From: an archaeon
GTDB taxonomy: Archaea; Thermoproteota; Nitrososphaeria; Nitrososphaerales; Gagatemarchaeaceae
Direction: 5' to 3'
Length of the DNA: 64,000 nt
Assembly: GCA_021819035.1 (NCBI GenBank)
Contig: JAKASL010000001.1
Location: forward strand, 930,001 to 994,000
The translations under genes and the position numbers were made by a program. The notes under the pieces were generated by a model that made no database searches, had not been told where the DNA came from, and saw only the letters and a program-made list of their open reading frames with translations. Positions 1-64,000 of the stretch are shown one piece after another. Each line of letters begins with the position of its first letter. Position 1 is the stretch's first letter.

Positions 1-1
1 C

Positions 2-193
2 CTCAAGAGACGAATCCAGCTCGTTACTGTAGCCTTATCCACCCCCTGGGTGTTGCTGTTGCGAGTCCTGCGAAAGCTCCCCCACCCGGACCTGGACGAA
101 TTGAAGGGTCTCTACTATGGCATTGTCGACGGGATGAAGCTCAACTATGGACCCAGTTCGAGGGAAGCCTACACCCCTAGCATCCCGGATTGA
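2..193 (+). CDS. Glycosyltransferase, C-terminal end (5' partial)
   Basis: An open frame runs in from the window edge and stops at TGA 191-193, giving 63 residues. The tail has a hydrophobic helix with scattered Arg/Lys followed by a GLYYGIVDGMK segment. This resembles the C-terminus of family 2 glycosyltransferases of the rhamnosyltransferase type, which end in a short amphipathic helix and a 'G-L-x-D-G' stretch. It converges on the dTDP-rhamnose operon, which fits surface-glycan synthesis. The catalytic domain lies outside the window, so the family call is a guess from the tail and its neighbours. The 225 bases to the next gene hold nothing I recognise. Confidence 0.45.
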   Translation, partial: LKRRIQLVTVALSTPWVLLLRVLRKLPHPDLDELKGLYYGIVDGMKLNYGPSSREAYTPSIPD

Positions 194-418
194 CGGAGAC
201 CGACTCCGTCGAACGGGCGGACTCGCAGCCCCGCCGAGCTTGTTCAGCACTCGCATGGCAACGTGGGGCGAGCGAACGCTTGACGGGCCGTCCTTGGTAA
301 GGTCATTTACCAAGGGATTCAGGCGGCGCACGGCGCGATATAGGTCTGGGTTGGCAGGCGCGTCAATGACCGGGCGACGTAGAGCCTACGAAGTCCCTTC
401 ACGCGGCGGCCCTGCCCG

Positions 419-1486
419 TCAGAGTTCTATGGTAGACTGCGCGCCGACCACCAGGCGCTTCCCTTTCGGTCGCGCTGTCCCCAGCGAGGCGACCTTCGAG
501 TTGGGCCCTATCAGGCTGTCCACGATCCGCTCGCTTGTGTCTATGGTGCACCCGTCCATTATCATCGAATTCTCCACTTCGCCGCTCCTCAGGACGACGT
601 TGTTGCCTATGCTCGTATATGGGCCTACGTAGACGCCTTCGTTCACCACGGACCCGCTCCCTATGACCACTGGGCCGCGGACCTCTGCCCCTCTCTTGAT
701 CACGCTGTTCAAGCCGGTGGAGACCCTGCCGTGGACGTTGGATTCGTCCTCTATGGTGCCGCGCACCTGGTGTTCCAGGTCGTCCAGCACGAGGCGATTC
801 GCTTCAATCAGGTCTTCGACGGTCCCGGTGTCCTTCCACCAGCCCGTGACCTCCTGTGCCTCGACCTTCGCCCCACTGTCTATCAGCCACTGTATCGCGT
901 CAGTGACCTCAAGCTCGCCCCTCAGGCTTGGCTCGATCCTGCCCACGGCCTCGAAGACGGCCGGCCCAAAGACGTAGACCCCCACCAGGGCGAGGTTGCT
1001 CCTTGGGTGCTTGGGCTTCTCCACGGCCCTTGTGACCTTCCCTGCCTCCATCTCGACGACGCCGTATCGCGACGGGTCCTTGACGGCGCACACCCCGATC
1101 ACACAGTCGGCCCCGCTCTGCCCGAAGCGCTCCACGAAACCCTTGGCCCCCTGCTTCAGGAGGTTGTCCCCGAGGTACGTGACGAAGGGTTCCCCTTCCA
1201 TGTACCCTTCCGCCAGCCGCACCGCGTGCGCGATCCCCTTGGGCTCAGGCTGGTCGATGTACGAAACCCTAACGCCGAAGTCGGACCCGTCCCCGAGGAG
1301 CTCCACTATCCCCTCCTTTGTCGGGCCGAGGACGACCGCTATGTCCGTGACCCCTGCGTTCTTCAGGTGCTCCAGCCCGTAGAGGATCATCGGCTTGTTG
1401 GCTATCGTGAGGAGGTGCTTGTTCCCTGTGAACGTGAGGGGCCTCAGCCTCGTCCCGTGCCCGCCGGCCAGGAGCAGGCCTTTCAA
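419..1486 (-). CDS. rmlA: Glucose-1-phosphate thymidylyltransferase, long form (RmlA)
   Basis: It makes dTDP-glucose from glucose-1-phosphate and dTTP, the first step of dTDP-L-rhamnose synthesis. The N-terminal nucleotidyltransferase domain (about 1-235) begins LLLAGGHGTRLRPLT, the pyrophosphorylase signature, with KHLL near residue 23 and EKPKHP near 155. Residues about 245-355 form a left-handed beta-helix of hexapeptide repeats (VVIGSGSVV, VYVGPYTSIG), typical of the archaeal long form of about 355 residues. The start is TTG at 1486. It is the last gene of a minus-strand operon and begins 30 bases after the rmlD stop. Confidence 0.93.
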   Translation of the reverse strand: MKGLLLAGGHGTRLRPLTFTGNKHLLTIANKPMILYGLEHLKNAGVTDIAVVLGPTKEGIVELLGDGSDFGVRVSYIDQPEPKGIAHAVRLAEGYMEGEPFVTYLGDNLLKQGAKGFVERFGQSGADCVIGVCAVKDPSRYGVVEMEAGKVTRAVEKPKHPRSNLALVGVYVFGPAVFEAVGRIEPSLRGELEVTDAIQWLIDSGAKVEAQEVTGWWKDTGTVEDLIEANRLVLDDLEHQVRGTIEDESNVHGRVSTGLNSVIKRGAEVRGPVVIGSGSVVNEGVYVGPYTSIGNNVVLRSGEVENSMIMDGCTIDTSERIVDSLIGPNSKVASLGTARPKGKRLVVGAQSTIEL

Positions 1487-1516
1487 ACGGGCAAAGCACC
1501 CTGTCCCCCGACTATT

Positions 1517-2428
1517 CTACTTATCCGTGCGCGTGCGCGCGTGCATCTGCTGCCGCTTCAGCGATGGGATGAACACCCTGAGTGACTCCTCCAGGCTCTC
1601 GGGTTTCGCAGCCAGAAGCGAATTCGCCTTGGATACGTTCAGCGTCGTGTCCCTCGGCCTCACCGCGCGCCAGCCGACCTCCTCGCCGCTCGCGGGTCTC
1701 AGGAGGCTCCCGTCGAGCTCGAGCTCTTTCGCGACCCGCGCGGCGAACTCGAGCCTGGAGATGCCGGTGGAAGAGCTGACATGCAGGGTGCCTTCGGACC
1801 TCCTCGCGGCCAGCTCCAGGATCATCATGGAGAGGTTGGCGGTGTGCGTGGGGGAGGTGCGCTGGTCGGACACCACCTTCATTTCCTGGCCGGCCGAGAG
1901 CCTCTCGGCCACGACCACCGGGAAGCTCTTCCGCCTCGGGTGGAGGCCGTAGGGGGTGCTCGTCCGGGCGATGCACCAGGTCGACGCGAAGCGCTCCGCG
2001 GCGACCTCCCCCATCAGCTTCGACTTGCCATAGAAGTTGACCGGGTTCGGCTCGTCGTTTTCGCCGTATGACCCCTTCGACCCGTCGAAGACGTAGTCTG
2101 TCGAGACGTAGACGAGGTGCGAGCCGGCCCTCCTCGCTTCAGTAGCGATTGCTTCAGTGGCCTTCGCGTTGACCGCCAGTGCGAGCTCCTTGTTCGACTC
2201 GCATGCGTCCACGTCAGTCATAGCAGCAGCGTGGATGACGACGTCTGGTCTGTTCGCCGCAAAGGCCTTCCTGATGCTGTCTGACGAACTCATATCCAGC
2301 AGGACGGGCTTCCCGCGCTCCGGCGGGCAGGCATGCTGCGCGGACAGCAGCTCGAACCCCCCCTCGGCGGCGGCAAACGCGAGGTCCCGCCCGACCAGCC
2401 CCGTCGCCCCCGTGAGAAGTATCTTCAT
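1517..2428 (-). CDS. rmlD: dTDP-4-dehydrorhamnose reductase (RmlD)
   Basis: It reduces dTDP-4-dehydro-L-rhamnose to dTDP-L-rhamnose with NAD(P)H. It is an extended short-chain dehydrogenase of 303 residues with the N-terminal Rossmann motif LLTGATGLVGRDL, a YVSTDYVFDG segment and the catalytic YGKSK (Tyr/Lys) near residue 130. I chose the ATG at 2428 because it overlaps the rmlB stop as ATGA and puts the glycine motif at the usual distance. A longer reading from 2449 would only add a poor seven-residue extension. The gene is translationally coupled within the rml operon. Confidence 0.93.
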   Translation of the reverse strand: MKILLTGATGLVGRDLAFAAAEGGFELLSAQHACPPERGKPVLLDMSSSDSIRKAFAANRPDVVIHAAAMTDVDACESNKELALAVNAKATEAIATEARRAGSHLVYVSTDYVFDGSKGSYGENDEPNPVNFYGKSKLMGEVAAERFASTWCIARTSTPYGLHPRRKSFPVVVAERLSAGQEMKVVSDQRTSPTHTANLSMMILELAARRSEGTLHVSSSTGISRLEFAARVAKELELDGSLLRPASGEEVGWRAVRPRDTTLNVSKANSLLAAKPESLEESLRVFIPSLKRQQMHARTRTDK

Positions 2429-3432
2429 CTTCGCCGTCGTGGCTTCCATGGCGCCTCATGCAGCGCGCTCTTTGTAGCAAGGGGCCTCCACCACGACCTG
2501 TTGTCGAGATACCAGTCCACGGTCTCGCGGAGCGCTTCGTCGAACCCGTGTTCGGGGCTCCAGCCGAGGTCGCGCCGTATCTTCGACGCGTCGATCGAAT
2601 ACCGTCTGTCGTGCCCCGGCCTGTCCTCGACATGCTCGACTATGTCCTTGTCCTTCCCCATCAGGGACAGGACCTTCTCGACAAGGCGCAGGTTCGTCAC
2701 CTCGTTCCACGCTGCTATGTTGTAGACCTCGCCAGGTCTCCCCTTCAGCAGGACGCGCTTCAATGCCTCCACGTGGTCGAGAACGTATATCCAGCTCCGC
2801 GACTGGTCGCCCTTCCCGTATATCGGGACTTTCATCCCCCTCAAGGCTCGGATTATGGTCTTCGGGATCAGCTTCTCCGGGAACTGATACGGCCCGAAGT
2901 TGTTCGAGCACCTCGTGACTATCGCCCGGGTCCCATACGTGTTATGGTACGACATGGCGAGCGCCTCTGCGGAGGCCTTGGTGGCTGCGTAGGGGTTGCT
3001 CGGGCGCAACCTACTCCCCTCGTCGAATGCCTCTCCCGCCCCCGCCGGGCCGTAGACCTCGTCGGTGGAAACCTGGACGAACATGTCGATGCCGTTCTCA
3101 CGGACCGCCTCTAGGACGTTGTATGCCCCTATGATGTTCGACCTTACGAACGGTGCTGGATCCGCGATGCTGCGGTCGACATGCGACTCCGCGGCGAAGT
3201 TCACCACTGCATCCACCCCGCGGACGCGCCTCCTGACGAACGTGGGATCGGCGATGTCCCCCCTGACGAACTCGTAGCGGGGGTTCTTCCGCAGCTCCGC
3301 CAGGTTCCGCTTGTCGGAGCCGTAGCGCAGGGCGTCGACGTTGACTATCTTGGAATACGAATCGTCTTCGATAGCCCGTCGGATGAAGTTGCCCCCGATG
3401 AAGCCGAGGCCTCCGGTGACGAGCAGTCTCAT
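2425..3432 (-). CDS. rmlB: dTDP-glucose 4,6-dehydratase (RmlB)
   Basis: It converts dTDP-glucose to dTDP-4-keto-6-deoxyglucose using bound NAD+. Its 335 residues match the family. Visible motifs are VTGGLGFIGGNFIR at the N-terminus, NFAAESHVDRS near 80, the catalytic STDEVYG near 125 and YAATKASAEAL (YxxxK) near 150. The ATG at 3430-3432 overlaps the TGA of rmlC, and its own stop overlaps the rmlD start, both as ATGA. The order rmlC-B-D-A with this coupling indicates one transcript. Confidence 0.95.
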   Translation of the reverse strand: MRLLVTGGLGFIGGNFIRRAIEDDSYSKIVNVDALRYGSDKRNLAELRKNPRYEFVRGDIADPTFVRRRVRGVDAVVNFAAESHVDRSIADPAPFVRSNIIGAYNVLEAVRENGIDMFVQVSTDEVYGPAGAGEAFDEGSRLRPSNPYAATKASAEALAMSYHNTYGTRAIVTRCSNNFGPYQFPEKLIPKTIIRALRGMKVPIYGKGDQSRSWIYVLDHVEALKRVLLKGRPGEVYNIAAWNEVTNLRLVEKVLSLMGKDKDIVEHVEDRPGHDRRYSIDASKIRRDLGWSPEHGFDEALRETVDWYLDNRSWWRPLATKSALHEAPWKPRRRR

Positions 3433-4010
3433 CCGGACCCCCCACCTGCTCCTTCCGCGAAAGAGAAATTATTCTCTGCGTCTCTCAGCAGTGGGAGTGC
3501 GGCGTCCCTTCCAGCCAAGATGGGCTCCTTGACAGGCCACGCTATCCCGAGTCCCCCGTCATCCCACCTTATCCCACGTTCAAGCTCCGGGGCATATTCG
3601 CGGCTGACCTTGTAGATCACGTCAGCCTCCTCTGACAGGACGCAGAACCCATGCGCGAACCCTTCAGGGATGTACATCCCTCTGCGATTCTCTCCGGAGA
3701 GCGTTTCTCCAGCCCATCTGCCGTATGTAGGAGAATTCCGTCGGATATCGACTGCCACGTCAAAAATCTCCCCCCTTGCGGCAAACACGAATTTTGCCTG
3801 TGCCTCGGGGTTCAACTGATAATGCAGGCCCCGCAGGACTCCCTTGACCGAGTGCGAAAGGTTGTCTTGGACGAACCTTTCCCCTATCCCGTTCTCCAAG
3901 AACCGTGACTCCTTGAAGACTTCTGCGAAAAATCCTCTGCCGTCCTTGAAGCTCTCGGCTTCGACCAGAATCACCCCTGGCACCTCCAGTCTTCTGAAGC
4001 TCAACGGCAC
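3429..4010 (-). CDS. rmlC: dTDP-4-dehydrorhamnose 3,5-epimerase (RmlC)
   Basis: It epimerises C3 and C5 of dTDP-4-keto-6-deoxyglucose. It is a cupin of 193 residues with DGRGFFAEVF, the catalytic His in GVLRGLHYQ, and YIPEGFAHGFCVLSEEADVIYKVS. The frame stays open far upstream, but that sequence does not look like RmlC. I chose GTG at 4010, which gives MPLSFRRLEVPGVILVE, the usual family N-terminus. No Shine-Dalgarno sequence is visible there. It is the first gene of the rml operon. Confidence 0.9.
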   Translation of the reverse strand: MPLSFRRLEVPGVILVEAESFKDGRGFFAEVFKESRFLENGIGERFVQDNLSHSVKGVLRGLHYQLNPEAQAKFVFAARGEIFDVAVDIRRNSPTYGRWAGETLSGENRRGMYIPEGFAHGFCVLSEEADVIYKVSREYAPELERGIRWDDGGLGIAWPVKEPILAGRDAALPLLRDAENNFSFAEGAGGGSG

Positions 4011-4039
4011 GGATTCGACGTCTTCAGACAGAATAAAAT

Positions 4040-4303
4040 CCGTTGCGGTCAGAGAACCCTGCTGCTTCCTGACCAGGCCCCTTGCGCCTGACGGGAAGCG
4101 GAGCCGGGGCTTCGGCGGAACCGGTGTCGTTCGACAGGCGCGAGGCCGCTCCAAGCGCGATCTGCGGGGCAAACGGCTGGCCGCAGGGCGCGGGAAGGGG
4201 AGGCCGCCCATAACTCCGAGACTCTCGCTTCGAGCCCCCTTCTGAGGTCCGGAGCCACCCCATCGAGAAACTTCTTCGCGCGCTGAGCCAGAAAGACCTT
4301 CAA
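4040..4303 (-). pseudogene. Decayed RelE-type toxin gene with a possible partner
   Basis: From TTG 4303 the minus strand encodes LKVFLAQRAKKFLDG then VAPDLRRGLEARVSEL, which reads like the N-terminal helices of RelE/ParE mRNA-interferase toxins. Afterwards the frame loses similarity. A different frame near 4040-4080 reads RLRFPSGARGLVRK then SLTATDFIL, which could be the family's C-terminal strands. This suggests two frameshifts. A 33-codon basic reading frame (4300-4401, minus) ends in a TGA overlapping the TTG start, like an antitoxin-toxin junction, but I do not recognise it. The identification rests on motif resemblance only. The remaining bases from 4402 to the PIN gene promoter hold nothing recognisable. 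Confidence 0.35.
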
Positions 4304-4634
4304 GGCTTGTGGGCCTTGAAGGGGACGGTCTTGCACAGCCTGTGCTCCTCCCAGCGCCGCCGCGCTGGCCGGTCCCTCTTCCCATGGGGGCGAACCGTCA
4401 TTTTGGCGAACCCCCAGCCGACTTGCTCGCGTGTTTGTGCCGGGATTTGGGGACCGCGATGGATTCGCGATACAGAGGCGCAACCGTAATCGCTAATCAT
4501 CTTCCCGCGCGCTACAAGCAAGTTTGAAGTTCGCGCGCCTCGCCGCGCAGAGTCCCCAGCCGTCGCCGGGCGCCGGGAGGCGCAGGCGGGCTTCACCGAC
4601 GCCTTCTGATATTATGTCTTCTTACGACGTAGTA

Positions 4635-4641
4635 CTTAAAG
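4635..4641 (+). promoter_or_regulatory. TATA box of the PIN/UPF0175 operon
   Basis: The sequence CTTAAAG lies about 27 bases upstream of the ATG at 4665, in GC-rich surroundings. In archaea, transcription starts about 25 bases after the box, so the transcript would begin at or just before the ATG and be leaderless. The same TTAAAG type of box recurs before many genes in this window. Confidence 0.55.
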
Positions 4642-4664
4642 AGAAGACGGCCGGTTCTCCCGGC

Positions 4665-5171
4665 ATGCCCGTGAGCAACGCGAGCCCCCTGATACACATG
4701 TCGAGGCTCGGGAAGCTCAGGTTCGCCCAGACGATCTTCGGCAATGTCTTCATCCCCGACGCGGTCAGGCGTGAGACCATAGAGGCAGGCGCGAAGGAGG
4801 GGTTCCCTGACGTGTCGGCCCTGGAGAAGCTCGAGACTGACGGGTGGCTCGTGACGTCGCCGCTGTCGAAGAGGTCGCTGGAAGTCGCCGACGCGCTGAG
4901 CCAGGGGCTCGGGAGGGGTGAGGCGGAAGCCATCGCGCTCGCCCTCGAAAGGCAAGAGCGGCTGTTCATGGACGACCAGAAGGGGAGGGCCGCATCAAGG
5001 CTCTACGGCGTCGAGACGGTGACTACGCTCGGCCTGATGCTGGAGATGAGGGCGGGCGGGGCCATGGAGCTGGGCGAGTACCAGAGGAACGTGAAGGAGT
5101 ACGGCTCCCAGGGGTGGATAGGGGCGGACGTGGTCCAGCTGTACCTGGAGAAGGGTCGAGAGCTTGGGTGA
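4665..5171 (+). CDS. PIN-like DUF3368 protein, probable toxin
   Basis: It has 168 residues and starts MPVSNASPLIHMSRLGKL, where the SNASPLI segment carries the usual first polar positions of DUF3368/PIN-like ribonucleases. GLGRGEAEAIALAL near residue 85 holds the conserved acidic residues, and FMDDQKGRAAS near 105 carries the next Asp pair. The PIN fold is expected to cleave RNA with a metal ion. ATG 4665 was chosen over an upstream in-frame ATG because a TATA box lies 27 bases before it. The stop overlaps the start of the following UPF0175 gene by 8 bases, so they are a coupled toxin-antitoxin-like pair. Confidence 0.8.
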   Translation: MPVSNASPLIHMSRLGKLRFAQTIFGNVFIPDAVRRETIEAGAKEGFPDVSALEKLETDGWLVTSPLSKRSLEVADALSQGLGRGEAEAIALALERQERLFMDDQKGRAASRLYGVETVTTLGLMLEMRAGGAMELGEYQRNVKEYGSQGWIGADVVQLYLEKGRELG

Positions 5172-5478
5172 AAGGATCTCGTTCGTGGTGCCGGCGGAGA
5201 TGAAGAAGGCGCTGGAGGAGCTGCAGCGGCTGACGGGGGAGGACAAGTCCACGCTGCTCAGGGCCCTCATAGACAAGGGGCTCGCAGAGACGAAGATGGA
5301 CATCGCGGCCGACCGCTACGTCAAGGGGAAGGCGTCGCTGGGGAAGGCGTCGGAGGTCGCAGGGGTGTCCCTCTGGGAGTTCCTGGACGAGCTCAGGAGG
5401 AGGAACGTCGGGCTGAAATATTCCATGGCCGACGCCGAGGAGGAGATAGCACGGGCGCTGTCCAGGCGGAAGGGCTAG
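5164..5478 (+). CDS. UPF0175-family DNA-binding antitoxin
   Basis: It has 104 residues from TTG 5164. The first half (SFVVPAEMKKALEEL, STLLRALIDKGLAE) looks like a ribbon-helix-helix segment. The second half, KASLGKASEVAGVSLWEFLD, is the helix-turn-helix hallmark of UPF0175 proteins. This family is commonly paired with DUF3368 PIN-like proteins, as here. It probably represses its own operon and neutralises the PIN partner. The order toxin then antitoxin is the reverse of classical VapBC. A GTG at 5168 is out of frame, so TTG is the only sensible start. Confidence 0.8.
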   Translation: MGERISFVVPAEMKKALEELQRLTGEDKSTLLRALIDKGLAETKMDIAADRYVKGKASLGKASEVAGVSLWEFLDELRRRNVGLKYSMADAEEEIARALSRRKG

Positions 5479-5530
5479 GTCCGTTCGGGGCCGCCGGCTC
5501 GTACCCTGGTTTCGACATCGCCCTGAGGAG

Positions 5531-7192
5531 TTACCAAATCACCGTATCTTCTGTATCACGCGACAGAAGGCTGGCTACGCCATCTTCCGACGGCGGAGGG
5601 CTAACTCTATGCCCTCTGGCCCAGTCTCCCCGGCTTGCATGGCCGTTTGGATGGACCCTCCCCGCTCGCCCGATGGGCGCTTCAATGACTAGGGCTCCGA
5701 CCTCGGTGGCAGGAGTGTGGCTTGACCCCCTCGCGGGGGTGATAGCGGGTGGTGCTGTGAGCAGCTCTGTTATCACCCCTCCTCCATTGCCATCCCCACC
5801 ACTCTTCCATTCCACAGGTTCGTGGCGGGGCGAAGTCTGGATTCGAGGCTGATAACCGTAATATCTGACGCAGTGGTTCCACATCGCCCTTTCCTTCCTC
5901 TCCCTAGGAAGGCAATCGAACGCTGGCGTCTCTCCAAATCCCAGCGCCCTCCTCGCTATGACGAACGCTGCGAGCTGGTGCCTGTTGAACCCTCCGAACC
6001 TCCTTCTGTACTTCGCCAGGGCGACCTTGCTGGAATAGGCAGGGTCCACATCCACGGAGAGCATCTTCGTCTTCAGCGCGCGGAGCTCTATCGTCTGGAG
6101 CATCTTCCTCTTCATGAAGTTGGAGAGCTTGAAGTTCGTCCGAGGGGAGCGGTCGTAGGCGCCCTTGAACCTCAGCTTCTCGACTGCGACAGCGTTGCAC
6201 CCGCGAGTGTCCCTGCACCACCTCAGCATCCTGTTCACGATATCCTCGAGGAGCCACTTCCTCCTGTTCTTCGAGGCCGTGACCAGCCTCCTATCCCCGA
6301 AGAACCTCGTGGCGACGAGGTTCCCGTCGCTTGACACGATCGTGCACGCTATTCCTTCCGGGTTGATGTCTATGCCAGCGAGCCTTCCTGTCCATTCAAC
6401 GACAGGCTCCTTGAGCTCGAACGAAACGAGCACCTGATACCCCTTCTACGAGCGGACCACCCTGACGGAGTAGGCGAGCCCTCCATCAAGGAGTCCGCCC
6501 CTCCCTCCGAGCTTCACCGACTCGGCCTTTGCGATGACGTCCCTCACAAGACCAGACCAGTGGCCAGGGACGCGCAGAGGCAGGGTGAAATCGCCTCCTG
6601 GCCAGTTCCTGACCTCGAGAAGGAACTTCGACCCATCATAGGACAGCCTCGTGCTCCCGTTCCCCCGCTGGTTCGCCTGCCCGACAGAGAAGAAGTGGTT
6701 CGCTCTCCTCTCCCGCCACTCCCTTCTGAGTTCGTCGCGCCTCTGACCCTCCGCAATCGACAGCTGATTGAGCAGCTTGGCCGAGCCGAAAACAGCCCTG
6801 GGATACGACCTGTACAGGAGCTGTCCCCTGAGCTCCTCCGCCCTCGACTCGTACCACTCCATCTTCCTCCTGCACACCTCCACCTTCAGCGGGCTGGAGA
6901 GCCTCTCCGTCTTCTCCTTCGTGTTCCTCGCCTTCTCCCTGCACTGCTCGACCCTGTAGCCGATTCCTTCCTCCTGAGAGGCCATGACTGCCCTTGCCTG
7001 GTTGATCGCGGACTGGCACCACCTCGCATTCCACACCCCGTACCTGCTACGGAGTGTCGCCTTGGTCGAGCCGGCGCCAGCCCCCTCCCTGAGGAGGCTG
7101 TAAGCAGTCCTCTCCATGGAGCAGAACGTCCTGCACGTCTCGTCGAGCCTGGCGTCCCTCCCCTCGATGAACGCCCTGACGGTGTACTGCAA
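5531..7192 (-). pseudogene. tnpB: TnpB/IS605 OrfB-like nuclease gene interrupted by one in-frame TAG
   Basis: One frame runs from TTG 7192 to 5531 with a single TAG at 6446-6448; codons on both sides remain in register. The N-terminal part (248 residues) is the helical and wedge region of TnpB-related proteins. The part after the stop has RuvC-like motifs: AGIDINPEGIACTIVSSDG (Asp), VAVEKLRFKG (Glu) and VDPAYSSKVALAKYRRRFGG followed by HQLAAFVIARRALG. The C-terminal tail of about 110 residues is Gly/Pro-rich and probably overlaps structured RNA. A TTAAAT box lies near 7217-7222, about 27 bases before the start. It is either a recent nonsense mutant or two polypeptides, the second possibly restarting at GTG 6433. 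No TnpA transposase is adjacent. Confidence 0.8.
5726..5779. other. Nested hairpins in the 3' end of the TnpB gene (possible omega-RNA scaffold)
   Basis: GGGGTGATA at 5736-5744 pairs perfectly with TATCACCCC at 5771-5779, enclosing a smaller GCTG/CAGC hairpin. An alternative hairpin, CCCCC (5726-5730) with GGGGG (5735-5739), uses the same bases, so the two folds compete. TnpB guide RNAs usually overlap the gene's 3' end and are strongly structured, so this is a candidate, not a demonstrated RNA. The palindromes could equally be transposon end structure. Confidence 0.3.
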
Positions 7193-7638
7193 CGGCGATC
7201 GAATATCCGTGGACCGGATTTAACGACCAATGTGGTACAGAAGATACAGATTTTGGGCAGCTGCTTGCAAGACCCCGGCCTGCCTTGCAGGGCATGGGCC
7301 AGGCGTGACCTAGACCCTTCGCGTCGAATCACTTGAGGGGCGCATGCCGAAGATTCAAGGCATCGCCGACCCTAGAGCCCGCCTGGCGTCCGTCGAGAAG
7401 GGCGCCATACGATAGCGCGGAGACGCCGCCCCGTGGCCTCCGGAGGCAGGCCGTGAACCTCCCGCGAAGTCAGTGCGGCGTCGCACCCCGCCCGTGCTAC
7501 TCCACGGTTATCCGTCTCCCCGCTGCCCTTTCACGATGTCTTTGTGGCGGCCATGAACATCGTCGCAGGCGCAGCCATTTTCGGCTGCGTCGACGGCCAA
7601 GGGGGGCGACTTACGTCCGAGGAGACCTGGGGCCCCGC
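7193..7638. other. Gene-free stretch with a TATA box and a pilin-like fragment
   Basis: About 450 bases lack a convincing gene. The left end carries the TTAAAT box serving the minus-strand TnpB gene. Near 7535-7600 the plus strand encodes NIVAGAAIFGCVDGQGG, which resembles ITGFAVWGYVDGQAG in the pilin starting at 8710. It may be a decayed pilin fragment, but there is no start codon context or class III signal sequence. The middle has no recognisable content. Confidence 0.35.
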
Positions 7639-8046
7639 TCACACTTCGAAGAAGACGGCACGCGATTTCAGAGCCCTTTTGAGCTCAGGGTCCGTGGTCA
7701 AGAGCACTTCCCCGTTCGCCTCGAGGGTGGCCAGGGCGAAGCAGTCCGCGATGGAGAGCGAGGAGTCCTTCAACTTCCACTTTCCAGCCGCGACCACGGC
7801 ATCTTCGTCGGTCGAGATCGATAGAATCTGCGAGTTTCTGACGAGCCCGAGGCGCGCGTCCGCCGTCTCCATGTCGAATCTCTGTCCCGTCTTGTAGTAA
7901 AACTCGGCCAGGTTCACCTCGGAGACGAACCCCGTTGCCCGCCCAGACGACACCTTGTCAAAGTATGGTTTCACCGAGGAATCGCCCGCGAAGAAGAGGG
8001 CGAAGACTCCTGCATCGAAGACGTAGCTATGGGCGCTCGGACTCAG
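7639..8046 (-). CDS. vapC: VapC-type PIN-domain ribonuclease toxin
   Basis: The frame encodes SYVFDAGVFALFFAGDSS, with the first PIN Asp, then EVNLAEFYYKTG (second acidic site), LSIADCFALATL (third) and LTTDPELKRA, ending after 136 codons if it begins at CTG 8046. No ATG, GTG or TTG precedes the first catalytic Asp in this frame. The only standard start, GTG at 7974, would delete it. The gene overlaps the stop of the AbrB-like antitoxin, so it is probably translated by coupling from a non-standard start or through a sequence error. Expected role: RNA cleavage when the antitoxin is lost. Confidence 0.75.
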   Translation of the reverse strand: MSPSAHSYVFDAGVFALFFAGDSSVKPYFDKVSSGRATGFVSEVNLAEFYYKTGQRFDMETADARLGLVRNSQILSISTDEDAVVAAGKWKLKDSSLSIADCFALATLEANGEVLLTTDPELKRALKSRAVFFEV

Positions 8047-8260
8047 CCTCCCTCCTCCTCTCCGTCGATATCCCCCGAGCGACGTCCCTCATCTTGCTGC
8101 CGTCGACGCCGAAGGCGTCTTCCAAGGACATCGTGGGCCTCACTATCACATTCCCACCCTCTTCGCTAATAACGACCAACCTCGTAATCTTCAGCTTCCG
8201 CCTCAGCTCTGCAGGGATGACCACCTGACCCTTGCTTGACACCCTGGCGAGCGTCTCCAT
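8027..8260 (-). CDS. vapB: AbrB-type antitoxin (VapB-like)
   Basis: It has 77 residues beginning METLARVSSKGQVVIP then AELRRKLKI, the swapped-hairpin AbrB/SpoVT DNA-binding signature. The C-terminal half (SLEDAFGVDGSKMRDV) is the flexible region that would wrap the PIN toxin. ATG 8260 was preferred to upstream starts because the AbrB motif should begin within a few residues and a TTTAAG-like box sits about 27 bases upstream (near 8284-8290, read on the minus strand). It overlaps the toxin gene and is expected to repress the operon. Confidence 0.85.
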   Translation of the reverse strand: METLARVSSKGQVVIPAELRRKLKITRLVVISEEGGNVIVRPTMSLEDAFGVDGSKMRDVARGISTERRREAESERP

Positions 8261-8709
8261 AAAGTTCCATGCGTAGCACATCCTTAAATGTTTTACATAA
8301 GACTGCGCTTTACATCGACGCGCGCACAAATCATGCCATGAAAGGGAGGCCTTCGTGCTCGATGCCATGCGTGAGATGGGAGGGGCCGCTGGACATCGGG
8401 GGGTCAAAGCCCACCGGCGGGTGGGACGTCCTGCAACCAGATGCTGCGCCGGAGCTCGTCAGTCTTCTGGCGTCTCTGGACGCGGGGTCCCGAGGGTCTG
8501 GATCCTGGCTGAAGCGTTGGCCACACTCAGAACGTCCGCTTCGTCGGGCCTTGGTTGTGGGCGCAGAGAGCACAACGACCCGTCAGGAGCGATAAAAGCA
8601 CGAGATGCGGCGCCCAGAACACATCGTCACTCTGGTCGTTACGAAGAGACTGAATCCAGAGTCCGAGTCCATAACCAATAATTAAAGAGAAGCCCGCCAT
8701 GAGAGCAGT
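8261..8709. other. Intergenic region with two divergent promoters
   Basis: No convincing gene is present in about 450 bases. The left edge carries the minus-strand box for the antitoxin. The right edge has ATTAAAG at 8681-8687, about 27 bases before the TTG start of the first pilin. The GC-rich middle contains open frames on both strands, but they have no recognisable motifs and look like composition artefacts. Confidence 0.5.
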
Positions 8710-9309
8710 TTGAGGGTATCCAACCGCGGGAGGCGTGCCATCTCAGAGCTCGTGGCGAGCGTCCTGCTCATCGCCATAACCCTCATCACAGGCTTCGCTG
8801 TCTGGGGGTACGTCGACGGGCAGGCGGGGACGACAGAGCGGGCCTACGGGCAGAGCGTCGGCGCGACGGCGAACTACCTCCAGGAGAAGTTCGTCGTGGT
8901 GAGCATGGACCTGAGCACAGGCACGGCCGCCACGGTCTGGCTCTACAACAACGGCAACGTCGGCCTCCGGCTCGTCCAGGTCAGGCTCTACGACTCGGCG
9001 GACAAGATAGACCTTCTCTACAACTACACCGTCAGCGGGTCCACGAAGACAGACTACGTCTACGACCTGCTGAGCACAAGCCCGGCTGAGTGCAAGACGG
9101 CTGCCTCCACCTACGAGACCCCCCTTCTCTCGACCGTGGACGCGGGGCCGGGGACCACCCAGTCCCTCAAGCTGAGCATCCCTCCATCGCAGACCGGATG
9201 CCCGTCGTTCGGGCAGACTTTCTCCTCGAACGTCGTCTACTCGGCGGTGGTCCTTGCCGCCTACGGGAACACGGCTACCTTCTCTGAAAACGACACGCAG
9301 TACGGCTAA
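8710..9309 (+). CDS. Type IV pilin-like protein 1
   Basis: It has 199 residues with an archaeal class III signal peptide: a short basic leader (VSNRGRRAISE) followed directly by a hydrophobic helix, LVASVLLIAITLITGFAVWG. Cleavage by prepilin peptidase is expected near the Ala-Ile-Ser-Glu junction, leaving a helix that packs in the pilus core. The rest is a beta-rich, Thr/Ser/Asn-rich domain with two Cys (near 127 and 159). TTG 8710 is about 27 bases after a TATA box, so the mRNA is probably leaderless. It is the first gene of a pilus operon, 12 bases before the second pilin. Confidence 0.85.
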   Translation: MRVSNRGRRAISELVASVLLIAITLITGFAVWGYVDGQAGTTERAYGQSVGATANYLQEKFVVVSMDLSTGTAATVWLYNNGNVGLRLVQVRLYDSADKIDLLYNYTVSGSTKTDYVYDLLSTSPAECKTAASTYETPLLSTVDAGPGTTQSLKLSIPPSQTGCPSFGQTFSSNVVYSAVVLAAYGNTATFSENDTQYG

Positions 9310-9321
9310 GGTGGGCCTAAG

Positions 9322-10434
9322 ATGAGAATCCCCAGGCTGAAGAGCAGGAGGAAGGGCGTCGCCGGCATCATCGCGGCAGTGCTCATGTTCACTATGCTGT
9401 TCACCGTGGGCGCGGGGTACTTCCTGTATGTGAACCAGGCCAACACGGTGTACACGAAGGCCCTCTTGGCCAGGGCAGGGGGGATCTCGAGCCAGGCAGA
9501 GGAGGCGCTCTCGCTCGCCACCGGGATCACCCCGGGGGGCCACATCAGCGTCTACGCGAACGACACGGGCGGCATCGGGATCAACATCACTTCGCTCTAC
9601 GTCCTGGGTCCGTCCGGCGCCACCCTGGTGTGCATGGGCGTCGGGCTGCCGAGCGGCTGCGCCAACGGCGCCCCCTTCCCCGTCTGGGTGAACGTGGGCG
9701 GGGGGAGCGGGCTCATCGACACGGGCTACGCGCCGGTATCGGGCGACGTGTACACGATAAAGGTCGTGACGCAGAGGGGGTCTGTGTTCTCTGCGACGTA
9801 CCCGACAGCAGCCACGTCCTTGGCCGCGAGGGCGCTGTCGAGCGGGGCAATCGGAGACTTGTATCTCGAATTCGGCTCGTATTATTACTACGACCTGACT
9901 CAATCTGGCTGCGACTCTTCCTCCGGCTGGTGCATGAGTAACGCCGTCGGAACCTCGGCCTTCGCCATCCCGTCATCGATCGCGACCGCGTCTCCGATTG
10001 CTTTTTCGGTGGTGGTGACAGACCTCAACCCCAATCAGCTGAACATAACGCTCGACCAATTCTCTGTACTCGAGCAGCTCATGATTCACGGTGTTACGCT
10101 CCAACCTACCACCTGGTATATTAGTTCGAACACGTCTACTGGGATCGACGCATACTACAAACCAGTGGTGTTGGTGTACGACCAGCCGACCTTCTTGCTC
10201 TTTGCCGCTACTGCCAATCCTGTATGCATCGAGGGCCAGTCGTCTCCAACCTGCTCGACGTTCACGGCGAGCGCCCTCACTTGCCAAGCTGGCAACAAGG
10301 GCGCCTGTCCGGGAGTGACCGCCCCGGTCTTCTTGGTCTCACACGGCTGTCTCGGCATGGAGCTTTCCAAGTGCACATACGCTACCGCCAACTACGGCCA
10401 GAACTCCCCGTACGTCACAACCCTCTACACATAG
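9322..10434 (+). CDS. Type IV pilin-like protein 2 (large)
   Basis: It has 370 residues, with a basic leader (RIPRLKSRRKGVAG) then the hydrophobic helix IIAAVLMFTMLFTVGAGYFL, again a class III signal layout. The exported part is rich in Gly, Thr, Ser and Tyr and has several Cys pairs (GCDSSSGWC, VCIEGQSSPTC, near 190-330), suggesting disulfides outside the cell. It is much longer than a typical major pilin, so it may be a minor or tip pilin. It sits between pilin 1 and the secretion ATPase, with only a few bases on each side. Confidence 0.8.
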   Translation: MRIPRLKSRRKGVAGIIAAVLMFTMLFTVGAGYFLYVNQANTVYTKALLARAGGISSQAEEALSLATGITPGGHISVYANDTGGIGINITSLYVLGPSGATLVCMGVGLPSGCANGAPFPVWVNVGGGSGLIDTGYAPVSGDVYTIKVVTQRGSVFSATYPTAATSLAARALSSGAIGDLYLEFGSYYYYDLTQSGCDSSSGWCMSNAVGTSAFAIPSSIATASPIAFSVVVTDLNPNQLNITLDQFSVLEQLMIHGVTLQPTTWYISSNTSTGIDAYYKPVVLVYDQPTFLLFAATANPVCIEGQSSPTCSTFTASALTCQAGNKGACPGVTAPVFLVSHGCLGMELSKCTYATANYGQNSPYVTTLYT

Positions 10435-10443
10435 TGATTGACC

Positions 10444-12066
10444 ATGAAACTAGGCTTTGGCGGCGGAAAGAAGCAGGGGCTTGTGGAGAAGGCCCAGCAG
10501 AAGCGCAGCTTCGTCGTCCGCTTCCCATTCACCGGCACCCCCGTCCCCGCCGGGGGGAGGCTCCTCGACCGGTACCCCCTGATCAACCCCTACGCCTACG
10601 CCGCGGTCGTCGAGGACGAGAGCGGTGGGAGGAGGTACTACCTCGACGAGGTCCCGCTCACCCATGGCGAAGCGAACGTCTACAGCTACATCCTCGACAA
10701 GCTAGAGACCGAGCTCACCATCCCGCGCACCGATGTCGACCCCAAGAAGTACTTCGCCGACCAGGCCAAGCGCATCGTCGCGAAGTACGGGATCAACGTC
10801 GCCCCCATCCCCTGGGCCAAGATCCTCTACTTCGCCGAGAGAGACCTCGTCGGCTTCGGCGTCCTCGACGCGATGCTGAAGGACCCCAACATCGAGGACA
10901 TCTCGGTGGACGGCGTCGGAAAGCCCATCTTCGTCTACCACCGGCGTTTCGAGAGTCTTGGGACGAACCTGGTGTTCGCCAAGGACGCGGACCTCGACAG
11001 CCTGATCACGCGGCTCGCCCACATGTCGGGGAAGCACATCTCCACCGCCTTCCCCATACTCCAGGGGACGCTCCCGGGACGCCACAGGCTTATGGCGACC
11101 TTCAGGCGTGAGATCTCCCCGTATGGGAGCACGTTGACCATACGCAAGTTCAGAACGGACCCTCTCACCGTCATAGACCTGCTCAACTCGCGCGTCATCG
11201 ACCAGAAGATGGCCGCCTACTTCTGGCTCCTGATGGAGAACAAGGCGACCTCGTTGATCGTTGGCTCGACAGGCTCCGGTAAGACGACACTGCTCAACGC
11301 CCTCCTCACCATGACCAGGACCAACTCCAAGATCGTCACGATAGAAGAGGTGCAGGAGGTCAACATACCCCACTTCAACTGGACCGCCCTCCTCGCCAGG
11401 GAGAACTACGGGGCCACCGGGGACATCTCCAGCCAGGTCAACCTCTTCGACCTGGTGAAGGCGGCCATGAGGATGAGGCCGGACATCATCGTGGTGGGAG
11501 AGGTGAGAGGGGAGGAGGCGTACGTCCTCTTCCAGGCGATTTCGACCGGTCACGGGGGGATGTGCAGTCTGCACGCCGACGACGTGGAGTCCGCCGTCCA
11601 GAGGCTGACATCCAAGCCCATGGACGTCCCTCCAGCGTTCATCCCGTTCCTCGACCTCACCTTCACCGTCCGGAGGATATCCATCCCCAACCCCGGCGGC
11701 GGCTTCCGCGCCGTGAGGCGGATAGTCTCGGTCGACGAGGTCGTCAAGGCGGGCGAGTACTTCAACGCCTTCAGGTGGAGCCCTGCCACCGACGCCTTCA
11801 AGCCGTCCGAGCTCAGGGGGAGCCCCAAGCTCAACAGGCTCGCGAAGGACCTAGGCATGACACTCGCGGACGTCACGGAAGAGCTCAACAGACGGTCCAT
11901 CGTCCTCAGGTGGCTCCAGGAGCGGGGTGTCCGCAACTTCCGCGAGGTCTCGGCGGTCCTCGAAGACTACTCCGCGAGGCCCGCGCTGGTGTTCCAGAAG
12001 GCGACCAAGGAACTCGGGATCGCGGGGACCCCTGAGGCTGTCGCTGCGGAAGGCTTCAAGCTTTGA
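10444..12066 (+). CDS. Type II/IV secretion-system ATPase (FlaI/PilB/TadA-like)
   Basis: The hexameric cytoplasmic motor powers pilus assembly. It has 540 residues: an N-terminal domain (about 1-250) with NIEDISVDGVGKPIFVYHR, a typical GspE/TadA segment, then Walker A GSTGSGKTT near 274-282, the Asp box EEVQEVNIPH, the Walker B-like region RPDIIVVGEVRGEEA near 345 and a His box, ISTGHGGMCSLHADD. ATG 10444 is preferred; a TTG two codons earlier is possible. Its stop TGA overlaps the TTG start of the membrane partner, which indicates coupling. Confidence 0.95.
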   Translation: MKLGFGGGKKQGLVEKAQQKRSFVVRFPFTGTPVPAGGRLLDRYPLINPYAYAAVVEDESGGRRYYLDEVPLTHGEANVYSYILDKLETELTIPRTDVDPKKYFADQAKRIVAKYGINVAPIPWAKILYFAERDLVGFGVLDAMLKDPNIEDISVDGVGKPIFVYHRRFESLGTNLVFAKDADLDSLITRLAHMSGKHISTAFPILQGTLPGRHRLMATFRREISPYGSTLTIRKFRTDPLTVIDLLNSRVIDQKMAAYFWLLMENKATSLIVGSTGSGKTTLLNALLTMTRTNSKIVTIEEVQEVNIPHFNWTALLARENYGATGDISSQVNLFDLVKAAMRMRPDIIVVGEVRGEEAYVLFQAISTGHGGMCSLHADDVESAVQRLTSKPMDVPPAFIPFLDLTFTVRRISIPNPGGGFRAVRRIVSVDEVVKAGEYFNAFRWSPATDAFKPSELRGSPKLNRLAKDLGMTLADVTEELNRRSIVLRWLQERGVRNFREVSAVLEDYSARPALVFQKATKELGIAGTPEAVAAEGFKL

Positions 12067-13793
12067 AGCGCACTGGTCCGTCCGCCGCAGAGCCGAAGCC
12101 GAACCTGGGCCCGCTGGACGTCGTCTCGGGGTTTTCGTACAGGGTGTTCGGGCGGTACTCGAACGGCATAGCGGAGAACAGCCCCTGGCTCAGGGACGAG
12201 ATACTGAGCTCGAACATGCGCATAACCCCTGAGGGGCTGATCTCCCTCGCCTTCTTCGGGAGCGTCCTCTCGGCCCTGATCTTCGCCGCGGAGCTCGGCG
12301 TCGCCCTGGCGATCGCCAACCCCTTCCTGCTGCTGATATCCGGCGCCTTCGCCGCCACGCCCCCGTTGGTCTTCCTCCTCATCATGAGGTCGCCCAGGAT
12401 AAGCCAGGGCTCAAGGTCGGCGGCCCTCGAGAACGAGCTCCCGTTCGTGGTCGGCTTCATAGTCGTCCTCGCAGGGGGCGGGATCTCACCCATCGCCTCC
12501 CTGCGGCGGATCGCCAAGATGGCGGGCATATTCCCCAACGCGGCCAAGGAGGCGAATAGGATCCTCCTGGACATCGACGTGTTCGGCCTCGACCCCGTCT
12601 CCGCCCTCGAGAAGGCGGCAGAGACCAACCCGAACAAGCCTTTCGCCGAGCTCCTCTACGGGTACACCACCATAATCAAGACGGGGGGGGACATGAACTC
12701 CTTCCTCAACAACAAGCTCAAGGAGATCTATGAAACGAGGTCCATCAAGGTCAAGAAGGCGTCCGAGACGATTGGGACCCTCGCCGAGGGGTACGTGACA
12801 ATCACCTCCGTCCTGGGGATAAGCCTCTTCGTCCTGTTCCAGTCTCAGGCGCTGATCAGCCACAGCTCGTCCGGGCTCCAGGGCATCGAGGTGTTCGGGC
12901 TCGTGGGGGTCCCCGCGTTCTCCATGCTCTTCATGTACATGCTGAACGCGGTGCAGGCGAGGTACCCGTACGTAGACTACAGGGCGTACAAGGCCTTCGG
13001 GCTCTCAGTCCCCGTCGGCGTCGTGCTCTTCGCCCTCCCCCTCCCTCTGAACCTGTTCTTCCACACCTCGGCCGCCCTGCTCGGCGCGACCGTCGCCCCG
13101 ATGGTGGTGGCCATCCGTGCCGCCAGGGAGAAGAACGCGCTCGAGAAGGCCCTCCCAGACTTCATCCGCGACATCTCCGAGGGGAGGAAGATAGGGCTCT
13201 CCCCCGAGCAGACGATCCAGGCGCTCGCGGACAAGCACTACGGCCTCCTCTCCAAGCACGTCAAGAAGATGAGCTCCCAGGTCTCGTGGGGTGTCTCGAC
13301 GGTCCAGGTCATCAGGACCTTCGCCGAGGGGGTGAAGAGCTGGGTGACCAGAGAAGCAGGGATGCTCCTCACCGAGGTGATAGACGTCGGGGGCGGGACG
13401 GTCAGGAGCTTCTCCGACCTGGCCGACTTCACCCGCAAGATAAACGACCTCGAGGGGGAGAAGCGCTCCGCGCTCAAGCCCTACCTGTTCATCAACTACT
13501 TCGCTGCGATAATGGTGATAGTCACCACGTTCATCATGGCATACTTCATCACCACCCCCATCAACCTGGGCCCGACGGGGGGGCTCGCCTCCGCGCCCCC
13601 GACGGTCGACAAGGGGTCCATCGACATCCTCCTCACTGTGGCCGTGTTCGAGAGCTGGTTCATCGGGATGGTGGGGGGGAAGATGGGGGAGGGGAGCGTG
13701 TCAGACGGGTTCAAGCACGCGTTCGCCCTGGTCGTCATAGCCATGGTCTCCGTGTTCATCGCCCAGGGGTTCTTGCACCTCAGCCTGCTTTAG
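12063..13793 (+). CDS. Pilus assembly platform protein, double GspF/TadC (FlaJ-like)
   Basis: This integral membrane platform works with the preceding ATPase. It has 576 residues and at least eight hydrophobic segments, including LISLAFFGSVLSALIFAAEL, FLLLISGAFAATPPLVFLL, a pair near 260-300, a group near 325-360 and a final pair near 475-500 and 520-575. Two cytoplasmic GspF-type domains are visible, around FGLDPVSALEKAAETNPNKP and around the EGRKIGLSPEQTIQALAD stretch. The TTG start overlaps the ATPase stop (TTGA). Double-GspF proteins are common in archaeal adhesion-pilus loci. Confidence 0.9.
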   Translation: MKRTGPSAAEPKPNLGPLDVVSGFSYRVFGRYSNGIAENSPWLRDEILSSNMRITPEGLISLAFFGSVLSALIFAAELGVALAIANPFLLLISGAFAATPPLVFLLIMRSPRISQGSRSAALENELPFVVGFIVVLAGGGISPIASLRRIAKMAGIFPNAAKEANRILLDIDVFGLDPVSALEKAAETNPNKPFAELLYGYTTIIKTGGDMNSFLNNKLKEIYETRSIKVKKASETIGTLAEGYVTITSVLGISLFVLFQSQALISHSSSGLQGIEVFGLVGVPAFSMLFMYMLNAVQARYPYVDYRAYKAFGLSVPVGVVLFALPLPLNLFFHTSAALLGATVAPMVVAIRAAREKNALEKALPDFIRDISEGRKIGLSPEQTIQALADKHYGLLSKHVKKMSSQVSWGVSTVQVIRTFAEGVKSWVTREAGMLLTEVIDVGGGTVRSFSDLADFTRKINDLEGEKRSALKPYLFINYFAAIMVIVTTFIMAYFITTPINLGPTGGLASAPPTVDKGSIDILLTVAVFESWFIGMVGGKMGEGSVSDGFKHAFALVVIAMVSVFIAQGFLHLSLL

Positions 13794-13844
13794 GGGGAGG
13801 ATAGACTCGGAATTCTTACCCTGGTTCCTTGTAGCTGAAATATC

Positions 13845-15737
13845 TTGAAGCGCCCCATCAGGCTCAGGATGCCGAGCAGGCTGAGCAGGACGGTCGTCGC
13901 CATACTCGTAGCGCTCTTCCTGCTGAGCCTGGCCGCCAGGGGGTACGCGGCTGCCCCGGCGGGGTCGCCCAGGTACCTGTCGCTCTCCACCCTCCCCCCA
14001 GACCTCCCGACCAGCTCCAACGGGACGTCGTCATATCCGGCCCTCGTGGTTTCTGTGAAGGACGCCCAGGGGGACCCTGTCGTCCTCCCCAACGACACGG
14101 AGGTCTACCTCTCCTCGTCTTCGCCTATCATAGGGGTCCAGCCCACCGTGACGATCATGGCGGGCGAGCAGTACGCGGTGGCCGAGGTCGCCACCACCGA
14201 GACCCCCGGGAACGCCACCATCACTGCCGTGGCCCCCGGCTTCCAGGCGGCGTCGACTTCGTTCACGACAAGCCTTCCGAGGGGCTTCCCCACCCAGCTG
14301 GAGGCGTTCCCCCTCCCCGGCGAGCTCCTCGCCGGCACGCCTACCACGGCCAACGTCACAGTGGAGGTCCTCGACGCGGCCGGCCTCCCGGCGAGGACCA
14401 TCCAGAGCACACCTGTGCAGCTGACGTCGTCGAACACCGCGGTACTTGTCGCCACGGGGACCACGATCCCGGCGAACCAGACCCTGGGCTTCGGGAGCGT
14501 CAGCGTCAACGGGGGGGAGGGAGGGGTGGCCTACGTCACCGCGTCCGCCTCCGGGTTCGTCAGCTCCACGGCCACCGTGACAGTCGCCAGCGTCCTCGGC
14601 AACCCGAACACGCTCCAGGTCGCCGTCCCCCCCGACCTCCCGGCCGACGGGAAGACGTACGACGTCCTGACCGTCTCCCTGACATCAAACGCGACCCGCC
14701 CCGCTGTCTCGCAGACAGGGACTTCTGTCCTCCTCACCTCCTCGGCCCCCAACCTCGTCTCAGTCGACGTCTCGGGGCCCGTCCTCATCCCGGCAGGCCA
14801 GACCTTCGTCGCGGTCCCCATCACCACGTCCGCGTCCGCCGGGTCTGCGTACATCACCGCCTCCTCCCCCAACTTCGTCTCGTCCACGGTCGAGGTGACC
14901 ACGGTGAGCATCCCGCCGACCAAGCTCGGGGTCTACCTCTCCGACAGCCGCGCGCTCTTCTCCCCCACGGCAGACAAACTCGACCTCGTCGTCCAGCTGC
15001 AGGACGCCAGGGGGGTCCCTGCGGATGCGAGGGCCGCGGAGAGCGTGATAGTCTCGTTCTCCAACGCCACCCTCTCCAAGGCGCTCGTCACCCTGACCGT
15101 CCCCAAGGGGTCTGACCTGGCATACACCGCCGTCCCCCTCAACGGGGCCACCTCGGGGACGTTCACGGCCATCTCCAACGGGCTCTTCTCTGCCTCGGCC
15201 GCCTTCTCCTCGACCCTCCTCGGGGTCACTGACAGCATCGGCCCCGACCACCAGACGATATACCCGAACGAGACCGACCCGGTCTACTACTCGCTGCAGT
15301 ACCAGGGGCTCCCTCTCCTGGGCGCCTCCCTGACCTGGTCGGCCAAGGGGGGGACAGTCTCCCCGGAGACGTCAACGACGGGCTCCACAGGCGCGGCGTC
15401 TGCTACTTTCACCCCCACCGGGATAGGGATAGCCTCTGTCACGGTGACGGCCAAGGACCCGGTGGTGGGCTCGGTGAACTCGACCACCCAGATATTCGTC
15501 ATCGCCCTTCCGCCCGTGAAGGCGCCCCCCTCAGTCCTCGCCCGTATATTCGGCAACAAGCTCTACCTGGGGGCCGTCGTAGGGGGGGCGGCGGCGGCCG
15601 TGCTGGTCGCAGTCATCCTCCTGCGCAGGCGCGGAGGCGAGACAGTAGAGGACGAAGGCTCTCTGGACATGGGGCCGGCGCTGGGTGAGGGGACCGCCTA
15701 CGACCCCCGGGGCGGGCTGCCTACTTCCCGATGGTGA
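13845..15737 (+). CDS. Large secreted Ig-like surface protein with C-terminal membrane anchor
   Basis: It has 630 residues. A Sec-type signal (basic RLRMPSRLSRT, then VVAILVALFLLSLAARGYA) is followed by repeated beta-sandwich-like units of about 90-110 residues, each with elements such as ITASSPNFVSSTVEVTT or VTASASGFVSSTATVTV. This is the pattern of invasin/BIg-type repeats. A transmembrane helix near 573-593 is followed by an Arg-rich stop-transfer RRR and an acidic cytoplasmic tail. It may start at TTG 13845 or ATG 13869; a GAAATATC box near 13836 slightly favours the latter. It could be an adhesin or pilus-associated scaffold. Its 3' end overlaps the convergent ATPase gene by 17 bases. 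Confidence 0.75.
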   Translation: MKRPIRLRMPSRLSRTVVAILVALFLLSLAARGYAAAPAGSPRYLSLSTLPPDLPTSSNGTSSYPALVVSVKDAQGDPVVLPNDTEVYLSSSSPIIGVQPTVTIMAGEQYAVAEVATTETPGNATITAVAPGFQAASTSFTTSLPRGFPTQLEAFPLPGELLAGTPTTANVTVEVLDAAGLPARTIQSTPVQLTSSNTAVLVATGTTIPANQTLGFGSVSVNGGEGGVAYVTASASGFVSSTATVTVASVLGNPNTLQVAVPPDLPADGKTYDVLTVSLTSNATRPAVSQTGTSVLLTSSAPNLVSVDVSGPVLIPAGQTFVAVPITTSASAGSAYITASSPNFVSSTVEVTTVSIPPTKLGVYLSDSRALFSPTADKLDLVVQLQDARGVPADARAAESVIVSFSNATLSKALVTLTVPKGSDLAYTAVPLNGATSGTFTAISNGLFSASAAFSSTLLGVTDSIGPDHQTIYPNETDPVYYSLQYQGLPLLGASLTWSAKGGTVSPETSTTGSTGAASATFTPTGIGIASVTVTAKDPVVGSVNSTTQIFVIALPPVKAPPSVLARIFGNKLYLGAVVGGAAAAVLVAVILLRRRGGETVEDEGSLDMGPALGEGTAYDPRGGLPTSRW

Positions 15738-16389
15738 ACTGGATCCACTTCTGGACCAGCGGGGTGGCCTGCATCCTGCTCGCCATCATGAACCTCCCCT
15801 GGTCGGACACCCTCATCCTGACCGTCCCGTCAGTGGAGTACTCCACCGCCGCCACCGTCCTCGGCGCGTGGACCCCCTCCTCGAGCATCAGCAGTCCCGT
15901 CACCCCGTTCTCCCTCAGCTTCTGCCGCAGATGGTCTAGGAACTTCAGGGACTTGTCCACCCCGACGTACTTGACGAAGTCTGTGAAGGAGTCGACCACC
16001 AGGCGCTCGTCCCGGTCAGGGTCGACATTCGAATCGCCGAAGAGCTTGGTCAGGGAGACGGAGACGTCGGTCAGCGAGGCGAGCGAGACGGAGTACTTCG
16101 AGCGCTTCCCCCCCAGCCTCCACGAGTAACAGTCCAGGACGTGGAGCCTCTCGGGGACCCCCTCGGTCCAGCGGAACATCGCCATTGTCTCCGCGATGGC
16201 CTGGTCAGCCTCCGCGGTGGACACCAGGAACGCCTGGTCCCCCATGACCAGCCCGGTGTGGAGGAAGAGCTTCCCGAGTATGCTCTTCCCTGCCCCCGGG
16301 GGGCCGAGGACCAGCACCAGAGAGCCCTTCGGCACCCCGCCGAGTATCACCTGGTCTAGCTCGGGGACCCCGAGACTTAGCCTGTTCAC
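15721..16389 (-). CDS. KaiC/RadA-superfamily ATPase (FlaH-like) A
   Basis: It has 222 residues from GTG 16389, beginning NRLSLGVPELDQVILGGVPKGS, the usual KaiC/FlaH opening, then Walker A LGPPGAGKSILG near 35 and Walker B RLVVDSFTDFVKYVG near 140. The C-terminal part VEYSTDGTVRMRVSD is the family's last strand pair. FlaH-type proteins regulate or stabilise archaellum and pilus motors by binding ATP. Here two such genes flank one promoter beside a pilus operon. The frame remains open upstream but GTG 16389 lies 28 bases from the shared TATA box. Confidence 0.85.
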   Translation of the reverse strand: MNRLSLGVPELDQVILGGVPKGSLVLVLGPPGAGKSILGKLFLHTGLVMGDQAFLVSTAEADQAIAETMAMFRWTEGVPERLHVLDCYSWRLGGKRSKYSVSLASLTDVSVSLTKLFGDSNVDPDRDERLVVDSFTDFVKYVGVDKSLKFLDHLRQKLRENGVTGLLMLEEGVHAPRTVAAVEYSTDGTVRMRVSDQGRFMMASRMQATPLVQKWIQFTIGK

Positions 16390-16413
16390 GGTCCCCGCAG
16401 CCGCCCGCAAACG

Positions 16414-16420
16414 CTTAAAG
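16414..16420. promoter_or_regulatory. Palindromic TATA box shared by two divergent KaiC-like genes
   Basis: CTTAAAG read on either strand gives a TATA-like box (CTTTAAG on the minus strand). Its centre lies 28 bases from the minus-strand GTG at 16389 and 28 bases from the plus-strand TTG at 16445. No other A/T-rich element exists between the genes. A single box recruiting TBP in either orientation would produce two leaderless transcripts. Confidence 0.6.
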
Positions 16421-16444
16421 ACTTTGCAGCACAGATTGGGGACG

Positions 16445-17176
16445 TTGCACACCCATGTGGGGGTGAAGGGGGTGGACGCCCTCCTCGACGGGAAGGGCAT
16501 CCCGAGCGGGCACAACGTCCTGGTGCTGGGCGCCCCCGGGAGCGGGAAGACCACATTCGGCCTCCAGTACCTGGTGGCCGGCGCAAAGGCGGGCGAAAAC
16601 GGCGTTTACGTTTCCCTGGACGAGGACCCCGCGAGGCTCCTGGAGAGCACCGAGCCCCTCGGGCTGGGGGCCAAGGAGGCGGTGGCGGCCAGGAAGATAG
16701 CGGTGGTGGACGCGTCCCCCATCAGGCTCCTCCCCCCGAAGGTGAAGCTCGGCACGACCGAGATCGGCAGGAAGGAGTTCGCCGTCGCCACGCTGATCAA
16801 CTCCGTGACCGACGCCATCAAGAAGGTGGCGGCCAAGAGGGTCGTCATCGACCCCATCTCGACCCTGGTCGTCCACTACTCCGACGACTACGAGAGGAGG
16901 ATAGCCCTCCTCGACCTGATGGCCGCCACGGTCAAGAGCAGGTGCACCACGCTCCTGGTGGCAGAGATGAGCGACCCCTCCCTGGAGCGGAAGTACCAGT
17001 TCGAGGAGTTCATAGTGGACGGGGTCCTGGTCCTCACCAGGGTCCTGAGCGGCCAGACGTTCACACGCGTGTTCAGCGTGGAGAAGATGAGGGGGATAGA
17101 CAACGACAGCCAGCCGCACCCCTACAGGATATCCGAAGGAGGCATCGAGGTCTTCCCGACGGAGCAGCTCTTCTAG
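16445..17176 (+). CDS. KaiC/RadA-superfamily ATPase (FlaH-like) B
   Basis: It has about 243 residues, with VGVKGVDALLDGKGIPSGHN then Walker A LGAPGSGKTTFG near 37, YVSLDEDPARLLE near 65, Walker B RVVIDPISTLVVHYSD near 140 and the C-terminal LTRVLSGQTFTRVFSVEKMRG. The start may be TTG 16445 or TTG 16436; the TATA spacing favours 16445. It is a paralogue of the divergent gene but clearly distinct in sequence. KaiC-like proteins of this size often act as signalling ATPases. The neighbouring pilus genes and wHTH regulator suggest control of surface structures. Confidence 0.85.
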   Translation: MHTHVGVKGVDALLDGKGIPSGHNVLVLGAPGSGKTTFGLQYLVAGAKAGENGVYVSLDEDPARLLESTEPLGLGAKEAVAARKIAVVDASPIRLLPPKVKLGTTEIGRKEFAVATLINSVTDAIKKVAAKRVVIDPISTLVVHYSDDYERRIALLDLMAATVKSRCTTLLVAEMSDPSLERKYQFEEFIVDGVLVLTRVLSGQTFTRVFSVEKMRGIDNDSQPHPYRISEGGIEVFPTEQLF

Positions 17177-17177
17177 G

Positions 17178-17552
17178 TCAGGCGAAGAGCCCTATCTCTT
17201 CCCCGGCCCTTGTCTCCGGGACGAGCGACGCGGTCAGCATCCCGACCAGGTTCCTGTAGGACCCCAGGAACGCCTCGCCCTGCTTCGTGGTGATGTACGC
17301 CACCCTCCCCTCGTCGTCGACCACGGTGTCTATGAGCCTCGTCCCCATCAGCTGCGCGAGGAGGTAGGTGGCGGTGACCGAGTTGACGTTAGCCCTGATG
17401 AGCACCGCGTTCTTGGAGGCGGCGCTGGCGCAGGCGGCCAGCACGTCCGCGACCACGTCCAGCCTCCCCCTGTTCTTTGCAGGGGCCGCGAGCCTGGACT
17501 TCAGCGGGGCGCGGGGCTCTTCCCTGCGTGCAGTCTGGAGGGCCGGTAGCAT
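17178..17552 (-). CDS. Winged-helix DNA-binding protein (HTH_45/ArnR-like)
   Basis: It has 124 residues. The core from about 30 (RLDVVADVLAACASAASKNA, VLIRANVNSVTATYLLAQLM, a wing near VDDEGRVAYITT, then KQGEAFLGSYRNLVGML) matches the archaeal winged-helix family in which a Leu-rich recognition helix is followed by a 'T-x-x-G-x-x-F-L-x-x-Y' end. Such proteins, including ArnR, control archaellum genes in Crenarchaeota. It converges on the KaiC-like gene B, with stops separated by one base. The N-terminal 25 residues are basic and the exact start is uncertain. The 224 bases upstream hold nothing I can assign. Confidence 0.7.
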   Translation of the reverse strand: MLPALQTARREEPRAPLKSRLAAPAKNRGRLDVVADVLAACASAASKNAVLIRANVNSVTATYLLAQLMGTRLIDTVVDDEGRVAYITTKQGEAFLGSYRNLVGMLTASLVPETRAGEEIGLFA

Positions 17553-17776
17553 GGCAGCGGGGTGGACCCCAGGCGATTAGAGGAGGTGTATCTCCAGGGC
17601 GTGCAGACACCCCGGCCGGCGTCCCCCGGCGCGACCCTCAACAAGGCGGCGCACGGGCGGGGCGCACCGAGCAATGGAACTGGTTCGCAGCAGGTGCGAA
17701 CGAGCGTCGCCTGCGGTCGCCCCTGCTAAGGCTCGGCGATGATGGACAGGGCCAACAAATCCATGATGCCAGCCAC

Positions 17777-18941
17777 CTATGTTTCCGCCACTGGTTTGAA
17801 GCGCCTGCTTAGCCAGTCGGCGAAGACAGAATCGGCAATCCGATACTGGCCCTTCATCGGCCTCTCGATCACCCCGTAGTTCATCAGCGTTGTCAACGTC
17901 TTCGATATGTTGAAGATCGGCTTTCTCACTTCCCTGGCGACTTCGCTGGGCCGGATTTTTCCTGTTGCGAGGGCCGCCAAAATCTCCCGTTCCAACGGGG
18001 TGAAGTCGCTGAAGTAGCTGTCAAATTCGCCATCAAGGCCGAGGACCATGCCCTCGTACGCCCTCCCAACTCCATCCTCCGTGAGCGAGCCTCCCTCCCC
18101 TGGAGATAGGTAGAGCTCCAGCCCTAGCCGCTGAACGTAGTCCGGACAGCCACCTGAGAGGATGGCGATTTTCCCTATCACGGGGTCGGTTGCCCGTACC
18201 TTCGCGGCTGCGAGCCTGGCCAATTGGAAGGCGCCTACGGTTTTCATGTCGAGCTTCTTGATTGGAATCTCGACAAGCTGTCTGTAGAAAGGAGACCTGC
18301 GTTCGTACACTAGCGCGCATCGCAGCCGTGGCAGAGCCTGCTAGGACGTAGCACACCTTCTTCTGCGACTGCACCACGGTGCGGACTCTCTTTAGAGTGC
18401 CGTCGTCCCACCTGATGACATCTTGGAACTCATCGAGCATGACTACGAAGCAAACATCCTTCTCATGAGCCATCGACTCCACGTACTCCAGCGCACTCTC
18501 GATGAGCACGTCCTCTTCAGTGCTCTTGTCTCGCAGGCTTACGGAGAACTCCGCGGATTTCACTTCGCTGACCCGTTCAACTGCGGACTTCGCAGTATCG
18601 GCGATCGCCTTCGTGAGGCGCTTGAGATATGCCTTGTCGCCAGTCTTGCGGACGTAGCTGTCGATGGCTCCGTCCACAACCACTTTCGCGAGGCGGCTCT
18701 TTGCTGCGATTCCATAGCAATTCACTATCACGGGGACGAGCCCCGCGTTAGGCTCGAGTCTCAATCTGATGTTTTCGAGGATCGAAGTCTTCCACGTCCT
18801 CCTCAACCCGATCAGGGCTGAGTTGCTCGAAGAGCCCTTCTGGGCGCCGTCGATGAGGGACAAGAGGCGCCGGAGCTCATCCTCTCTGTCTGCGTACTCT
18901 CCAGCGACTGGCCTACCGACGATGGAAGGCGGCTCTTCCAA
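17777..18941 (-). pseudogene. Archaeal AAA ATPase (Arch_ATPase) with frameshift and damaged P-loop
   Basis: Two frames together form one NTPase of about 385 residues with a C-terminal winged helix. The first (from TTG 18941) has DREDELRRLLSLID, a P-loop reading GLRRTWKTS where the family has GxRRxGKTS, and Walker B FVVMLDEFQDVIRW. After AGSATAAMR near 18315 similarity jumps to a second frame with LVYERRSPFYRQLVEIPI, ILSGGCPDYVQRLG and the winged helix PLEREILAALATGKIRPSEVA. The Gly-to-Trp change in the P-loop supports genuine loss of function rather than only a sequencing slip. Tandem palindromes lie just upstream. Confidence 0.8.
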
Positions 18942-18961
18942 GAACCTACCGACCCCCCCTA

Positions 18962-18995
18962 TAGGCAGGCCTGCCTATGTAGGCGCCGCGGCCTA
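18962..18995. promoter_or_regulatory. Tandem palindromic operator, TAGGC-N6-GCCTA twice
   Basis: TAGGC(AGGCCT)GCCTA at 18962-18977 and TAGGC(GCCGCG)GCCTA at 18980-18995 are two inverted repeats whose centres are 18 bases apart, nearly two helical turns. The first extends to a perfect 18-base palindrome, ATAGGCAGGCCTGCCTAT (18961-18978). They lie 21-54 bases upstream of the TTG start of the ATPase pseudogene, where an archaeal repressor or activator would bind. The binding protein is unknown. Confidence 0.55.
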
Positions 18996-19234
18996 TGCCC
19001 TTTCGACTAGGCTGGCAGGACGGCCCGTCGCCGAATGGCGTCTCTCTTGCGGGAGCGCAGCCGCGGACGCTATTTACGGGCGGTGGCCGCGTCGTCCAAT
19101 TCGCGACGAGTCGTCGCCATCGAGAGATGAGCGAAAGAAGGGGGGACGCCCACGGACGACGCGGGTTCGCATCGATTTGGATTCACTCTTCCCCCAGCAT
19201 GCTTAAAGCGCTCAGCGCCGCAGACCACACCAAG

Positions 19235-19489
19235 ATGAACAGGAGGGAGCGGGTCGTGGTCGTGATCGTCGTCTCGGTGGCGGCCGTCGCTCTGGTCCTG
19301 TTCGCCTCTCTGGTCCCCACCCAGGAGTACTCGGCCTGCATCTGTCCGCCGTCGGCGTCGTGCAACTGCCCCGAGATAGCTGTGGGGGCGACTGCTCACC
19401 TGGTGCTGTGGTCTCCCAGCTGGCCCTTCTTCCACTACGGGAGCTACCTGTCCACCCACCCCCTGGGATACGCCGTGGAACTCCCCTGA
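19235..19489 (+). CDS. Small Cys-rich single-pass membrane protein
   Basis: It has 84 residues: a basic N-terminus (MNRRER), one hydrophobic helix (VVVVIVVSVAAVALVLFASL), then an exported tail with the motif CICPPSASCNCPE and a final Trp/His/Tyr-rich stretch. Four Cys in CxC-x7-CxC spacing suggest a metal site or disulfides. I know no family. ATG 19235 lies about 30 bases after a GCTTAAAGC box (19201-19209); the frame is open upstream with an ATG at 19127, so a longer product is possible. The bases from 18996 to the start hold no other recognisable element. Confidence 0.55.
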   Translation: MNRRERVVVVIVVSVAAVALVLFASLVPTQEYSACICPPSASCNCPEIAVGATAHLVLWSPSWPFFHYGSYLSTHPLGYAVELP

Positions 19490-19609
19490 GCCCGAGGGGC
19501 CCCGGCCGAGCGCGCCGAGCCGAGATCATCCCGTGCTGCAGGCGCGTGGGCCGTCTCGCGGCCCTCCTCCCGGCAACTCTTATCTCGCCTTGGGGGGGCA
19601 CGCAGGGGC

Positions 19610-20812
19610 GTGGACGAGCGCCTCGTCGAGCTCCTAGGCATCTACGGCCTCAGCGAGAGGGAGGCGCGGACCTTCGTCTTCCTCACCAGGAACGGCGCCT
19701 GCGGGGCAGGGGACCTGGCGAGGGCCATCGGGGTCCGGAGGATGGAGGCCTACAGGCTGCTCAAGCGCCTCCTGGAGCGCGGGATAGTGGTCTCCACCGC
19801 CGGGAAGCCGATCAAATACCAGGCCGAGGCCCTGGACGCCGTCCTTTCCCTCCTCACAGACGAACAGAAGGGGTTCGTCCGCCGGATGGAGGAGGCTCGT
19901 ACCGAGCTCTTGGGACTGTGGAGGCAGGTCCCGCGGGCCCCGGTGGAGAGCTTCGAGCAGAGGTTCAGGATAATCCAGGGGAGGGAGCAGATCTACAACG
20001 CCATGGCGAAGATGGTCGAGGCGGCCTCCGGATCGCTGGACCTGATCCTCACCAGGAACGACGTCGTCCAGGCCCACGTCCTCGGGATAGGGGACAAGAT
20101 AGTGGACGCCGCGAAGAGGGGGGTGAAGGTGAGCGCGATGGCCCCCGTGGACGGCGCCACGCTGGAGGCCGCAGACCGCCTGGCGAAGGCTGCGGAGCTG
20201 CGCCACTCAGAGGACGCCCCAAGGAGCAGGCTCCTGGTCGCCGACGGCTCGCAGACCCTGGTCTCCCTTGTCCTTGACGACACCAAGGGGGCGAAGAACG
20301 ACAGGGACGTCGCCATATGGACAGACAGCAGGGACTACGCGGAGACGATGGCGGGGCTCTACAAGGTAGCGTTCGCGAACGCGGAGGACGCGGGGGACAG
20401 GCTCGCCCTGGTCCGCGGCCAGGCGAGGTTCGCCGAGAGGACGGCGGCGATGGTCGCCGTGGTCCGCGACGCCCTCTCCGACCGCGGATGGAAGGTCGAG
20501 GCCCCGGGGACCATCAGGGGGGCATCTGGGAGCGCGTTCGAGTTCGCAGCCGTCCTCTCGGGCCCGCGGAAGCAGAAGTTCGGCCTGGACGTCGTCTTCG
20601 GCTCCAAGGGGGGGCAGGTCACGGAGAAGGTGACCGCCTCTGCCCTGAAGAAGCTCGAGCTGAAGGACGCCGGCCTTGTCATAGTCGCGACCCCGGGGCC
20701 GGACGAGCAGACCAAAGGCCTGGCGAGGCTCCTGGGGGTGTCGGTGGTGGACGGGAGCGACGCCGTCGACGCCGCGGCGGCTGTCAGGGACTCGGTCGCA
20801 GGGGGTGCCTAG
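19610..20812 (+). CDS. TrmB-like transcriptional regulator with extra C-terminal domain
   Basis: It has 400 residues. An N-terminal winged helix of the TrmB family (about 5-75: LLGIYGLSEREARTFVFL, IGVRRMEAYRLLKRLLERGI) is followed by a coiled segment near 85-110 and a TrmB middle domain (120-270, RIIQGREQIYNAMAKMVEAA then LDLILTRNDV). Residues about 285-395 add a distinct alpha/beta domain with LSDRGWKVEAPG, FGLDVVFGSKGG and GLVIVATPG, perhaps a restriction-endonuclease-like fold; this is tentative. GTG 19610 lies about 28 bases after CTTATC near 19578. TrmB proteins sense sugars or metabolites; the ligand here is unknown. Confidence 0.75.
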   Translation: MDERLVELLGIYGLSEREARTFVFLTRNGACGAGDLARAIGVRRMEAYRLLKRLLERGIVVSTAGKPIKYQAEALDAVLSLLTDEQKGFVRRMEEARTELLGLWRQVPRAPVESFEQRFRIIQGREQIYNAMAKMVEAASGSLDLILTRNDVVQAHVLGIGDKIVDAAKRGVKVSAMAPVDGATLEAADRLAKAAELRHSEDAPRSRLLVADGSQTLVSLVLDDTKGAKNDRDVAIWTDSRDYAETMAGLYKVAFANAEDAGDRLALVRGQARFAERTAAMVAVVRDALSDRGWKVEAPGTIRGASGSAFEFAAVLSGPRKQKFGLDVVFGSKGGQVTEKVTASALKKLELKDAGLVIVATPGPDEQTKGLARLLGVSVVDGSDAVDAAAAVRDSVAGGA

Positions 20813-21173
20813 CCCCCTCTGCCACCTCCGAGTACCCTGTCGTTATCACGATGTAGTCCTTGAGGGCCTTCGTCACGTTGTTGATGGCCAGCATGTCGTT
20901 CTTCCTCAGCATCAGGAACGGGAGGGAGAACGAGATGGAGACGGTGGTGACAGGGAAAGACTCCTCCCCGACAATGGAGACTATCACCTGCTTGTAGGCC
21001 GAGTCGAAGGAGGTGGTGTAGATGTTCTTCCTTAGGGAGCCCTTCTCGAAGACGAGGATCCACCCCTGCTCTTTCGTCAGCCTGTACCCGAACCCCGTGA
21101 AGTGCCGGGCGACCAGGTCCCTCACGGTCTTCCTCCCCACGTCGAGGGTGAACGTCTCGGAGTGCTCCCCCAC
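20784..21173 (-). CDS. Conserved-looking hypothetical protein
   Basis: It has 129 residues from GTG 21173 and I recognise no family. The first half mixes charged and aromatic residues (VRDLVARHFTGFGYRL, WILVFEKGSLRKNIY); the second half has beta-strand-like alternation (VIVSIVGEESFPVTTVSISFSLPF) and ends with a helix (INNVTKALKDYIVITTG). No signal peptide or transmembrane helix is evident. A TTTATGA box on the minus strand (near 21197-21203) sits 27 bases before the start, which supports a real gene. Its 3' end overlaps the end of the TrmB-like gene by 29 bases in convergent orientation. Confidence 0.6.
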   Translation of the reverse strand: MGEHSETFTLDVGRKTVRDLVARHFTGFGYRLTKEQGWILVFEKGSLRKNIYTTSFDSAYKQVIVSIVGEESFPVTTVSISFSLPFLMLRKNDMLAINNVTKALKDYIVITTGYSEVAEGARHPLRPSP

Positions 21174-21296
21174 GACGCCCGAACGGCCGTCGTTAGTTCA
21201 TAAACCCTGCGGAGAAGTTATCCGGTCGGCGCCTTCACAACCTTAAAAACAGGGAGAATGGCGGATTTTTCACTTCTTCTCTGGTGAGCTCTTGGT

Positions 21297-22112
21297 TTGA
21301 AATGCGACTTCTGCGGCAGGGACGAGTCCCTCCCCTTCGTCTGCAACTACTGCGGCGGCGCCTATTGCGCCGACCACAGGCTCCCCGAGGCCCACCAGTG
21401 CCTGGGCGACCTCACCCAGAAGCGGACCGTCACGTCACCCACCCAGTCGACCTTCAGCTGGCAGACGCCGTCGCGCTCCACCCTCTCGCAGCCGCCGAGG
21501 CAGGCGAAGGTGTTCTCAGGGGTCGAGGTCAGGGACATAGTGATCGCCTGGCTGGCCCTGGGGGTCGCCTTCTCCTTCGCCCTGTCCGGGGGCGGGTTCG
21601 GCTTCTTCGGAGGGGGGGAGTCCCCCGCCTACGCCGGGCTGCTGGTAGGCATCTCCCTGGTCACCGTCGGCCCCGGCTTCGTCTTCCACGAGCTCAGCCA
21701 CAAGTTCGTGGCGCAGAAGTACGGGTTCTGGGCCGAGTTCAAGATGTGGCCGATGGGGCTGGTCCTCGCCCTGGTCACTTCGCTGATCGGCTTCGTCTTC
21801 GCCGCCCCTGGCGCGACCTACATCTCTGGGGCGAACATATCGAAGTCGGAGAACGGGAAGATCTCCGTAGCCGGGCCGCTGATGAACGTGACCATCGCCC
21901 TCCTCTTCGTCCCCCTCCTGTTCGCCGGGTCTGGAGTACTCAGGGACGTCGGCTCCATCGGCGTCCCTGTCAACATATTCCTCGCCCTGTTCAACCTCCT
22001 CCCCATCGGCCCCCTCGACGGGGCGAAGGTGATGCGCTGGAACGTGTTCGTCTGGGCGGCCGTCTTCGTCCCCCTGGCCCTCGTCATGGCGTTCCTGTAC
22101 GGGCTCATCTGA
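21297..22112 (+). CDS. AN1 zinc finger fused to M50 (site-2-protease-like) metalloprotease
   Basis: It has 271 residues. Residues 1-36 form an AN1-type zinc finger (CDFCGR, FVCNYCGGAYCADHR, then HQC). A linker rich in Ser/Thr/Gln leads to a membrane domain with HELSHK near 135, the zinc-binding HExxH motif of M50 proteases (reading HELSH), and LLPIGPLDGAKVMRW near 240 with the third ligand Asp. Several transmembrane helices surround these. It should cleave substrates within the membrane, with the finger facing the cytoplasm. The start is TTG 21297, with GGTGAG 10 bases upstream and a CTTAAAAAC box near 21243, so this message probably has a short leader. Confidence 0.9.
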   Translation: MKCDFCGRDESLPFVCNYCGGAYCADHRLPEAHQCLGDLTQKRTVTSPTQSTFSWQTPSRSTLSQPPRQAKVFSGVEVRDIVIAWLALGVAFSFALSGGGFGFFGGGESPAYAGLLVGISLVTVGPGFVFHELSHKFVAQKYGFWAEFKMWPMGLVLALVTSLIGFVFAAPGATYISGANISKSENGKISVAGPLMNVTIALLFVPLLFAGSGVLRDVGSIGVPVNIFLALFNLLPIGPLDGAKVMRWNVFVWAAVFVPLALVMAFLYGLI

Positions 22113-22154
22113 CCGCGCGGCCGCCTCCCCTCGGCTCGCGCCGCGGCCCTCCGC

Positions 22155-23159
22155 TCACGGGGTGGGGGCGTCTTCCCTGAGCACCCCACGCGACTTCAGC
22201 TCGTCCCAGAGCCCGCGGGGGACCCTCTCGCCCAGGGCTTGGGCGTTCTGCTCGACCTCGGAGGGGGACCTGCACCCTATCACGAGGGAGGTCACCGCCC
22301 GGTTCGCCAGGACGAACTGGAGGGCGGCGGCCCTCATGCTGACCTGCGCCTCCCTGCACGCCTCCCCTATCACCCTCGCCCTGTCGAGCACCTGCGGGGG
22401 GGCCTGGACGTAGTCGTACGTGGCCCCCGGCCCCCCTCCGGAGGCCAGTATGCCGCTGTTGAACGCCCCCCCTGCTATCACCCCGATCCTCTTGTCAGCG
22501 CAGTAGGGGAAGAACTCGTCCATGGCCCCCTGGTCCAGGAGGGTGTACCTCCCTGCGAGGAGGAAGCAGTCGAACTCCCCTGCCTTCGCCAGCTTGAGCG
22601 CCGTCTCGTGGCTGTTCAGCCCGGCCCCGATCGCCCTCACCTCCCCCGCCTCCTTCATCTTCTTCAGCGCCGGGTACGTGCGCCTGATCGCCTCCTCCTC
22701 CCTCCCGTCGCAGTCGTGGATGAAGAGGATGTCGAAGTCCCAGACCCCGAGCCTGGACCTGCTCCCCTCGACCGACCTCCTCACCCCTTCCTCGCTGAAG
22801 TCGAACGCCGCCGTCAGGCCGCGGGTGTCGGACCACTCGGCCCCCGCTTGGGGGCCCTCGCCTTCCGGCATCAGCACGCGCCCCACCTTCGTGGAGATGG
22901 TGTACTCGTCCCTCCTCATGCCTCTGACGGCCTTCCCCATCCTCTCCTCGGACAGCCCCATCCCATAGTACGGCGCCGTGTCCAGGTGCCTGAGCCCCAG
23001 CCGGAGGGCGGCCCTCACGGTAGACAGGGCTTCCTCTTCGGGGACAGGTGAGAACAGCCCCCCGATGGGCGCCCCGCCGAGCCCCACCCTCCACACCGTG
23101 GCCCCGCTCTCGCCTACCCTGACCTTGGCGCCGAACCTGGCCTCGCCGGACATGCCCAT
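22155..23159 (-). CDS. Aldo/keto reductase (aldose 1-dehydrogenase-like)
   Basis: It has 334 residues, an AKR barrel. Seen are LGLRHLDTAPYYGMG (catalytic Asp and Tyr near 55-65), ISTKVGRVL (Lys near 90), DILFIHDCD (His near 145) and the C-terminal NADP-binding SLVIGCRSPSEVEQN. The closest well-known relatives are D-threo-aldose/L-fucose dehydrogenases and pyridoxal 4-dehydrogenase, which oxidise free sugars or aldehydes. In this neighbourhood it could supply the sugar-to-lactone step of an oxidative sugar pathway, but substrate is inference. It is divergent from the F420-type oxidoreductase gene. Confidence 0.85.
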   Translation of the reverse strand: MGMSGEARFGAKVRVGESGATVWRVGLGGAPIGGLFSPVPEEEALSTVRAALRLGLRHLDTAPYYGMGLSEERMGKAVRGMRRDEYTISTKVGRVLMPEGEGPQAGAEWSDTRGLTAAFDFSEEGVRRSVEGSRSRLGVWDFDILFIHDCDGREEEAIRRTYPALKKMKEAGEVRAIGAGLNSHETALKLAKAGEFDCFLLAGRYTLLDQGAMDEFFPYCADKRIGVIAGGAFNSGILASGGGPGATYDYVQAPPQVLDRARVIGEACREAQVSMRAAALQFVLANRAVTSLVIGCRSPSEVEQNAQALGERVPRGLWDELKSRGVLREDAPTP

Positions 23160-23232
23160 GGCCCGGCGGGCGGTTCCGGGGTGATTTTAGCGAATCGGCA
23201 AGGTTTTTACTCCCAGGAGGGCGCTCGCGCCC

Positions 23233-24252
23233 GTGAGCCGAATAGACGCGTCCTTCGGGGTGGCGCTGCCCACCTATGCAGGCGACGCCACCGGCACCCC
23301 CGGCGCGGAGGAGTACTGGGGGCTGTACGACATGACCCTCAACGACGACGTCTCCTGGGAGAGGGTGGCGGGGTTCGCGAAGTCGGCCGAATCCCTGGGG
23401 TATGGGTCCCTCTGGTCCCCCGACCACTTCTTGCTGGGGAAGGACGGGATGACTTTTGAAGTCTGGACCACCCTGAGCGCGCTATCACAGATCACTAGCA
23501 GGGTGGAGCTGGGGACCTGGGTAGCTTGCAACAACTACAGGAACCCTGCCATCGTGGCGAAGATGGCGTCGTCCCTGGCGCTGATGTCCGGGAACAGGTT
23601 CGTCCTCGGCTACGGCGCCGGGTGGTACCAGCTCGAGTACAAGGCGCTCGGATACGAGTTCCCCCCGCCTGGAAAGAGGGTGGACATGCTGGTCGAGGGG
23701 GTCGAGGTGATCCAGGGGCTGATGAAAGGAGGGAAGTTCTCCTACAAGGGGAAGTACTACAACATAGACGGGATGGTGAACAACCCGAGGCCGACCAGGA
23801 AGGTCCCCCTGCTCATAGGTGGGTGGGGCCGCCGGGTCATAGGGGTGGCGGCGAAGTACGCCGACGAGTGGGACATAGGCGCCGAGCCCACCTACGCCGA
23901 GTACAAGGAGAAGGGGGACCTCCTCACCGAGGAGCTGAAGAAGAACGGCCGCAGGGCCGACGAAGTCAAGAGGAGCGTCCACGTCCACGTCCTCATAGCC
24001 GAGGACGAGGACCAGCTGAGGGAGAAGAAGAGGCGGGTGATGTCAGTGGTGGACTCCCTGGGGTCGAGCGTCGTCCAGCTCCCTTCGGCCGACTACCGCT
24101 TCGAGCTGGACAAGGCAATAGTCGGGACCCCCTCGCAGGTAAGGGAGAGGCTGAAGAGGTACGTGGACCTCGGGTGCCAGCGCTTCGAGCTGATGTTCAT
24201 GGACTACCCGAAGTACAAGTCCATGGAGCTCTTCTCGTCCACGGTCTTCTAG
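23233..24252 (+). CDS. LLM-class (F420-dependent) oxidoreductase
   Basis: It has 339 residues and the luciferase-like TIM barrel: AKSAESLGYGSLWSPDHF near 50, RVELGTWVACNNYRNPAIVAK near 90, FVLGYGAGWYQLEYKALG near 120 and VPLLIGGWGRRVIGVAAKYADEWD near 190, all typical of F420-dependent members. It would transfer hydride to or from coenzyme F420 with an unknown organic substrate. GTG 23233 starts shortly after a T-rich GGTTTTTACTCC tract. The next gene begins 9 bases after the stop, so they may share a transcript. Confidence 0.88.
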   Translation: MSRIDASFGVALPTYAGDATGTPGAEEYWGLYDMTLNDDVSWERVAGFAKSAESLGYGSLWSPDHFLLGKDGMTFEVWTTLSALSQITSRVELGTWVACNNYRNPAIVAKMASSLALMSGNRFVLGYGAGWYQLEYKALGYEFPPPGKRVDMLVEGVEVIQGLMKGGKFSYKGKYYNIDGMVNNPRPTRKVPLLIGGWGRRVIGVAAKYADEWDIGAEPTYAEYKEKGDLLTEELKKNGRRADEVKRSVHVHVLIAEDEDQLREKKRRVMSVVDSLGSSVVQLPSADYRFELDKAIVGTPSQVRERLKRYVDLGCQRFELMFMDYPKYKSMELFSSTVF

Positions 24253-24261
24253 CGGAGCACC

Positions 24262-25164
24262 TTGATCTTCTCGACGAGCAGGCTGCACCCCGAAGCGAGG
24301 CGCGCCCTGGCTGGCCTTGGCCTCGTGGAGGCCTCCGCCGACGGGCGGACGCTGGCTGGGTGCGCCGCCCTCCTCGCCTGGCCCTCGGACATAGACTACG
24401 CTGTCCTCGCGAAGATGGCGTCCCTCAAGGTGATACAGACGATATCCGCGGGGGTGGACGACGTCGACTTTGCGAAGGTCCCGGCCGGGGTCGCTGTCTA
24501 CTCGAACGCCGGGGCGTACACGGTCCCGGCCGCGGAGCACGCCTGGGCGCTCCTCCTCGCGGCCGCGAAGGGCGTCGGGGCGAGGTCCCGGACCGAGAAC
24601 TACATCCTGAGCGGGAGGACCCTCCTCGTCCTCGGGTGCGGCGCCATAGGGAGCGCGGTGGCGAAGCTCGGGAAGTCTGCCTTCGGGATGAGGACAGTGG
24701 GGGTCTCCAGGTCCTTCAGCGCCCCCGAGGCGTTCGACGCCCGCAGGCCCCCCGAGGAGCTGGAGGGGTCCATCCCCGAGGCAGACGCCATAGTCGACGC
24801 CCTCCCCCTGAACAGGGGGACGCGGTCCGTCCTCGGCTACCGGGCGCTGTCGAAGATGAAGCGCGCCGTGGTCCTGGTGAACGTGGGGAGGGCCGAGACA
24901 GTCGACGAGCCCTCGGTGGCGAGGATCCTGACGGAGAGGCCCGAGACCAGGTACGCCTCGGACGTATTCTGGAGGAGGGGCGGGAAGGAGGACTTCGCCT
25001 CCGAGCTCTGGTCCCTCCCCAACTTCTACGGGACGTTCCACACGGCTGGGGGGCTCGGGGCTGAGGAGGCGCTGAGGCGCGCCGAGGAGGCAGCCGCGGA
25101 GAACCTGAGGCTCGCGCTGACCACAGGCCGGGCCCAGAACCTGGTCGACAGGTCTGACTACTAG
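24262..25164 (+). CDS. D-isomer-specific 2-hydroxyacid dehydrogenase
   Basis: It has 300 residues. The C-terminal NAD-binding domain has LLVLGCGAIGSAVAKLGKSAFGM near 115, the NAD site VVLVNVGRAETVDE (Arg of the active site) near 210 and a final His in GTFHTAGG near 258. The substrate domain is short and begins directly at TTG 24262. It reduces 2-keto acids or oxidises D-2-hydroxyacids with NAD(H). With the sugar-acid genes it may act on a keto-acid intermediate, but nothing in the sequence fixes the substrate. Confidence 0.85.
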   Translation: MIFSTSRLHPEARRALAGLGLVEASADGRTLAGCAALLAWPSDIDYAVLAKMASLKVIQTISAGVDDVDFAKVPAGVAVYSNAGAYTVPAAEHAWALLLAAAKGVGARSRTENYILSGRTLLVLGCGAIGSAVAKLGKSAFGMRTVGVSRSFSAPEAFDARRPPEELEGSIPEADAIVDALPLNRGTRSVLGYRALSKMKRAVVLVNVGRAETVDEPSVARILTERPETRYASDVFWRRGGKEDFASELWSLPNFYGTFHTAGGLGAEEALRRAEEAAAENLRLALTTGRAQNLVDRSDY

Positions 25165-25171
25165 CCGGCCG

Positions 25172-26299
25172 TCACTGCTTCAGCCTGTACCTCTCGATTA
25201 CCTTCTCGTCAGGGGTTATGCCAAGCCCCGGCTTGCTGGGCTGCAGGAACTCCCCGTTCTCGTGCCTGATGGCGTCCCCGGCCAGGCCGTCCCTGAACGG
25301 GTTGGGCCTCAGGTGGTACTCTATCATCGGCGAGTTCATGGCGAGGGCCGCATGGAGGCTCGCCACGAAGCCTATCCCGCCGGCGGAGTAGTGGGGTATC
25401 ACGGAAAGGCCGTGGGCCCTGGCGAGTGTCCCTATCCGCAGCATCTCGGTTATCCCCCCGTTCCAGGCCGCGTCGTTCTGGACGATGTCCACGGCGTGGG
25501 ACTCGATGAGGTCCCTGTACTCGTAGAGCGTGTACGCCGTCTCGTACCCAGCGATGGGGACGTCGAGGGTCCTGGCGAGCTCCGCGCTCAGCGCAGGGTG
25601 GTCGGTGGAAATGGGCTCTTCGAAGAAGATTACCCCGAGCTTCTCCAGCTCCCTCCCCATGCGCAGCGCTGAGTTGAAGTCGAACGTGTTGTTCGCGTCC
25701 ACCGCTATGTCGACCTTGTCCCCGAACGCCTCCTTGACGCTCCTTATCCGGTTGACGTCCTGGGCCAGGGGGAGCGCGCCTATCTTGATCTTCACCGTGT
25801 CGAAGCCCGCCTTCAGGTACCCCCGCTCCTCCTCTATCAGCGCCGGTATGTCCTTGTCCTTCCTGTAGTACCCCCCTGTGATGTACCCCTTGACCCTCCT
25901 CTCGGCCCCCCCGAGGAGCCTGTAGATCGGGGCCCCGAGCTCCTTGCCGAGCAGGTCCCAGAGCGCGATGTCCACCCCGCTCATGGCGGATATGATCACC
26001 CCCCTCCTCCCGAGCCTGAAGGTGGCCATGTACATCTTCTCCCATATCTGGGTGATGGCAGACGACTCCTCCCCCTTCGCCAGCGGCTGGAGGACCTTCT
26101 CCACCGACACCGCCACGGGCTCAAGGCCTCCGTACGACACGCACTCCCCGTACCCCACCTCCCCGTTGGACGTCTCCACCTTCACGATCGCGATGTCCAT
26201 CGGGTGCTCCGCACCTCCGACCACGGCGAGGGCGTCCCTCTCGTAGAACTCCTCCGTGGGCTGCCCAACCTTTATTGCCTCGACCTTGGAGATCTTCAT
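25172..26299 (-). CDS. Enolase-superfamily sugar-acid dehydratase (mandelate racemase family)
   Basis: It has 375 residues. The N-terminal capping domain ends near 125 and the barrel carries TVKIKIG (catalytic Lys near 170), DIAVDANNTF (metal Asp), IFFEEPIS (Glu), IAGYETAY (Glu) and VIPHYSAGG (His near 295). These ligands are complete. The mandelate racemase subgroup includes archaeal arabinonate, xylonate and gluconate dehydratases. With the FAH-family dehydratase and semialdehyde dehydrogenase at 38-40 kb it fits non-phosphorylative pentonate dehydration. A decayed paralogue lies at 27315-28450. Confidence 0.85.
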   Translation of the reverse strand: MKISKVEAIKVGQPTEEFYERDALAVVGGAEHPMDIAIVKVETSNGEVGYGECVSYGGLEPVAVSVEKVLQPLAKGEESSAITQIWEKMYMATFRLGRRGVIISAMSGVDIALWDLLGKELGAPIYRLLGGAERRVKGYITGGYYRKDKDIPALIEEERGYLKAGFDTVKIKIGALPLAQDVNRIRSVKEAFGDKVDIAVDANNTFDFNSALRMGRELEKLGVIFFEEPISTDHPALSAELARTLDVPIAGYETAYTLYEYRDLIESHAVDIVQNDAAWNGGITEMLRIGTLARAHGLSVIPHYSAGGIGFVASLHAALAMNSPMIEYHLRPNPFRDGLAGDAIRHENGEFLQPSKPGLGITPDEKVIERYRLKQ

Positions 26300-26458
26300 T
26301 AGGGTCGCGTAACCCGCATGTGGTTAAAAGCGATTCAAAGACTATCCCTCTCGAATCCGGCGCAGTACCGGCTTCATCCGATTTTTGTTTATCTAGTGTG
26401 GGGGCGGCCGCGGCCCTGACCAAAGACGAAGAGGGGAAAAGACGACCAGCTGGGAAAC

Positions 26459-27295
26459 ATGAACTATATCACCCCAGAGAAAATCCTTTCCGCCGTCGGC
26501 ATACCCAAGAAGGGTAGGGCCTATTCCCTGTCGCATGTCCTGGACGAGATGATGCCGCTTAATTCATTTCATGGCCCGTTCTTCCTTCAGACCTTCCGCA
26601 GGCTCGAAGACGGGCTGAAATTCTGGGGAGGGAACTTCAGCGCCATCAACGTGCGATTAGAGATGACCGACCAGCACGGCACCCACATCGATTCATTGAA
26701 CCACGTGTCCCTGGGTTACAGGATGTACAACACGGAGGACGGAAGAAAAATCACCACGGAAAAGGGGACGACGAGGCTCGGCATCGAAACGATGCCGCCG
26801 CTGATAACCCACGGTGTCTTCATCGACGTCGCGCGCCACAGGGGGACAGAAGTGTTGCCAGACGACTACAAGATAGACTTGGGCGCCGTGAAAGAGATAA
26901 TGGAACAGGAAGGAGTCGCGGAGCCCGGGAGAGGGGACGTGGTCCTGTTCCGGACGGGCTATGGGAGGCTGTGGGGGCGAGACAACAAGAAGTTCACTGG
27001 CCCGCCGCTTCCCGGGATAGACCTTAGCGTTGCCGAATGGGCAGTGACGCGGGGTTTCTCGGCCATGGGGAGCGACACACAGTCTCTCGAGCACATCTCA
27101 CGCACGGACCCGCCGACGGGTCACGTGGAGCCGGTCCACCAGACCTTGATCGTAAGGAACGGGATACACATAATCGAAAACTTGATGCTGGAAGAGCTGT
27201 CGAAGGACAAGGTGAACGAGTTTCTTTTCGTGTGCCTCCCGCTGAAGATACGGGGAGGTTCAGGGTCTCCGATAAACGCGGTCGCAGTGGTATAA
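26459..27295 (+). CDS. Cyclase-family metal-dependent hydrolase (kynurenine formamidase-like)
   Basis: It has 278 residues. The signature HGTHIDSLNH near residue 73 corresponds to the HxGTHxDxPxH zinc motif of the cyclase family, followed by GVFIDVARHRG, GDVVLFRTGYGRLW near 160 and SDTQSLEH near 200. Family members hydrolyse N-formylkynurenine, isatin or lactone-like substrates. Near sugar-oxidation genes it might open a lactone, but this is a guess. A TTTATCT element is near 26388. The gene is less GC-rich than its left-hand neighbours, like the following 10 kb. Confidence 0.82.
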   Translation: MNYITPEKILSAVGIPKKGRAYSLSHVLDEMMPLNSFHGPFFLQTFRRLEDGLKFWGGNFSAINVRLEMTDQHGTHIDSLNHVSLGYRMYNTEDGRKITTEKGTTRLGIETMPPLITHGVFIDVARHRGTEVLPDDYKIDLGAVKEIMEQEGVAEPGRGDVVLFRTGYGRLWGRDNKKFTGPPLPGIDLSVAEWAVTRGFSAMGSDTQSLEHISRTDPPTGHVEPVHQTLIVRNGIHIIENLMLEELSKDKVNEFLFVCLPLKIRGGSGSPINAVAVV

Positions 27296-27314
27296 TCCTC
27301 CGCGGTTCAGCCAG

Positions 27315-28450
27315 CTAACGCCCTACTAGGAGCTTGCTCATCCTCTTCTGGTTTATCTCCAAGTTCAGGCCTGGCCCGCTCGGTACTTCTAGGTACCCCT
27401 TGCTGAACCTTTCGATCGGCCTGTCGACAATGTCCGTGTGCAACGGATTTGGAAGAAAATAGATTTCATAATTCATGAAGAGCGCCCTCGGAAGGACAGG
27501 CGCCAACTGCAGGCTCGCCGCCCTGCAGCCGGGTCCTGACAGCCCGACGTGGAACGTTATTGGGATGAAGGCAGAGGCCGTGGCGGTTATCTTTCTAGCT
27601 TCGGAGATTCCCCCAACCCTGGCGATGTCGGGTTGGATTATGTCGACTGCGCCTTGCGTCATAAAATCCCTGTAATTGTAACGCCCGAACAGACCCTCGC
27701 TCCCGCACACAGAGATATCCAGGGCCTTGACGACGCTGACATAGCTACGAATGTCGTCTGGCGGAACCGGCCCTTCGAACCACAGGCACTCGTACTTCTC
27801 GAACTTCCGTCCCACCTGATGGCTGAGGCGACGTTGAACGCCGAGTCCGCGTCAACCATGATATCGACACCGTACCCAAGAGCGTCCCGCACCCCTTTCA
27901 GCACTTCGACGTCTTTTTCGCCTCTCCCCACTTTTATCTTGACCTGGTCGTGCCTCTCCTCGACGAGTTTGGTGGCGGTGTCGACGACGGCCTTGGCGTT
28001 GCCATAGAGTATCGACGACGCGTAAGCCTTCACCCGCTTTTCGTGCGCACCCCCCAGCAGCTTGTAGACAGGCACCCTGAAGTGCTTACCCGCGATGTCC
28101 CAGAGCGCGATGTCAACGCCTGAAATCGCTTCGATGGAGAATCCCTCGGAGCCCCCCTGGTCCTGAGGGTGTGCAGCATCCTCTCTCAGAGCACCTCGAT
28201 GTCCAACGGGTCTTAGTTCGTCAGGAGCGGTCTGAACAGTCTCTCTATGATTGCGGCGGACGCTTCGGGAACTTCTCTTACAATCGAGTCCCCCACCCGA
28301 CGACCCCTTCATCCGTCGTTATCTTCACGAGCGCCGAGTAGTAACCTGCGTTGCAATCCCCGCCAGACGTTCTTCGTAGGGGAGGCGCCCGCTCAGATTT
28401 TCCTTCCTAGGAACTGCGAGAGGGAACGCCTCGACTTTTGTTATTTTCAC
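27315..28450 (-). pseudogene. Decayed mandelate-racemase-family dehydratase
   Basis: Fragments in several frames together rebuild a protein of about 378 residues. GTG 28450 starts MKITKVEAFPLAVPRKE; another frame gives SALVKITTDEGVVGWG; a third gives VREVPEASAAIIERLF with stops TAA (28213-28215) and TGA (28186-28188). A fourth has FSIEAISGVDIALWD, the Lys motif VKIKVG and DIMVDADSAFNV. The last frame has LWFEGPVPPDD and ITFHVGLSG. So at least four frameshifts and two stops are present. The start overlaps the stop of the Fe-alcohol dehydrogenase as GTGA, showing it was the next gene of that operon before decay. Confidence 0.88.
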
Positions 28451-29637
28451 TCGGAGATGCCCTGCCACATCTGGGTGTAGAGGTGGTTCATCTTCTCGGC
28501 ATCAAAGACGACGGGACTGTTGGTCCTGCCATACGTCTTCAGGCATTCGTCCGCAAGGTTCGGAAGATCAGCCTCCTTGACCCCCAACTCCTTCAGCGAC
28601 CTAGGCACGCCGAGCTCAGCCAATATCCCCTTGACCTTCTGGGCGATGGCCTCGCCCAGCTTCTTCGGCTCCCTAGAGCCAGCGTCCACGCCGTACGCCT
28701 CGGCCAATTTCTGCATCTTCGGAGCGACGGCTTCGGCGTACCTTGCGATAATGTAGGGGAGAGGGATACCACATGACACCCCGTGCGGCAGATTGAATCT
28801 TGTAGCTACCGTATACCCTATGGAGTGACCGTAGACCATCCGCGCGTGCAGGGCTATCCCGCCGAGCAGCGCTCCGAGGCTCATGGCCTCCCTGGCTTTC
28901 CTGTCGTTCCCGTCGCTGTACGCCTTCACCAAGTTGCCGGAAACCAGCTTGATTCCCTCCAACGCGGCGGCGTCTGTGATCACATTCGCTTCGTCTGAAA
29001 GATACGCTTCGGTATTGTGGCTGAGCGCGTCGAGCCCGGTCGCCGCCGTCACGCTCTTCGGCATCGTAATCGTAAGTTCGGGGTCCACGACGGCGACCGA
29101 CGGCAGGAGCAGGGGGCTGTTTATCCACTGCTTGTGGCCTGCCACGGTGACCATCGATGTGACGGTGAGTTCGGCTCCGGTCCCGGCTGTGGTGGGCACC
29201 ATGATCGAAGGGAGCGGCCTTCGGGCGAACAGGTTGTTTCCGACGTACTGCTTCGGAGGGCCGGGGTTTGTCGCGAACGCAGCAGCGACCTTTGCCATAT
29301 CCATCGCGCTCCCACCACCGACGCCGATGACGGCGTCAAAGGTGTCTCTTCTGACCCGGTCGGCCACCGCCTCGGCCACCTCCAATCTTGGCTCGGCTTC
29401 CACCCCGTCGAACACCTCGAAGTGGACGTCCCCCAGCTTGGCTGTCACCTTCTCGACTATGCCTGTCTTTACCATCACTCTGTCAGTCACTATGAGCGGC
29501 CTGTTAGCTGACAGCGCCCTGGCTTCTGCGGACAGCGCATCGAGAGAACCGAACCCGAACACCACTTTGGTAGGAAGGTAGAATGAAAAGCTCGTCGCGC
29601 TATCACCTCCAGCTAGGACGACGGCGTGAAGTACCAC
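28447..29637 (-). CDS. Iron-containing alcohol dehydrogenase
   Basis: It has 396 residues from GTG 29637, overlapping the aldehyde dehydrogenase end by 25 bases. Motifs are FGFGSLDALS, the NAD-binding GVGGGSAMDMAK near 105, MVPTTAGTGAELT near 145, and metal ligands in GLDALSHNTEAYLS (Asp and His near 205) and MVYGHSIGYTVA plus FNLPHGVSCG (His near 275 and 290). Group III alcohol dehydrogenases interconvert alcohols and aldehydes, and related enzymes reduce maleylacetate. It is paired with an aldehyde dehydrogenase in one operon, suggesting alcohol to aldehyde to acid oxidation. Confidence 0.9.
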   Translation of the reverse strand: MVLHAVVLAGGDSATSFSFYLPTKVVFGFGSLDALSAEARALSANRPLIVTDRVMVKTGIVEKVTAKLGDVHFEVFDGVEAEPRLEVAEAVADRVRRDTFDAVIGVGGGSAMDMAKVAAAFATNPGPPKQYVGNNLFARRPLPSIMVPTTAGTGAELTVTSMVTVAGHKQWINSPLLLPSVAVVDPELTITMPKSVTAATGLDALSHNTEAYLSDEANVITDAAALEGIKLVSGNLVKAYSDGNDRKAREAMSLGALLGGIALHARMVYGHSIGYTVATRFNLPHGVSCGIPLPYIIARYAEAVAPKMQKLAEAYGVDAGSREPKKLGEAIAQKVKGILAELGVPRSLKELGVKEADLPNLADECLKTYGRTNSPVVFDAEKMNHLYTQMWQGISE

Positions 29638-31085
29638 GGCCTGTCCGCGTAGGAGTAATCGATGAAGACCGTCTTCTTCTCCGTAAAGTGTTCGATGGCT
29701 TCGTCCCCCAGCTCCCTGCCGAAACCCGAACTCTTGACTCCACCGAAAGGTGCGCCTACTTCGGGGCCGACGGTCCCTTGGTTCACGAAGGTCAAGCCTG
29801 CGTCAATCTCATTGATGGCCTTGAACATGTTCCCGATGTCCTTCGTGTAGATTGCCGACGACAGGCCGTACTCCGTGTCGTTCGCTATCTCAATGGCTTC
29901 GTCTATGTTCTCCGCTGAGATGATCGAAGCCACCGGCCCGAAGATTTCTTCCCGGGCTATCTTCATGTCGTTGGTCACCGAGCCGAAGACTGTCGGCTTT
30001 ACAAAGTACCCTCGCTTCCTCTCCGGATCGCCGTAGGTCTCGCCTCCGCTGAGGAGCGCCGCCCCGTCATGTTTCCCCGATTCTATGTACTCGAGAGCCT
30101 TCTCCTGCTGGGAGCGGCTAATGACTGGTCCGACCTCGACATCCTCCCTGAGGCCGTTGCCTACCACCAGCTTCGACGCGCCTTCAGCAAACGCACGGGA
30201 AAACCTGTCCAGGGCTCCTTTTTCTACGATGATGCGCGAAGCGGCGGTGCACTTTTGGCCTGCGCTGCTGAACGCAGCATAGAGCGCTGCATGCGCGGCG
30301 ACTGAGATTTCCGCGTCGTCAGCCACTATGAGGGCGTTCTTGCCTCCCAGCTCCATGACCTGCTTGCGGAACATGGGCGCGTTGACTTCTGCGATATGCC
30401 TTCCCGTCGCGCTCTCCCCTGTGAACACAGTCATGTCCACCTTCCTGTTCCTGATGAGCGCCTCCCCGACGTCCCCTCCTCCTCCGGTCACCATGTTCAG
30501 GACCCCCTTGGGCAGTCCTACCTTTTCGTAGACCTTCACCAACTCGGCCGAAATCACGGCGCTGTTGGAGGCTGGCTTGAAGACCACTGTGTTCCCCGTA
30601 ACCAGCGCAGGAGCAATCCCCCACATGCCAAGCGACGCGGGGTCGTTCCAGGGGGTGATCACGCCCACGATGCCCACAGGCCTCCTCACGGTCATCGTGA
30701 ACTTCTTGGGCTGCTCGCTGTCCACGACGTTGGAGTACATCCTGCGGGCCAGGCCAGAGAAGTATATCGCCGAGGTGGCGGCGTTGCCGACCTCCCTCCT
30801 GGCTTCTTTGATGGGTTTGCCCACGTTGGTCACATCAATCTTCGCCACGGCGTCTAGGTTCTCCCTGATCAGCAGCCCTGCCTTCAGGACGTAGTCCGCT
30901 CGCTGGGCCGCCGGGGTGTCTCTCCAGCTCTTCTGAGCAGTCTCTGCGGCGTCAACGGCCGCTTTGACATCATCGCCGTTCCCCTTTGGCACTCTGTCGA
31001 ACTCTTCCCCCGTCGCAGGATTCACCGCGGCGAATTCCTGGCCCGAAGAAGATTCAACCCATTCTCCGTCGATGTACATCTTCAT
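29613..31085 (-). CDS. NAD(P)-dependent aldehyde dehydrogenase
   Basis: It has 490 residues from ATG 31085 (GGTGGA upstream; an ATG two codons later is possible). Motifs are VGVITPWNDPASLGMW, NTVVFKPASNSAV, FTGESATGR (coenzyme loop), the catalytic Glu in VMELGGKNA near 265 and the catalytic Cys in AGQKCTAASR near 295, then EEIFGPVAS near 395. It oxidises an aldehyde to the acid, probably a semialdehyde. It is the first gene of a minus-strand operon with the Fe-alcohol dehydrogenase and the dehydratase pseudogene. A TTATAAAC box lies near 31117-31124. Confidence 0.92.
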   Translation of the reverse strand: MKMYIDGEWVESSSGQEFAAVNPATGEEFDRVPKGNGDDVKAAVDAAETAQKSWRDTPAAQRADYVLKAGLLIRENLDAVAKIDVTNVGKPIKEARREVGNAATSAIYFSGLARRMYSNVVDSEQPKKFTMTVRRPVGIVGVITPWNDPASLGMWGIAPALVTGNTVVFKPASNSAVISAELVKVYEKVGLPKGVLNMVTGGGGDVGEALIRNRKVDMTVFTGESATGRHIAEVNAPMFRKQVMELGGKNALIVADDAEISVAAHAALYAAFSSAGQKCTAASRIIVEKGALDRFSRAFAEGASKLVVGNGLREDVEVGPVISRSQQEKALEYIESGKHDGAALLSGGETYGDPERKRGYFVKPTVFGSVTNDMKIAREEIFGPVASIISAENIDEAIEIANDTEYGLSSAIYTKDIGNMFKAINEIDAGLTFVNQGTVGPEVGAPFGGVKSSGFGRELGDEAIEHFTEKKTVFIDYSYADRPWYFTPSS

Positions 31086-31306
31086 CTCATTCCACCACAT
31101 CGGCAAAACCAAGTGGCCAGTTTATAACAAAACACCCGAAGCACTTGTGGCGCGCGCCTTGTCTTTCCAGACGTGGCAGCGTCTCGTCCTCTTCGCGGTC
31201 CATCCTGCAGGACTGCCTCCCGTTGTCCGTCAGGCGGTCCTCGAAGACATTGTCTCAGGACTTGATTCGGGAGAAGACTCAAATAACCTGCCGCGAACGA
31301 AACGGA

Positions 31307-32230
31307 GTGCTACAGAACCTCTCGAGGGGGTTCTTCGAAGACGTCGAGACGAAGCGGATTAGATATTCAAAGCGTCCTTTAAGGAATGAAACCGGCATAA
31401 TTGAGGAGCTTCTTCTCTCGGTAGCCGAGAGGGGCCTAGTGCAGCCCATCGTCGTGAGGCCCTTGAGAGAGGAAGACGGGTTCGAAGTCGTGGCGGGGAA
31501 CAGGAGACTGCTGGCGTGCAAGACGCTAGGGCTAAGAAAGATACCCTGCCACGTGATAGAACTTGACGACAAGGAAGCCTACGAGATGTCCCTCGTCGAG
31601 AACCTGCAGCGACGAACCCTCAACCCGATAGAAGAAGCCAGGGCGTTCAAAAGCTACGTGGACGAGTATGGTTACGGCAGTGAGACGACCCTCGCGCGCA
31701 CTCTGGGGAAGAGTCCATCCTACGTGAGCAGGAGGATCGCGCTCCTGAAGATGTCCGCCAACGTCCAGGACAGACTTTTGCGCGGCGCAAAAGTCAGTCT
31801 GACACAGGAGCTCTTTTCTTTGAATGAGGACGATAGAAACGCCCTGGCCGCATTTATAGCTGAGAACCAACATCTGGCGAGAGACGACGTAAGGCTCGTC
31901 GCACGGCTCATCAAAAAGGGCGAAGGGATTAATCTGGCGAGAGCATATCTTTCCCATTACGCTGAGGAAGAAGCCCGCCGACACTACCTCGAGAGGGTCG
32001 TAGGAAAGTTCATCTCTATTCTTGAGGTCTGTGAGATGAGGCTGGATGAAGTGCTAGACAACCTCGAGAAAAACGAATGGGTTCTAAGGGAAATCCTAGC
32101 CCAGCAAAGGATGTTGATACACGACCAGATTGACGGCCTGATGAAACTTAGACGGAGATTCCGTCATCACGTGCCCCCCACAGAGGCGCCCTCTCTTAGG
32201 CGCGTTGGGCCTCGCATCAGGCACTCCTGA
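31307..32230 (+). CDS. ParB-like nuclease/DNA-binding protein
   Basis: It has 307 residues. The ParB/sulfiredoxin-type N-terminal domain has GLVQPIVVRPL near 44, FEVVAGNRRLLACKTLG near 59 and LVENLQRRTLNPIEEARAF near 94 (the GERR-like box reads AGNRR). A KorB-type helix-turn-helix follows (TLARTLGKSPSYVSRRIALLKM, 125-150), then a long helical tail with a basic end. GTG 31307 lies about 26 bases after a CAAATAAC box. No parA gene or parS-like cluster is nearby, so it is more likely a local regulator or mobile-element remnant than the chromosomal partition protein. Confidence 0.85.
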   Translation: MLQNLSRGFFEDVETKRIRYSKRPLRNETGIIEELLLSVAERGLVQPIVVRPLREEDGFEVVAGNRRLLACKTLGLRKIPCHVIELDDKEAYEMSLVENLQRRTLNPIEEARAFKSYVDEYGYGSETTLARTLGKSPSYVSRRIALLKMSANVQDRLLRGAKVSLTQELFSLNEDDRNALAAFIAENQHLARDDVRLVARLIKKGEGINLARAYLSHYAEEEARRHYLERVVGKFISILEVCEMRLDEVLDNLEKNEWVLREILAQQRMLIHDQIDGLMKLRRRFRHHVPPTEAPSLRRVGPRIRHS

Positions 32231-32522
32231 CCGATTCAGCCTTCGAGAATCGTGGACGTGGGACGAAGCTCGCCCCGCTGTCTCGTCTTGATACGGCCGT
32301 CTTCGTTTATGCAACCGCGGTAATAGACGGGCGCAGCGCTGCCTGCACGCCCGCGATTAGATCTGGAGCCTGCCCGTTCCTCTTGTCAAGCACGGTCGTC
32401 GAGGACGAGGGCATCAGCAGGGAGGACAGGATAGACAGGGCTAAGGTTCCGCATCGGGCTGTGACACAACCTGTTCGCCGTCTACCCATGGTGGGTTTGT
32501 CTAATACCTGAAAACCGTTGAA

Positions 32523-34040
32523 ATGCTATTATTTCGGTTGAACGCAAGCTTGAGCGAAAAATTGGCCGAAAGAACAGCGATTACTCGAACTGTCACTGTT
32601 GGAATCATAATCGTCATCCTCGTCATCGCGGCAGCAGTCGGAATCTTCCTGGCGACAACCCCATCTCACAGCACTACCACAACAGGGCTTTCTACAACAA
32701 GCACCACGCAGACAACACAGTCGTCCTTCGCATATCCGGTAGTAACGAACGTCCCGCAGAACCTGACGGACGCGTTCTATCCCGCAACCCCGGTGACCTT
32801 ATCAATGTACGAGTGGAGTGGAATACCTCCGCAGTACATGATTCAGCAATTCGAAGCCGCTTTCCCCAACATCCACATCCAGAGCACGCCTAACCAAGAC
32901 GTGTCGGGGCTCTTGAGTGCGCTGGACACCCACCAACATGTCTACGATGGGTTCAGGGTGCTATACTCTCTCCTGCCTCAGGAGGTGTCGACTGGTGAAG
33001 TGATGAACATCGGACCTTGGTTCAACCAGTACCTCGGGTACCTGAAACAGCAGATAACCCCGGCTGCGTTCAAGCTGGTGTCTGCTGGGAAGACGGGAGC
33101 GATGTACTGCATCCCTGAAGACTTCGCCCCAGTCGCCCTTGACTATAGGGCAGACATATTCAACAAATACGGCCTGACCGTCCCGACGACCTGGGCACAA
33201 TTCGCACAGGACGCAGCGAAACTCCACACGGAGAACAGCTCAATCTACATGACCATCTTTCCACCCAACGAGCCGTCGTCCGACCTGATGGCCCTCTTCT
33301 CTCAGGGCGGAGGGAACATGATCGTACCGGCGGGGAACAATTCGTGGAATGTGGTCATCAACAGCACCAAGAACATCAACGTGATCAACTTCTGGGGCAA
33401 CCTGATATCAGCTGGCTCTGTAACTGCAATGAACCTATACACGCCCCAGTACGACAAGATGCTAACAGAAGGGCAGATTGCATCGTTCGTCACAGCTGCA
33501 GCCTGGTATCCAGGCTACCTTATCGAGCCCACAGCACCAAACGAGGCAGGACTCTGGCGGGTGGCCAACATGCCCCAATGGAACTCGACTGGACCCTTCG
33601 TCTCGGGACAGATTTCCGCTAGTTGCATTGGCGTCACAGCCAACTCAGTTGATCCGCGCGCGACATTCCTCTACGCATTCTACACGACCCAGACTCCTCA
33701 GGTGTTGCCGTGGATGTGGGTGAACGAAGGTCAGTGGACGTCTAACACCTACAACCTGGCTAACCTCAAATATCCCAACGGATCGTCGGTCTTCTTGAGC
33801 AACGCCTCCTACTTCGGAGGACAAGACATCGGGCAGGTGTACCTGTACGCGCAGGAACACATGCCTACCCAGTGGGTATGGAGCCCGTTCCAGATCACCA
33901 TCCAGACAATCCTGCAGGAGCAGATCACTGAGGCTGCTGCCGGGCAAATCACATTCGCTAGCGCGCTTCAAAACACAGAAACAATCATGATCCAATACGT
34001 GCAGTCGAGTGGCGGCACAGTCGTGGGAGTCGGCCACTAG
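32523..34040 (+). CDS. Sugar ABC transporter, membrane-anchored substrate-binding protein
   Basis: It has 505 residues. A basic N-terminus is followed by one hydrophobic helix (TVTVGIIIVILVIAAAVGIFLA, near 24-46) and a Ser/Thr-rich linker, the archaeal way of anchoring a binding domain outside the membrane. The domain is of the family 1 (sugar) type: MYEWSGIPPQYMIQQFEAAFPNI, YRADIFNKYGLTVPTTWAQF and EGQIASFVTAAAWYPGYL. It delivers a sugar or oligosaccharide to the two permeases that follow. A TCTAATACC element lies about 25 bases upstream of ATG 32523. The 290 bases before it hold no recognisable gene. Confidence 0.9.
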   Translation: MLLFRLNASLSEKLAERTAITRTVTVGIIIVILVIAAAVGIFLATTPSHSTTTTGLSTTSTTQTTQSSFAYPVVTNVPQNLTDAFYPATPVTLSMYEWSGIPPQYMIQQFEAAFPNIHIQSTPNQDVSGLLSALDTHQHVYDGFRVLYSLLPQEVSTGEVMNIGPWFNQYLGYLKQQITPAAFKLVSAGKTGAMYCIPEDFAPVALDYRADIFNKYGLTVPTTWAQFAQDAAKLHTENSSIYMTIFPPNEPSSDLMALFSQGGGNMIVPAGNNSWNVVINSTKNINVINFWGNLISAGSVTAMNLYTPQYDKMLTEGQIASFVTAAAWYPGYLIEPTAPNEAGLWRVANMPQWNSTGPFVSGQISASCIGVTANSVDPRATFLYAFYTTQTPQVLPWMWVNEGQWTSNTYNLANLKYPNGSSVFLSNASYFGGQDIGQVYLYAQEHMPTQWVWSPFQITIQTILQEQITEAAAGQITFASALQNTETIMIQYVQSSGGTVVGVGH

Positions 34041-34068
34041 GCACCAAATCGGTCACGAGAATCGTAAG

Positions 34069-34938
34069 GTGCTAAAGTTGGCCAGACTCGCCCACCTTTT
34101 TTTCCTGCTCCCTTTCCTCACTCTGTTCTTCCTGTTCGTGATCACCCCGATATTCTACACGTTCGGGCTTAGCTTCTTCAACGCCTCCGTCGCACAGGCG
34201 AGCCTCTTCACAAACTATGTGGGGGGGACGCAGTATGCCCGCGTCCTAGGGGACAGCAACTTTTGGGGAGGATACGAGACCATGCTCTACTTTACGCTGC
34301 TCTGGGTGCCTCTCATGTTCGTCCTGTCTTTCCTCATAGCGCTGTTCTTGGATTCAAGAAGAGGCAAGCTCGGGTCTCTGGGGAAGGTGATGGTCTTCCT
34401 CCCGTACGGCGTGCCAACCGTGATCGGGACCCTGATGTGGGGCTACATGTACACGCCGGGAGCCCCCATGGCTTCGCTTTACGCTCTGCTAGGCCTGGGG
34501 AACCAAGCCCTGGCGCCAGGCTACATCATCTACGCGATGCTCAACATCATAGTGTGGGAGTGGGTAGGATACAACGTGGTGATACTTCTGGCGGGGCTCG
34601 GCGCCATTCCGAAGACGTTCTATGACGCGGCGAGGCTCGACGGCGCTTCTTCCTGGCAGGTCACCCGTCACGTGAAGCTCCCGATGCTCAAGAAGTATTT
34701 TGCGTTCATAGCCATGCTCGCGATAATCGGGGACCAGTTGCTGTTCAACGAGCCCTTCACCCTGTCCAATCTGAGCAGCGTCCCATTCGGCTTCACGCCA
34801 AACTTGTACATATTTCACGTGACCTACTTCCTTTCGGAGTTCAACTACGCCGCTGCGATCGCCTTTGTGCTCATCGCGATGTCTTTCGTGGTCGCGGTCA
34901 TAGGAGTCCGCTTCTTCATGCCTGAAAAGAGTCGGTGA
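34069..34938 (+). CDS. Sugar ABC transporter permease (MalF/UgpA type)
   Basis: It has 289 residues from GTG 34069, beginning with a hydrophobic helix (LAHLFFLLPFLTLFFLFVI). Six transmembrane segments are visible. The EAA cytoplasmic loop reads AIPKTFYDAARLDGASSWQVTRHVKLPML, typical of family 1 carbohydrate permeases. It forms the channel with the next gene. It begins 28 bases after the binding-protein stop, and the next start follows 4 bases after its own stop, so the three form an operon. Confidence 0.92.
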   Translation: MLKLARLAHLFFLLPFLTLFFLFVITPIFYTFGLSFFNASVAQASLFTNYVGGTQYARVLGDSNFWGGYETMLYFTLLWVPLMFVLSFLIALFLDSRRGKLGSLGKVMVFLPYGVPTVIGTLMWGYMYTPGAPMASLYALLGLGNQALAPGYIIYAMLNIIVWEWVGYNVVILLAGLGAIPKTFYDAARLDGASSWQVTRHVKLPMLKKYFAFIAMLAIIGDQLLFNEPFTLSNLSSVPFGFTPNLYIFHVTYFLSEFNYAAAIAFVLIAMSFVVAVIGVRFFMPEKSR

Positions 34939-34942
34939 TGAG

Positions 34943-35776
34943 TTGACAAAGCTGGGCCACGGCTCGATAACAATCGTCGTGATAGTCCTGCTGATGGTGT
35001 ACTTTTTGCTGCCGCTCTGGTGGGTGGTGGTCGCCAGCACGAAGGTCTACGCCAACGCCTTTACCGGGATTTCCCTCTGGTTCCAGAACCCGACGCTGTA
35101 TAACTATGTGTACGCCTTTACCAGCTCCAATCTCCTTCTCTGGCTGTACAACAGCATCATAGAGTCGGGGGCAGCGGGAGTAATCGGCGCTTTCTTCGCC
35201 GCGATGATGGGGTACACCCTGGGGAAGTTCAGCTTCAGGGGGAGAAACGCGCTCACGCTGCTCGTAGCCGTCGCGCTCATGATTCCGAGCACCGCCATAG
35301 CCTATCCGACATTCGTGCTTGAAGCACAGTTGGGCATCGCGAACACATACTGGGCAATGGTGCTGCCTTCTGCGGTGAGTGCCTTCGGGGCGTACTTCAT
35401 GACGATATACGCAGAAGAGACCATACCCAAGGAGGTCCTGGACGCGGCCAGAGTCGACGGAGCATCCGAACTCAGGGTTTTCAGGTCGATAGCCATCCCC
35501 TACTTCAAGCCCGCCTTGGTGACCGTCTTCATCATCATATTCGCGGCAACCTGGAACAACTACCTCCTGGCCCTGTTCGTGCTGAGGAGCGGCAGCCTCT
35601 TCATGATACCCCAGGGGCTGGAGAGCGTCCTGATCAACGGGAGCTCCTTCCCCCAGTTCCAGTATGCGATCCAGATGGCAGGGTCAGTGGTCACGGTGCT
35701 GCTGATGGCGGGACTGTTCCTGAGCCTCGAGAAGTACATCGAAGCCGGCCTGGGGCTGGGCGCCGTCAAGGGCTGA
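34943..35776 (+). CDS. Sugar ABC transporter permease (MalG/UgpE type)
   Basis: It has 277 residues from TTG 34943. The N-terminal helix ITIVVIVLLMVYFLLPLWWV is followed by five more and an EAA loop reading TIPKEVLDAARVDGASELRVFRSI. PALVTVFIIIFAATWNNYLLALFVL is the typical penultimate helix. It partners the preceding permease. Its ATPase is encoded just downstream on the opposite strand, with convergent ends 20 bases apart. Confidence 0.92.
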   Translation: MTKLGHGSITIVVIVLLMVYFLLPLWWVVVASTKVYANAFTGISLWFQNPTLYNYVYAFTSSNLLLWLYNSIIESGAAGVIGAFFAAMMGYTLGKFSFRGRNALTLLVAVALMIPSTAIAYPTFVLEAQLGIANTYWAMVLPSAVSAFGAYFMTIYAEETIPKEVLDAARVDGASELRVFRSIAIPYFKPALVTVFIIIFAATWNNYLLALFVLRSGSLFMIPQGLESVLINGSSFPQFQYAIQMAGSVVTVLLMAGLFLSLEKYIEAGLGLGAVKG

Positions 35777-35796
35777 CTCGCCAGACATCCGCGGGT

Positions 35797-36885
35797 CTAC
35801 TCTACCCTGTCGCCGGACTTGGCGTCGAAGATATTGAGCTTCCCTTCTCTGACCCTGATTCTCCCCTTCGTGCCCAGCCTCGGCGCGAAGCCTGGGGGCA
35901 TGACCACCTTGACCTGGTCCAACGACGCGCTCGCCTCCAGGGTGAGGAGCATGTGAGTCCCAGACGGCTCCTCGACGCGGACCTCGGCCGGGATGCCGTC
36001 CTGACCGCCGATCTCGAACTCCGCGTCCTCGGGCCTGAACCCCACTCTTATCTCATCGACGCCGCTTAGAGACGCCAACTTGGACGCCTCAGGCCTCCTC
36101 ACTGCCACGTCGACCCCGTCCTTGATTATTATCGTGTCGGGCTTCACGAATCTCGCGTTGAGCACGTTCATCGCGGGCGAACCGAGGAACTGGGCCACCA
36201 TCACGTTGGCGGGCTTGCCGTACGTCTCGTCGGGGGTGCCAATCTGCTGCAGACTCCCCTGATTCATGACCGCTATTCTGTCCGCAAGCGCCATGGCTTC
36301 CGCCTGGTCATGGGTGACGAATATCGTCGTTATCCCGAGCCCCTTCTGAAGGCTCTTGATCTCTGACCGGGTCTCGATCCTCAGCTTCGCGTCGAGATTG
36401 GAGAACGGCTCGTCCAGGAGGAAAAGTTTCGGGTCGCGGACGAGAGCTCTCCCAACCGCCACCCTCTGCTGTTCGCCGCCGCTCAGTTGCTTGGGCTTCC
36501 TGGGGAGGAGATGGGTGATGTGCAGCATCTCGGACACGTCCCGCAGCTTTCTTTCCACTTTGTCCTTGGGGACCTTGTGGATCCGGAGGGGGAACGTGAT
36601 GTTGTCTCTGACCGTCATGAACGGATAGAGCGCGTAGTTCTGGAATACCATGGCCACGTCCCTGTCCTGGGGCGACTTGTCGTTCACGACCTGGTCATCC
36701 ACCATGATCTTCCCCGAGTCCACCGTTTCAAGTCCGGCTATGCACCTGAGGGTTGTCGTCTTGCCGCACCCCGAGGGGCCCAGAAGGGTGACGAACTCTT
36801 TGTCGTTGACCGTGAGGTTCAGGTCGTTTACGACCTTGCTAGACCCAAAGCTCTTCGAAACATCTTCTAGGATGACCTTGACCAT
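35797..36885 (-). CDS. Sugar ABC transporter ATPase (MalK/UgpC type)
   Basis: It has 362 residues from ATG 36885. Walker A is GPSGCGKTT near 35, the Q-loop MVFQNYALYPFMTV near 78, the signature QLSGGEQQRVAVGRALV near 132, Walker B LFLLDEPFSNLDAKLR near 152 and the H-loop VTHDQ. Residues from about 235 form the regulatory OB/TOBE domain of MalK-type ATPases (VGFRPEDAEFE). It energises the permeases encoded on the other strand. A TATA-like CTTATAG lies about 29 bases before the start, so it is transcribed separately from them. Confidence 0.93.
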   Translation of the reverse strand: MVKVILEDVSKSFGSSKVVNDLNLTVNDKEFVTLLGPSGCGKTTTLRCIAGLETVDSGKIMVDDQVVNDKSPQDRDVAMVFQNYALYPFMTVRDNITFPLRIHKVPKDKVERKLRDVSEMLHITHLLPRKPKQLSGGEQQRVAVGRALVRDPKLFLLDEPFSNLDAKLRIETRSEIKSLQKGLGITTIFVTHDQAEAMALADRIAVMNQGSLQQIGTPDETYGKPANVMVAQFLGSPAMNVLNARFVKPDTIIIKDGVDVAVRRPEASKLASLSGVDEIRVGFRPEDAEFEIGGQDGIPAEVRVEEPSGTHMLLTLEASASLDQVKVVMPPGFAPRLGTKGRIRVREGKLNIFDAKSGDRVE

Positions 36886-36994
36886 GTGTAGGAATGGTCG
36901 GGCCATGCCAAAAACTATAAGGATTTTCTCACTGACCACGGCCGAGGGGCCATACTGGTTGCCGGGCCGCGGTCCTTTGGACGCCGTCGGGCGC

Positions 36995-37801
36995 CTACGT
37001 GAATGTCACGCTTATATCCGATGGGTGGAGGAAGACATAGAGGCTCGCGTTCCCATCCTGGATCACAGCATACGAGATCAACTTGTAGCTGCCGGGAGGG
37101 ACCGCATAACTCGTCCCGTTCGATGGGTACACGGTCCCGTTCCACCCGAGTGTGGCCCTCCAGACCTCGCCAGGCTGGAGCTGGACATACTGCGGACCGT
37201 TGGGGGTGCTGAAGTCGATGTGCGACCTGAAAGCCACCACCTGCTTCCCGGCCGAGTTGTTGAAGACCATGCTGAACTGGCCGCCGAAGAAATACGAGGG
37301 CGTAGTAAGCGAGTATGAGTTGTCTGTAAGCACATATTGTGCAGTGAAGTTCTGGCCCAACGACACGGTCGTCGCGCCGTAGTCCACCGCGAGCGTGAAT
37401 CCCTGTTCAGAATCCTGCGCCGTATGGACCACCGGGACCGACGACGCGATGGAAAAGACCGAACCGATCAGCATGCCCACCAGTACGGCGGAGGCCGCGA
37501 CCGACCTGGAGGGCAGGTGCCTATCTCTAAGCTTCCTCGGCCAAGAAGCTACACCGAGCAACGCCACCAACACGATTGAGAGATAACCCAACGAGACAGG
37601 CCCCAGCGATACCCCGTATGGAGAAGGACCAAGGGAGGCTACCAACGAGATGGGGCTCGGAAGCCTGCTATGCGCGAGTACCGCGAGATAGACCAAAAGG
37701 GATACGACGTAAGCCAGAAGCAAGAAGAACGCCACGCCGCTGGATGTGATCCTGACCTGCGACCCGCTTTTCATCCGGCGCCTCATGGCGGAACGGTACA
37801 T
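36995..37801 (-). CDS. Multi-pass membrane protein of unknown function
   Basis: It has about 268 residues. Three hydrophobic segments (VAFFLLLAYVVSLLVYLAVL, VSLGYLSIVLVALLGVASW and SVAASAVLVGMLIGSVFSIA) are followed by an exported beta-rich domain of about 140 residues with VDYGATTVSLGQNFTAQYVL and LQPGEVWRATLGWNGTVY. The domain looks like a small beta sandwich, perhaps ligand-binding. ATG 37801 is chosen because a GTTTACA element sits about 30 bases upstream; a start at 37786 is also possible. I recognise no family, and its relation to the sugar transporter is unknown. Confidence 0.6.
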   Translation of the reverse strand: MYRSAMRRRMKSGSQVRITSSGVAFFLLLAYVVSLLVYLAVLAHSRLPSPISLVASLGPSPYGVSLGPVSLGYLSIVLVALLGVASWPRKLRDRHLPSRSVAASAVLVGMLIGSVFSIASSVPVVHTAQDSEQGFTLAVDYGATTVSLGQNFTAQYVLTDNSYSLTTPSYFFGGQFSMVFNNSAGKQVVAFRSHIDFSTPNGPQYVQLQPGEVWRATLGWNGTVYPSNGTSYAVPPGSYKLISYAVIQDGNASLYVFLHPSDISVTFT

Positions 37802-37970
37802 GCGTCCCTTCGAAGACTTTCGGACGCCTTGTAAACGTTTTCCGGGGCAAGCGGGTATGAAAACCTGAGCAGCGGCGCCGTCTCGCGTTGCCCTCACGCC
37901 TCTTGGCAGCCCTCGACCGGTCCGCTATCCTCCCGCCGAAAGAGCCGCGGTTGACACATCCGCGGTCCTC

Positions 37971-39452
37971 GTGCCCATGACAAGCCAGAAATACGCTCGT
38001 CCCGCCGATGGCTGCATGAGGTCCTACCAGGAGCTCGCCGACAGATGGGTCAGGGGGAGCGGAGGCTCCCTGAACGACGTGGACCCTGCCGACCCGGACC
38101 ACGTGATGGCCAGGGTCCGCCTCTCCACCAAGGAGGACGCCAGGGCTGCGGTGGAGGCCGCGCGCTCGAAGTCTGCCGGGTGGGGAGGCATCCCTCCCCC
38201 GAGGAGGGGAGGCATCCTGATGAAGGCTGGCGAGCTGATGGAGTCTGCCGCCGAAGAGCTCTCCGAGCTACTGACCTACGAGGAGGGGAAGACCCTCCCG
38301 GAGAGCAGGGCCGAGGTCGCCAGGACCTGCGCTCTCTTCAAGTTCTACGGGGCGATTGCCTACAAGTTCGGAGGGGTCGCCCTCCCCTCGTCGGACCCAA
38401 ACACCAGGATATTCACAGCCAAGGTCCCGCTGGGGGTCGTCGCCGTAATCACCCCCTGGAACTTTCCCGCTTCTATCCCGGCCTGGAAGCTGGCCCCGGC
38501 CCTTGCGGCAGGAAACGCCGTTGTCTTCAAGCCGGCCACCAAGACCCCCCTCACCGGCGCGAAGATGCTGGAGGCCCTCGAGAAGGCAGGGCTCCCGCCA
38601 GGGGTCCTGAACATGGTCGTCGGGCGCGGAGGGGAGGTGGGGGACACCATAGTCGCCCACGAGGCCGTCAGGGCCGTGTCCCTCACAGGTTCCACGGCGG
38701 TGGGGGCGCACGTGGGGAAGGTGCTCGCTTCCAAGGACGAAATGACCCGGATGCAGCTCGAGCTGGGGGGGAAGAACGCCCTGGTCGTCGACTCGGACGC
38801 TGACCTGGCGCTGGCTGCGGACCTGGCTGTCAGGGGGGCGTTCGGGCTCACAGGGCAGTCGTGCACCGCCACGAGCAGACTGATAGTCCTCGAGAAGGCG
38901 GCCGGGGGGCTGAAGGAGAGGCTCCTCGAGAGGCTGAAGGCCTGGAAGGCAGGGCCAGGAACCCAGCCCGGGGTCAACATGGGCCCGGTGGTCGACCCTG
39001 ACCAGTACCGGAAGGACCTCGACTACATCGAGTCAGGGAAGAGCGAGGGAGGCAAGCTCATCCACGGCGGCGGGGCGACCCCTCCGGGCCTGCTCATCGA
39101 GCCGACGGTGTTCGACGCCATCTCCCCCGGGATGCGGATATTCGACGAGGAGGTCTTCGGGCCGGTCCTTTCCCTCACCGAGGCGGCGACCTTCGACGAG
39201 GCGCTCGAGCTCGTGAACTCCGTGGGATACGGCCATACGGCCGGGATCGTCTCGAACGACAATCGCAGGATCAACCAGTTCATCGACGGGGCCCAGGCAG
39301 GGGTGGTCAAAGTGAACAAGCCCACGGTGGGGCTCGAACTCCAGGCGCCCTTCGGCGGCCTCAAGAAGTCGGGGGCAGGGACGTGGAAGGAGATGGGTGA
39401 GGGGGCGCTGGAGTTTTACTCCACCGAGAAGACTGTCTACCTCGGGTACTGA
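37971..39452 (+). CDS. Aldehyde dehydrogenase (2,5-dioxovalerate/alpha-ketoglutarate semialdehyde type)
   Basis: It has 493 residues. Motifs are VVAVITPWNFPASIPAWKLA, NAVVFKPATKTPL, SLTGSTAVG, the catalytic Glu in LELGGKNALVV and the catalytic Cys in LTGQSCTATSR, then EEVFGPVLSL. The sequence resembles semialdehyde dehydrogenases that end oxidative pentose pathways by making 2-oxoglutarate. It lies convergent to the FAH-family gene, a common partner of this enzyme. It may start at GTG 37971 or ATG 37977. Its high GC contrasts with the preceding catabolic stretch. Confidence 0.88.
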   Translation: MPMTSQKYARPADGCMRSYQELADRWVRGSGGSLNDVDPADPDHVMARVRLSTKEDARAAVEAARSKSAGWGGIPPPRRGGILMKAGELMESAAEELSELLTYEEGKTLPESRAEVARTCALFKFYGAIAYKFGGVALPSSDPNTRIFTAKVPLGVVAVITPWNFPASIPAWKLAPALAAGNAVVFKPATKTPLTGAKMLEALEKAGLPPGVLNMVVGRGGEVGDTIVAHEAVRAVSLTGSTAVGAHVGKVLASKDEMTRMQLELGGKNALVVDSDADLALAADLAVRGAFGLTGQSCTATSRLIVLEKAAGGLKERLLERLKAWKAGPGTQPGVNMGPVVDPDQYRKDLDYIESGKSEGGKLIHGGGATPPGLLIEPTVFDAISPGMRIFDEEVFGPVLSLTEAATFDEALELVNSVGYGHTAGIVSNDNRRINQFIDGAQAGVVKVNKPTVGLELQAPFGGLKKSGAGTWKEMGEGALEFYSTEKTVYLGY

Positions 39453-39476
39453 GACCCCCAGCCCCGTGCCTGGCCC

Positions 39477-40346
39477 CTAGGTGCGCAGCTGCTCCACAGG
39501 GTTCCTCAGTGTCCCTATCTTCTCTATCTCGATCTCCACCACGTCCCCTCCCTTGAGGGTGAAGTCGTCTGGGGGGACGAGGGAGGTCCCGGTCATGAGC
39601 ACGGTGAACGTCCTGATGACGTTGCTCCTCCTGAGGTATCCGACGAGTTCGTCGACCTCGCGCTTCAGCTGCGACGTGTTGACGCGCCCTTCGAACACAG
39701 GCTCCGGCCCCCTCAAGATGCGCATGCTTATCTCGAGCGAACGCGGCTGTAGGACTTCATCGGCCGTGGTGACTACGGGCCCGATGGCGGAGGACCCCCG
39801 GTAGACCTTGGCCTGGGGGAGGTAGAGCGGGTTCTCCCCCTCTATGTCCCTGGAGGAGACGTCGTTTCCGACGGTGTAACCGACGACCCTGAAGGCGCTG
39901 TCGAGGACCACCGAGAGCTCCGGCTCCGGGACGGACCACCTGCTGTCCGCCCTCACGCAGACGGGGTCCCCGGGACCGACGCACCTCAGCCCGCTGTCCT
40001 TGAGGAACAGCTCCGGCCTCACTGCCGAATAGACGTAGTCATAGAGGCCCTTCAGCTTGGTCTCGGTCTCCCTCGCCTCCCTGCTCCGGAGATACGTCAC
40101 CCCGGCGGCCCAGATCTCGGAGGGGACGAAGGGGGCTCGCAAGGCCCGGTATTCGTAGGGACGCTTTTTCGAAGCGCCCTTCGCCCGCTCGACCGAGGCG
40201 ACCAGTCCATCCAAAGAGCCAGCATCCTCGTAGGCGCGGGCCCAGTCCGAGAAACTTGGGCTCACGGCGGTCAGGTCGTAGATCGTTTCTCCTTCCAAGA
40301 TGCCGGTCCGCGTGCCGTCCCCTGACTCGAACCTGAGTAATTTCAA
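39477..40346 (-). CDS. FAH-family 2-keto-3-deoxypentonate dehydratase-like enzyme
   Basis: It has 289 residues from TTG 40346. The fumarylacetoacetate-hydrolase fold is shown by VPEPELSVVLDSAFRVVGYTVG (metal Glu pair near 142), NDVSSRDIEGENPLYLPQAK near 160 and SSAIGPVVTT near 185, then MTGTSLVPP near 255. Archaeal members of this size include 2-keto-3-deoxy-D-arabinonate dehydratase of Sulfolobus. Its neighbour, a dioxovalerate-type aldehyde dehydrogenase, would use its product. Other FAH-family hydrolases and decarboxylases cannot be excluded. Confidence 0.82.
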   Translation of the reverse strand: MKLLRFESGDGTRTGILEGETIYDLTAVSPSFSDWARAYEDAGSLDGLVASVERAKGASKKRPYEYRALRAPFVPSEIWAAGVTYLRSREARETETKLKGLYDYVYSAVRPELFLKDSGLRCVGPGDPVCVRADSRWSVPEPELSVVLDSAFRVVGYTVGNDVSSRDIEGENPLYLPQAKVYRGSSAIGPVVTTADEVLQPRSLEISMRILRGPEPVFEGRVNTSQLKREVDELVGYLRRSNVIRTFTVLMTGTSLVPPDDFTLKGGDVVEIEIEKIGTLRNPVEQLRT

Positions 40347-40435
40347 AGAATCCCCGGCCTGCTTCTCCCTCTTGGAGAATTTAGAGGCTCCGGCAGGGCC
40401 CCCGAGGGGGCGGGTCGAAACGGGTTCAGCAGCCT

Positions 40436-40486
40436 GTTAAGATAAATCGAGTCTCGCCCCTAAGCGCCGGCAGGCCGCATCTTAAC
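40436..40486. repeat. Inverted repeat GTTAAGAT-N35-ATCTTAAC, copy 1
   Basis: GTTAAGAT at 40436-40443 and its exact reverse complement ATCTTAAC at 40479-40486 are separated by 35 GC-rich bases. The right arm ends 9 bases before the ATG of the DDE-like gene. The same arms with the same spacer length occur at 48875-48925. It may be a protein-binding element, an RNA hairpin or a small mobile-element scar. Confidence 0.5.
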
Positions 40487-40495
40487 GCCCATAGC

Positions 40496-41068
40496 ATGTC
40501 TTCTATCAAGCTGGACGCCGGCTCCGCGGCCCTGGGGCCGCTGTCGCTGCTCAGCGGCTGGGCAGTCTCGGTCCGGGCCTTTCGGAGGAACAAGGTCTCC
40601 GTGGAGAAGAAGGTGCTGGCGGCCGCCCTCTGCAACTCGGGGTACTCCTACCGCGAGGTGGCCAAGATGATAGGCGGGATCTCCTACATCGCAGCCAGGG
40701 ACGCCTATGTGTCGCTGGTAACTAGCCTACCGAAGGAGGAGCGGAGGTACAGGCGCTCGGTCGCCATAGACGGCGCCGACGTGACCGACGGCTCCAGGGA
40801 ATATCACATGTGGCTCGCCAGGGACTACGATACGGGGGAGATCATGTCGTTCCAGGCGACCCCAGACGCCTCCGCCGAGGACGGCGCGAGGTTCCTCGCC
40901 GGGGTCGCCGCCCAGTGCGCCAACAGGCCATTGCTGAGGCTCGGGACAGGGGCTAACAGCCCCCGGGGGCTCCTCAACCTCGACCTCTACTTCCAGACCA
41001 TGCCGAGCCAGTCCATCATAGTCAAGCTCGGCAGGCTCCTCCTAGGCGCCCCCGGTACAAGGCTTTAA
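40496..41068 (+). CDS. Degenerate IS6-like DDE transposase-derived protein
   Basis: It has 190 residues. The N-terminal part looks like a helix-turn-helix (LCNSGYSYREVAKMIG). A DDE-type core then begins with RRSVAIDGADVTDGSREYHMWLA, where the first catalytic Asp is in AIDG, followed by a strand and helix, DTGEIMSFQATPD. At the expected second Asp the sequence reads LRLGTGANSPRGLL, so the Asp is missing, and the final Glu region is absent because the gene ends early. It is therefore catalytically dead, perhaps domesticated as a DNA-binding protein, or simply decaying. The inverted repeat described above lies immediately upstream. Confidence 0.6.
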   Translation: MSSIKLDAGSAALGPLSLLSGWAVSVRAFRRNKVSVEKKVLAAALCNSGYSYREVAKMIGGISYIAARDAYVSLVTSLPKEERRYRRSVAIDGADVTDGSREYHMWLARDYDTGEIMSFQATPDASAEDGARFLAGVAAQCANRPLLRLGTGANSPRGLLNLDLYFQTMPSQSIIVKLGRLLLGAPGTRL

Positions 41069-41093
41069 TCAGGGACCGGCGTCGAAAGCCATC

Positions 41094-41450
41094 ATGCCCT
41101 ACACCCTCGCCTACGACTCGGACTGCGGCCCCTGCGCGGCCTTCAGGCGGGCCGTCGGCTTCCTTGACCCCGGGCACAGGATGCGCTTCGTCAGCCTGAC
41201 GGACGCGGAGAGGTCAGGCCTCCTCGACGGCATCCCCCCGGCTCGTAGGCATGCCTCGTTCCACATGGTCTCTGACCGCGGCGCCTGCGCGAGCGGCGCC
41301 GACGCCCTCCCCGTGCTTGCCTCGCAGCTCCCAGGCGGTCCCCTTGCCTCCAGGGCCATGGCGTCGAGCAGTGCGGTCTTCGGGGCCGCGGCCTTCGCCT
41401 ACGGGGCCCTCTCCCGCCTCCACGGCGCCGGGAGCTGCGCCCGCGGCTGA
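41094..41450 (+). CDS. DCC-family (DUF393) thiol-disulfide oxidoreductase-like protein
   Basis: It has 118 residues. YDSDCGPCAAFRRAVGFLDP carries the DxxCxxC motif that names the DCC family, followed by MRFVSLTDAERSG and FHMVSDRG, and a helical end. Members are thought to have a thioredoxin-like fold, with unknown partners. A GCTTTAATC box lies about 27 bases before ATG 41094, so the transcript is probably leaderless. The C-terminus is Ala/Ser/Gly-rich and less typical. Confidence 0.75.
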   Translation: MPYTLAYDSDCGPCAAFRRAVGFLDPGHRMRFVSLTDAERSGLLDGIPPARRHASFHMVSDRGACASGADALPVLASQLPGGPLASRAMASSSAVFGAAAFAYGALSRLHGAGSCARG

Positions 41451-41534
41451 AGGGGCGCCCTGTTTCGGAGCCCTGCCCTGGCCGACGCGCTGCGGACACC
41501 TGCCCGTTATATGCTCGGCGAGGCCTAGCCGTCC

Positions 41535-41834
41535 GTGCAGGACGGAGAGTCTGCGGCCGCGCCAGACGACGCCCGCCTCCTCGACCTGGAGCTCGACGCC
41601 ATCTTCGGCAAGGGGTTCTCCAGGGTGGTCGAGCATCACTTCAGGGACATCGCCGGGGAAGGGCTCTGGCGGGCCCTCGTCGCCGACCCCGAAGGAGCGA
41701 GGGAGACGATGGGGACGATCCTGGGGAGCGGCCGCGCCGCCGACCTCGTGTTCCGCGCCCTGAAGGACAGGCTCATGGCCGTAGAAGGCATGGGGCGGCC
41801 CGAGAGGCAGATATCGACATCGATATCAAGGTAG
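41535..41834 (+). CDS. Small helical hypothetical protein
   Basis: It has 99 residues from GTG 41535, with a TATATGC element about 27 bases upstream. It appears all-helical: LLDLELDAIFGKGFSRVVEHH, LWRALVADPEGARETMGTIL and LVFRALKDRLMAV. I recognise no family and see no signal or membrane segment. Its last codons overlap one copy of the dispersed GATATCGA motif, which supplies the C-terminal QISTSIS. It lies upstream of the hairpin and CdvA-like gene, and may be unrelated to them. Confidence 0.5.
   Translation: MQDGESAAAPDDARLLDLELDAIFGKGFSRVVEHHFRDIAGEGLWRALVADPEGARETMGTILGSGRAADLVFRALKDRLMAVEGMGRPERQISTSISR
41813..41829 (-). repeat. Dispersed motif TTGATATCGAYRTCGAT, copy 1
   Basis: On the minus strand the sequence is TTGATATCGATGTCGAT. 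On the plus strand the surrounding GATATCGA-CA-TCGATATC (41810-41827) is a near-perfect palindrome. It covers the last codons of the gene ending at 41834. Close copies occur at 44428 and 47051, both outside recognised genes. Confidence 0.5.
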
Positions 41835-41853
41835 ATACGCACCGACGCCAGCC

Positions 41854-41878
41854 AAGAGGTCAAACGAATTGACCTCTT
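41854..41878. repeat. Perfect 10-bp inverted repeat before the CdvA-like gene
   Basis: AAGAGGTCAA (41854-41863) and TTGACCTCTT (41869-41878) are exact reverse complements around a 5-base loop. The element lies between a gene end (41834) and the next promoter (CACTATAAC near 41899-41907). It could be a transcript-ending hairpin for the upstream gene or an operator for the CdvA-like gene. Only short T runs follow, so a classical terminator is not obvious. Confidence 0.45.
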
Positions 41879-41933
41879 TGCCCGCCTAAATTCACACTTT
41901 CCACTATAACACACCTGCGGCCGAATCACCCGC

Positions 41934-42614
41934 ATGCGTGCAGAAGCACTGGGGAAGCTTGTGGACAAGCCCGTGAAGGACACCTACGGAAGGTACGTCG
42001 GATTCGTCGTCGGGTTCTCCGTCGACACATCCGGGGAGCTGAAGTCGGTCGGGGTCGACCAGGGGAACGGCGACTTCACCGAGTATCCTAGCCAGCGGAT
42101 AGTTTCGACCTCGGAAGGGTTCGTGCTGATCCCTGCCTGGAGGGTGGAGAGCGACTCCCTGGGGAAGGAGATCGAAGGGGTGAGGAGGAGGGCGAAGGCG
42201 CTCCAGGACCTGGCCCGCGAGGGCGAGGTCCCGCGGCCGCTCTTCGAGGAGAGCATGACGAAGTACTCCGACGAGGCAGCCAAGATCCAGGACTCCTACA
42301 AGTCCCTGGCTGAGTCGATGGCCGTCAGGATCGGCGAGCTGGAGGGACAGAGGGAGGCGCTCGACAGGTTCCTGGTGGACATCAAGGTGCAGTTCAGGGC
42401 AGGGGAGATAGACGAGGCCGCGTTCAAGGTCGCCGCCGAGTCGTGTCAGGCGATGCAGCGGAGGAACTCCCAGGAGATGGAAGACCTCTCGAGGATGCTG
42501 AAGACAGCCACCGAGCCGCTTTCGCAGCAGCAGGAGAGGAAGGAAGAGAAGCAGCAGCAGAAGCAGGTGGCTCAGCCGCCGGTGCAGAAGGCGGTACAGG
42601 CCACCGCCGAGTAG
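41934..42614 (+). CDS. CdvA-like PRC-barrel coiled-coil protein
   Basis: It has 226 residues. Residues 1-75 form a PRC barrel (KPVKDTYGRYVGFVVGFSVD, SVGVDQGNGDFTEYPSQRIV, FVLIPAWRVES). A long coiled coil follows (about 80-190, ALQDLAREGE and KIQDSYKSLAESMAVRIGELE) and the tail is Gln/Lys/Pro-rich. This domain order is that of CdvA, which recruits ESCRT-III-like CdvB in archaeal cell division and is found in Thaumarchaeota and Crenarchaeota. No cdvB or cdvC is adjacent. ATG 41934 lies about 30 bases after a CACTATAAC box. Confidence 0.72.
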   Translation: MRAEALGKLVDKPVKDTYGRYVGFVVGFSVDTSGELKSVGVDQGNGDFTEYPSQRIVSTSEGFVLIPAWRVESDSLGKEIEGVRRRAKALQDLAREGEVPRPLFEESMTKYSDEAAKIQDSYKSLAESMAVRIGELEGQREALDRFLVDIKVQFRAGEIDEAAFKVAAESCQAMQRRNSQEMEDLSRMLKTATEPLSQQQERKEEKQQQKQVAQPPVQKAVQATAE

Positions 42615-42672
42615 GCGGCCCCGCTCGCCTGTTGGGAGGACACTTGCATAAAGTGGCGGAGGGGCCGGACGG

Positions 42673-43158
42673 TTGAGGGCAGGGACCCTGACGCAGAGGG
42701 GGGGCCCCGTGGCCCGTAGCCTCAGGATAACCGGCTCCACCCACCTGATGGTCGCCATGCTCTCGGCCGCGGTGGCGCTCAACGGGGCGGCTGCCGCCCA
42801 GGCGCTGGGCTTCACAGGGTTCGTGGTCGCCACGGCGGTGGTCTTCGCATCACTCGCGGCGTGCTCGGCCGCGATATCAGTCGACATACTCAGGAGGTCC
42901 GGGAAGACGGTGTCGGACTTGCGCTCCATAGGCGCGACAAGCTCGAGCATCTCCTCTGCGATCTTCGGTTCGGTGCTCGCCTACGGCGCCCTCGGCTCAG
43001 CAGTTGGGGGGGTCGCCGGGGGAGCGCTCGGCTCTGCCCTCGCGGGCCCGGGGCTAGCCATGTCAGCCGTGTACGGCGTAGTGACGGTGGTCCTGGCGTC
43101 GTCGGCGGCGCTGGCCGTGGGGACCTACGCCGGGGGAAGGGCGACTTGGCGCAGCTAG
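42673..43158 (+). CDS. FtsX-like half permease
   Basis: It has 161 residues from TTG 42673 (CATAAAG box about 27 bases upstream; GTG 42709 is an alternative). Hydrophobic stretches lie near 27-68 and 85-155, rich in Ala/Gly. Between them, SVDILRRSGKTVSDLRSIGATSSSI resembles the cytoplasmic 'R-x-x-E-I-x-x-L-R-x-x-G-A-t' segment of FtsX/MacB-type permeases before their second helix. The extracellular domain and one half of the usual four-helix core are missing. The ATPase start overlaps or follows directly, supporting a transporter role with an unknown cargo. Confidence 0.6.
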   Translation: MRAGTLTQRGGPVARSLRITGSTHLMVAMLSAAVALNGAAAAQALGFTGFVVATAVVFASLAACSAAISVDILRRSGKTVSDLRSIGATSSSISSAIFGSVLAYGALGSAVGGVAGGALGSALAGPGLAMSAVYGVVTVVLASSAALAVGTYAGGRATWRS

Positions 43159-43202
43159 CGGAGCAGAGGCCTGTGCCCCCCGCGGGGGACGGGAGGTTCT
43201 CT

Positions 43203-43847
43203 GTGGAGGTCAAGCACGTCAGCAAGTCCTACGGCGAGAAAGAGGTCTACGCCGACCTGCACTTCCAGCTGCTCCGGGGGACGTTCGTGGCCTTGGCCGG
43301 GCCTATAGGGAGCGGGAAGACGACGCTGATCAACATGTTCGCGGGGATCGAGAGGCCCACCTCCGGGTCTGTCACCGTCATGGGGAGGGACCTGTCCACG
43401 ATGAGCGACGACCAGCTGGCGTCCTTCAGGGCCCGGACCATCGGGCTGGTCCCCCAGTCGCAGACCCTCATCCCAGAGCTAACCACCTACGAGAACGTGG
43501 AGCTCCCCCTCCGCTTCCTCAAGGTCGACAGGGACACGAGGAGGAAGAAGACCGAGGCGGCCATGGAGAAGATAGGGATAAGGGAGGACGCCAACAAGAC
43601 CGTCGGGACAATGAGCGTGGGGGAGAAGCAGATGGTGTCGTTCGCCAGGGCGCTGGTCAACGACCCCCCGATACTCCTGCTTGACGAGCCCACGGAGGCG
43701 CTCGACCCCCTGATGGCCGAAGTGGTCCTGGGGATACTCAGGGGGGACAACATGACAGACGGGAGGACCATCTTCGTGACCACCCACGACAAGAGGATAA
43801 CGGACCTCGCGCGCAGGACTTTGAGGGTCGGGAAGAAGATACCCTAG
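43203..43847 (+). CDS. ABC transporter ATPase (LolD/MacB-like)
   Basis: It has 214 residues from GTG 43203, with GGGAGG about 10 bases upstream; a TTG at 43146 would overlap the permease end. Walker A is GPIGSGKTT near 35, the Q-loop VPQSQTLIPELTTYENVELPL near 83, the signature MSVGEKQMVSFARAL near 133 (SVGEK instead of LSGGQ), Walker B ILLLDEPTEALDP near 155 and the H-loop VTTHDK near 190. This is the MacB/LolD/FtsE type that pairs with FtsX-like permeases, here encoded directly upstream. Confidence 0.88.
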   Translation: MEVKHVSKSYGEKEVYADLHFQLLRGTFVALAGPIGSGKTTLINMFAGIERPTSGSVTVMGRDLSTMSDDQLASFRARTIGLVPQSQTLIPELTTYENVELPLRFLKVDRDTRRKKTEAAMEKIGIREDANKTVGTMSVGEKQMVSFARALVNDPPILLLDEPTEALDPLMAEVVLGILRGDNMTDGRTIFVTTHDKRITDLARRTLRVGKKIP

Positions 43848-44216
43848 CGCGCGACCCTGCGCTCCGGGGCGGAAGGAATCGTTAACGGACAATCGGCTGC
43901 CAGCAGCTGTGTTGGGGCCAAGACCCCGACCAAGGCGCCGATGCCCGCGCCAGTCGCTGCGATGGCCGTCCTCCCAGTCGCCCCCGACGCGACTCAGTCG
44001 CTCTTCGTGAACGCCACGTCCGACTCGTCTGTCGGTGACTCAGGGGACGGAGCCTTCCAGTCGCTGCCGCCGCTAGCGCCGAACACCCCGACGTCAATCA
44101 TGTACTTCGTGACCCTGATGGCCCCGGGGATGGATAACGCCCCCCTTGCTGACCGCCGACTCGACCGACAGTACAGCCACCGTCATGGCAACATACTGCT
44201 GCCGAGCCATGGACAT
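43845..44216 (-). pseudogene. Possible decayed small protein gene
   Basis: From ATG 44216 the minus strand reads SMARQQYVAMTVAVLSVESA then, after an apparent one-base shift near 44130, IPGAIRVTKYMIDVGVFGASGG and SPTDESDVAFTKSD. A TGA follows, but the same frame continues with a hydrophobic stretch, TAIAATGAGIGALVGVLAP, to a TAG overlapping the ABC ATPase stop. The residue mix looks protein-like, but I recognise no family. It could also be chance reading in GC-rich sequence. Confidence 0.3.
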
Positions 44217-44850
44217 CCGGGCTCACCGGATGGACCGGTTCGCTCGTTTTTGATAACCGAAAATGTCCGGGTCCGATTTTACGGACCGTCTCCGTCCTTT
44301 TTCAGGCGGCGGGCTGTTCTGATTGCCCCACTGGACGTTAGATGGGTCGGCGGTCCCGGATATAAATTTAACCTATATTGGAACAATAGACGGCAGCGCG
44401 AAACCGTCCGGGGGGAGTCGCATCAAGGTTGATATCGACGTCGATTGTTCGTCCAGCACGATGCGCAGAGGTTCTCCTCCTTGGCCCTTCGGACCGACGC
44501 CCGACCCGCGCGCTCCCCCTCTTGCAGGCGGGAGGGGCAGAGGCACCGTCGCTGTGGTCGACTCCCTGACGGGCTCCTGCTACGACGGGCTTTTGTCTAC
44601 CCCGGGAGGGATGGTGTCTACGGCCTCGAAATGTGCCTCCGCGGAGGCGTGGTGTTCGGACCAGCCCACCGGCGACGGCCCGGGCCCCGGCCCCGCTCGC
44701 GACCCTGCCCACCCCTTGGGCAGCGCGACCCATGGCCTGGAAATATCCCGGCTGGCTCACTTGGCGCGGAGGCCCGCCCTTACCCCGCGGGGACGGACGG
44801 GAGCTCCCGCCGCGCGCCTCAGTGCCCTGCCTGCGTCCCCCGGCCCGCCT
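44217..44850. other. Gene-poor region with an A/T-rich promoter-like patch
   Basis: More than 600 bases lack a convincing gene. GATATAAATTTAACC at 44348-44362 is the most A/T-rich patch nearby and looks like a plus-strand TATA element, but no gene with recognisable features follows within 100 bases. It is followed by copy 2 of the dispersed motif at 44428. The rest is very GC-rich, and its open frames look like composition effects. Confidence 0.4.
44428..44445 (+). repeat. Dispersed motif GTTGATATCGACRTCGAT, copy 2
   Basis: The sequence GTTGATATCGACGTCGAT differs from copy 3 at one base and from copy 1 at few. It sits about 70 bases after an A/T-rich TATA-like patch and outside any recognised gene. 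Confidence 0.5.
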
Positions 44851-45021
44851 TCAGCCCTGCCGGGCGACCCAGCCCCTGATTATCTCCTCGACCAGGCTGC
44901 TCCTGTTGGACCTGAGCCTCCCCCGCTCAATCTCCTTGGACTGCATCCCCCTCAGGATGTTGTCCAAGTCCCGGAGGACGTCCCTGTCTACGGTCACCGA
45001 GATCGCAGTCTTCTTCGCCAT
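44851..45021 (-). CDS. Small ribbon-helix-helix (CopG-like) protein
   Basis: It has 56 residues from ATG 45021 to TGA 44851. KKTAISVTVDRDVLRDLD gives the N-terminal strand and first helix of a ribbon-helix-helix protein, and NRSSLVEEIIRGWVARQG gives the second helix. It should bind DNA as a dimer. An A/T-rich promoter region with TGTAAATC about 30 bases upstream (45050-45057) and the palindrome ATCATATGAT (45032-45041) precede it. No toxin gene is adjacent, so it is probably a stand-alone repressor or an orphan antitoxin. Confidence 0.78.
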   Translation of the reverse strand: MAKKTAISVTVDRDVLRDLDNILRGMQSKEIERGRLRSNRSSLVEEIIRGWVARQG

Positions 45022-45031
45022 TTGTGCTCAA

Positions 45032-45041
45032 TCATATGATG
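45032..45041. promoter_or_regulatory. Palindromic operator candidate of the RHH gene
   Basis: ATCATATGAT is a perfect 10-base palindrome lying 11-20 bases upstream of the ribbon-helix-helix start, between the TATA-like element and the start codon. Ribbon-helix-helix proteins commonly bind short palindromes in their own promoters, so autoregulation is plausible. Confidence 0.45.
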
Positions 45042-45270
45042 ATGTGATTTACATTTCGAACTGAAAAGGGATGGTGTCACAGCTCAACAAAGTAGCACTC
45101 CGGGCGGTGTTTCGTTCGTGGCCCGCCGGACCCCCTATGGCCTCGCGCCGCCCCCCCGGGCCGGGGGCGTCAGGTGGTGCAATCAAGAGCAAATATTTTT
45201 CCGGGAAAGAATCCCCATACTGTGAGTCTTTGCACCACGCTTAAGTAGAACTCGCCAAACGTGGCCGACC

Positions 45271-45552
45271 GTGGAGGGCGTCAACACATGGGTCAAAGGC
45301 CAAAGATGCCCAAAGTGCGGCGGGCAGAGGGGGAAGGTGATCGCGTACAACCTGGTTGCGAGGAAGAGCCCGTACGGGGAGTACAGGTACCACAGGTTCA
45401 CCCACCGGGTCGAGCTGAAGGAGAGGCGCGAGATAGCGTCGGGCCCCCGGAAGGGGTTCCGCTACTTCGCTAAGAAGCGGAAGTACTGCTATCTCCCCGT
45501 CGAGGCCGTGCGCGTGACGAAGCCCCCGAGGCCTCCGCGTAAGAAGGCCTAG
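45271..45552 (+). CDS. Small basic zinc-ribbon-like protein
   Basis: It has 93 residues from GTG 45271, with a GCTTAAG box about 27 bases upstream. One CPKCGG knuckle is followed by basic, Tyr-rich strands (VIAYNLVARKSPYGEYRYHRF, YFAKKRKYCYLPVEAVRV) and a Pro/Lys/Arg tail. A single CxxC plus one later Cys suggests a half zinc site or dimer. The basic charge suggests nucleic-acid binding. I do not recognise a named family. Confidence 0.7.
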   Translation: MEGVNTWVKGQRCPKCGGQRGKVIAYNLVARKSPYGEYRYHRFTHRVELKERREIASGPRKGFRYFAKKRKYCYLPVEAVRVTKPPRPPRKKA

Positions 45553-45639
45553 GGCGAGCGGCCGTCGGACGACAGAGGCGCAGCACACAGAGGTCGCTCG
45601 TCCCGCCAGGCCCCGCGACGTTGCGGGCGGTGCGCACCC

Positions 45640-46881
45640 TCACACTGTGTTCGCGGCGAGAGGTATCCTACGCCCTGCCCACTGGAACAGGAGTATCGCT
45701 GGGATGCACGGTGTCGCGAGTATGAGCCACTCGGCCAGCGGGCTGGCCACGTACGCTAGGACAAGCCCCCCAAGGAGCGGGGAGATGCTGCTCCCGATGC
45801 CGTTGAACATCCCGAAGACGCCGTTGTAGTTCCCTATCTCCGTCGCAGGGGCGACGTTGGACGCCAGGGTCATCGAAGGGATCGCCCCGAGGTTCTCTCC
45901 TATCGTCAGGAGGACGACGAAGGTGAACACGGCCACGAGCGCCCCCCCGGCCACCAGGCTGATCCCCCCGAGGGCGACGAAGGAGGCCCCCATGAGGACG
46001 ACCGCGAGGACCGCCGAGTAGGTGTGCTTCCTCCCCGTCATCATCCTGGTCGTGGGCATCTGGCCGAAGATGACTATGACGCCGTTGAGCGCGAGGGCCA
46101 GCCCGAGGACCCCGGTCGGGACGAGGAGGATGGTGTTGGAGTAGAGGATGAACGTCGTCCCCCAGTTCCCGTAGAGCAGCCCCGAGAATATGGAAGCGAA
46201 GCAGAGCACGAGGAACGTCCTGTCCGCCGCGAGGATCCTGAGGCTCGCTCGGAGAGACCCCGGCCTCGACGCCATGCGGGGCGCCTCGGCGAGGAACGAC
46301 CCCTTGGAGCGGGCCGCGTCGTAGGGGGAAGGGTCGAGCATGACGAGTATGAAGACAACGCCCCCGACGAGGATCCCCGTAGTCACAAGCGCGGTGTCGG
46401 GGTAGCCGACGAACCCTATCAGCACCCCGCCCGCCGCGACCCCCAGCGTGAACCCGACGTTGAACCCAATCCTGACCCAGGTGTAGGCCATCGTCCTCTC
46501 CTTCACATCGGTCATGTCTGCGACGTACGCCTGGATCGCAGGCTGCGCGATCGAGCCGGCCACCCCGGCCATCGTCCCCCCGAGGAGGACCCCTGCGACA
46601 AGCTCATAGCGCATGCTGACCGCCACCAGGAAGACCGAGGCTGCCTCGCCGGAGAGCCCGGCCAGGAAGACCCTCCGCCTCCCAGCCCTGTCCGTGATCA
46701 GCCCCCCGAATGGGCTGACAGCCAGAGGGAGGACGGCCACGAGGACGAGGAGGGCACCGATCTCAGCGTAGCCCAGGCCGACCACGTTCTTGAGGTAGAG
46801 CGAGAGGAAGGGGTAGACCATGGCAGCGCCGAGGAGCCTCACCGCGGCGGCGACCCCGAGCAGCCGTACGTTCCTGTTCAA
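45640..46881 (-). CDS. Major facilitator superfamily transporter
   Basis: It has 413 residues with about 12 transmembrane helices. The loop 2-3 motif reads GGLITDRAGRRRVFLAG near 59, the classical MFS signature, and a second, weaker copy is near 273 (GQMPTTRMMTGRKH). It moves small molecules or drugs across the membrane; the substrate is unknown. The TTG start at 46881 lies 27 bases from a CTATAAAC box (46905-46912, minus strand), so the mRNA is probably leaderless. Confidence 0.88.
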   Translation of the reverse strand: MNRNVRLLGVAAAVRLLGAAMVYPFLSLYLKNVVGLGYAEIGALLVLVAVLPLAVSPFGGLITDRAGRRRVFLAGLSGEAASVFLVAVSMRYELVAGVLLGGTMAGVAGSIAQPAIQAYVADMTDVKERTMAYTWVRIGFNVGFTLGVAAGGVLIGFVGYPDTALVTTGILVGGVVFILVMLDPSPYDAARSKGSFLAEAPRMASRPGSLRASLRILAADRTFLVLCFASIFSGLLYGNWGTTFILYSNTILLVPTGVLGLALALNGVIVIFGQMPTTRMMTGRKHTYSAVLAVVLMGASFVALGGISLVAGGALVAVFTFVVLLTIGENLGAIPSMTLASNVAPATEIGNYNGVFGMFNGIGSSISPLLGGLVLAYVASPLAEWLILATPCIPAILLFQWAGRRIPLAANTV

Positions 46882-47050
46882 GCGGCTGGCCGCGTCAGAC
46901 GGGCCGTTTATAGTTGACAGACCGCGGACGATGGCAGGCCGCTACAGAACGCTTGCGCGCGGGTCCCCTGACGCCCCCCGCCAGGCTGTCGAGGGTAACG
47001 ATGCGCAAACGAGATGCAAACGGAGGGCGCGGTGTTTCGAGCCAATCGAC

Positions 47051-47068
47051 GTTGATATCGACATCGAT
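47051..47068 (+). repeat. Dispersed motif GTTGATATCGACRTCGAT, copy 3
   Basis: GTTGATATCGACATCGAT lies in the intergenic region between the MFS gene and the C2H2-like gene, about 12 bases before the CTCTTAAGG box of the latter. It matches copy 2 at 17 of 18 positions. Confidence 0.5.
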
Positions 47069-47110
47069 GATGGGTGACCCCTCTTAAGGGCGAGGGTCGC
47101 GCCGGGTCGC

Positions 47111-47500
47111 ATGATCGAGGTGGAGTGCGGCGAGATGACGGTCGACGAGCAGCTCGCCCTCGCCTCGGCCATCTCGGACGGCCTGGCGGGGAGGGCGGTC
47201 GCGCTGATCAAGGGGACCAAGGTCGTCCTCGACCCGGTGTCAGGGGAGGCGTCCACGGACGAGGTGGTGAGGATCGTGGAAGGGTTCGCGTCGAGGCGCA
47301 AGGACCCCGGGGAGTGGTCGGTCGCGGCGTCGGGACGGTCGATAGTGGTGCACTCCTCCGACCCCCTCTCGAGGTCCAGGGGGAGGAGGGACACCGGCGA
47401 GCTCCTCCCTGACAACCTGTTCAAGTGCCCCTTCTGCCCTTTCGTCACCCCCTACGAAGAGCTCTACGTGGTGCACTATCGGTCTCACGGGTTCGCCTAG
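47111..47500 (+). CDS. C2H2-type zinc-finger protein
   Basis: It has 129 residues. The N-terminal 95 residues form an alpha/beta unit I do not recognise (MTVDEQLALASAISDGL, STDEVVRIVEGFASRRK). The C-terminus has CPFCPFVTPYEELYVVHYRSHG, a C2H2 finger with CxxC and H-x4-H spacing. Such single fingers occur in thaumarchaeal small proteins and may bind DNA, RNA or protein. ATG 47111 is 27 bases after a CTCTTAAGG box, so it is probably leaderless. Confidence 0.75.
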   Translation: MIEVECGEMTVDEQLALASAISDGLAGRAVALIKGTKVVLDPVSGEASTDEVVRIVEGFASRRKDPGEWSVAASGRSIVVHSSDPLSRSRGRRDTGELLPDNLFKCPFCPFVTPYEELYVVHYRSHGFA

Positions 47501-47508
47501 CCACTGGC

Positions 47509-47847
47509 CTAGTAGGTCTGGAAGTTCCTGGTCCTGAAGGCGCCTATGACAAGAGCGACGCCGGCTATGATGAGCAGCTCAGGGAGGAAAGGGACGGCCT
47601 CGCCGAAGACGAGCTGGAAGGCGTTGGCTATGACGAGTATCAGCCCGAGCCCTATGGTCAGGATGCTGAGCCTCAGCCTCAGGAACGACCGGGCGAGGTT
47701 CATCACGAGGAGCAGGGCGCCGGTCCCGAACGCGAAGAGGGCGGAGTTGACGGTCCCCATCAGGTCCCCCCGGAGCCAGACGGCTACGACGCCGAACCAG
47801 ATGAGGAAAAGGCCCCAGAAGACGTTGGTCAGTGTCCCGTTTTGCAC
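47509..47847 (-). CDS. Small four-helix membrane protein
   Basis: It has about 112 residues with four hydrophobic helices (FWGLFLIWFGVVAVWL, ALFAFGTGALLLVMNLA, ILTIGLGLILVIANAFQLVF, LLIIAGVALVIGAF). The loops are short and the second half is typical of small DUF membrane proteins, but I recognise no family. The start is uncertain: GTG 47847 lies about 30 bases after a TTCATAAAG box on the minus strand, while the frame extends upstream to 47907. The 3' end faces the C2H2 gene, 8 bases away. Confidence 0.6.
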   Translation of the reverse strand: MQNGTLTNVFWGLFLIWFGVVAVWLRGDLMGTVNSALFAFGTGALLLVMNLARSFLRLRLSILTIGLGLILVIANAFQLVFGEAVPFLPELLIIAGVALVIGAFRTRNFQTY

Positions 47848-48024
47848 TCGGCTCCCGGTCAGCCTACTCCCTCGAGGCTTTATGAACAGTGCAGGAAGGA
47901 AGCACAACCGTTCGCCGGCCCCTCAGAGGAGGGAGGAGAGCCGAACCCCTCGGACCGCAGCCCGAGGATCTTCGCAGACGGAACAACACTTTAAGCGGCA
48001 CCCAACAGGAGCGGCCACCGCTTC

Positions 48025-48864
48025 ATGTCCAGCTGGCTACTCGGCATAGTCCTCGGCATAGTGCAGGGGGTGAGCGAATGGCTCCCGGTGAGCAGCAAGA
48101 CGCAGGTGATAATCGCGTCGACGTACCTGTTCGGTTTGACTTTCAACGAGGCCTACGCCCTGGGGCTCTTCCTCGAGGCAGGGACGTTCATCGCCGCATC
48201 CTACTACTTCAGGCACGAGGTGTGGAAGGTCCTCCTCGCACTCGTGGGGAAGGGGGACGAGGAAGGGAGGCTGCTCCTGAAGTTCCTCCTCGTCGTGACG
48301 GTGTTCACAGGCATCGTAGGCGTGGCCCTGTACGCGACGGTCCAGTCGGTGTCGGGGCCGGCCCTGGGGCTCCCCATGATAGTCCTGGGGTGCATACTGA
48401 TAGGGGACGGGCTGCTGATCACCTACGCCAAGGGGAGGTACGTCCCGACGAAGGGGCTGAGGGACCTCTCGATGAAGGAGCTGGTCCTGTTGGGGGTCAT
48501 CCAGGGGATATCGGCCCTGCCTGGGGTGAGCAGGTCGGGGGTAACCGTGTCCGCCATGCTGCTGCTCGGGGTCAACCCGCGAGACGCTTTCAGGCTCTCC
48601 TTCCTGGCTCTGATACCCGCGTCCATCGGGGCGGCGGGGGTCACGGTGCTCTTCTCTGACGTCTCCGTGACAGGGGCCATAGCCAGCGTGACCCCCCAGG
48701 TGATAGTCCTCGCGGTGGTCGTGAGCGTCGTGATAGGTGTCGCTTTCATCGGCCTCCTGCTGAGGGTGGCAGGGAGCCGGCGGATCGCCCTCCTCACGTT
48801 CGCCCTAGGCGTCCTGGCCCTGGCGAGCGGGGTCGTCAGCATCGCGACAGGGATAAGCGGCTAG
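48025..48864 (+). CDS. uppP: Undecaprenyl-diphosphatase (UppP/BacA)
   Basis: It recycles polyprenyl-diphosphate carrier lipids by removing a phosphate at the membrane. It has 279 residues and about eight helices. The two hallmark motifs are GIVQGVSEWLPVSS near 12 and PGVSRSGVT near 165, with an Arg between them and Glu at 18. In archaea the carrier is probably a dolichyl-type lipid, needed for glycan and S-layer glycosylation, which fits the rml operon at the other end of the window. A CTTTAAG box (47991-47997) lies about 30 bases before ATG 48025. Confidence 0.9.
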   Translation: MSSWLLGIVLGIVQGVSEWLPVSSKTQVIIASTYLFGLTFNEAYALGLFLEAGTFIAASYYFRHEVWKVLLALVGKGDEEGRLLLKFLLVVTVFTGIVGVALYATVQSVSGPALGLPMIVLGCILIGDGLLITYAKGRYVPTKGLRDLSMKELVLLGVIQGISALPGVSRSGVTVSAMLLLGVNPRDAFRLSFLALIPASIGAAGVTVLFSDVSVTGAIASVTPQVIVLAVVVSVVIGVAFIGLLLRVAGSRRIALLTFALGVLALASGVVSIATGISG

Positions 48865-48874
48865 CCCGGGCGGT

Positions 48875-48925
48875 GTTAAGATACGGCGAGGCCCCTGCTC
48901 CTATGGGAAGGGGTGTTATCTTAAC
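48875..48925. repeat. Inverted repeat GTTAAGAT-N35-ATCTTAAC, copy 2
   Basis: GTTAAGAT at 48875-48882 and ATCTTAAC at 48918-48925 are exact complements with a 35-base spacer, the same arms and spacing as at 40436-40486. Here the pairing extends one base inward on each side, and an inner CCCCT/AGGGG pair could stack inside the stem. It lies about 100 bases upstream of the pgk start. Confidence 0.5.
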
Positions 48926-49023
48926 AGGGAGGGAAGGCAGCGGGGGAGCGCCCGCGGCCGCGGACCGCCAGACCGGCAGCAACGCATATAATCACAGACC
49001 GTCGGCGACCTCCGAGGCGCGCC

Positions 49024-50271
49024 ATGGCGATCAAGATGCTCACCCTCGAGGACCTCGAGCTCGAAGGGAAGCGTGTCTTCCTGCGCGTCGACATCAACAC
49101 CCCTATCCACCCTGAGACAGGGGCGCTGATGGAACGGACCCGGCTCGAGGAGGCCGCGCTGACCGTGAAGGACCTGTCGAAGTCCAAGGTCGTGGTGGCG
49201 TCGCACCAGGGGCGGGTCGGGAGGTCGGACTACACCAGCCTCGAGGCGCACGCCAGGGCCCTCGGCGAGATCCTAGGGAGGGAGGTCAGCTTCGTCCCCG
49301 ACGTCTTCGGCCCCGAGGCCCTGTCCCGGATCGACTCCCTCGGTGACGGGGAGGTGCTCATGCTAGACAACCTGCGGTTCACCGCCGAGGAGAACCAGGA
49401 GTACGAGCCGGGGGAGGCGGAGAAGACGTTCCTCGTCAAGAGGCTGAGGGGGCACGTGGACGCGTGCGTCCTCGACGCCTTCTCCACGGCCCACAGGGCC
49501 TCCCCCACCGTGGTCGGGTTCGCAGGCCTGGTCCCCACCTGCGCCGGGAGGACTGTCGGGAGGGAGCTGAGGATGCTCGACAGGATAGCGACGGTGGAGA
49601 AGGGGCCATATGTGACCGTCCTCGGCGGAGCGAAGGTGAACGACCGCCTCGAGGCCATAGACGCGCTAATCGCCAACGGCAGGGCCGACAGGGTCCTCCT
49701 CTCCGGGGTGGTGGGGCTGGTCTTCCTGAAGGCGGCGGGGAAGCTCAGGGGGGACGTGGGCGTCGACAAGGAGCAGGCGCTTGTGGTCAGGGCGAGGCGC
49801 CTGATGGACGACGACGCCGACCGCTTCGTCCTCCCGTCTGACTTGGCGGTCAGGGCGGAGGGGGGGCGGAAGGAGGTCGAGCCGTCGCAGGTTGCTTCGG
49901 CGTCCCAGGTCCTCGACATCGGGTCGAAGTCGGTAGACAAGTTCGCGCGCTACATCAAAGGGGCCGGGACGGTATTCATGAGCGGGCCGCCTGGTGCCTT
50001 CGAGTGGGAGGAGTTCAGCCTTGGGACGGAGGGGCTGCTCAGGGCGATGGCGTCGTCGCTTGGGACCACCATAATCAGCGGGGGGCACCTGTCGACCGCA
50101 CTCCGCAAGTACGGCATCAACGACCAGATCGACCACATCAGCACCGCCGGGGGCGCCCTCGTCCAGTACCTCGCGGGGAAGCGGCTCCCGCTGGTCGACG
50201 CCCTCGAGAGGGCAGCGGAGAGGTGGGGGCGCCCCCTTCACGAACAGGCCAGGCGACAGGAGGCTGCCTAG
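49024..50271 (+). CDS. pgk: Phosphoglycerate kinase
   Basis: It interconverts 1,3-bisphosphoglycerate and 3-phosphoglycerate with ADP/ATP. It has 415 residues. The N-terminal motif KRVFLRVDINTPI carries the substrate-binding Arg/Asp, followed by SHQGRVGRSDYTSL (family SHLGRP), VLMLDNLRF near 113, VLGGAKVNDRL near 200, SGPPGAFEWEEFSLGT near 320 and a C-terminal ISGGHLSTALRKYG. The archaeal length and the following gap gene make this a glycolytic/gluconeogenic pair. A CATATAATC element lies near 48985. Confidence 0.95.
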   Translation: MAIKMLTLEDLELEGKRVFLRVDINTPIHPETGALMERTRLEEAALTVKDLSKSKVVVASHQGRVGRSDYTSLEAHARALGEILGREVSFVPDVFGPEALSRIDSLGDGEVLMLDNLRFTAEENQEYEPGEAEKTFLVKRLRGHVDACVLDAFSTAHRASPTVVGFAGLVPTCAGRTVGRELRMLDRIATVEKGPYVTVLGGAKVNDRLEAIDALIANGRADRVLLSGVVGLVFLKAAGKLRGDVGVDKEQALVVRARRLMDDDADRFVLPSDLAVRAEGGRKEVEPSQVASASQVLDIGSKSVDKFARYIKGAGTVFMSGPPGAFEWEEFSLGTEGLLRAMASSLGTTIISGGHLSTALRKYGINDQIDHISTAGGALVQYLAGKRLPLVDALERAAERWGRPLHEQARRQEAA

Positions 50272-50276
50272 GCGGC

Positions 50277-51293
50277 ATGATCAGGGTCGGGGTCAACGGC
50301 TACGGGACGATAGGGAGGAGGGTGGCAGACGCGGTGAAGAAGCAGAAGGACATGGAGCTGGTCGGCGTGACCGCGGGGCACCCCCACTACAAGTACGCCG
50401 TGGCCAGCGAGAAGGGGATTCCGCTCTACGCCCGGGACATGAAGAGCCTGGAGGCGTTCAACAAGGAGGGGTACGCCCTCAGGGGGACGCTCAACGACCT
50501 CCTCCAGCGGGTGGACGTCGTGGTCGACGGGGCCCCCGAGGACAGCGGGCCGGCCAACAAGGCCGTCTATTCCCAGGCAGAGGTGAAGGCGGTCTTCCAA
50601 GGAGGGGAGGAGCACGAGCTGACGGGGACGTCCTTCGTCGCCCAGTGCAACTTCGACCGCGCGGTGAAGAAGCAGTCGGTCCGCGTGGTCTCCTGCAACA
50701 CCACGGGGCTGTGCAGGGTCATCGACGCCGTAGACAAGGGCCCTGGGGTGTCGAGGGCGAGGGCGGTGCTTGCCAGGAGGGCCACAGACCCGGACGACGT
50801 GAAGAAGGGCCCCATCGACGCCGTCGTCCTGGACCCCACCACGGTCCCGTCGCACCACGGCCCCGACGTCCGGACAGTCCTCCCTGGGATAGAGATAGTC
50901 ACCATGGCGTTCAAGGTCCCGACCACCCACATGCACCTGCACAGCGTCATCCTGAGCCTGAAGTCCAAGGCGGGGAGGGAGGACGTGGTGAAGGCGCTGG
51001 AGGCGGCTCCGCGGGTGAACCTGGTGGACGGGAAGTCTGGGTTCAAGTCCACGGCCAACATAATGGACTGGGCGAGGGAGAAGGGGAGGGACAGGAACGA
51101 CGTCTACGAGGCGACGGTCTGGAGGGACTCGGTCACCGTCGTGGACGGCGACGCGTACTTCTTCCTCGGGGTCCACCAGGAGGCGATAGTGGTGCCGGAG
51201 AACGTCGACGCCGTCAGGGCCCTGGCCGGCGGGTACGCCAGGGAGGACTCGATGAAGCTCACCGACGAGTCCCTTGGGATAGCTCACAGGTAG
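50277..51293 (+). CDS. gap: Type II (archaeal) glyceraldehyde-3-phosphate dehydrogenase
   Basis: It has 338 residues, the archaeal length. The N-terminal Rossmann motif VGVNGYGTIGRRVADA binds NAD(P), the catalytic Cys is in VRVVSCNTTGLCR near 140, and VPSHHGPDVRTVLP near 195 plus KVPTTHMHLHSV near 220 are archaeal-type signatures. It oxidises glyceraldehyde-3-phosphate to 1,3-bisphosphoglycerate, the substrate of the preceding kinase. ATG 50277 is 5 bases after the pgk stop, so the two are cotranscribed. Confidence 0.95.
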   Translation: MIRVGVNGYGTIGRRVADAVKKQKDMELVGVTAGHPHYKYAVASEKGIPLYARDMKSLEAFNKEGYALRGTLNDLLQRVDVVVDGAPEDSGPANKAVYSQAEVKAVFQGGEEHELTGTSFVAQCNFDRAVKKQSVRVVSCNTTGLCRVIDAVDKGPGVSRARAVLARRATDPDDVKKGPIDAVVLDPTTVPSHHGPDVRTVLPGIEIVTMAFKVPTTHMHLHSVILSLKSKAGREDVVKALEAAPRVNLVDGKSGFKSTANIMDWAREKGRDRNDVYEATVWRDSVTVVDGDAYFFLGVHQEAIVVPENVDAVRALAGGYAREDSMKLTDESLGIAHR

Positions 51294-51523
51294 GGACGCT
51301 GCAGGCCTGGCGAACAAGCGGCCGGGCGCGGAGAGCACGCTGCCGGCAACGCGGCAGGAGCTGTCCGGGCTCTCAGCCGCTTCAGCCCCGGGGGGCCTGG
51401 TCCAGCTCGCTCATGCCTCGGGGGTGGCCACCTCCATCGTCTACGCGCTCCTGCAGGATAGTGGCGGCCAGACCGTCGCGATCAACCTCACATCCCTCGC
51501 CGAGCCTGACAAGCGTCACCCTG

Positions 51524-52495
51524 GTGACAAGCAGGGGGCTCTACATCACCTCCCAGGTCCAGACGGCGCAGGAGACGAAGCAGGTCACCACCTATCAGCA
51601 GGAGCGGGCCCAGGAGCCGGGCCAGAGGCTGGTCGGGTACAGCGTCTATGAGACGACCGACTCATTGGTAGGCTACACTGTAGCGGAGGCCACCTGGTCG
51701 AGCGTGCAGTCGGGTTACGACGTGACCGCCCACTACCCGGTGACCACTCAGGTCCTCTCGGGCTACGACCTCTACACGACCGTGGCCCGGACCACATACG
51801 CCTCCCCGCCTGGGTGGAGCAACACCGGGGACGGCCTCTGCTCCTACTCCTACAGCTACACCACCACATACACCACGACAGAGACGGTCATGCACGGGTA
51901 TGAGGTCTGCGTCCCCATCGACGTCAGGACCGGAGCCTGCGTGTGGAGGTGCATCTGGCCGTTCTGCTGGACCTCGACCGTGAACGTGGCCAACGTCGTC
52001 GTCCACTACGTGACCGTCTACACGGACGCGTCAGCCACCACCACATACACGCAGGAGTACGACGGCTTCTCGTCCAGCTGCCCCTACTACGCCTACCAGC
52101 TCGGGATGGCCTGCGACCCCGTATACACCACCCAGACGGCCTACCAGAGCGAGTCGCTCGGCCAGCTGTCGTACTGCCCGGCGCCGGACCGGTACACCAG
52201 GACCTACTACTCCTGCTCGCCGGTGTACCACCAGCAGACGACCACGACCAGTCCCGGCCAGCTCCCGTATTGTCCAGCCGGAAGCTCGGCCACCCAGTAC
52301 TCGTGCTCGCCGGTGTACCAGTCGCGGACGACGAGCCTTGGCCAGATGAGCTACTGCCCGTCAGGCTCGCAGTACTCCTGCTCGGCGGTCTACAGCGCCT
52401 ACAACTACTGGGTCACCGAAACAGTTCCCGTCGTGACCACAGTCAGCTACGAGACCGTCTCGACCTTGGGGAGCGCATGGTTAATCGGTGGATGA
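51524..52495 (+). CDS. Tyr/Thr/Cys-rich repeat protein
   Basis: It has at least 323 residues and an extreme composition. The first half repeats GYxVYETT-like units (VGYSVYETTDSLVGY, SGYDVTAHYPVTTQV, SGYDLYTTVARTTYA). The second half has three units of the form GQ[LM][SP]YCP-xxx-YSCSPVY-xxx-TTT. Cys occur in pairs that could form disulfides outside the cell. The start is uncertain: GTG 51524 or ATG 51413; no signal peptide is visible from either. A second open frame upstream (about 51301-51520) ends in a protein-like stretch, VAINLTSL, so a frameshift near 51500 is possible. No known family. Confidence 0.55.
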   Translation: MTSRGLYITSQVQTAQETKQVTTYQQERAQEPGQRLVGYSVYETTDSLVGYTVAEATWSSVQSGYDVTAHYPVTTQVLSGYDLYTTVARTTYASPPGWSNTGDGLCSYSYSYTTTYTTTETVMHGYEVCVPIDVRTGACVWRCIWPFCWTSTVNVANVVVHYVTVYTDASATTTYTQEYDGFSSSCPYYAYQLGMACDPVYTTQTAYQSESLGQLSYCPAPDRYTRTYYSCSPVYHQQTTTTSPGQLPYCPAGSSATQYSCSPVYQSRTTSLGQMSYCPSGSQYSCSAVYSAYNYWVTETVPVVTTVSYETVSTLGSAWLIGG

Positions 52496-52687
52496 GAAGG
52501 GAAGGTTGTTGACGCCAGCCGGGCGACTTCGCACTGGCCACAATGGCCTTCCGCCGGAGTATCTCCTGTTATCTTTGTATTCTCAACAAATCAGGTTCTC
52601 AGTGCAAGCCCCTCCCCACTTTTGGCCTAAACAAATTCTGGCCTCATTTTCCAAGGCCCAAGGTTTATGTAAAACACCAAGTTGTGA

Positions 52688-55318
52688 TTGAACCACAGGT
52701 TGAGAATCCTTCCCGAGGTTCTGATTTTGGCGGGATTGCTCGTTCTCACCATGGGAACATCTACAATCGCCCATTCCCAAAACGCGGTTCTGTCCCCACA
52801 GCCAGACGCTCAAAGCTCCGCCCTTTGCCTATGCCATTCGTCGCAGGTTCACGGAGCAACGTCAATGCCGCCTCCTATGGGCGCTCCCGCTGACCCGACA
52901 TCCTACGACGAGCAGATAGGAATGACATTCACCCAAAATTTCGTTTCTCTCGCGTATAATGTGACGGCAGTGGAACAGTCGGACCCATCTTCCGGCTATG
53001 GGCCCGCTTATCTTCTAAACGGGTTATCAGACTCGGGGTACTGGTACCAGGTTGGTCTTTCATGGAATTGGGATGGAAATGGGACATACTCCAACTACAG
53101 CCCCGGGTTCAATCTCAACTATGAAGTCTTCGACCCGAGTGGAAACTCCATCTTCCCAACCAGCGGATATGGTGGCATTCAACGGTTCTCAGGTCCGGTA
53201 TACGCTGGTGACACGGTCTTGCTCAACCTGTACTTCTCAAGCACCTATGGAGTCGTGATGCTGGCGAAAGACTACAACACAGGTTCAACCTCTTTTCAGA
53301 CTTACAGCGCAGAAGGAGGGTCCCAGTTCATCGGTCTGAGTGGAAGCGCCTCAAATTCGAACGGGTTCTTTACCGGCCTGATGACCGAATGGTATCACTC
53401 TTCTGCGTTCTACGGCAACATCTCTCCTGTCGTATACTCGAACCCTCACTACGCACTCAAATCCGCCTGGATGTGGATTGATGAATTCAGTTGCCCTGAT
53501 GTCACTTGTAGCAACCGAACTCTCCTTTTCGATGATGCAACTCCCAGCCCCGTTTCTTACCCAAATCCCACCCAACGACAGGAGTTCTCTTCCCACGGTG
53601 CCACGGAATTCAGCGATGCGTACGGCCTGATCACCGGACCAGCTTACTGGTCGCTGACTGTCAGCTACGCCATCAAAGGAGGAGGCTCAGGATTCGGTCA
53701 GCCGACCTTTACTTATTCGTACAACGGGGTGAACCAGTCTGTTGCACTAACACAGTCCCCTGCCTCCTACCTCGTTGACGCGGGGAGTGCTTGGAGCGTC
53801 ACCCCTGCCCTCTCCGGCTCCACTCTGACGGAAAGGTGGGAAGTAGGTAGTCAGGAAGCGACCGGGGTCGCAACCTCTTCGCAGATAATCACTTTCGTCT
53901 ATCAGCATCAGTATCGGCTGTTTGTGGACGGCGGGAGTGGTGGTGCCGACGGTGACGGATGGTACGACTCTGGCTCCACCGCAGTCGCCTCCTCGTCGGG
54001 GGTCTACGACCGTGCAGACGGCTCCGGCGACCGCGTTGTTTCCTATTCCGTCGATGGTATCGTCACACAGGTCAATCCCACTACCAATGTGATATCAGTT
54101 GACATCGTTATGAACGCCTCGCACCAGGTGGCCTTTGCTTCAACCAAACAATACGAGATTGTGCTAGATCAAGGAGCAACCAAGGCGCTCAACGCCATAA
54201 CTCCGCCGACAGTGAGCGGAGACCAGTATTGGTACGACGCAGGCACCCAAGTCAGCCTTACGCTGAACGGGATATGGGGGAGAGCTTCGGGGGTGGGCAG
54301 CCGACTTGTCTCGTATTCGTTGAATGGCGGCACTACGATTCAGACCAGCACTACAGGCGTGGTAACCGTCATCCCTCTGGAGCCAATCATGTCTCCAGAG
54401 TCAGTAACAACGACCACGATTTCCCAATACCAACTGACGTCTAATATGGGGGTCTTGGTTTCTGTAACTTCGCCAACGATAGGTGGGGATTCGGGCTGGT
54501 ATGACGCAGGCTCCAACGTCTCAGTGACCTATTACAACGCATGGGATGTGTCACCCACGCGATCCAGAGTTGTCGCTACTGGCTACGCTGTCAACGGAGG
54601 GAATGTAACTATGATGCGGGAGTCTGGCAATGGCACCTTCACAGTCAGTTTGAGAATGAACGGCCCTGAGACCGTAACAGTCAACTCGGCCACACAGTAC
54701 TACGTTTCGTTCAAGGTCACCGACTCCTCGGGGTCCAGGAAAATCACTCCAGCGGACCTACAGATAATCGTGAACAATCAGGTACAAGATGTCAAAGGGT
54801 TTAGCGCCTGGCTTGACAACGGCACCACGTTCACTGTTTCGAAGTTGACCTACGAAGGTGTCGATGTCAAACCTGTTCCACAGACGGAATACGTCGTCAC
54901 TGGGCCCAGCACAGTGACTCTCGAGGCACGGGTCTACAACGCTACATTGAAGCTAACAGACTTTCTTGGACTTCCAGTCGCCGGTGCCAAGGTGAGCTTG
55001 ATTCTGGCCAACGGCACTACGATAGCTGGATTGACAGGTGGTGATGGCACCTTCGTAGCTGCCAGCATTCCCTTGGGTAACTTTAGCGGGACGGTTTCGA
55101 ATCTGGGCTTGACCGTCAAAGTGATTGGCGACGCTTCCAAGCAGAGTGTCACTTCGGTGTCGATTCTGTTCGGGGCCACTTCGTTGGGGTTAGTAGTCGT
55201 ACTAGTCTTGATTGCAGTAGGTGTCTCGGTTTTCTTGCTCCGACGGAGGCCCAGAGGCCATACCCCCCAGCTTACCGGCGTTCAGGCTCCTCAACCCCTC
55301 ACGTCCGCCTCCTGGTAG
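52688..55318 (+). CDS. Large secreted surface protein with WYDAGS-type repeats and C-terminal anchor
   Basis: It has 876 residues from TTG 52688, with a TTTATG box about 27 bases upstream. A signal peptide (VLILAGLLVLTMGTSTIA) precedes a beta-rich N-terminal domain. Repeats of about 75-90 residues, each with a 'GWYDSGS/YWYDAGT/GWYDAGS' core, then 'SR[VL]V...Y.[VL][ND]G', lie between about 410 and 670; these resemble InlB-like B repeats of archaeal surface proteins. A PEGA/CNA-like domain follows, then a membrane helix near 832-852 and an RRR stop-transfer. It contains many Asn-x-Ser/Thr sites. It is visibly less GC-rich than flanking genes. Confidence 0.75.
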   Translation: MNHRLRILPEVLILAGLLVLTMGTSTIAHSQNAVLSPQPDAQSSALCLCHSSQVHGATSMPPPMGAPADPTSYDEQIGMTFTQNFVSLAYNVTAVEQSDPSSGYGPAYLLNGLSDSGYWYQVGLSWNWDGNGTYSNYSPGFNLNYEVFDPSGNSIFPTSGYGGIQRFSGPVYAGDTVLLNLYFSSTYGVVMLAKDYNTGSTSFQTYSAEGGSQFIGLSGSASNSNGFFTGLMTEWYHSSAFYGNISPVVYSNPHYALKSAWMWIDEFSCPDVTCSNRTLLFDDATPSPVSYPNPTQRQEFSSHGATEFSDAYGLITGPAYWSLTVSYAIKGGGSGFGQPTFTYSYNGVNQSVALTQSPASYLVDAGSAWSVTPALSGSTLTERWEVGSQEATGVATSSQIITFVYQHQYRLFVDGGSGGADGDGWYDSGSTAVASSSGVYDRADGSGDRVVSYSVDGIVTQVNPTTNVISVDIVMNASHQVAFASTKQYEIVLDQGATKALNAITPPTVSGDQYWYDAGTQVSLTLNGIWGRASGVGSRLVSYSLNGGTTIQTSTTGVVTVIPLEPIMSPESVTTTTISQYQLTSNMGVLVSVTSPTIGGDSGWYDAGSNVSVTYYNAWDVSPTRSRVVATGYAVNGGNVTMMRESGNGTFTVSLRMNGPETVTVNSATQYYVSFKVTDSSGSRKITPADLQIIVNNQVQDVKGFSAWLDNGTTFTVSKLTYEGVDVKPVPQTEYVVTGPSTVTLEARVYNATLKLTDFLGLPVAGAKVSLILANGTTIAGLTGGDGTFVAASIPLGNFSGTVSNLGLTVKVIGDASKQSVTSVSILFGATSLGLVVVLVLIAVGVSVFLLRRRPRGHTPQLTGVQAPQPLTSASW

Positions 55319-55399
55319 ATGAGGCTCTACCCGAACCTCGTCGTCCATAGTGTTCATATCGATTCGTGACCACGCACGAGAGAAACGCGAAGAACCCTT

Positions 55400-55797
55400 T
55401 CAGGAACTCCACCAGACGTCCCCGTAGGAAATCACCACCCCAACGCTCTGGAAGGACGGGCTGACTGGAAATGTCGAGGTTCCACGGGGTGCGACAGTGA
55501 CGGCCTTGGCCAGGGCCACCACCTGCTGCTGGCCTCCGCCATTGACCCCGATGTAGTAGGAGATCGCGGCGGTCGTCGGGCCGTCGTTGCGGACGGTGAC
55601 CGTCCCGGAGCTCAGGCTCACCGACAGGCTCTCGCCTGCCTTCCCAACGACGACCAGCTGGGCGTCCGCCGCCTGCCTCGCCATAGAATAGTGGGCGGCC
55701 GTGAGGGCGGCGAAGAGGCCGAACACGACCATGGCGAGTGCTATGAAGAAGAGTGCCCGATTGTCTCGGCCTGGGCTCTTCTGGACCTGACCTTCAT
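55400..55797 (-). pseudogene. Type IV pilin-like gene with a frameshift in the signal helix
   Basis: ATG 55797 starts MKVRSRRAQAETIG, a class III pilin leader, then the frame runs into a stop. Adding one G in the GGG run at 55755-55757 restores ALFFIALAMVVFGLFAALTA and a pilin of about 132 residues ending in VGVVISYGDVWWSS. So a one-base deletion in a homopolymer separates leader and body. It could be a mutation or a sequencing error. A TCTTAG-like element lies about 27 bases upstream. The body alone starts at ATG 55732 but would lack the processing site. Confidence 0.7.
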
Positions 55798-55865
55798 CCC
55801 ACAGGCAGGACCGCTCTGACTAAGAAGAGGAAAGGCTTGGACACGACCAGGCCCGCTCTTGGCTT

Positions 55866-56003
55866 CTACTGTGCAGCCACCGTGACCACTTGCGCCCGGG
55901 TCGCTCCGTTGGCGAATGTGGCCGTCGCCTTTACGGCGTAGGACGCGCCAGAAACAGCCGTCCCTGTGAACGCGGCGCTGACGCCGCCGCCTGGCTGGGC
56001 CGG
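55866..56003 (-). pseudogene. C-terminal remnant of a pilin-like protein
   Basis: A frame with no start codon, running from the SHMT stop at 56005 to TAG 55866-55868, encodes GGGVSAAFTGTAVSGASYAV then TATFANGATRAQVVTVAAQ. This resembles the C-terminal strands of archaellins and type IV pilins, which commonly end 'SGxSYxVxVTAxFADGxT'. The N-terminal part is gone, apparently replaced by the SHMT gene. It lies directly upstream of the frameshifted pilin. Confidence 0.5.
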
Positions 56004-56004
56004 C

Positions 56005-57201
56005 TCACTCCGTCAGCCTGGGCGGGGACGACAGCACGAACCTCGGCTGCTGGAACTGCTTGACCAGGGTCCTCACCTTCTTCTGTACGAGGTCTGGCGC
56101 CTTCTTCCCCAGTATGACCATGGCCATGAGCTCCGCCACCGTCTCCATCTCCCCGGGCCCGTACCCCATCCTGGTGACCTCCGCCGTCCCGACCCTCCCC
56201 GCCTCGTCGACTATGATGTTTGCCTGCTCGAGGCGGACGGATAGGGGCTTCAGCCTGGCCTGGTCGTAGTCGAGGAGGACCTGGTGGGACGACGAGTACC
56301 CCTGGGACGCCCCTCGGACCTTGATCCCTTCGTCCGCCAGGGCCCTGGCCAGCGCCCGGGAGTTCTTCACAACGGCCTGCGCGTAAGGCTTCCCGAACTG
56401 CATCATCTCGACCAGGGCCACGGCGAGGGCGGCGACCCTGTCGAGGTGGATGTTGTCGACTATCCCAGGGAATATCTTCCCGGAGACGCGCGCGAAGACC
56501 TCAGCGTCGTTTGAGAGGATGATCCCACCCTGGGGCCCGGGGAAGCTCTTGTGGGTCGAGCCGACCATCAGCGAGCACCCCTCTCTGAGCGGGTCCTGGA
56601 ACTCCCCCCCGGCTACCAGGCCGAGGACGTGGGAGGCGTCGTAGACGCACACCCCGTCAGCCATGGAGGAGAGCGCCCTCGCCGGGTGGGGGAACGGGAT
56701 GTAGCTCGAGCCGAAGAAGACGACCTTGGGCCCGGCCATCAGCGGCTCGGACCCCCTGGCGTCTATGTTCACCGCCTCGTCGTCGTAGGCGAAGTATTCG
56801 TTCTTCAGCTTCAGTATGCTCCCGATGCCGAGGTGTGTGATCCCCGGGTAGCCGCCGTTGGCAGGGTCGACGGAGAGGACCCTGTCGCCTGCCTCGGTGA
56901 GCGAAAGGAGGACGGCCATGTCGGCGGTGTGGCCGGAGAGCGGGCGGACGTCGGCGTAGCGGGCGTTGAAGACCTTCCTCGCCAGCTCTTCTGTGATGGA
57001 GACGAGCTCGTCCGCGAACTTGGTCCCGCGATAGAACCTGTCGGGGGCGGTGTACCTGTTCCCCAGGTCGGACAGGAACATGGACCGCATCTGGGCGCTC
57101 CCGCGGTTCTCCGAGGGGATCAGGTTGAGGCACTCCTTCGTCCTCCAGTCCTGGTGCGCCCTCGCCGTCCTTTCGAGCCTCTCTAAGTATGATGAAGACA
57201 C
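56005..57201 (-). CDS. glyA: Serine hydroxymethyltransferase-like PLP enzyme
   Basis: It has 398 residues from GTG 57201. Seen are LNLIPSENRGS near 27, GNRYTAPDRFYRGT near 47, VRPLSGHTADMAVLLSL, the PLP pocket VYDASHVLGLVAGGEFQDPL near 195 and the Schiff-base Lys in VGSTHKSFPGPQGG near 225. It is shorter than bacterial SHMT (about 415-430). The expected reaction is serine to glycine with transfer of a one-carbon unit to a pterin. It ends a minus-strand operon with threonine dehydratase and an ornithine-cyclodeaminase-like enzyme, suggesting amino-acid turnover. Confidence 0.88.
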   Translation of the reverse strand: MSSSYLERLERTARAHQDWRTKECLNLIPSENRGSAQMRSMFLSDLGNRYTAPDRFYRGTKFADELVSITEELARKVFNARYADVRPLSGHTADMAVLLSLTEAGDRVLSVDPANGGYPGITHLGIGSILKLKNEYFAYDDEAVNIDARGSEPLMAGPKVVFFGSSYIPFPHPARALSSMADGVCVYDASHVLGLVAGGEFQDPLREGCSLMVGSTHKSFPGPQGGIILSNDAEVFARVSGKIFPGIVDNIHLDRVAALAVALVEMMQFGKPYAQAVVKNSRALARALADEGIKVRGASQGYSSSHQVLLDYDQARLKPLSVRLEQANIIVDEAGRVGTAEVTRMGYGPGEMETVAELMAMVILGKKAPDLVQKKVRTLVKQFQQPRFVLSSPPRLTE

Positions 57202-57225
57202 TCCGCCACCCCCTGAATCGGGTGA

Positions 57226-58269
57226 TTATCTGTCCTTCGCAGGAGAGTAAGCAGAAGGCCCCGCGCCCCCAGACTCACGTTCCGCTCCGAACTCCAGGAC
57301 GGTCCCGGCCCCGAGCTCGAGGGCTCGCCTGTAGACGAACAACGCCGCCGCAATGTCCTCGACCGCGAGCCCCACCGACTTGAAGAGAGTCACATCCGAG
57401 TCGCCGGTCCTCCCGCGGACCTTCCCTTCCAGGACGTCCCCTATCTCCCCCAGGATGTGCCCCTCCCCTATGGCACCTTCCCGCAGTGGGACAAGGTAGT
57501 CGTCCGCTTCCAGCCTGGCCGACTCCCTGCTGTCTACGAACAGCCTCGCCATCTTCACCGCCTCGTCGTCGAGCTCCCTCGCAGGGGGCCTCGACGCCCC
57601 CACTGCGTTGACGTGTGTCCCTGGCCCGAGCCAGCGGCCAAGGAGGACAGGCGAGGTGGACGCGGTGACCGTGCAGACGACGTCCGCCCCTAAGACTGCG
57701 TCCTCCGCCCCTTCGCACGCCTCCATGTCCACCCCCCGGCCGTCCGCGCCCTTGGCGAAGGCCCTCGCGTGGGCGGCGTCCCTCGACCATACCTTCACCT
57801 TCGACAGCCCCGGCATCGCTTCCGCCATGGCGTCGAGGTGGCCGGACGCCTGCGTCCCGGCGCCGAGGAGCGAGAGGACGCTGGACCCCTTCCTGGCCAG
57901 CGCCCTGGTCGCCACAGCGCTTGCCGCTCCCGTCCTGACACGGGTGACAGTGGCCGCGTCGACCGCCCCCAGGAGGCTGCCGTGGTCAGCTTCGAAGAGG
58001 AGGACCGCCCCCTGGTGGGACTCGTACCTCGTCCCCGCGTTCTCAGGGAAGACGGACGTCGCCTTCACCCCGAAGACCCCCTCCTTCGCCAGGTACCCTG
58101 GCATCAGGCCGAGGGCCCCTCTCCGCGAAGGGAGCGGGACTGCGAGCCTCGGCGGGAACCCAGCATCCCCACGCGCCATCGCCCTGAAGCAGCCGTCCAT
58201 CGCCTCGATGCATTCCTTCATCCCGAGCATCCCGGATGCCTCCTCCGCACCCACGAAGATGGCCTTCAA
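57226..58269 (-). CDS. Ornithine cyclodeaminase/mu-crystallin family enzyme
   Basis: It has 347 residues from TTG 58269. The NAD-binding region is SVLSLLGAGTQASGHLDAM near 130, with GTRYESHQGAVLLFEADHGSLLGAVDA before it, a substrate-binding Lys in VFGVKATSVFP near 68 and VNAVGASRPPARELDD near 220 (active-site Asp). This family includes ornithine cyclodeaminase, archaeal alanine dehydrogenase and ketimine reductases. The neighbours (threonine dehydratase, SHMT) do not decide which. It starts 9 bases after the threonine dehydratase stop. Confidence 0.85.
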   Translation of the reverse strand: MKAIFVGAEEASGMLGMKECIEAMDGCFRAMARGDAGFPPRLAVPLPSRRGALGLMPGYLAKEGVFGVKATSVFPENAGTRYESHQGAVLLFEADHGSLLGAVDAATVTRVRTGAASAVATRALARKGSSVLSLLGAGTQASGHLDAMAEAMPGLSKVKVWSRDAAHARAFAKGADGRGVDMEACEGAEDAVLGADVVCTVTASTSPVLLGRWLGPGTHVNAVGASRPPARELDDEAVKMARLFVDSRESARLEADDYLVPLREGAIGEGHILGEIGDVLEGKVRGRTGDSDVTLFKSVGLAVEDIAAALFVYRRALELGAGTVLEFGAERESGGAGPSAYSPAKDR

Positions 58270-58278
58270 CGCGCTCCC

Positions 58279-59226
58279 CTAGGACAGGAGCGAAGCCAGG
58301 AGGGCAGGGTCGGCGTTCCCCCCGCTGACGATGCAGACCGCCGGCTTGGGTATCCTTTCGGCGTACTTCAGCGCGCAGGCCAGGGACGCGGCCCCAGCCG
58401 GCTCTGGGGCGACATGAGACTCCATGAGTATCCTCTTCATCGCCCCTCTGATGTCGTCGTCGCTCACCGTGAAGGCAGCTTCGAGGTGCTCCCTGAGGAG
58501 AGGGAGCATGTAGTCGTATGCCTTCGTGGCCCCTATCCCGTCGGCGATGGTGTGGGGCGCCCCCACGTCCTCTGCCTTCCCCGTAGCGAGGGACTTCGGG
58601 ACAGGCGCCGCGCCCTCCGCCTGGACCCCGTACACCTTCGCCCCGGGGCTCTTGGCCCTGACCGCCTGGGCCACCCCCGAGGCCAGCCCCCCGCCCCCTA
58701 TTGGGACGATTATGCTCTTCACCTCCGGGAGGTCCTCGACTATCTCCAGCCCGACGGTCCCCTGGCCGGCGACGACGAGCGGGTCCCCGAAGGGGTGGAC
58801 GAACGCCATCCCGAGCCTGGCCATCCTGTCGTCTGTCATCGCCTCCATGATCTCCTGGTGCGGGCGGCGGACTATCTTCGCCCCCATGGACTCCATCGAG
58901 TCGACCTTCCGCTGGACCGCGTCGGTGGGGACGTAGACGGTGCACGGCGCCCCCAGCCTCTTCGCGCTCCAGGCGACCGCCTGGCCGTGGTTCCCCGCGG
59001 ACACCGTGACGAACCCCTTCTTCCTCTCCGCCTCGTCAGACCTGCTCATCCTGTTCCAGGCCCCCCTGACCTTGAAGCTCCCGGTGGGCTGGAGGGCCTC
59101 GAGCTTGAGGAGGATGGACCCTGTGTCGAAGCGCGACGATGGGAGGAGGGGGGTCCTATAGACCGAGCCCCGTATCCTGGCCGCGGCGTCTTCGACCTGG
59201 GCGAGGGTGACGCGAGGGACATCCAT
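58279..59226 (-). CDS. Threonine/serine dehydratase (PLP)
   Basis: It has 315 residues from ATG 59226, chosen over an upstream start because a CAAATAC box lies 27 bases before it. Visible are the PLP Lys in TGSFKVRGA near 50, SAGNHGQAVAW near 75, the phosphate-binding loop VPIGGGGLASG near 170 and the final SGGNADPALL. It deaminates threonine to 2-oxobutanoate or serine to pyruvate; a serine racemase cannot be excluded. No ACT regulatory domain is present, so it is the short catabolic type. Confidence 0.88.
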   Translation of the reverse strand: MDVPRVTLAQVEDAAARIRGSVYRTPLLPSSRFDTGSILLKLEALQPTGSFKVRGAWNRMSRSDEAERKKGFVTVSAGNHGQAVAWSAKRLGAPCTVYVPTDAVQRKVDSMESMGAKIVRRPHQEIMEAMTDDRMARLGMAFVHPFGDPLVVAGQGTVGLEIVEDLPEVKSIIVPIGGGGLASGVAQAVRAKSPGAKVYGVQAEGAAPVPKSLATGKAEDVGAPHTIADGIGATKAYDYMLPLLREHLEAAFTVSDDDIRGAMKRILMESHVAPEPAGAASLACALKYAERIPKPAVCIVSGGNADPALLASLLS

Positions 59227-59267
59227 GGCGGCTCGGCCTTCGGCGCTGTATTTGAAGCTCTTCAGGC

Positions 59268-60938
59268 TCAGCCGTACCTGTATCTCACGCCGTGGCCCCC
59301 CCTCTCGTGGCCGAACTTCACCATCTCTGGCGGCCCTATGGCGCCGCATGTCCCGCAGGCGACGCAGGGGACGTGGTCGAACTTCAGCACAGCCCCCGCG
59401 ATGTCATCGAAGCTCTGGGACATCGCCCCCGACCTGCTCCCCCCGTTCTGGGCCAGGTTGTGGTCGTAGAGGTCCTTGAAGGACGCGAATACCCCCTTGG
59501 AGGTGGATATGGTGTAGCAGTTGGTGGGGCACCCGGGGACCCAGGGCTTCGTGAGGGACTTCGAGGCCAGCGCCGTGTCCACCTTGATGTGCGGATAGCC
59601 TTCGTCTTCGTCGTAGGCGAGGAGTCCTGTCCCCTCCTGGACCCTGGCGACGGCGTCGCGTGGTGGAGGCCCTGCTCTGGGCACGAACCTGTAGGCCTTT
59701 GTGATCACCCTGGTGGAGAAGAGGAGCCGTGGGAGGGTGTGGTAGGTGAACGAGCTTTCCGTGACGAAGCTGTCCCTCCTGGACCGGCCCACGTCCTCGT
59801 AGATCGGCCTGAGGAGGTCCCTGTACCTGGCGAGCTCCTTCCCCCTGAACGACCCCGAGGCGCTCGCCTGCATGTACGCCGACGCTGCCATCATCCCCGA
59901 GCTTATGGCCCTCCGCATCCCGTCGATCATCGGGCCGATCTTGACGAACGACCCGAGGGCGTCCCCGGCGACCAGGTAGCCGTCGGCGTAGGGGAGCTTC
60001 AGCATAGCCCTGTGCCCCTTTGGTATGTTGTGGGCGGCGTACTCCACTGCTTGGGCCCCGTCCAGCAGCTCGGCTACCATGGGGTGGGCCTCGAAGGCGT
60101 CCTGGACGTCGAGGGCCTTCCCCACCTGGTCGAAGTTCTCCGTCGTCCTCCTGATCAGCGAGCCGAGGGACACGACCAGTCCCACGGACAGGGTGTCCCT
60201 GTTCGTGTAGACGAAGGCGCCTCCGCTGATATCGTTCATGAACTGGCCGAGGTAGAAGAGAGCCTTCCCTTCCCCTGGCTTGACCTTGAACCGCTGCTCG
60301 ATGACGGCCGGGTCGAGCCTGTAGACGCGCTTTATCCCGTGGTACAGCTCCCTGGGGGTCAGCCTCCCCCTCAGCCCCGCCTCTGACACCAGCGTCGACG
60401 TTACCCCTGAGGCGTCGATCACCAGCTTCGCCCTGAGCTCCTCCCTGGGTGTCCGGACCCCCACCACCGTCCCCCCCTCGACGATCAGCCCTTCGGCGGT
60501 GGTCTCCGTGGAGAGCATCGCCCCGGCCCTGACCGCAAGAGCGGCGAACCATCTGTCGAAGCTTCGGCGCAGGACCGAGTAGTCGTGCCCGGTCTCGAAC
60601 CCCATGGAGAAGAGACCCAGCCGCGCCGCGATGGAGTCCTTCGAGAGCCTGTAGTACCTGGAGGTCCCCTTCGCCATGTCCGGGGAGTCTAGGACGAGGA
60701 CCTCGTGGGAGGAGATCTTCCTCTCCAGTGGGGCTGCGGCCTCGAAGTCCGGGACAAGGTGGACCAGCCCCCACCCACCCGGGGCGTCTCCGTAGACCAC
60801 CCCCCCTGTCATGCTCCGCTCCCCGGGGACCCTCGCCTTTTCGAGCATCAGGACGTCCACCCCTTCCCTGGCCAGGGAGAGCGCGGCAGCTGACCCGGCC
60901 GGCCCTGCTCCGACCACTATGACGTCGAACTCAGGCAT
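59268..60938 (-). CDS. fixC: FixC-FixX fusion, electron-transfer flavoprotein dehydrogenase
   Basis: It has 556 residues. The FAD domain begins VIVVGAGPAGSAAALSLARE, with DGYLVAGDALGSFVKIGPM near 300 for the second FAD contact. The C-terminal 95 residues hold a FixX-like ferredoxin: CPTNCYTIS, then VACGTCGAIGPPEMVKFGH, as expected for an iron-sulfur cluster site. It passes electrons from the FixAB flavoprotein to quinone or another acceptor at the membrane. ATG 60936-60938 overlaps the fixB stop by 8 bases. FixC and FixX are separate proteins in many genomes. Confidence 0.9.
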   Translation of the reverse strand: MPEFDVIVVGAGPAGSAAALSLAREGVDVLMLEKARVPGERSMTGGVVYGDAPGGWGLVHLVPDFEAAAPLERKISSHEVLVLDSPDMAKGTSRYYRLSKDSIAARLGLFSMGFETGHDYSVLRRSFDRWFAALAVRAGAMLSTETTAEGLIVEGGTVVGVRTPREELRAKLVIDASGVTSTLVSEAGLRGRLTPRELYHGIKRVYRLDPAVIEQRFKVKPGEGKALFYLGQFMNDISGGAFVYTNRDTLSVGLVVSLGSLIRRTTENFDQVGKALDVQDAFEAHPMVAELLDGAQAVEYAAHNIPKGHRAMLKLPYADGYLVAGDALGSFVKIGPMIDGMRRAISSGMMAASAYMQASASGSFRGKELARYRDLLRPIYEDVGRSRRDSFVTESSFTYHTLPRLLFSTRVITKAYRFVPRAGPPPRDAVARVQEGTGLLAYDEDEGYPHIKVDTALASKSLTKPWVPGCPTNCYTISTSKGVFASFKDLYDHNLAQNGGSRSGAMSQSFDDIAGAVLKFDHVPCVACGTCGAIGPPEMVKFGHERGGHGVRYRYG

Positions 60939-62013
60939 CTCGACCGCCTCCTATCGCTGAAATGAGCCGGGGGAGCTCCTCGTAGAGGTCCCCTACGATG
61001 GGGTAGTGGGCTATCTTGAAGATCGGCGCACCGGGGTCCGTGTTGATCGCCACTATCTTGGCCGAGTTCTGCATCCCCACCCTGTGCTGAAGGGCGCCGC
61101 TGACCCCCACAGCGAAGTACACCTTCGGCTTCACCGTCGCCCCGGTCTGGCCCACCTGGTTCGCCTTCCCTATCAGGCCCTCGAGCCCCTTGGTTTCGGC
61201 GTAGACCAGGGCGCGGGTGGCGCCTATCTCCGCCCTCAGGTGGTACTTCCTCTCCAAGGTCTCCTTGAGCTGCTGGGCGTACCTGTATGCCTCCAAGGGG
61301 TCCCTGGCGTTGCCTGAGCCGTCCTTCAAGATCCCCATGCCGAGGCTTATCACGACGTCTGCCCCCGCAAGGTCGGGGACGGGGGGCGGGAGGTCCCTGA
61401 CCTCGGCCACCCTCGCAGGATACTCCCTTGGCGCGAACGGGACCTTCTCGATGGTCCCCTTCCTCCCCGGGTCCGGGTCCAGAGGGGAGAAGCTCCCCGG
61501 TCTCACTGTCGCCATCTGGGGCCGGTGCCTCGGGGTGTAGATCCTCGCCAGCCTGGTCCCGAAGTCTGGCCTGATTTGGATGAGCAGGTTCTTGAACTGG
61601 CCGAGCGCCGGGTTGTTGTAGTCCTCCACCGCCAGCTGCACGTTGTCGGTGGCCAGGCCGGTGGGGACTCTGAAGGCCACCCTGGCAGCGATGTCCTTGC
61701 CTACCTCGTTGGCAGCGAACAGCAGGATGTAGGGCTTCCTCTCCGAGACCAGGGAGTAGATGGCGTCGGCGTAGGCGAGGTTGAAGTAGTCCTTGAGCAC
61801 CGGGTCGTCGACCGCCAGGACCGAATCGGCCCCGTAGGCGACGGCCTTCTCCGCCAGCGCGCCTGTCCCGCTCCCCACAAGGACCCCGACGACCTGCTGG
61901 CCGAGCTTCGAGGAGACCCCCCTGGCCGCGGCCAGGAGCTCCAGGGAGTCCTTGGTGAGGTCCCCCCTGGCGTGCTGCAGGTAGACCCAGACCCCCTTCG
62001 ACTCTCCGCTCAT
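60931..62013 (-). CDS. fixB: Electron-transfer flavoprotein alpha subunit (FixB)
   Basis: It has 360 residues from ATG 62013, which overlaps the fixA stop as ATGA. The N-terminal domain has GVWVYLQHARGDLTKDSLELL and the C-terminal FAD-binding domain has the signature LRAEIGATRALVYAETKG near 265, then QVGQTGATVKPKVYFAVGVSG near 285 and INTDPGAPIFKIAHYPIVGDL near 325, all typical of ETF-alpha. With FixA it forms an FAD-carrying heterodimer that moves electrons from dehydrogenases to FixCX; bifurcation is possible but not shown. Confidence 0.93.
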   Translation of the reverse strand: MSGESKGVWVYLQHARGDLTKDSLELLAAARGVSSKLGQQVVGVLVGSGTGALAEKAVAYGADSVLAVDDPVLKDYFNLAYADAIYSLVSERKPYILLFAANEVGKDIAARVAFRVPTGLATDNVQLAVEDYNNPALGQFKNLLIQIRPDFGTRLARIYTPRHRPQMATVRPGSFSPLDPDPGRKGTIEKVPFAPREYPARVAEVRDLPPPVPDLAGADVVISLGMGILKDGSGNARDPLEAYRYAQQLKETLERKYHLRAEIGATRALVYAETKGLEGLIGKANQVGQTGATVKPKVYFAVGVSGALQHRVGMQNSAKIVAINTDPGAPIFKIAHYPIVGDLYEELPRLISAIGGGRDA

Positions 62014-63188
62014 CGGAAGAGCTCCTCCGCCAGCATCTCGATTGTGAACGCCCCCACTGCCCCCTCCGACTTCAGCTTCTCCACGGCGGGTCCGGGGAGC
62101 CCTTGGACGAGGTCCCCGGGGGAGTAGGGCCCGTACTTCTTTGAGTCGAGCTCCATCTGCGGGGCCGCCTTCAGGAAGACGAGGCTCTCCCCGACCTTCT
62201 TCTGCACCGGGGGCTTGCCTATGTCGATCCCCGCCCCGACGATTGTCGGGGAGCCGGCGAGACCCAGTCTCTTCGGGTCCGCCCCCAGGTCGTCGGCGGT
62301 CCACTTCGTCGCCTGAAGGACCTTCCCCTTGTAGTTGCTTGCGCGCACCTCCTTTGCCCAGGAGGCAGGCGCCTCCCTGGGACGGTACTCGGCGGCGACC
62401 GTCAGCAGGGCAGGGAGCTTCATCTCGAGCTTCTGGGAGAGGTAGCCGATCCTCCTCTCCGACGACAGGGTCCAGGTCGCCGGGTCGACGTCGAAGTCCT
62501 CGACGTAGGTGGCGTGGGGGATTACCTTGCCAAGGAGCTCCGAGGTCCCCTCGGCCACCTGGGGGCCGACGCTCCCCGTCTCCCCGTCTGTGGTCTTGAC
62601 CCCTGAGAGCACTATGAACTTGGAGACCCTCTCCATCTCCGCCGCCAGCTCAGCCAACGCCGCATCCGGCGTAAGCTCCCCGGCGAGGAACCTGTGCACT
62701 ATGCTGTCCCTGACGGACGGGAGCTCGCTGTAGACCCTGTTTGTGAGGAGGTTTGCGCCGTAGAGCGCGGCTGCCTTAGCCTTCACGGTGTCGGAGTAGC
62801 CCCCCCTCCTGATCTCGGCGGAGAGCTCGCCGATGGGGGCAGTGTGCATCTCCACCAGCTTCTTGACCCCGAGCGAGACGGCGTAGGAGGTCGCCAGGGT
62901 GTCAGAGCCAGCCATCTTGCGGTCGCTCAGGATGTACTCCTCGTCGACCCCCGAGACCTCGGCGTCGTAGAGGGGCTTCATCAACGGTATGAGCTTCATG
63001 TCCGGGCCCATGCTCAGGGCTACCACCTTCCCCCCCGCCCTGCGCTTGACGAAGTCGGCGGCCTCGACTGCCTTCGCGTCGTGGGGGTTGAGGACCAGTT
63101 CCATGGCCTCCCTGTTCAAGACCCCCCCTATCTGGACCGCCTGGGTGGTCCTCGCGGGGACCCCTTTGAGGAGGACGATGATCAGCAT
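62010..63188 (-). CDS. fixA: Electron-transfer flavoprotein beta subunit (FixA), enlarged
   Basis: It has 392 residues, well above the usual 250-280. The N-terminal part is typical (IIVLLKGVPARTTQAVQIGG, VLNPHDAKAVEAADFVKRRAGG, MGPDMKLIPLMKPLYDAEVSGV, LATSYAVSL). An insertion at about 115-190 (IRRGGYSDTVKAKAAALYGA, LSSVRDSIVHRF-like region) precedes the normal C-terminal half (LEMKLPALLTVAAEYRPREA). A CCTAAAG box lies about 27 bases upstream of ATG 63188. It is the first gene of fixA-fixB-fixCX. Confidence 0.88.
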   Translation of the reverse strand: MLIIVLLKGVPARTTQAVQIGGVLNREAMELVLNPHDAKAVEAADFVKRRAGGKVVALSMGPDMKLIPLMKPLYDAEVSGVDEEYILSDRKMAGSDTLATSYAVSLGVKKLVEMHTAPIGELSAEIRRGGYSDTVKAKAAALYGANLLTNRVYSELPSVRDSIVHRFLAGELTPDAALAELAAEMERVSKFIVLSGVKTTDGETGSVGPQVAEGTSELLGKVIPHATYVEDFDVDPATWTLSSERRIGYLSQKLEMKLPALLTVAAEYRPREAPASWAKEVRASNYKGKVLQATKWTADDLGADPKRLGLAGSPTIVGAGIDIGKPPVQKKVGESLVFLKAAPQMELDSKKYGPYSPGDLVQGLPGPAVEKLKSEGAVGAFTIEMLAEELFR

Positions 63189-63272
63189 TGCCGTTCGGGA
63201 CGCGAAATGGCACGGTTCTTTAGGTTTCTCTCTTACAGGTGAGCCTGGGGCCAGGCGGGCGCCCGGGGCAGG

Positions 63273-63770
63273 TCAGAGCTCCGCCCGCATCTCCCAGGTC
63301 CTCTCGAAGCCGAGGGCGCCGTAGACTGACCTCCCCGCCTTGGACGCGTGGAGCTCGAGCTTCCGGTAACCTCTGGTCCTGCTCCATCGGACCGCCGCCT
63401 TGACTATGGCCGTGGCAACCCCTGACCTCCGGAACCTCGGCTCGGTGTACATGGAGAGGAGGTAGGGGGCGGACCCCTCCGCCATACCGGGGCGGGGCTG
63501 CTCCTCCCTGAGCCAGACGGCGCCGCTCCCCGCGACCTCCTCCCCGACGGTAGCGACGAAGCCTACGAACCTGCGGCTGCGCATCATCCGTCGGACCCAC
63601 GCCTCGTAGGGGCGGTCAGCCTCTCGGACCGAGGAGGGGGTGTCGCGGCCTATGTCCAGCCACATCTTCCGCCTGTGGCTTACCAGGGTGCGGACGTCGG
63701 CGGCGGTCGCCTCCCTCACCGCGCAGGCGGGCCTCCTCCTCGGAGCCGAGACCGTCCGCCCCACTCCCAT
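63273..63770 (-). CDS. GNAT-family N-acetyltransferase
   Basis: It has 165 residues. The acetyl-CoA binding motif reads YTEPRFRRSGVATAIVKAAVRW near 110, after a beta strand SAPYLLSMY, and the C-terminal KLELHASKAGRSVYGALGFERT near 140 is the family's final motif. It transfers an acetyl group to an unknown amine. The N-terminus (GVGRTVSAPRRRPACA) is unusually basic and the true start may be later. The gene lies upstream of fixA on the same strand, but fixA has its own TATA box. Confidence 0.85.
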   Translation of the reverse strand: MGVGRTVSAPRRRPACAVREATAADVRTLVSHRRKMWLDIGRDTPSSVREADRPYEAWVRRMMRSRRFVGFVATVGEEVAGSGAVWLREEQPRPGMAEGSAPYLLSMYTEPRFRRSGVATAIVKAAVRWSRTRGYRKLELHASKAGRSVYGALGFERTWEMRAEL

Positions 63771-63841
63771 GCAGTCCCCGCGTCACTGGTTGACATAAGG
63801 GTTAGTTACCTGCATATCATTGTGTATCGATGACGTGGTAG

Positions 63842-64000
63842 TTACTTTCCCATCATCCTGAGTATCTCGCTCTCGGGTATGCGGTACCTTCGGCCTATGG
63901 TCTTGACAGCACTGTCCTTCCCCGATATATCCAGCGCTTCAGCGTGTGAAGGAGATGTCCAACCTCTCCGCCAGCTTCTTGTTGCAGGGATAGAAGCGCT
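63842..64000 (-). pseudogene. Decayed IS607-type resolvase HTH fragment (window-edge partial)
   Basis: Three frames in succession read FYPCNKKLAERLDISFT, then LKRWIYRG, then SAVKTIGRRYRIPESEIL and RMMGK before TAA 63842-63844. Joined, they give a MerR-like helix-turn-helix of the kind at the N-terminus of IS607 serine recombinases, where a Tyr-Arg-Ile-Pro-Glu-Ser-Glu-Ile segment is characteristic. Two frameshifts break it, and the recombinase domain is absent because a stop follows directly. It is a decayed fragment or an HTH-only remnant; the upstream part lies outside the window. Confidence 0.6.

Follow-up and report, generated by a model that had tools for sequence, protein, structure and literature searches.

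The tyrosine-, threonine- and cysteine-rich frame analysed in this work is most likely a headless and decaying duplicate of a surface protein that belongs to a pilus locus and is restricted to a single genus. What looked like an orphan frame belongs, in broken form, to a family defined at the level of the genus, whose working copy is located elsewhere in the same genome. The window, i.e. the whole 64-kb stretch of DNA under study (G000:C3:930001-994000), contains this frame on its plus strand, open from upstream of 51301 up to a stop codon at 52493-52495. Its main part (51491..52495) matches family positions 125-456 plus the stop (E 2.5e-179) and includes 38 tyrosines, 54 threonines and 13 cysteines among 328 residues. 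GYxV(Y)ETT-like repeats occupy 51635..51781 (plus strand), with extra copies in one intact gene (G004), and the variants GYSVYETT, GYTVAEAT, GYDVTAH and GYDLYTT are all found in the window frame. Sequence and a repeat search delineate three cysteine units on the same strand, GQLSYCPAPDRYTRTYYSCSPVY (52160..52228), GQLPYCPAGSSATQYSCSPVY (52256..52318) and GQMSYCPSGSQYSCSAVY (52340..52393). Their GQ[LM][SP]YCP cores are DNA repeats starting at 52159, 52255 and 52339 (second and third copies 79% and 75% identical to the first), and their YSCS[PA]VY cores start at 52208, 52298 and 52373 (95% and 90% identity to the first), with SPVY in two of them and SAVY in the third. As the original prediction had it, the three paired cores and the GYxV repeats all lie in one frame (51491-52495). 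The frame has no Pfam match, and a scan for bacterial-type promoters, which does not cover archaeal ones, gave nothing on the plus strand.

The same prediction had taken the protein to be of no known family, and it asked for a search of related repeats; this search overturned the first view. An own-genome search retrieved an intact paralogue that is 83% identical to the window frame (matched segment C3:522810-523790), a complete 458-aa gene starting with MNAQSHRRKGIASLPVSIFFVALVVTAMVGVGTLAAGQ and placed directly after a gene for a 158-aa pilin-like protein. Scanning named genomes yielded three loci, in two metagenome-assembled genomes (MAGs), Nitrososphaerota FK2_bin.84 and archaeon LSA3.bin14, where homologues are 61-92% identical, which excludes a chance origin of the frame. 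Matches were obtained in nine of the 61 genomes searched (own and relatives), all of the own Nitrososphaerota genus. At the level of the order, 400 genomes sampled from a larger group gave ten matches, which does not prove absence elsewhere: the same nine, and one of another genus (G033) by the N-terminal part only. Full-length genes number seven in six genomes (G000, G004:C68, G009, G019:C304, two in G023, and G029); a further copy that starts at a contig edge, G019:C94, is among the family rows of the column comparison. An orphan gene of no family was dropped as a candidate once relatives were found. Other candidate origins gave nothing: the viral contigs returned eight pattern matches, none a relative, and the plasmids zero matches; two intact genes were without match in PHROGs, and no tRNA or Rfam feature occurs within the 64-kb window.

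Directly upstream, the genes of phosphoglycerate kinase (PGK; 49024..50271, plus strand; Pfam PF00162, E 2e-104) and glyceraldehyde-3-phosphate dehydrogenase (GAPDH; 50277..51293, plus strand; Pfam Gp_dh_C, PF02800, E 4e-21) anchor the locus. Homology to the family begins 1-8 nt past the GAPDH stop, at family position 37-39 (by tblastn, residue 39 falls at 51301). The window copy lacks the first ~36 residues of the family, which carry the signal and the beginning of the helix, and no class III signal is found in it. The early part of the copy, a 5' piece at 51295..51492 (plus strand; G000:C3:981295-981492, E 6.8e-15) that matches family positions 37-102, is in a different frame from the rest, and two stretches of the intact genes are absent. 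The protein-like frame formerly noticed just upstream is real, and the suggestion of a frameshift near 51500 was right in that the frame breaks there and that the upstream frame is part of the same gene. It fails as an account of the lost N-terminus: correcting the frame restores no signal peptide and, since the signal and the hydrophobic-helix start are missing, no frame change can give a secreted protein. Could the gene be truly full length here and only appear broken through assembly or base-calling? The genome itself (1.67 Mb in three contigs, 88% complete) would leave room for such an artefact, but the same break around 51500, the same GAPDH junction and the same internal gaps are present in the independent MAG FK2_bin.84 (G004:C15), at a general divergence of ~5% from the window. 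The shared lesions indicate a truncated gene copy and not a sequencing error; they contradict the artefact, to which we give almost no credit.

The headless copy can be followed across the genus. GAPDH homologues occur in 20 of 31 genus genomes (23 matches, of which 22 were tested, a 28% second match of G005 being omitted). Two of these 22 stop within the gene, lacking a 3' flank, which leaves 20 loci, two of them from G004. A family remnant lies behind GAPDH in six of the 20 loci, in differing states (G000, G004, G024, where the contig ends, G013, G008 and G029), as judged by tblastn at E 0.01 on flanks of ~1.5 kb (~340 nt for G024), a test that more distant or more decayed remnants would escape. 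The remnant of G024 is, by eye, broken differently from the window copy. In G008, G029 and G013 the headless copy is reduced to 3' pieces, those of G008 and G029 being the last ~74 residues only. The GAPDH coding sequences of G008:C26 and G029:C49 (L034 and L035) are identical (dS 0, dN 0), with matching remnants; these genomes, counted here as separate species, may be very closely related or have contigs in common. G013 holds, on a different contig from its GAPDH copy, a second 3' family fragment corresponding to the last ~57 residues (G013:C30; L033 8156-8710).

The remnant of a pair of minus-strand pilins is found at 55400..55924 (blastn, translation and alignment; for the second pilin, the 3' end alone is recognisable). 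The pilin of this region also occurs near five of the seven intact genes; it is broken in the window and open in G004:C15 (132-aa frame). Together with the family remnant, this broken neighbour makes the segment look like the duplicated end of a pilus locus that is now decaying. Between the headless copy and the pilin remnant sits an 876-aa surface-type gene (52688-55318). Its GWYDSGS-type repeats have a match (E 7e-16) in the tail of a G033 frame with a pilin head; such tail repeats occur both with and without a pilin head. A second type IV pilus locus, apparently complete, lies far upstream in the window (8710-17176). It comprises a small pilin-like frame (8710-9309) and a large pilin-headed frame (9322-10434), both with no Pfam match, a T2SSE ATPase (10438-12066; E 6e-35) and T2SSF (12063-13793; E 6e-23), together with two KaiC-type ATPases and a surface-type protein (13845-15737) that matches Big_1 weakly. 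The order of a small pilin followed by a large pilin-headed protein is repeated there.

Clues to the nature of the intact protein come from its N-terminus and its neighbours. It measures 456-493 aa, and all seven intact genes have by sequence a class-III-type N-terminus ([KR]-[KR]-G-IASLPVSIFFVALV), with a charged stretch, [KR]G and a hydrophobic segment. In 46 family genomes, the 158-aa pilin (at least 87% identity) turns up seven times, always immediately ahead of an intact gene. T2SSF is encoded near five of the seven (L003, L027, L028, L029 and L031). An AAA_10/VirB4-like ATPase scores above cut-off in L003, L025 and L028 and below it in L029, and the remaining three intact-gene contigs end within ~1.1 kb upstream of the 158-aa pilin. 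With a T2SSE ATPase at ~10.5 kb and T2SSF and pilins nearby, the intact gene of G000 lies in a type IV pilus locus. Among NCBIfam models, the L003 ATPase is nearest to VirB4-like and CedB ones, all far below cut-offs, and the pilin neighbour in G000 is below cut-off for UpsB/BasA-type models; two minus-strand pilins exceed the Pilin_N cut-off, and the 158-aa pilin falls short of it. The G004 pilus locus has a VirB4-like ATPase (L025 9937-11877, minus strand) near a small protein (L025 15378-15707) with a weak, below-cut-off match to T4SS_pilin (E 0.002); this small protein may belong to a Ced/Ted-type DNA-exchange system.

The intact protein itself gave no Pfam or NCBIfam family at E 0.1 in the two of seven sequences scanned (L003 and L006), and no PDB sequence match below E 0.4. 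A full-length structure model (pLDDT 36) was set aside. The model of the N-domain (residues 1-150, from two sequences) has a mean pLDDT of 68, mostly below 50 for residues 1-46 and in blocks of 71-89 for residues 61-150, and shows seven strands and three helices (18-25, 48-60 and 115-123). Its top Foldseek match, and the sole one below E 0.001, is the archaeal type IV pilin 8fk7 (E 1.5e-4, TM 0.39, rmsd 12.7); lamin Ig domains rank second and third, and other archaeal pili rank sixth and ninth with unrelated proteins between. This resemblance offers support, short of proof, for a pilin-type head. As for the tail, 10 of the 12 cysteines of the G029 gene stand, by eye, in CP-x(n)-C pairs, which would form disulfides. 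Since most cysteines of the intact protein are paired in this way and the setting is that of a pilus, the disulfide-rich extracellular fibre or coat envisaged by the original prediction is plausible for the intact relatives.

Passages of a 2016 census of archaeal pili (PMC4858521) describe proteins with class III signals, duplications and predicted adhesins in such loci. The family fits this kind of locus, and its tail and module exchange are the unusual part. The charged stretch, [KR]G and the hydrophobic segment of the type IV pilins with class III signals in that source recur in the intact homologues, which also lie in a locus containing pilins, T2SSE and T2SSF and have a modelled N-domain that resembles an archaeal pilin. 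Unlike archaeal type IV pilins, these homologues are much longer, with a Tyr/Thr/Cys tail of ~300 residues and no Pfam match, and the window copy is without any signal. The predicted adhesins or minor pilins treated in these passages (PMC4858521) share with the family their place in the locus, predicted surface exposure and lineage-specific sequence, but theirs carry DUF2341 (PilY-like), and adhesion by the present family is putative. Closer at hand, a 919-aa pilin-headed frame of G033 (L043), a genome of the same archaeal family, also comes, by sequence, after pilin-like frames and shows N-terminal similarity to family positions 5-143 (E 6.8e-7); it differs in its tail, made of other repeats that resemble those of the 876-aa neighbour of the window copy.

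The substitution pattern of the headless copies points to decay, with some restraint. The pair formed by the window copy and its G004 counterpart has a dN/dS of 0.50 (22 synonymous and 31 non-synonymous changes), in excess of GAPDH (0.13), PGK (0.17), the 876-aa gene (0.24) and each of the 21 pairings among full-length intact genes (0.06-0.36). Constraint on the headless frame is weaker than in intact genes. Nevertheless, the main frame is without stops over 328 codons in both genomes, against neutral expectations of 2.3/1.8 (P 0.09/0.16), and residues changed in 29 codons against 38.7/40.0 expected, in simulations that use the pair's own spectrum (P 0.0014) or the fourfold-site spectrum (P 0.0002) and place all changes on a single branch starting at the window copy. 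The 53 substitutions observed compare with 88 predicted by the fourfold-site rate. A family-invariant cysteine is lost in the window copy, and three cysteines are gained in the G004 copy. As 191 of 328 columns are invariant, the 13 of 29 residue differences that fall in such columns (~17 by random placement; two of the 13 judged from two comparison rows) mean that these are merely slightly avoided. Either the headless frame has stayed partly constrained since the species split or it has been repaired by recombination.

One way to account for such restraint would be a short soluble protein with a new role, expressed behind GAPDH from an internal start, for which the ATG at 51413 and the GTG at 51461 are in frame. 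The absence of stops and the amino-acid changes below neutral would agree with it, but cysteines have been both lost and gained, cysteine hairpins would sit in the reducing cytoplasm, and nothing but 3' pieces of the copy is left in three other genomes; we regard a translated product of this kind as very unlikely. On our preferred reading of a decaying duplicate, the product should not reach the surface, and the window copy most likely does nothing itself at present.

The central module of the protein exists in two unrelated versions. Version A is carried by the window copy (54 codons at 51845..52006, plus strand), G004:C15, the intact G000 gene and G019:C94, and version B by the other six of the seven intact genes. 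The intact genes of G000 and G029 have a common N-terminal part (dS 0.24) and different modules. Between G009 and G029, none of 47 same-residue codons differ in the B segment, against 55 of 92 in the N-terminal part and a GAPDH dS of 0.40, and none of 20,000 permutations reach a 50-codon stretch as uniform. From this pair, segment exchange within the family appears well supported, unless synonymous sites are unusually constrained there. Permutation gave p 0.00085 for intact G004/G029, 0.010 for intact G000/G029, 0.27 for intact G004/G023 and 0.63 for the two headless copies.

It is conceivable, though we think it unlikely, that the headless copy is a silent cassette from which gene conversion transfers the central module to the expressed pilus-locus gene, making the surface protein vary. 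In Neisseria, pilS silent cassettes feed pilE. As there, the copy is a 5'-truncated pilin-type one, without its own signal or helix start, and one tract appears nearer to the intact gene than the rest. In the G000 pair (intact versus headless), dS is 0.10 in the central segment (54 codons), 0.21 in the adjoining upstream segment and between 0.32 and 1.88 in the remaining five. Over alignment columns 206-325, i.e. the upstream segment and the centre together, 78 same-residue codons are identical and 6 different, against 136 and 44 in the flanks (Fisher p 0.00064), with segment limits chosen after inspection of the identity profile and twelve pairs tested, uncorrected. The two headless copies, used as a control, have no central contrast (Fisher p 0.26). 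G004, with module A in its headless copy and B in its intact gene, and the constraint seen on the open frame would also suit a cassette. Yet the sliding-window permutation for the G000 pair is not significant (p 0.14), and where several cassettes per genome would be expected, G000 and G004 each yielded a single headless copy. Unlike in Neisseria, the copy is down to 3' pieces in G008, G029 and G013, and no recent exchange is seen: the centre of the intact G000 gene is equally distant from the window copy (dS 0.10) and from the G004 copy (dS 0.11), so that no exchange since the species split is visible there. A role of the window copy as module donor is only suggested.

The VARTIG proteins of Thermococcales (PMC8416519) are likewise large archaeal proteins with a recombining segment. 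They differ in that their hypervariable modules are Ig domains, with the variable part C-terminal, and the abstract of that work mentions no pilus locus. Our search of titles and abstract openings on silent, variable or cassette-type archaeal pilins found no archaeal silent-pilin case among the papers listed, which is not proof of absence.

Taken as a decaying duplicate, the window copy can be placed in the following scheme. The intact protein would probably have its class-III-type signal cut by prepilin peptidase, and its N-terminal ~140 residues would probably form a pilin-type helix and a beta domain. This head may anchor the protein within a type IV pilus, or at its tip, the pilus being built by machinery encoded next to the gene, and would leave exposed a tail of Tyr/Thr-rich repeats and cysteine-paired hairpins that is likely a stiff disulfide-locked stalk or an adhesive decoration. 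Position and homology show that, in an ancestor of some members of the genus, the 3' part of the gene and the downstream pilins landed directly behind GAPDH, without the signal and the helix start; the headless copy later lost its frame or pieces of itself differently in several genomes. The central segment of the headless copy may have been affected by recombination with intact copies, which the data suggest and do not prove.

To conclude, the family is unusual in joining a probable pilin-type head to a tail of Tyr/Thr repeats and cysteine hairpins, with a middle segment in two unrelated versions, one of which appears to have moved between species (G009/G029). Module exchange at an archaeal pilus locus becomes testable with environmental long reads. 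There is a small chance that an archaeal counterpart of pilin variation by gene conversion is at work here, the headless copies behind GAPDH keeping alternative central modules readable and passing them to the intact gene. If true, gene conversion would give exchangeable surface types within one genus.
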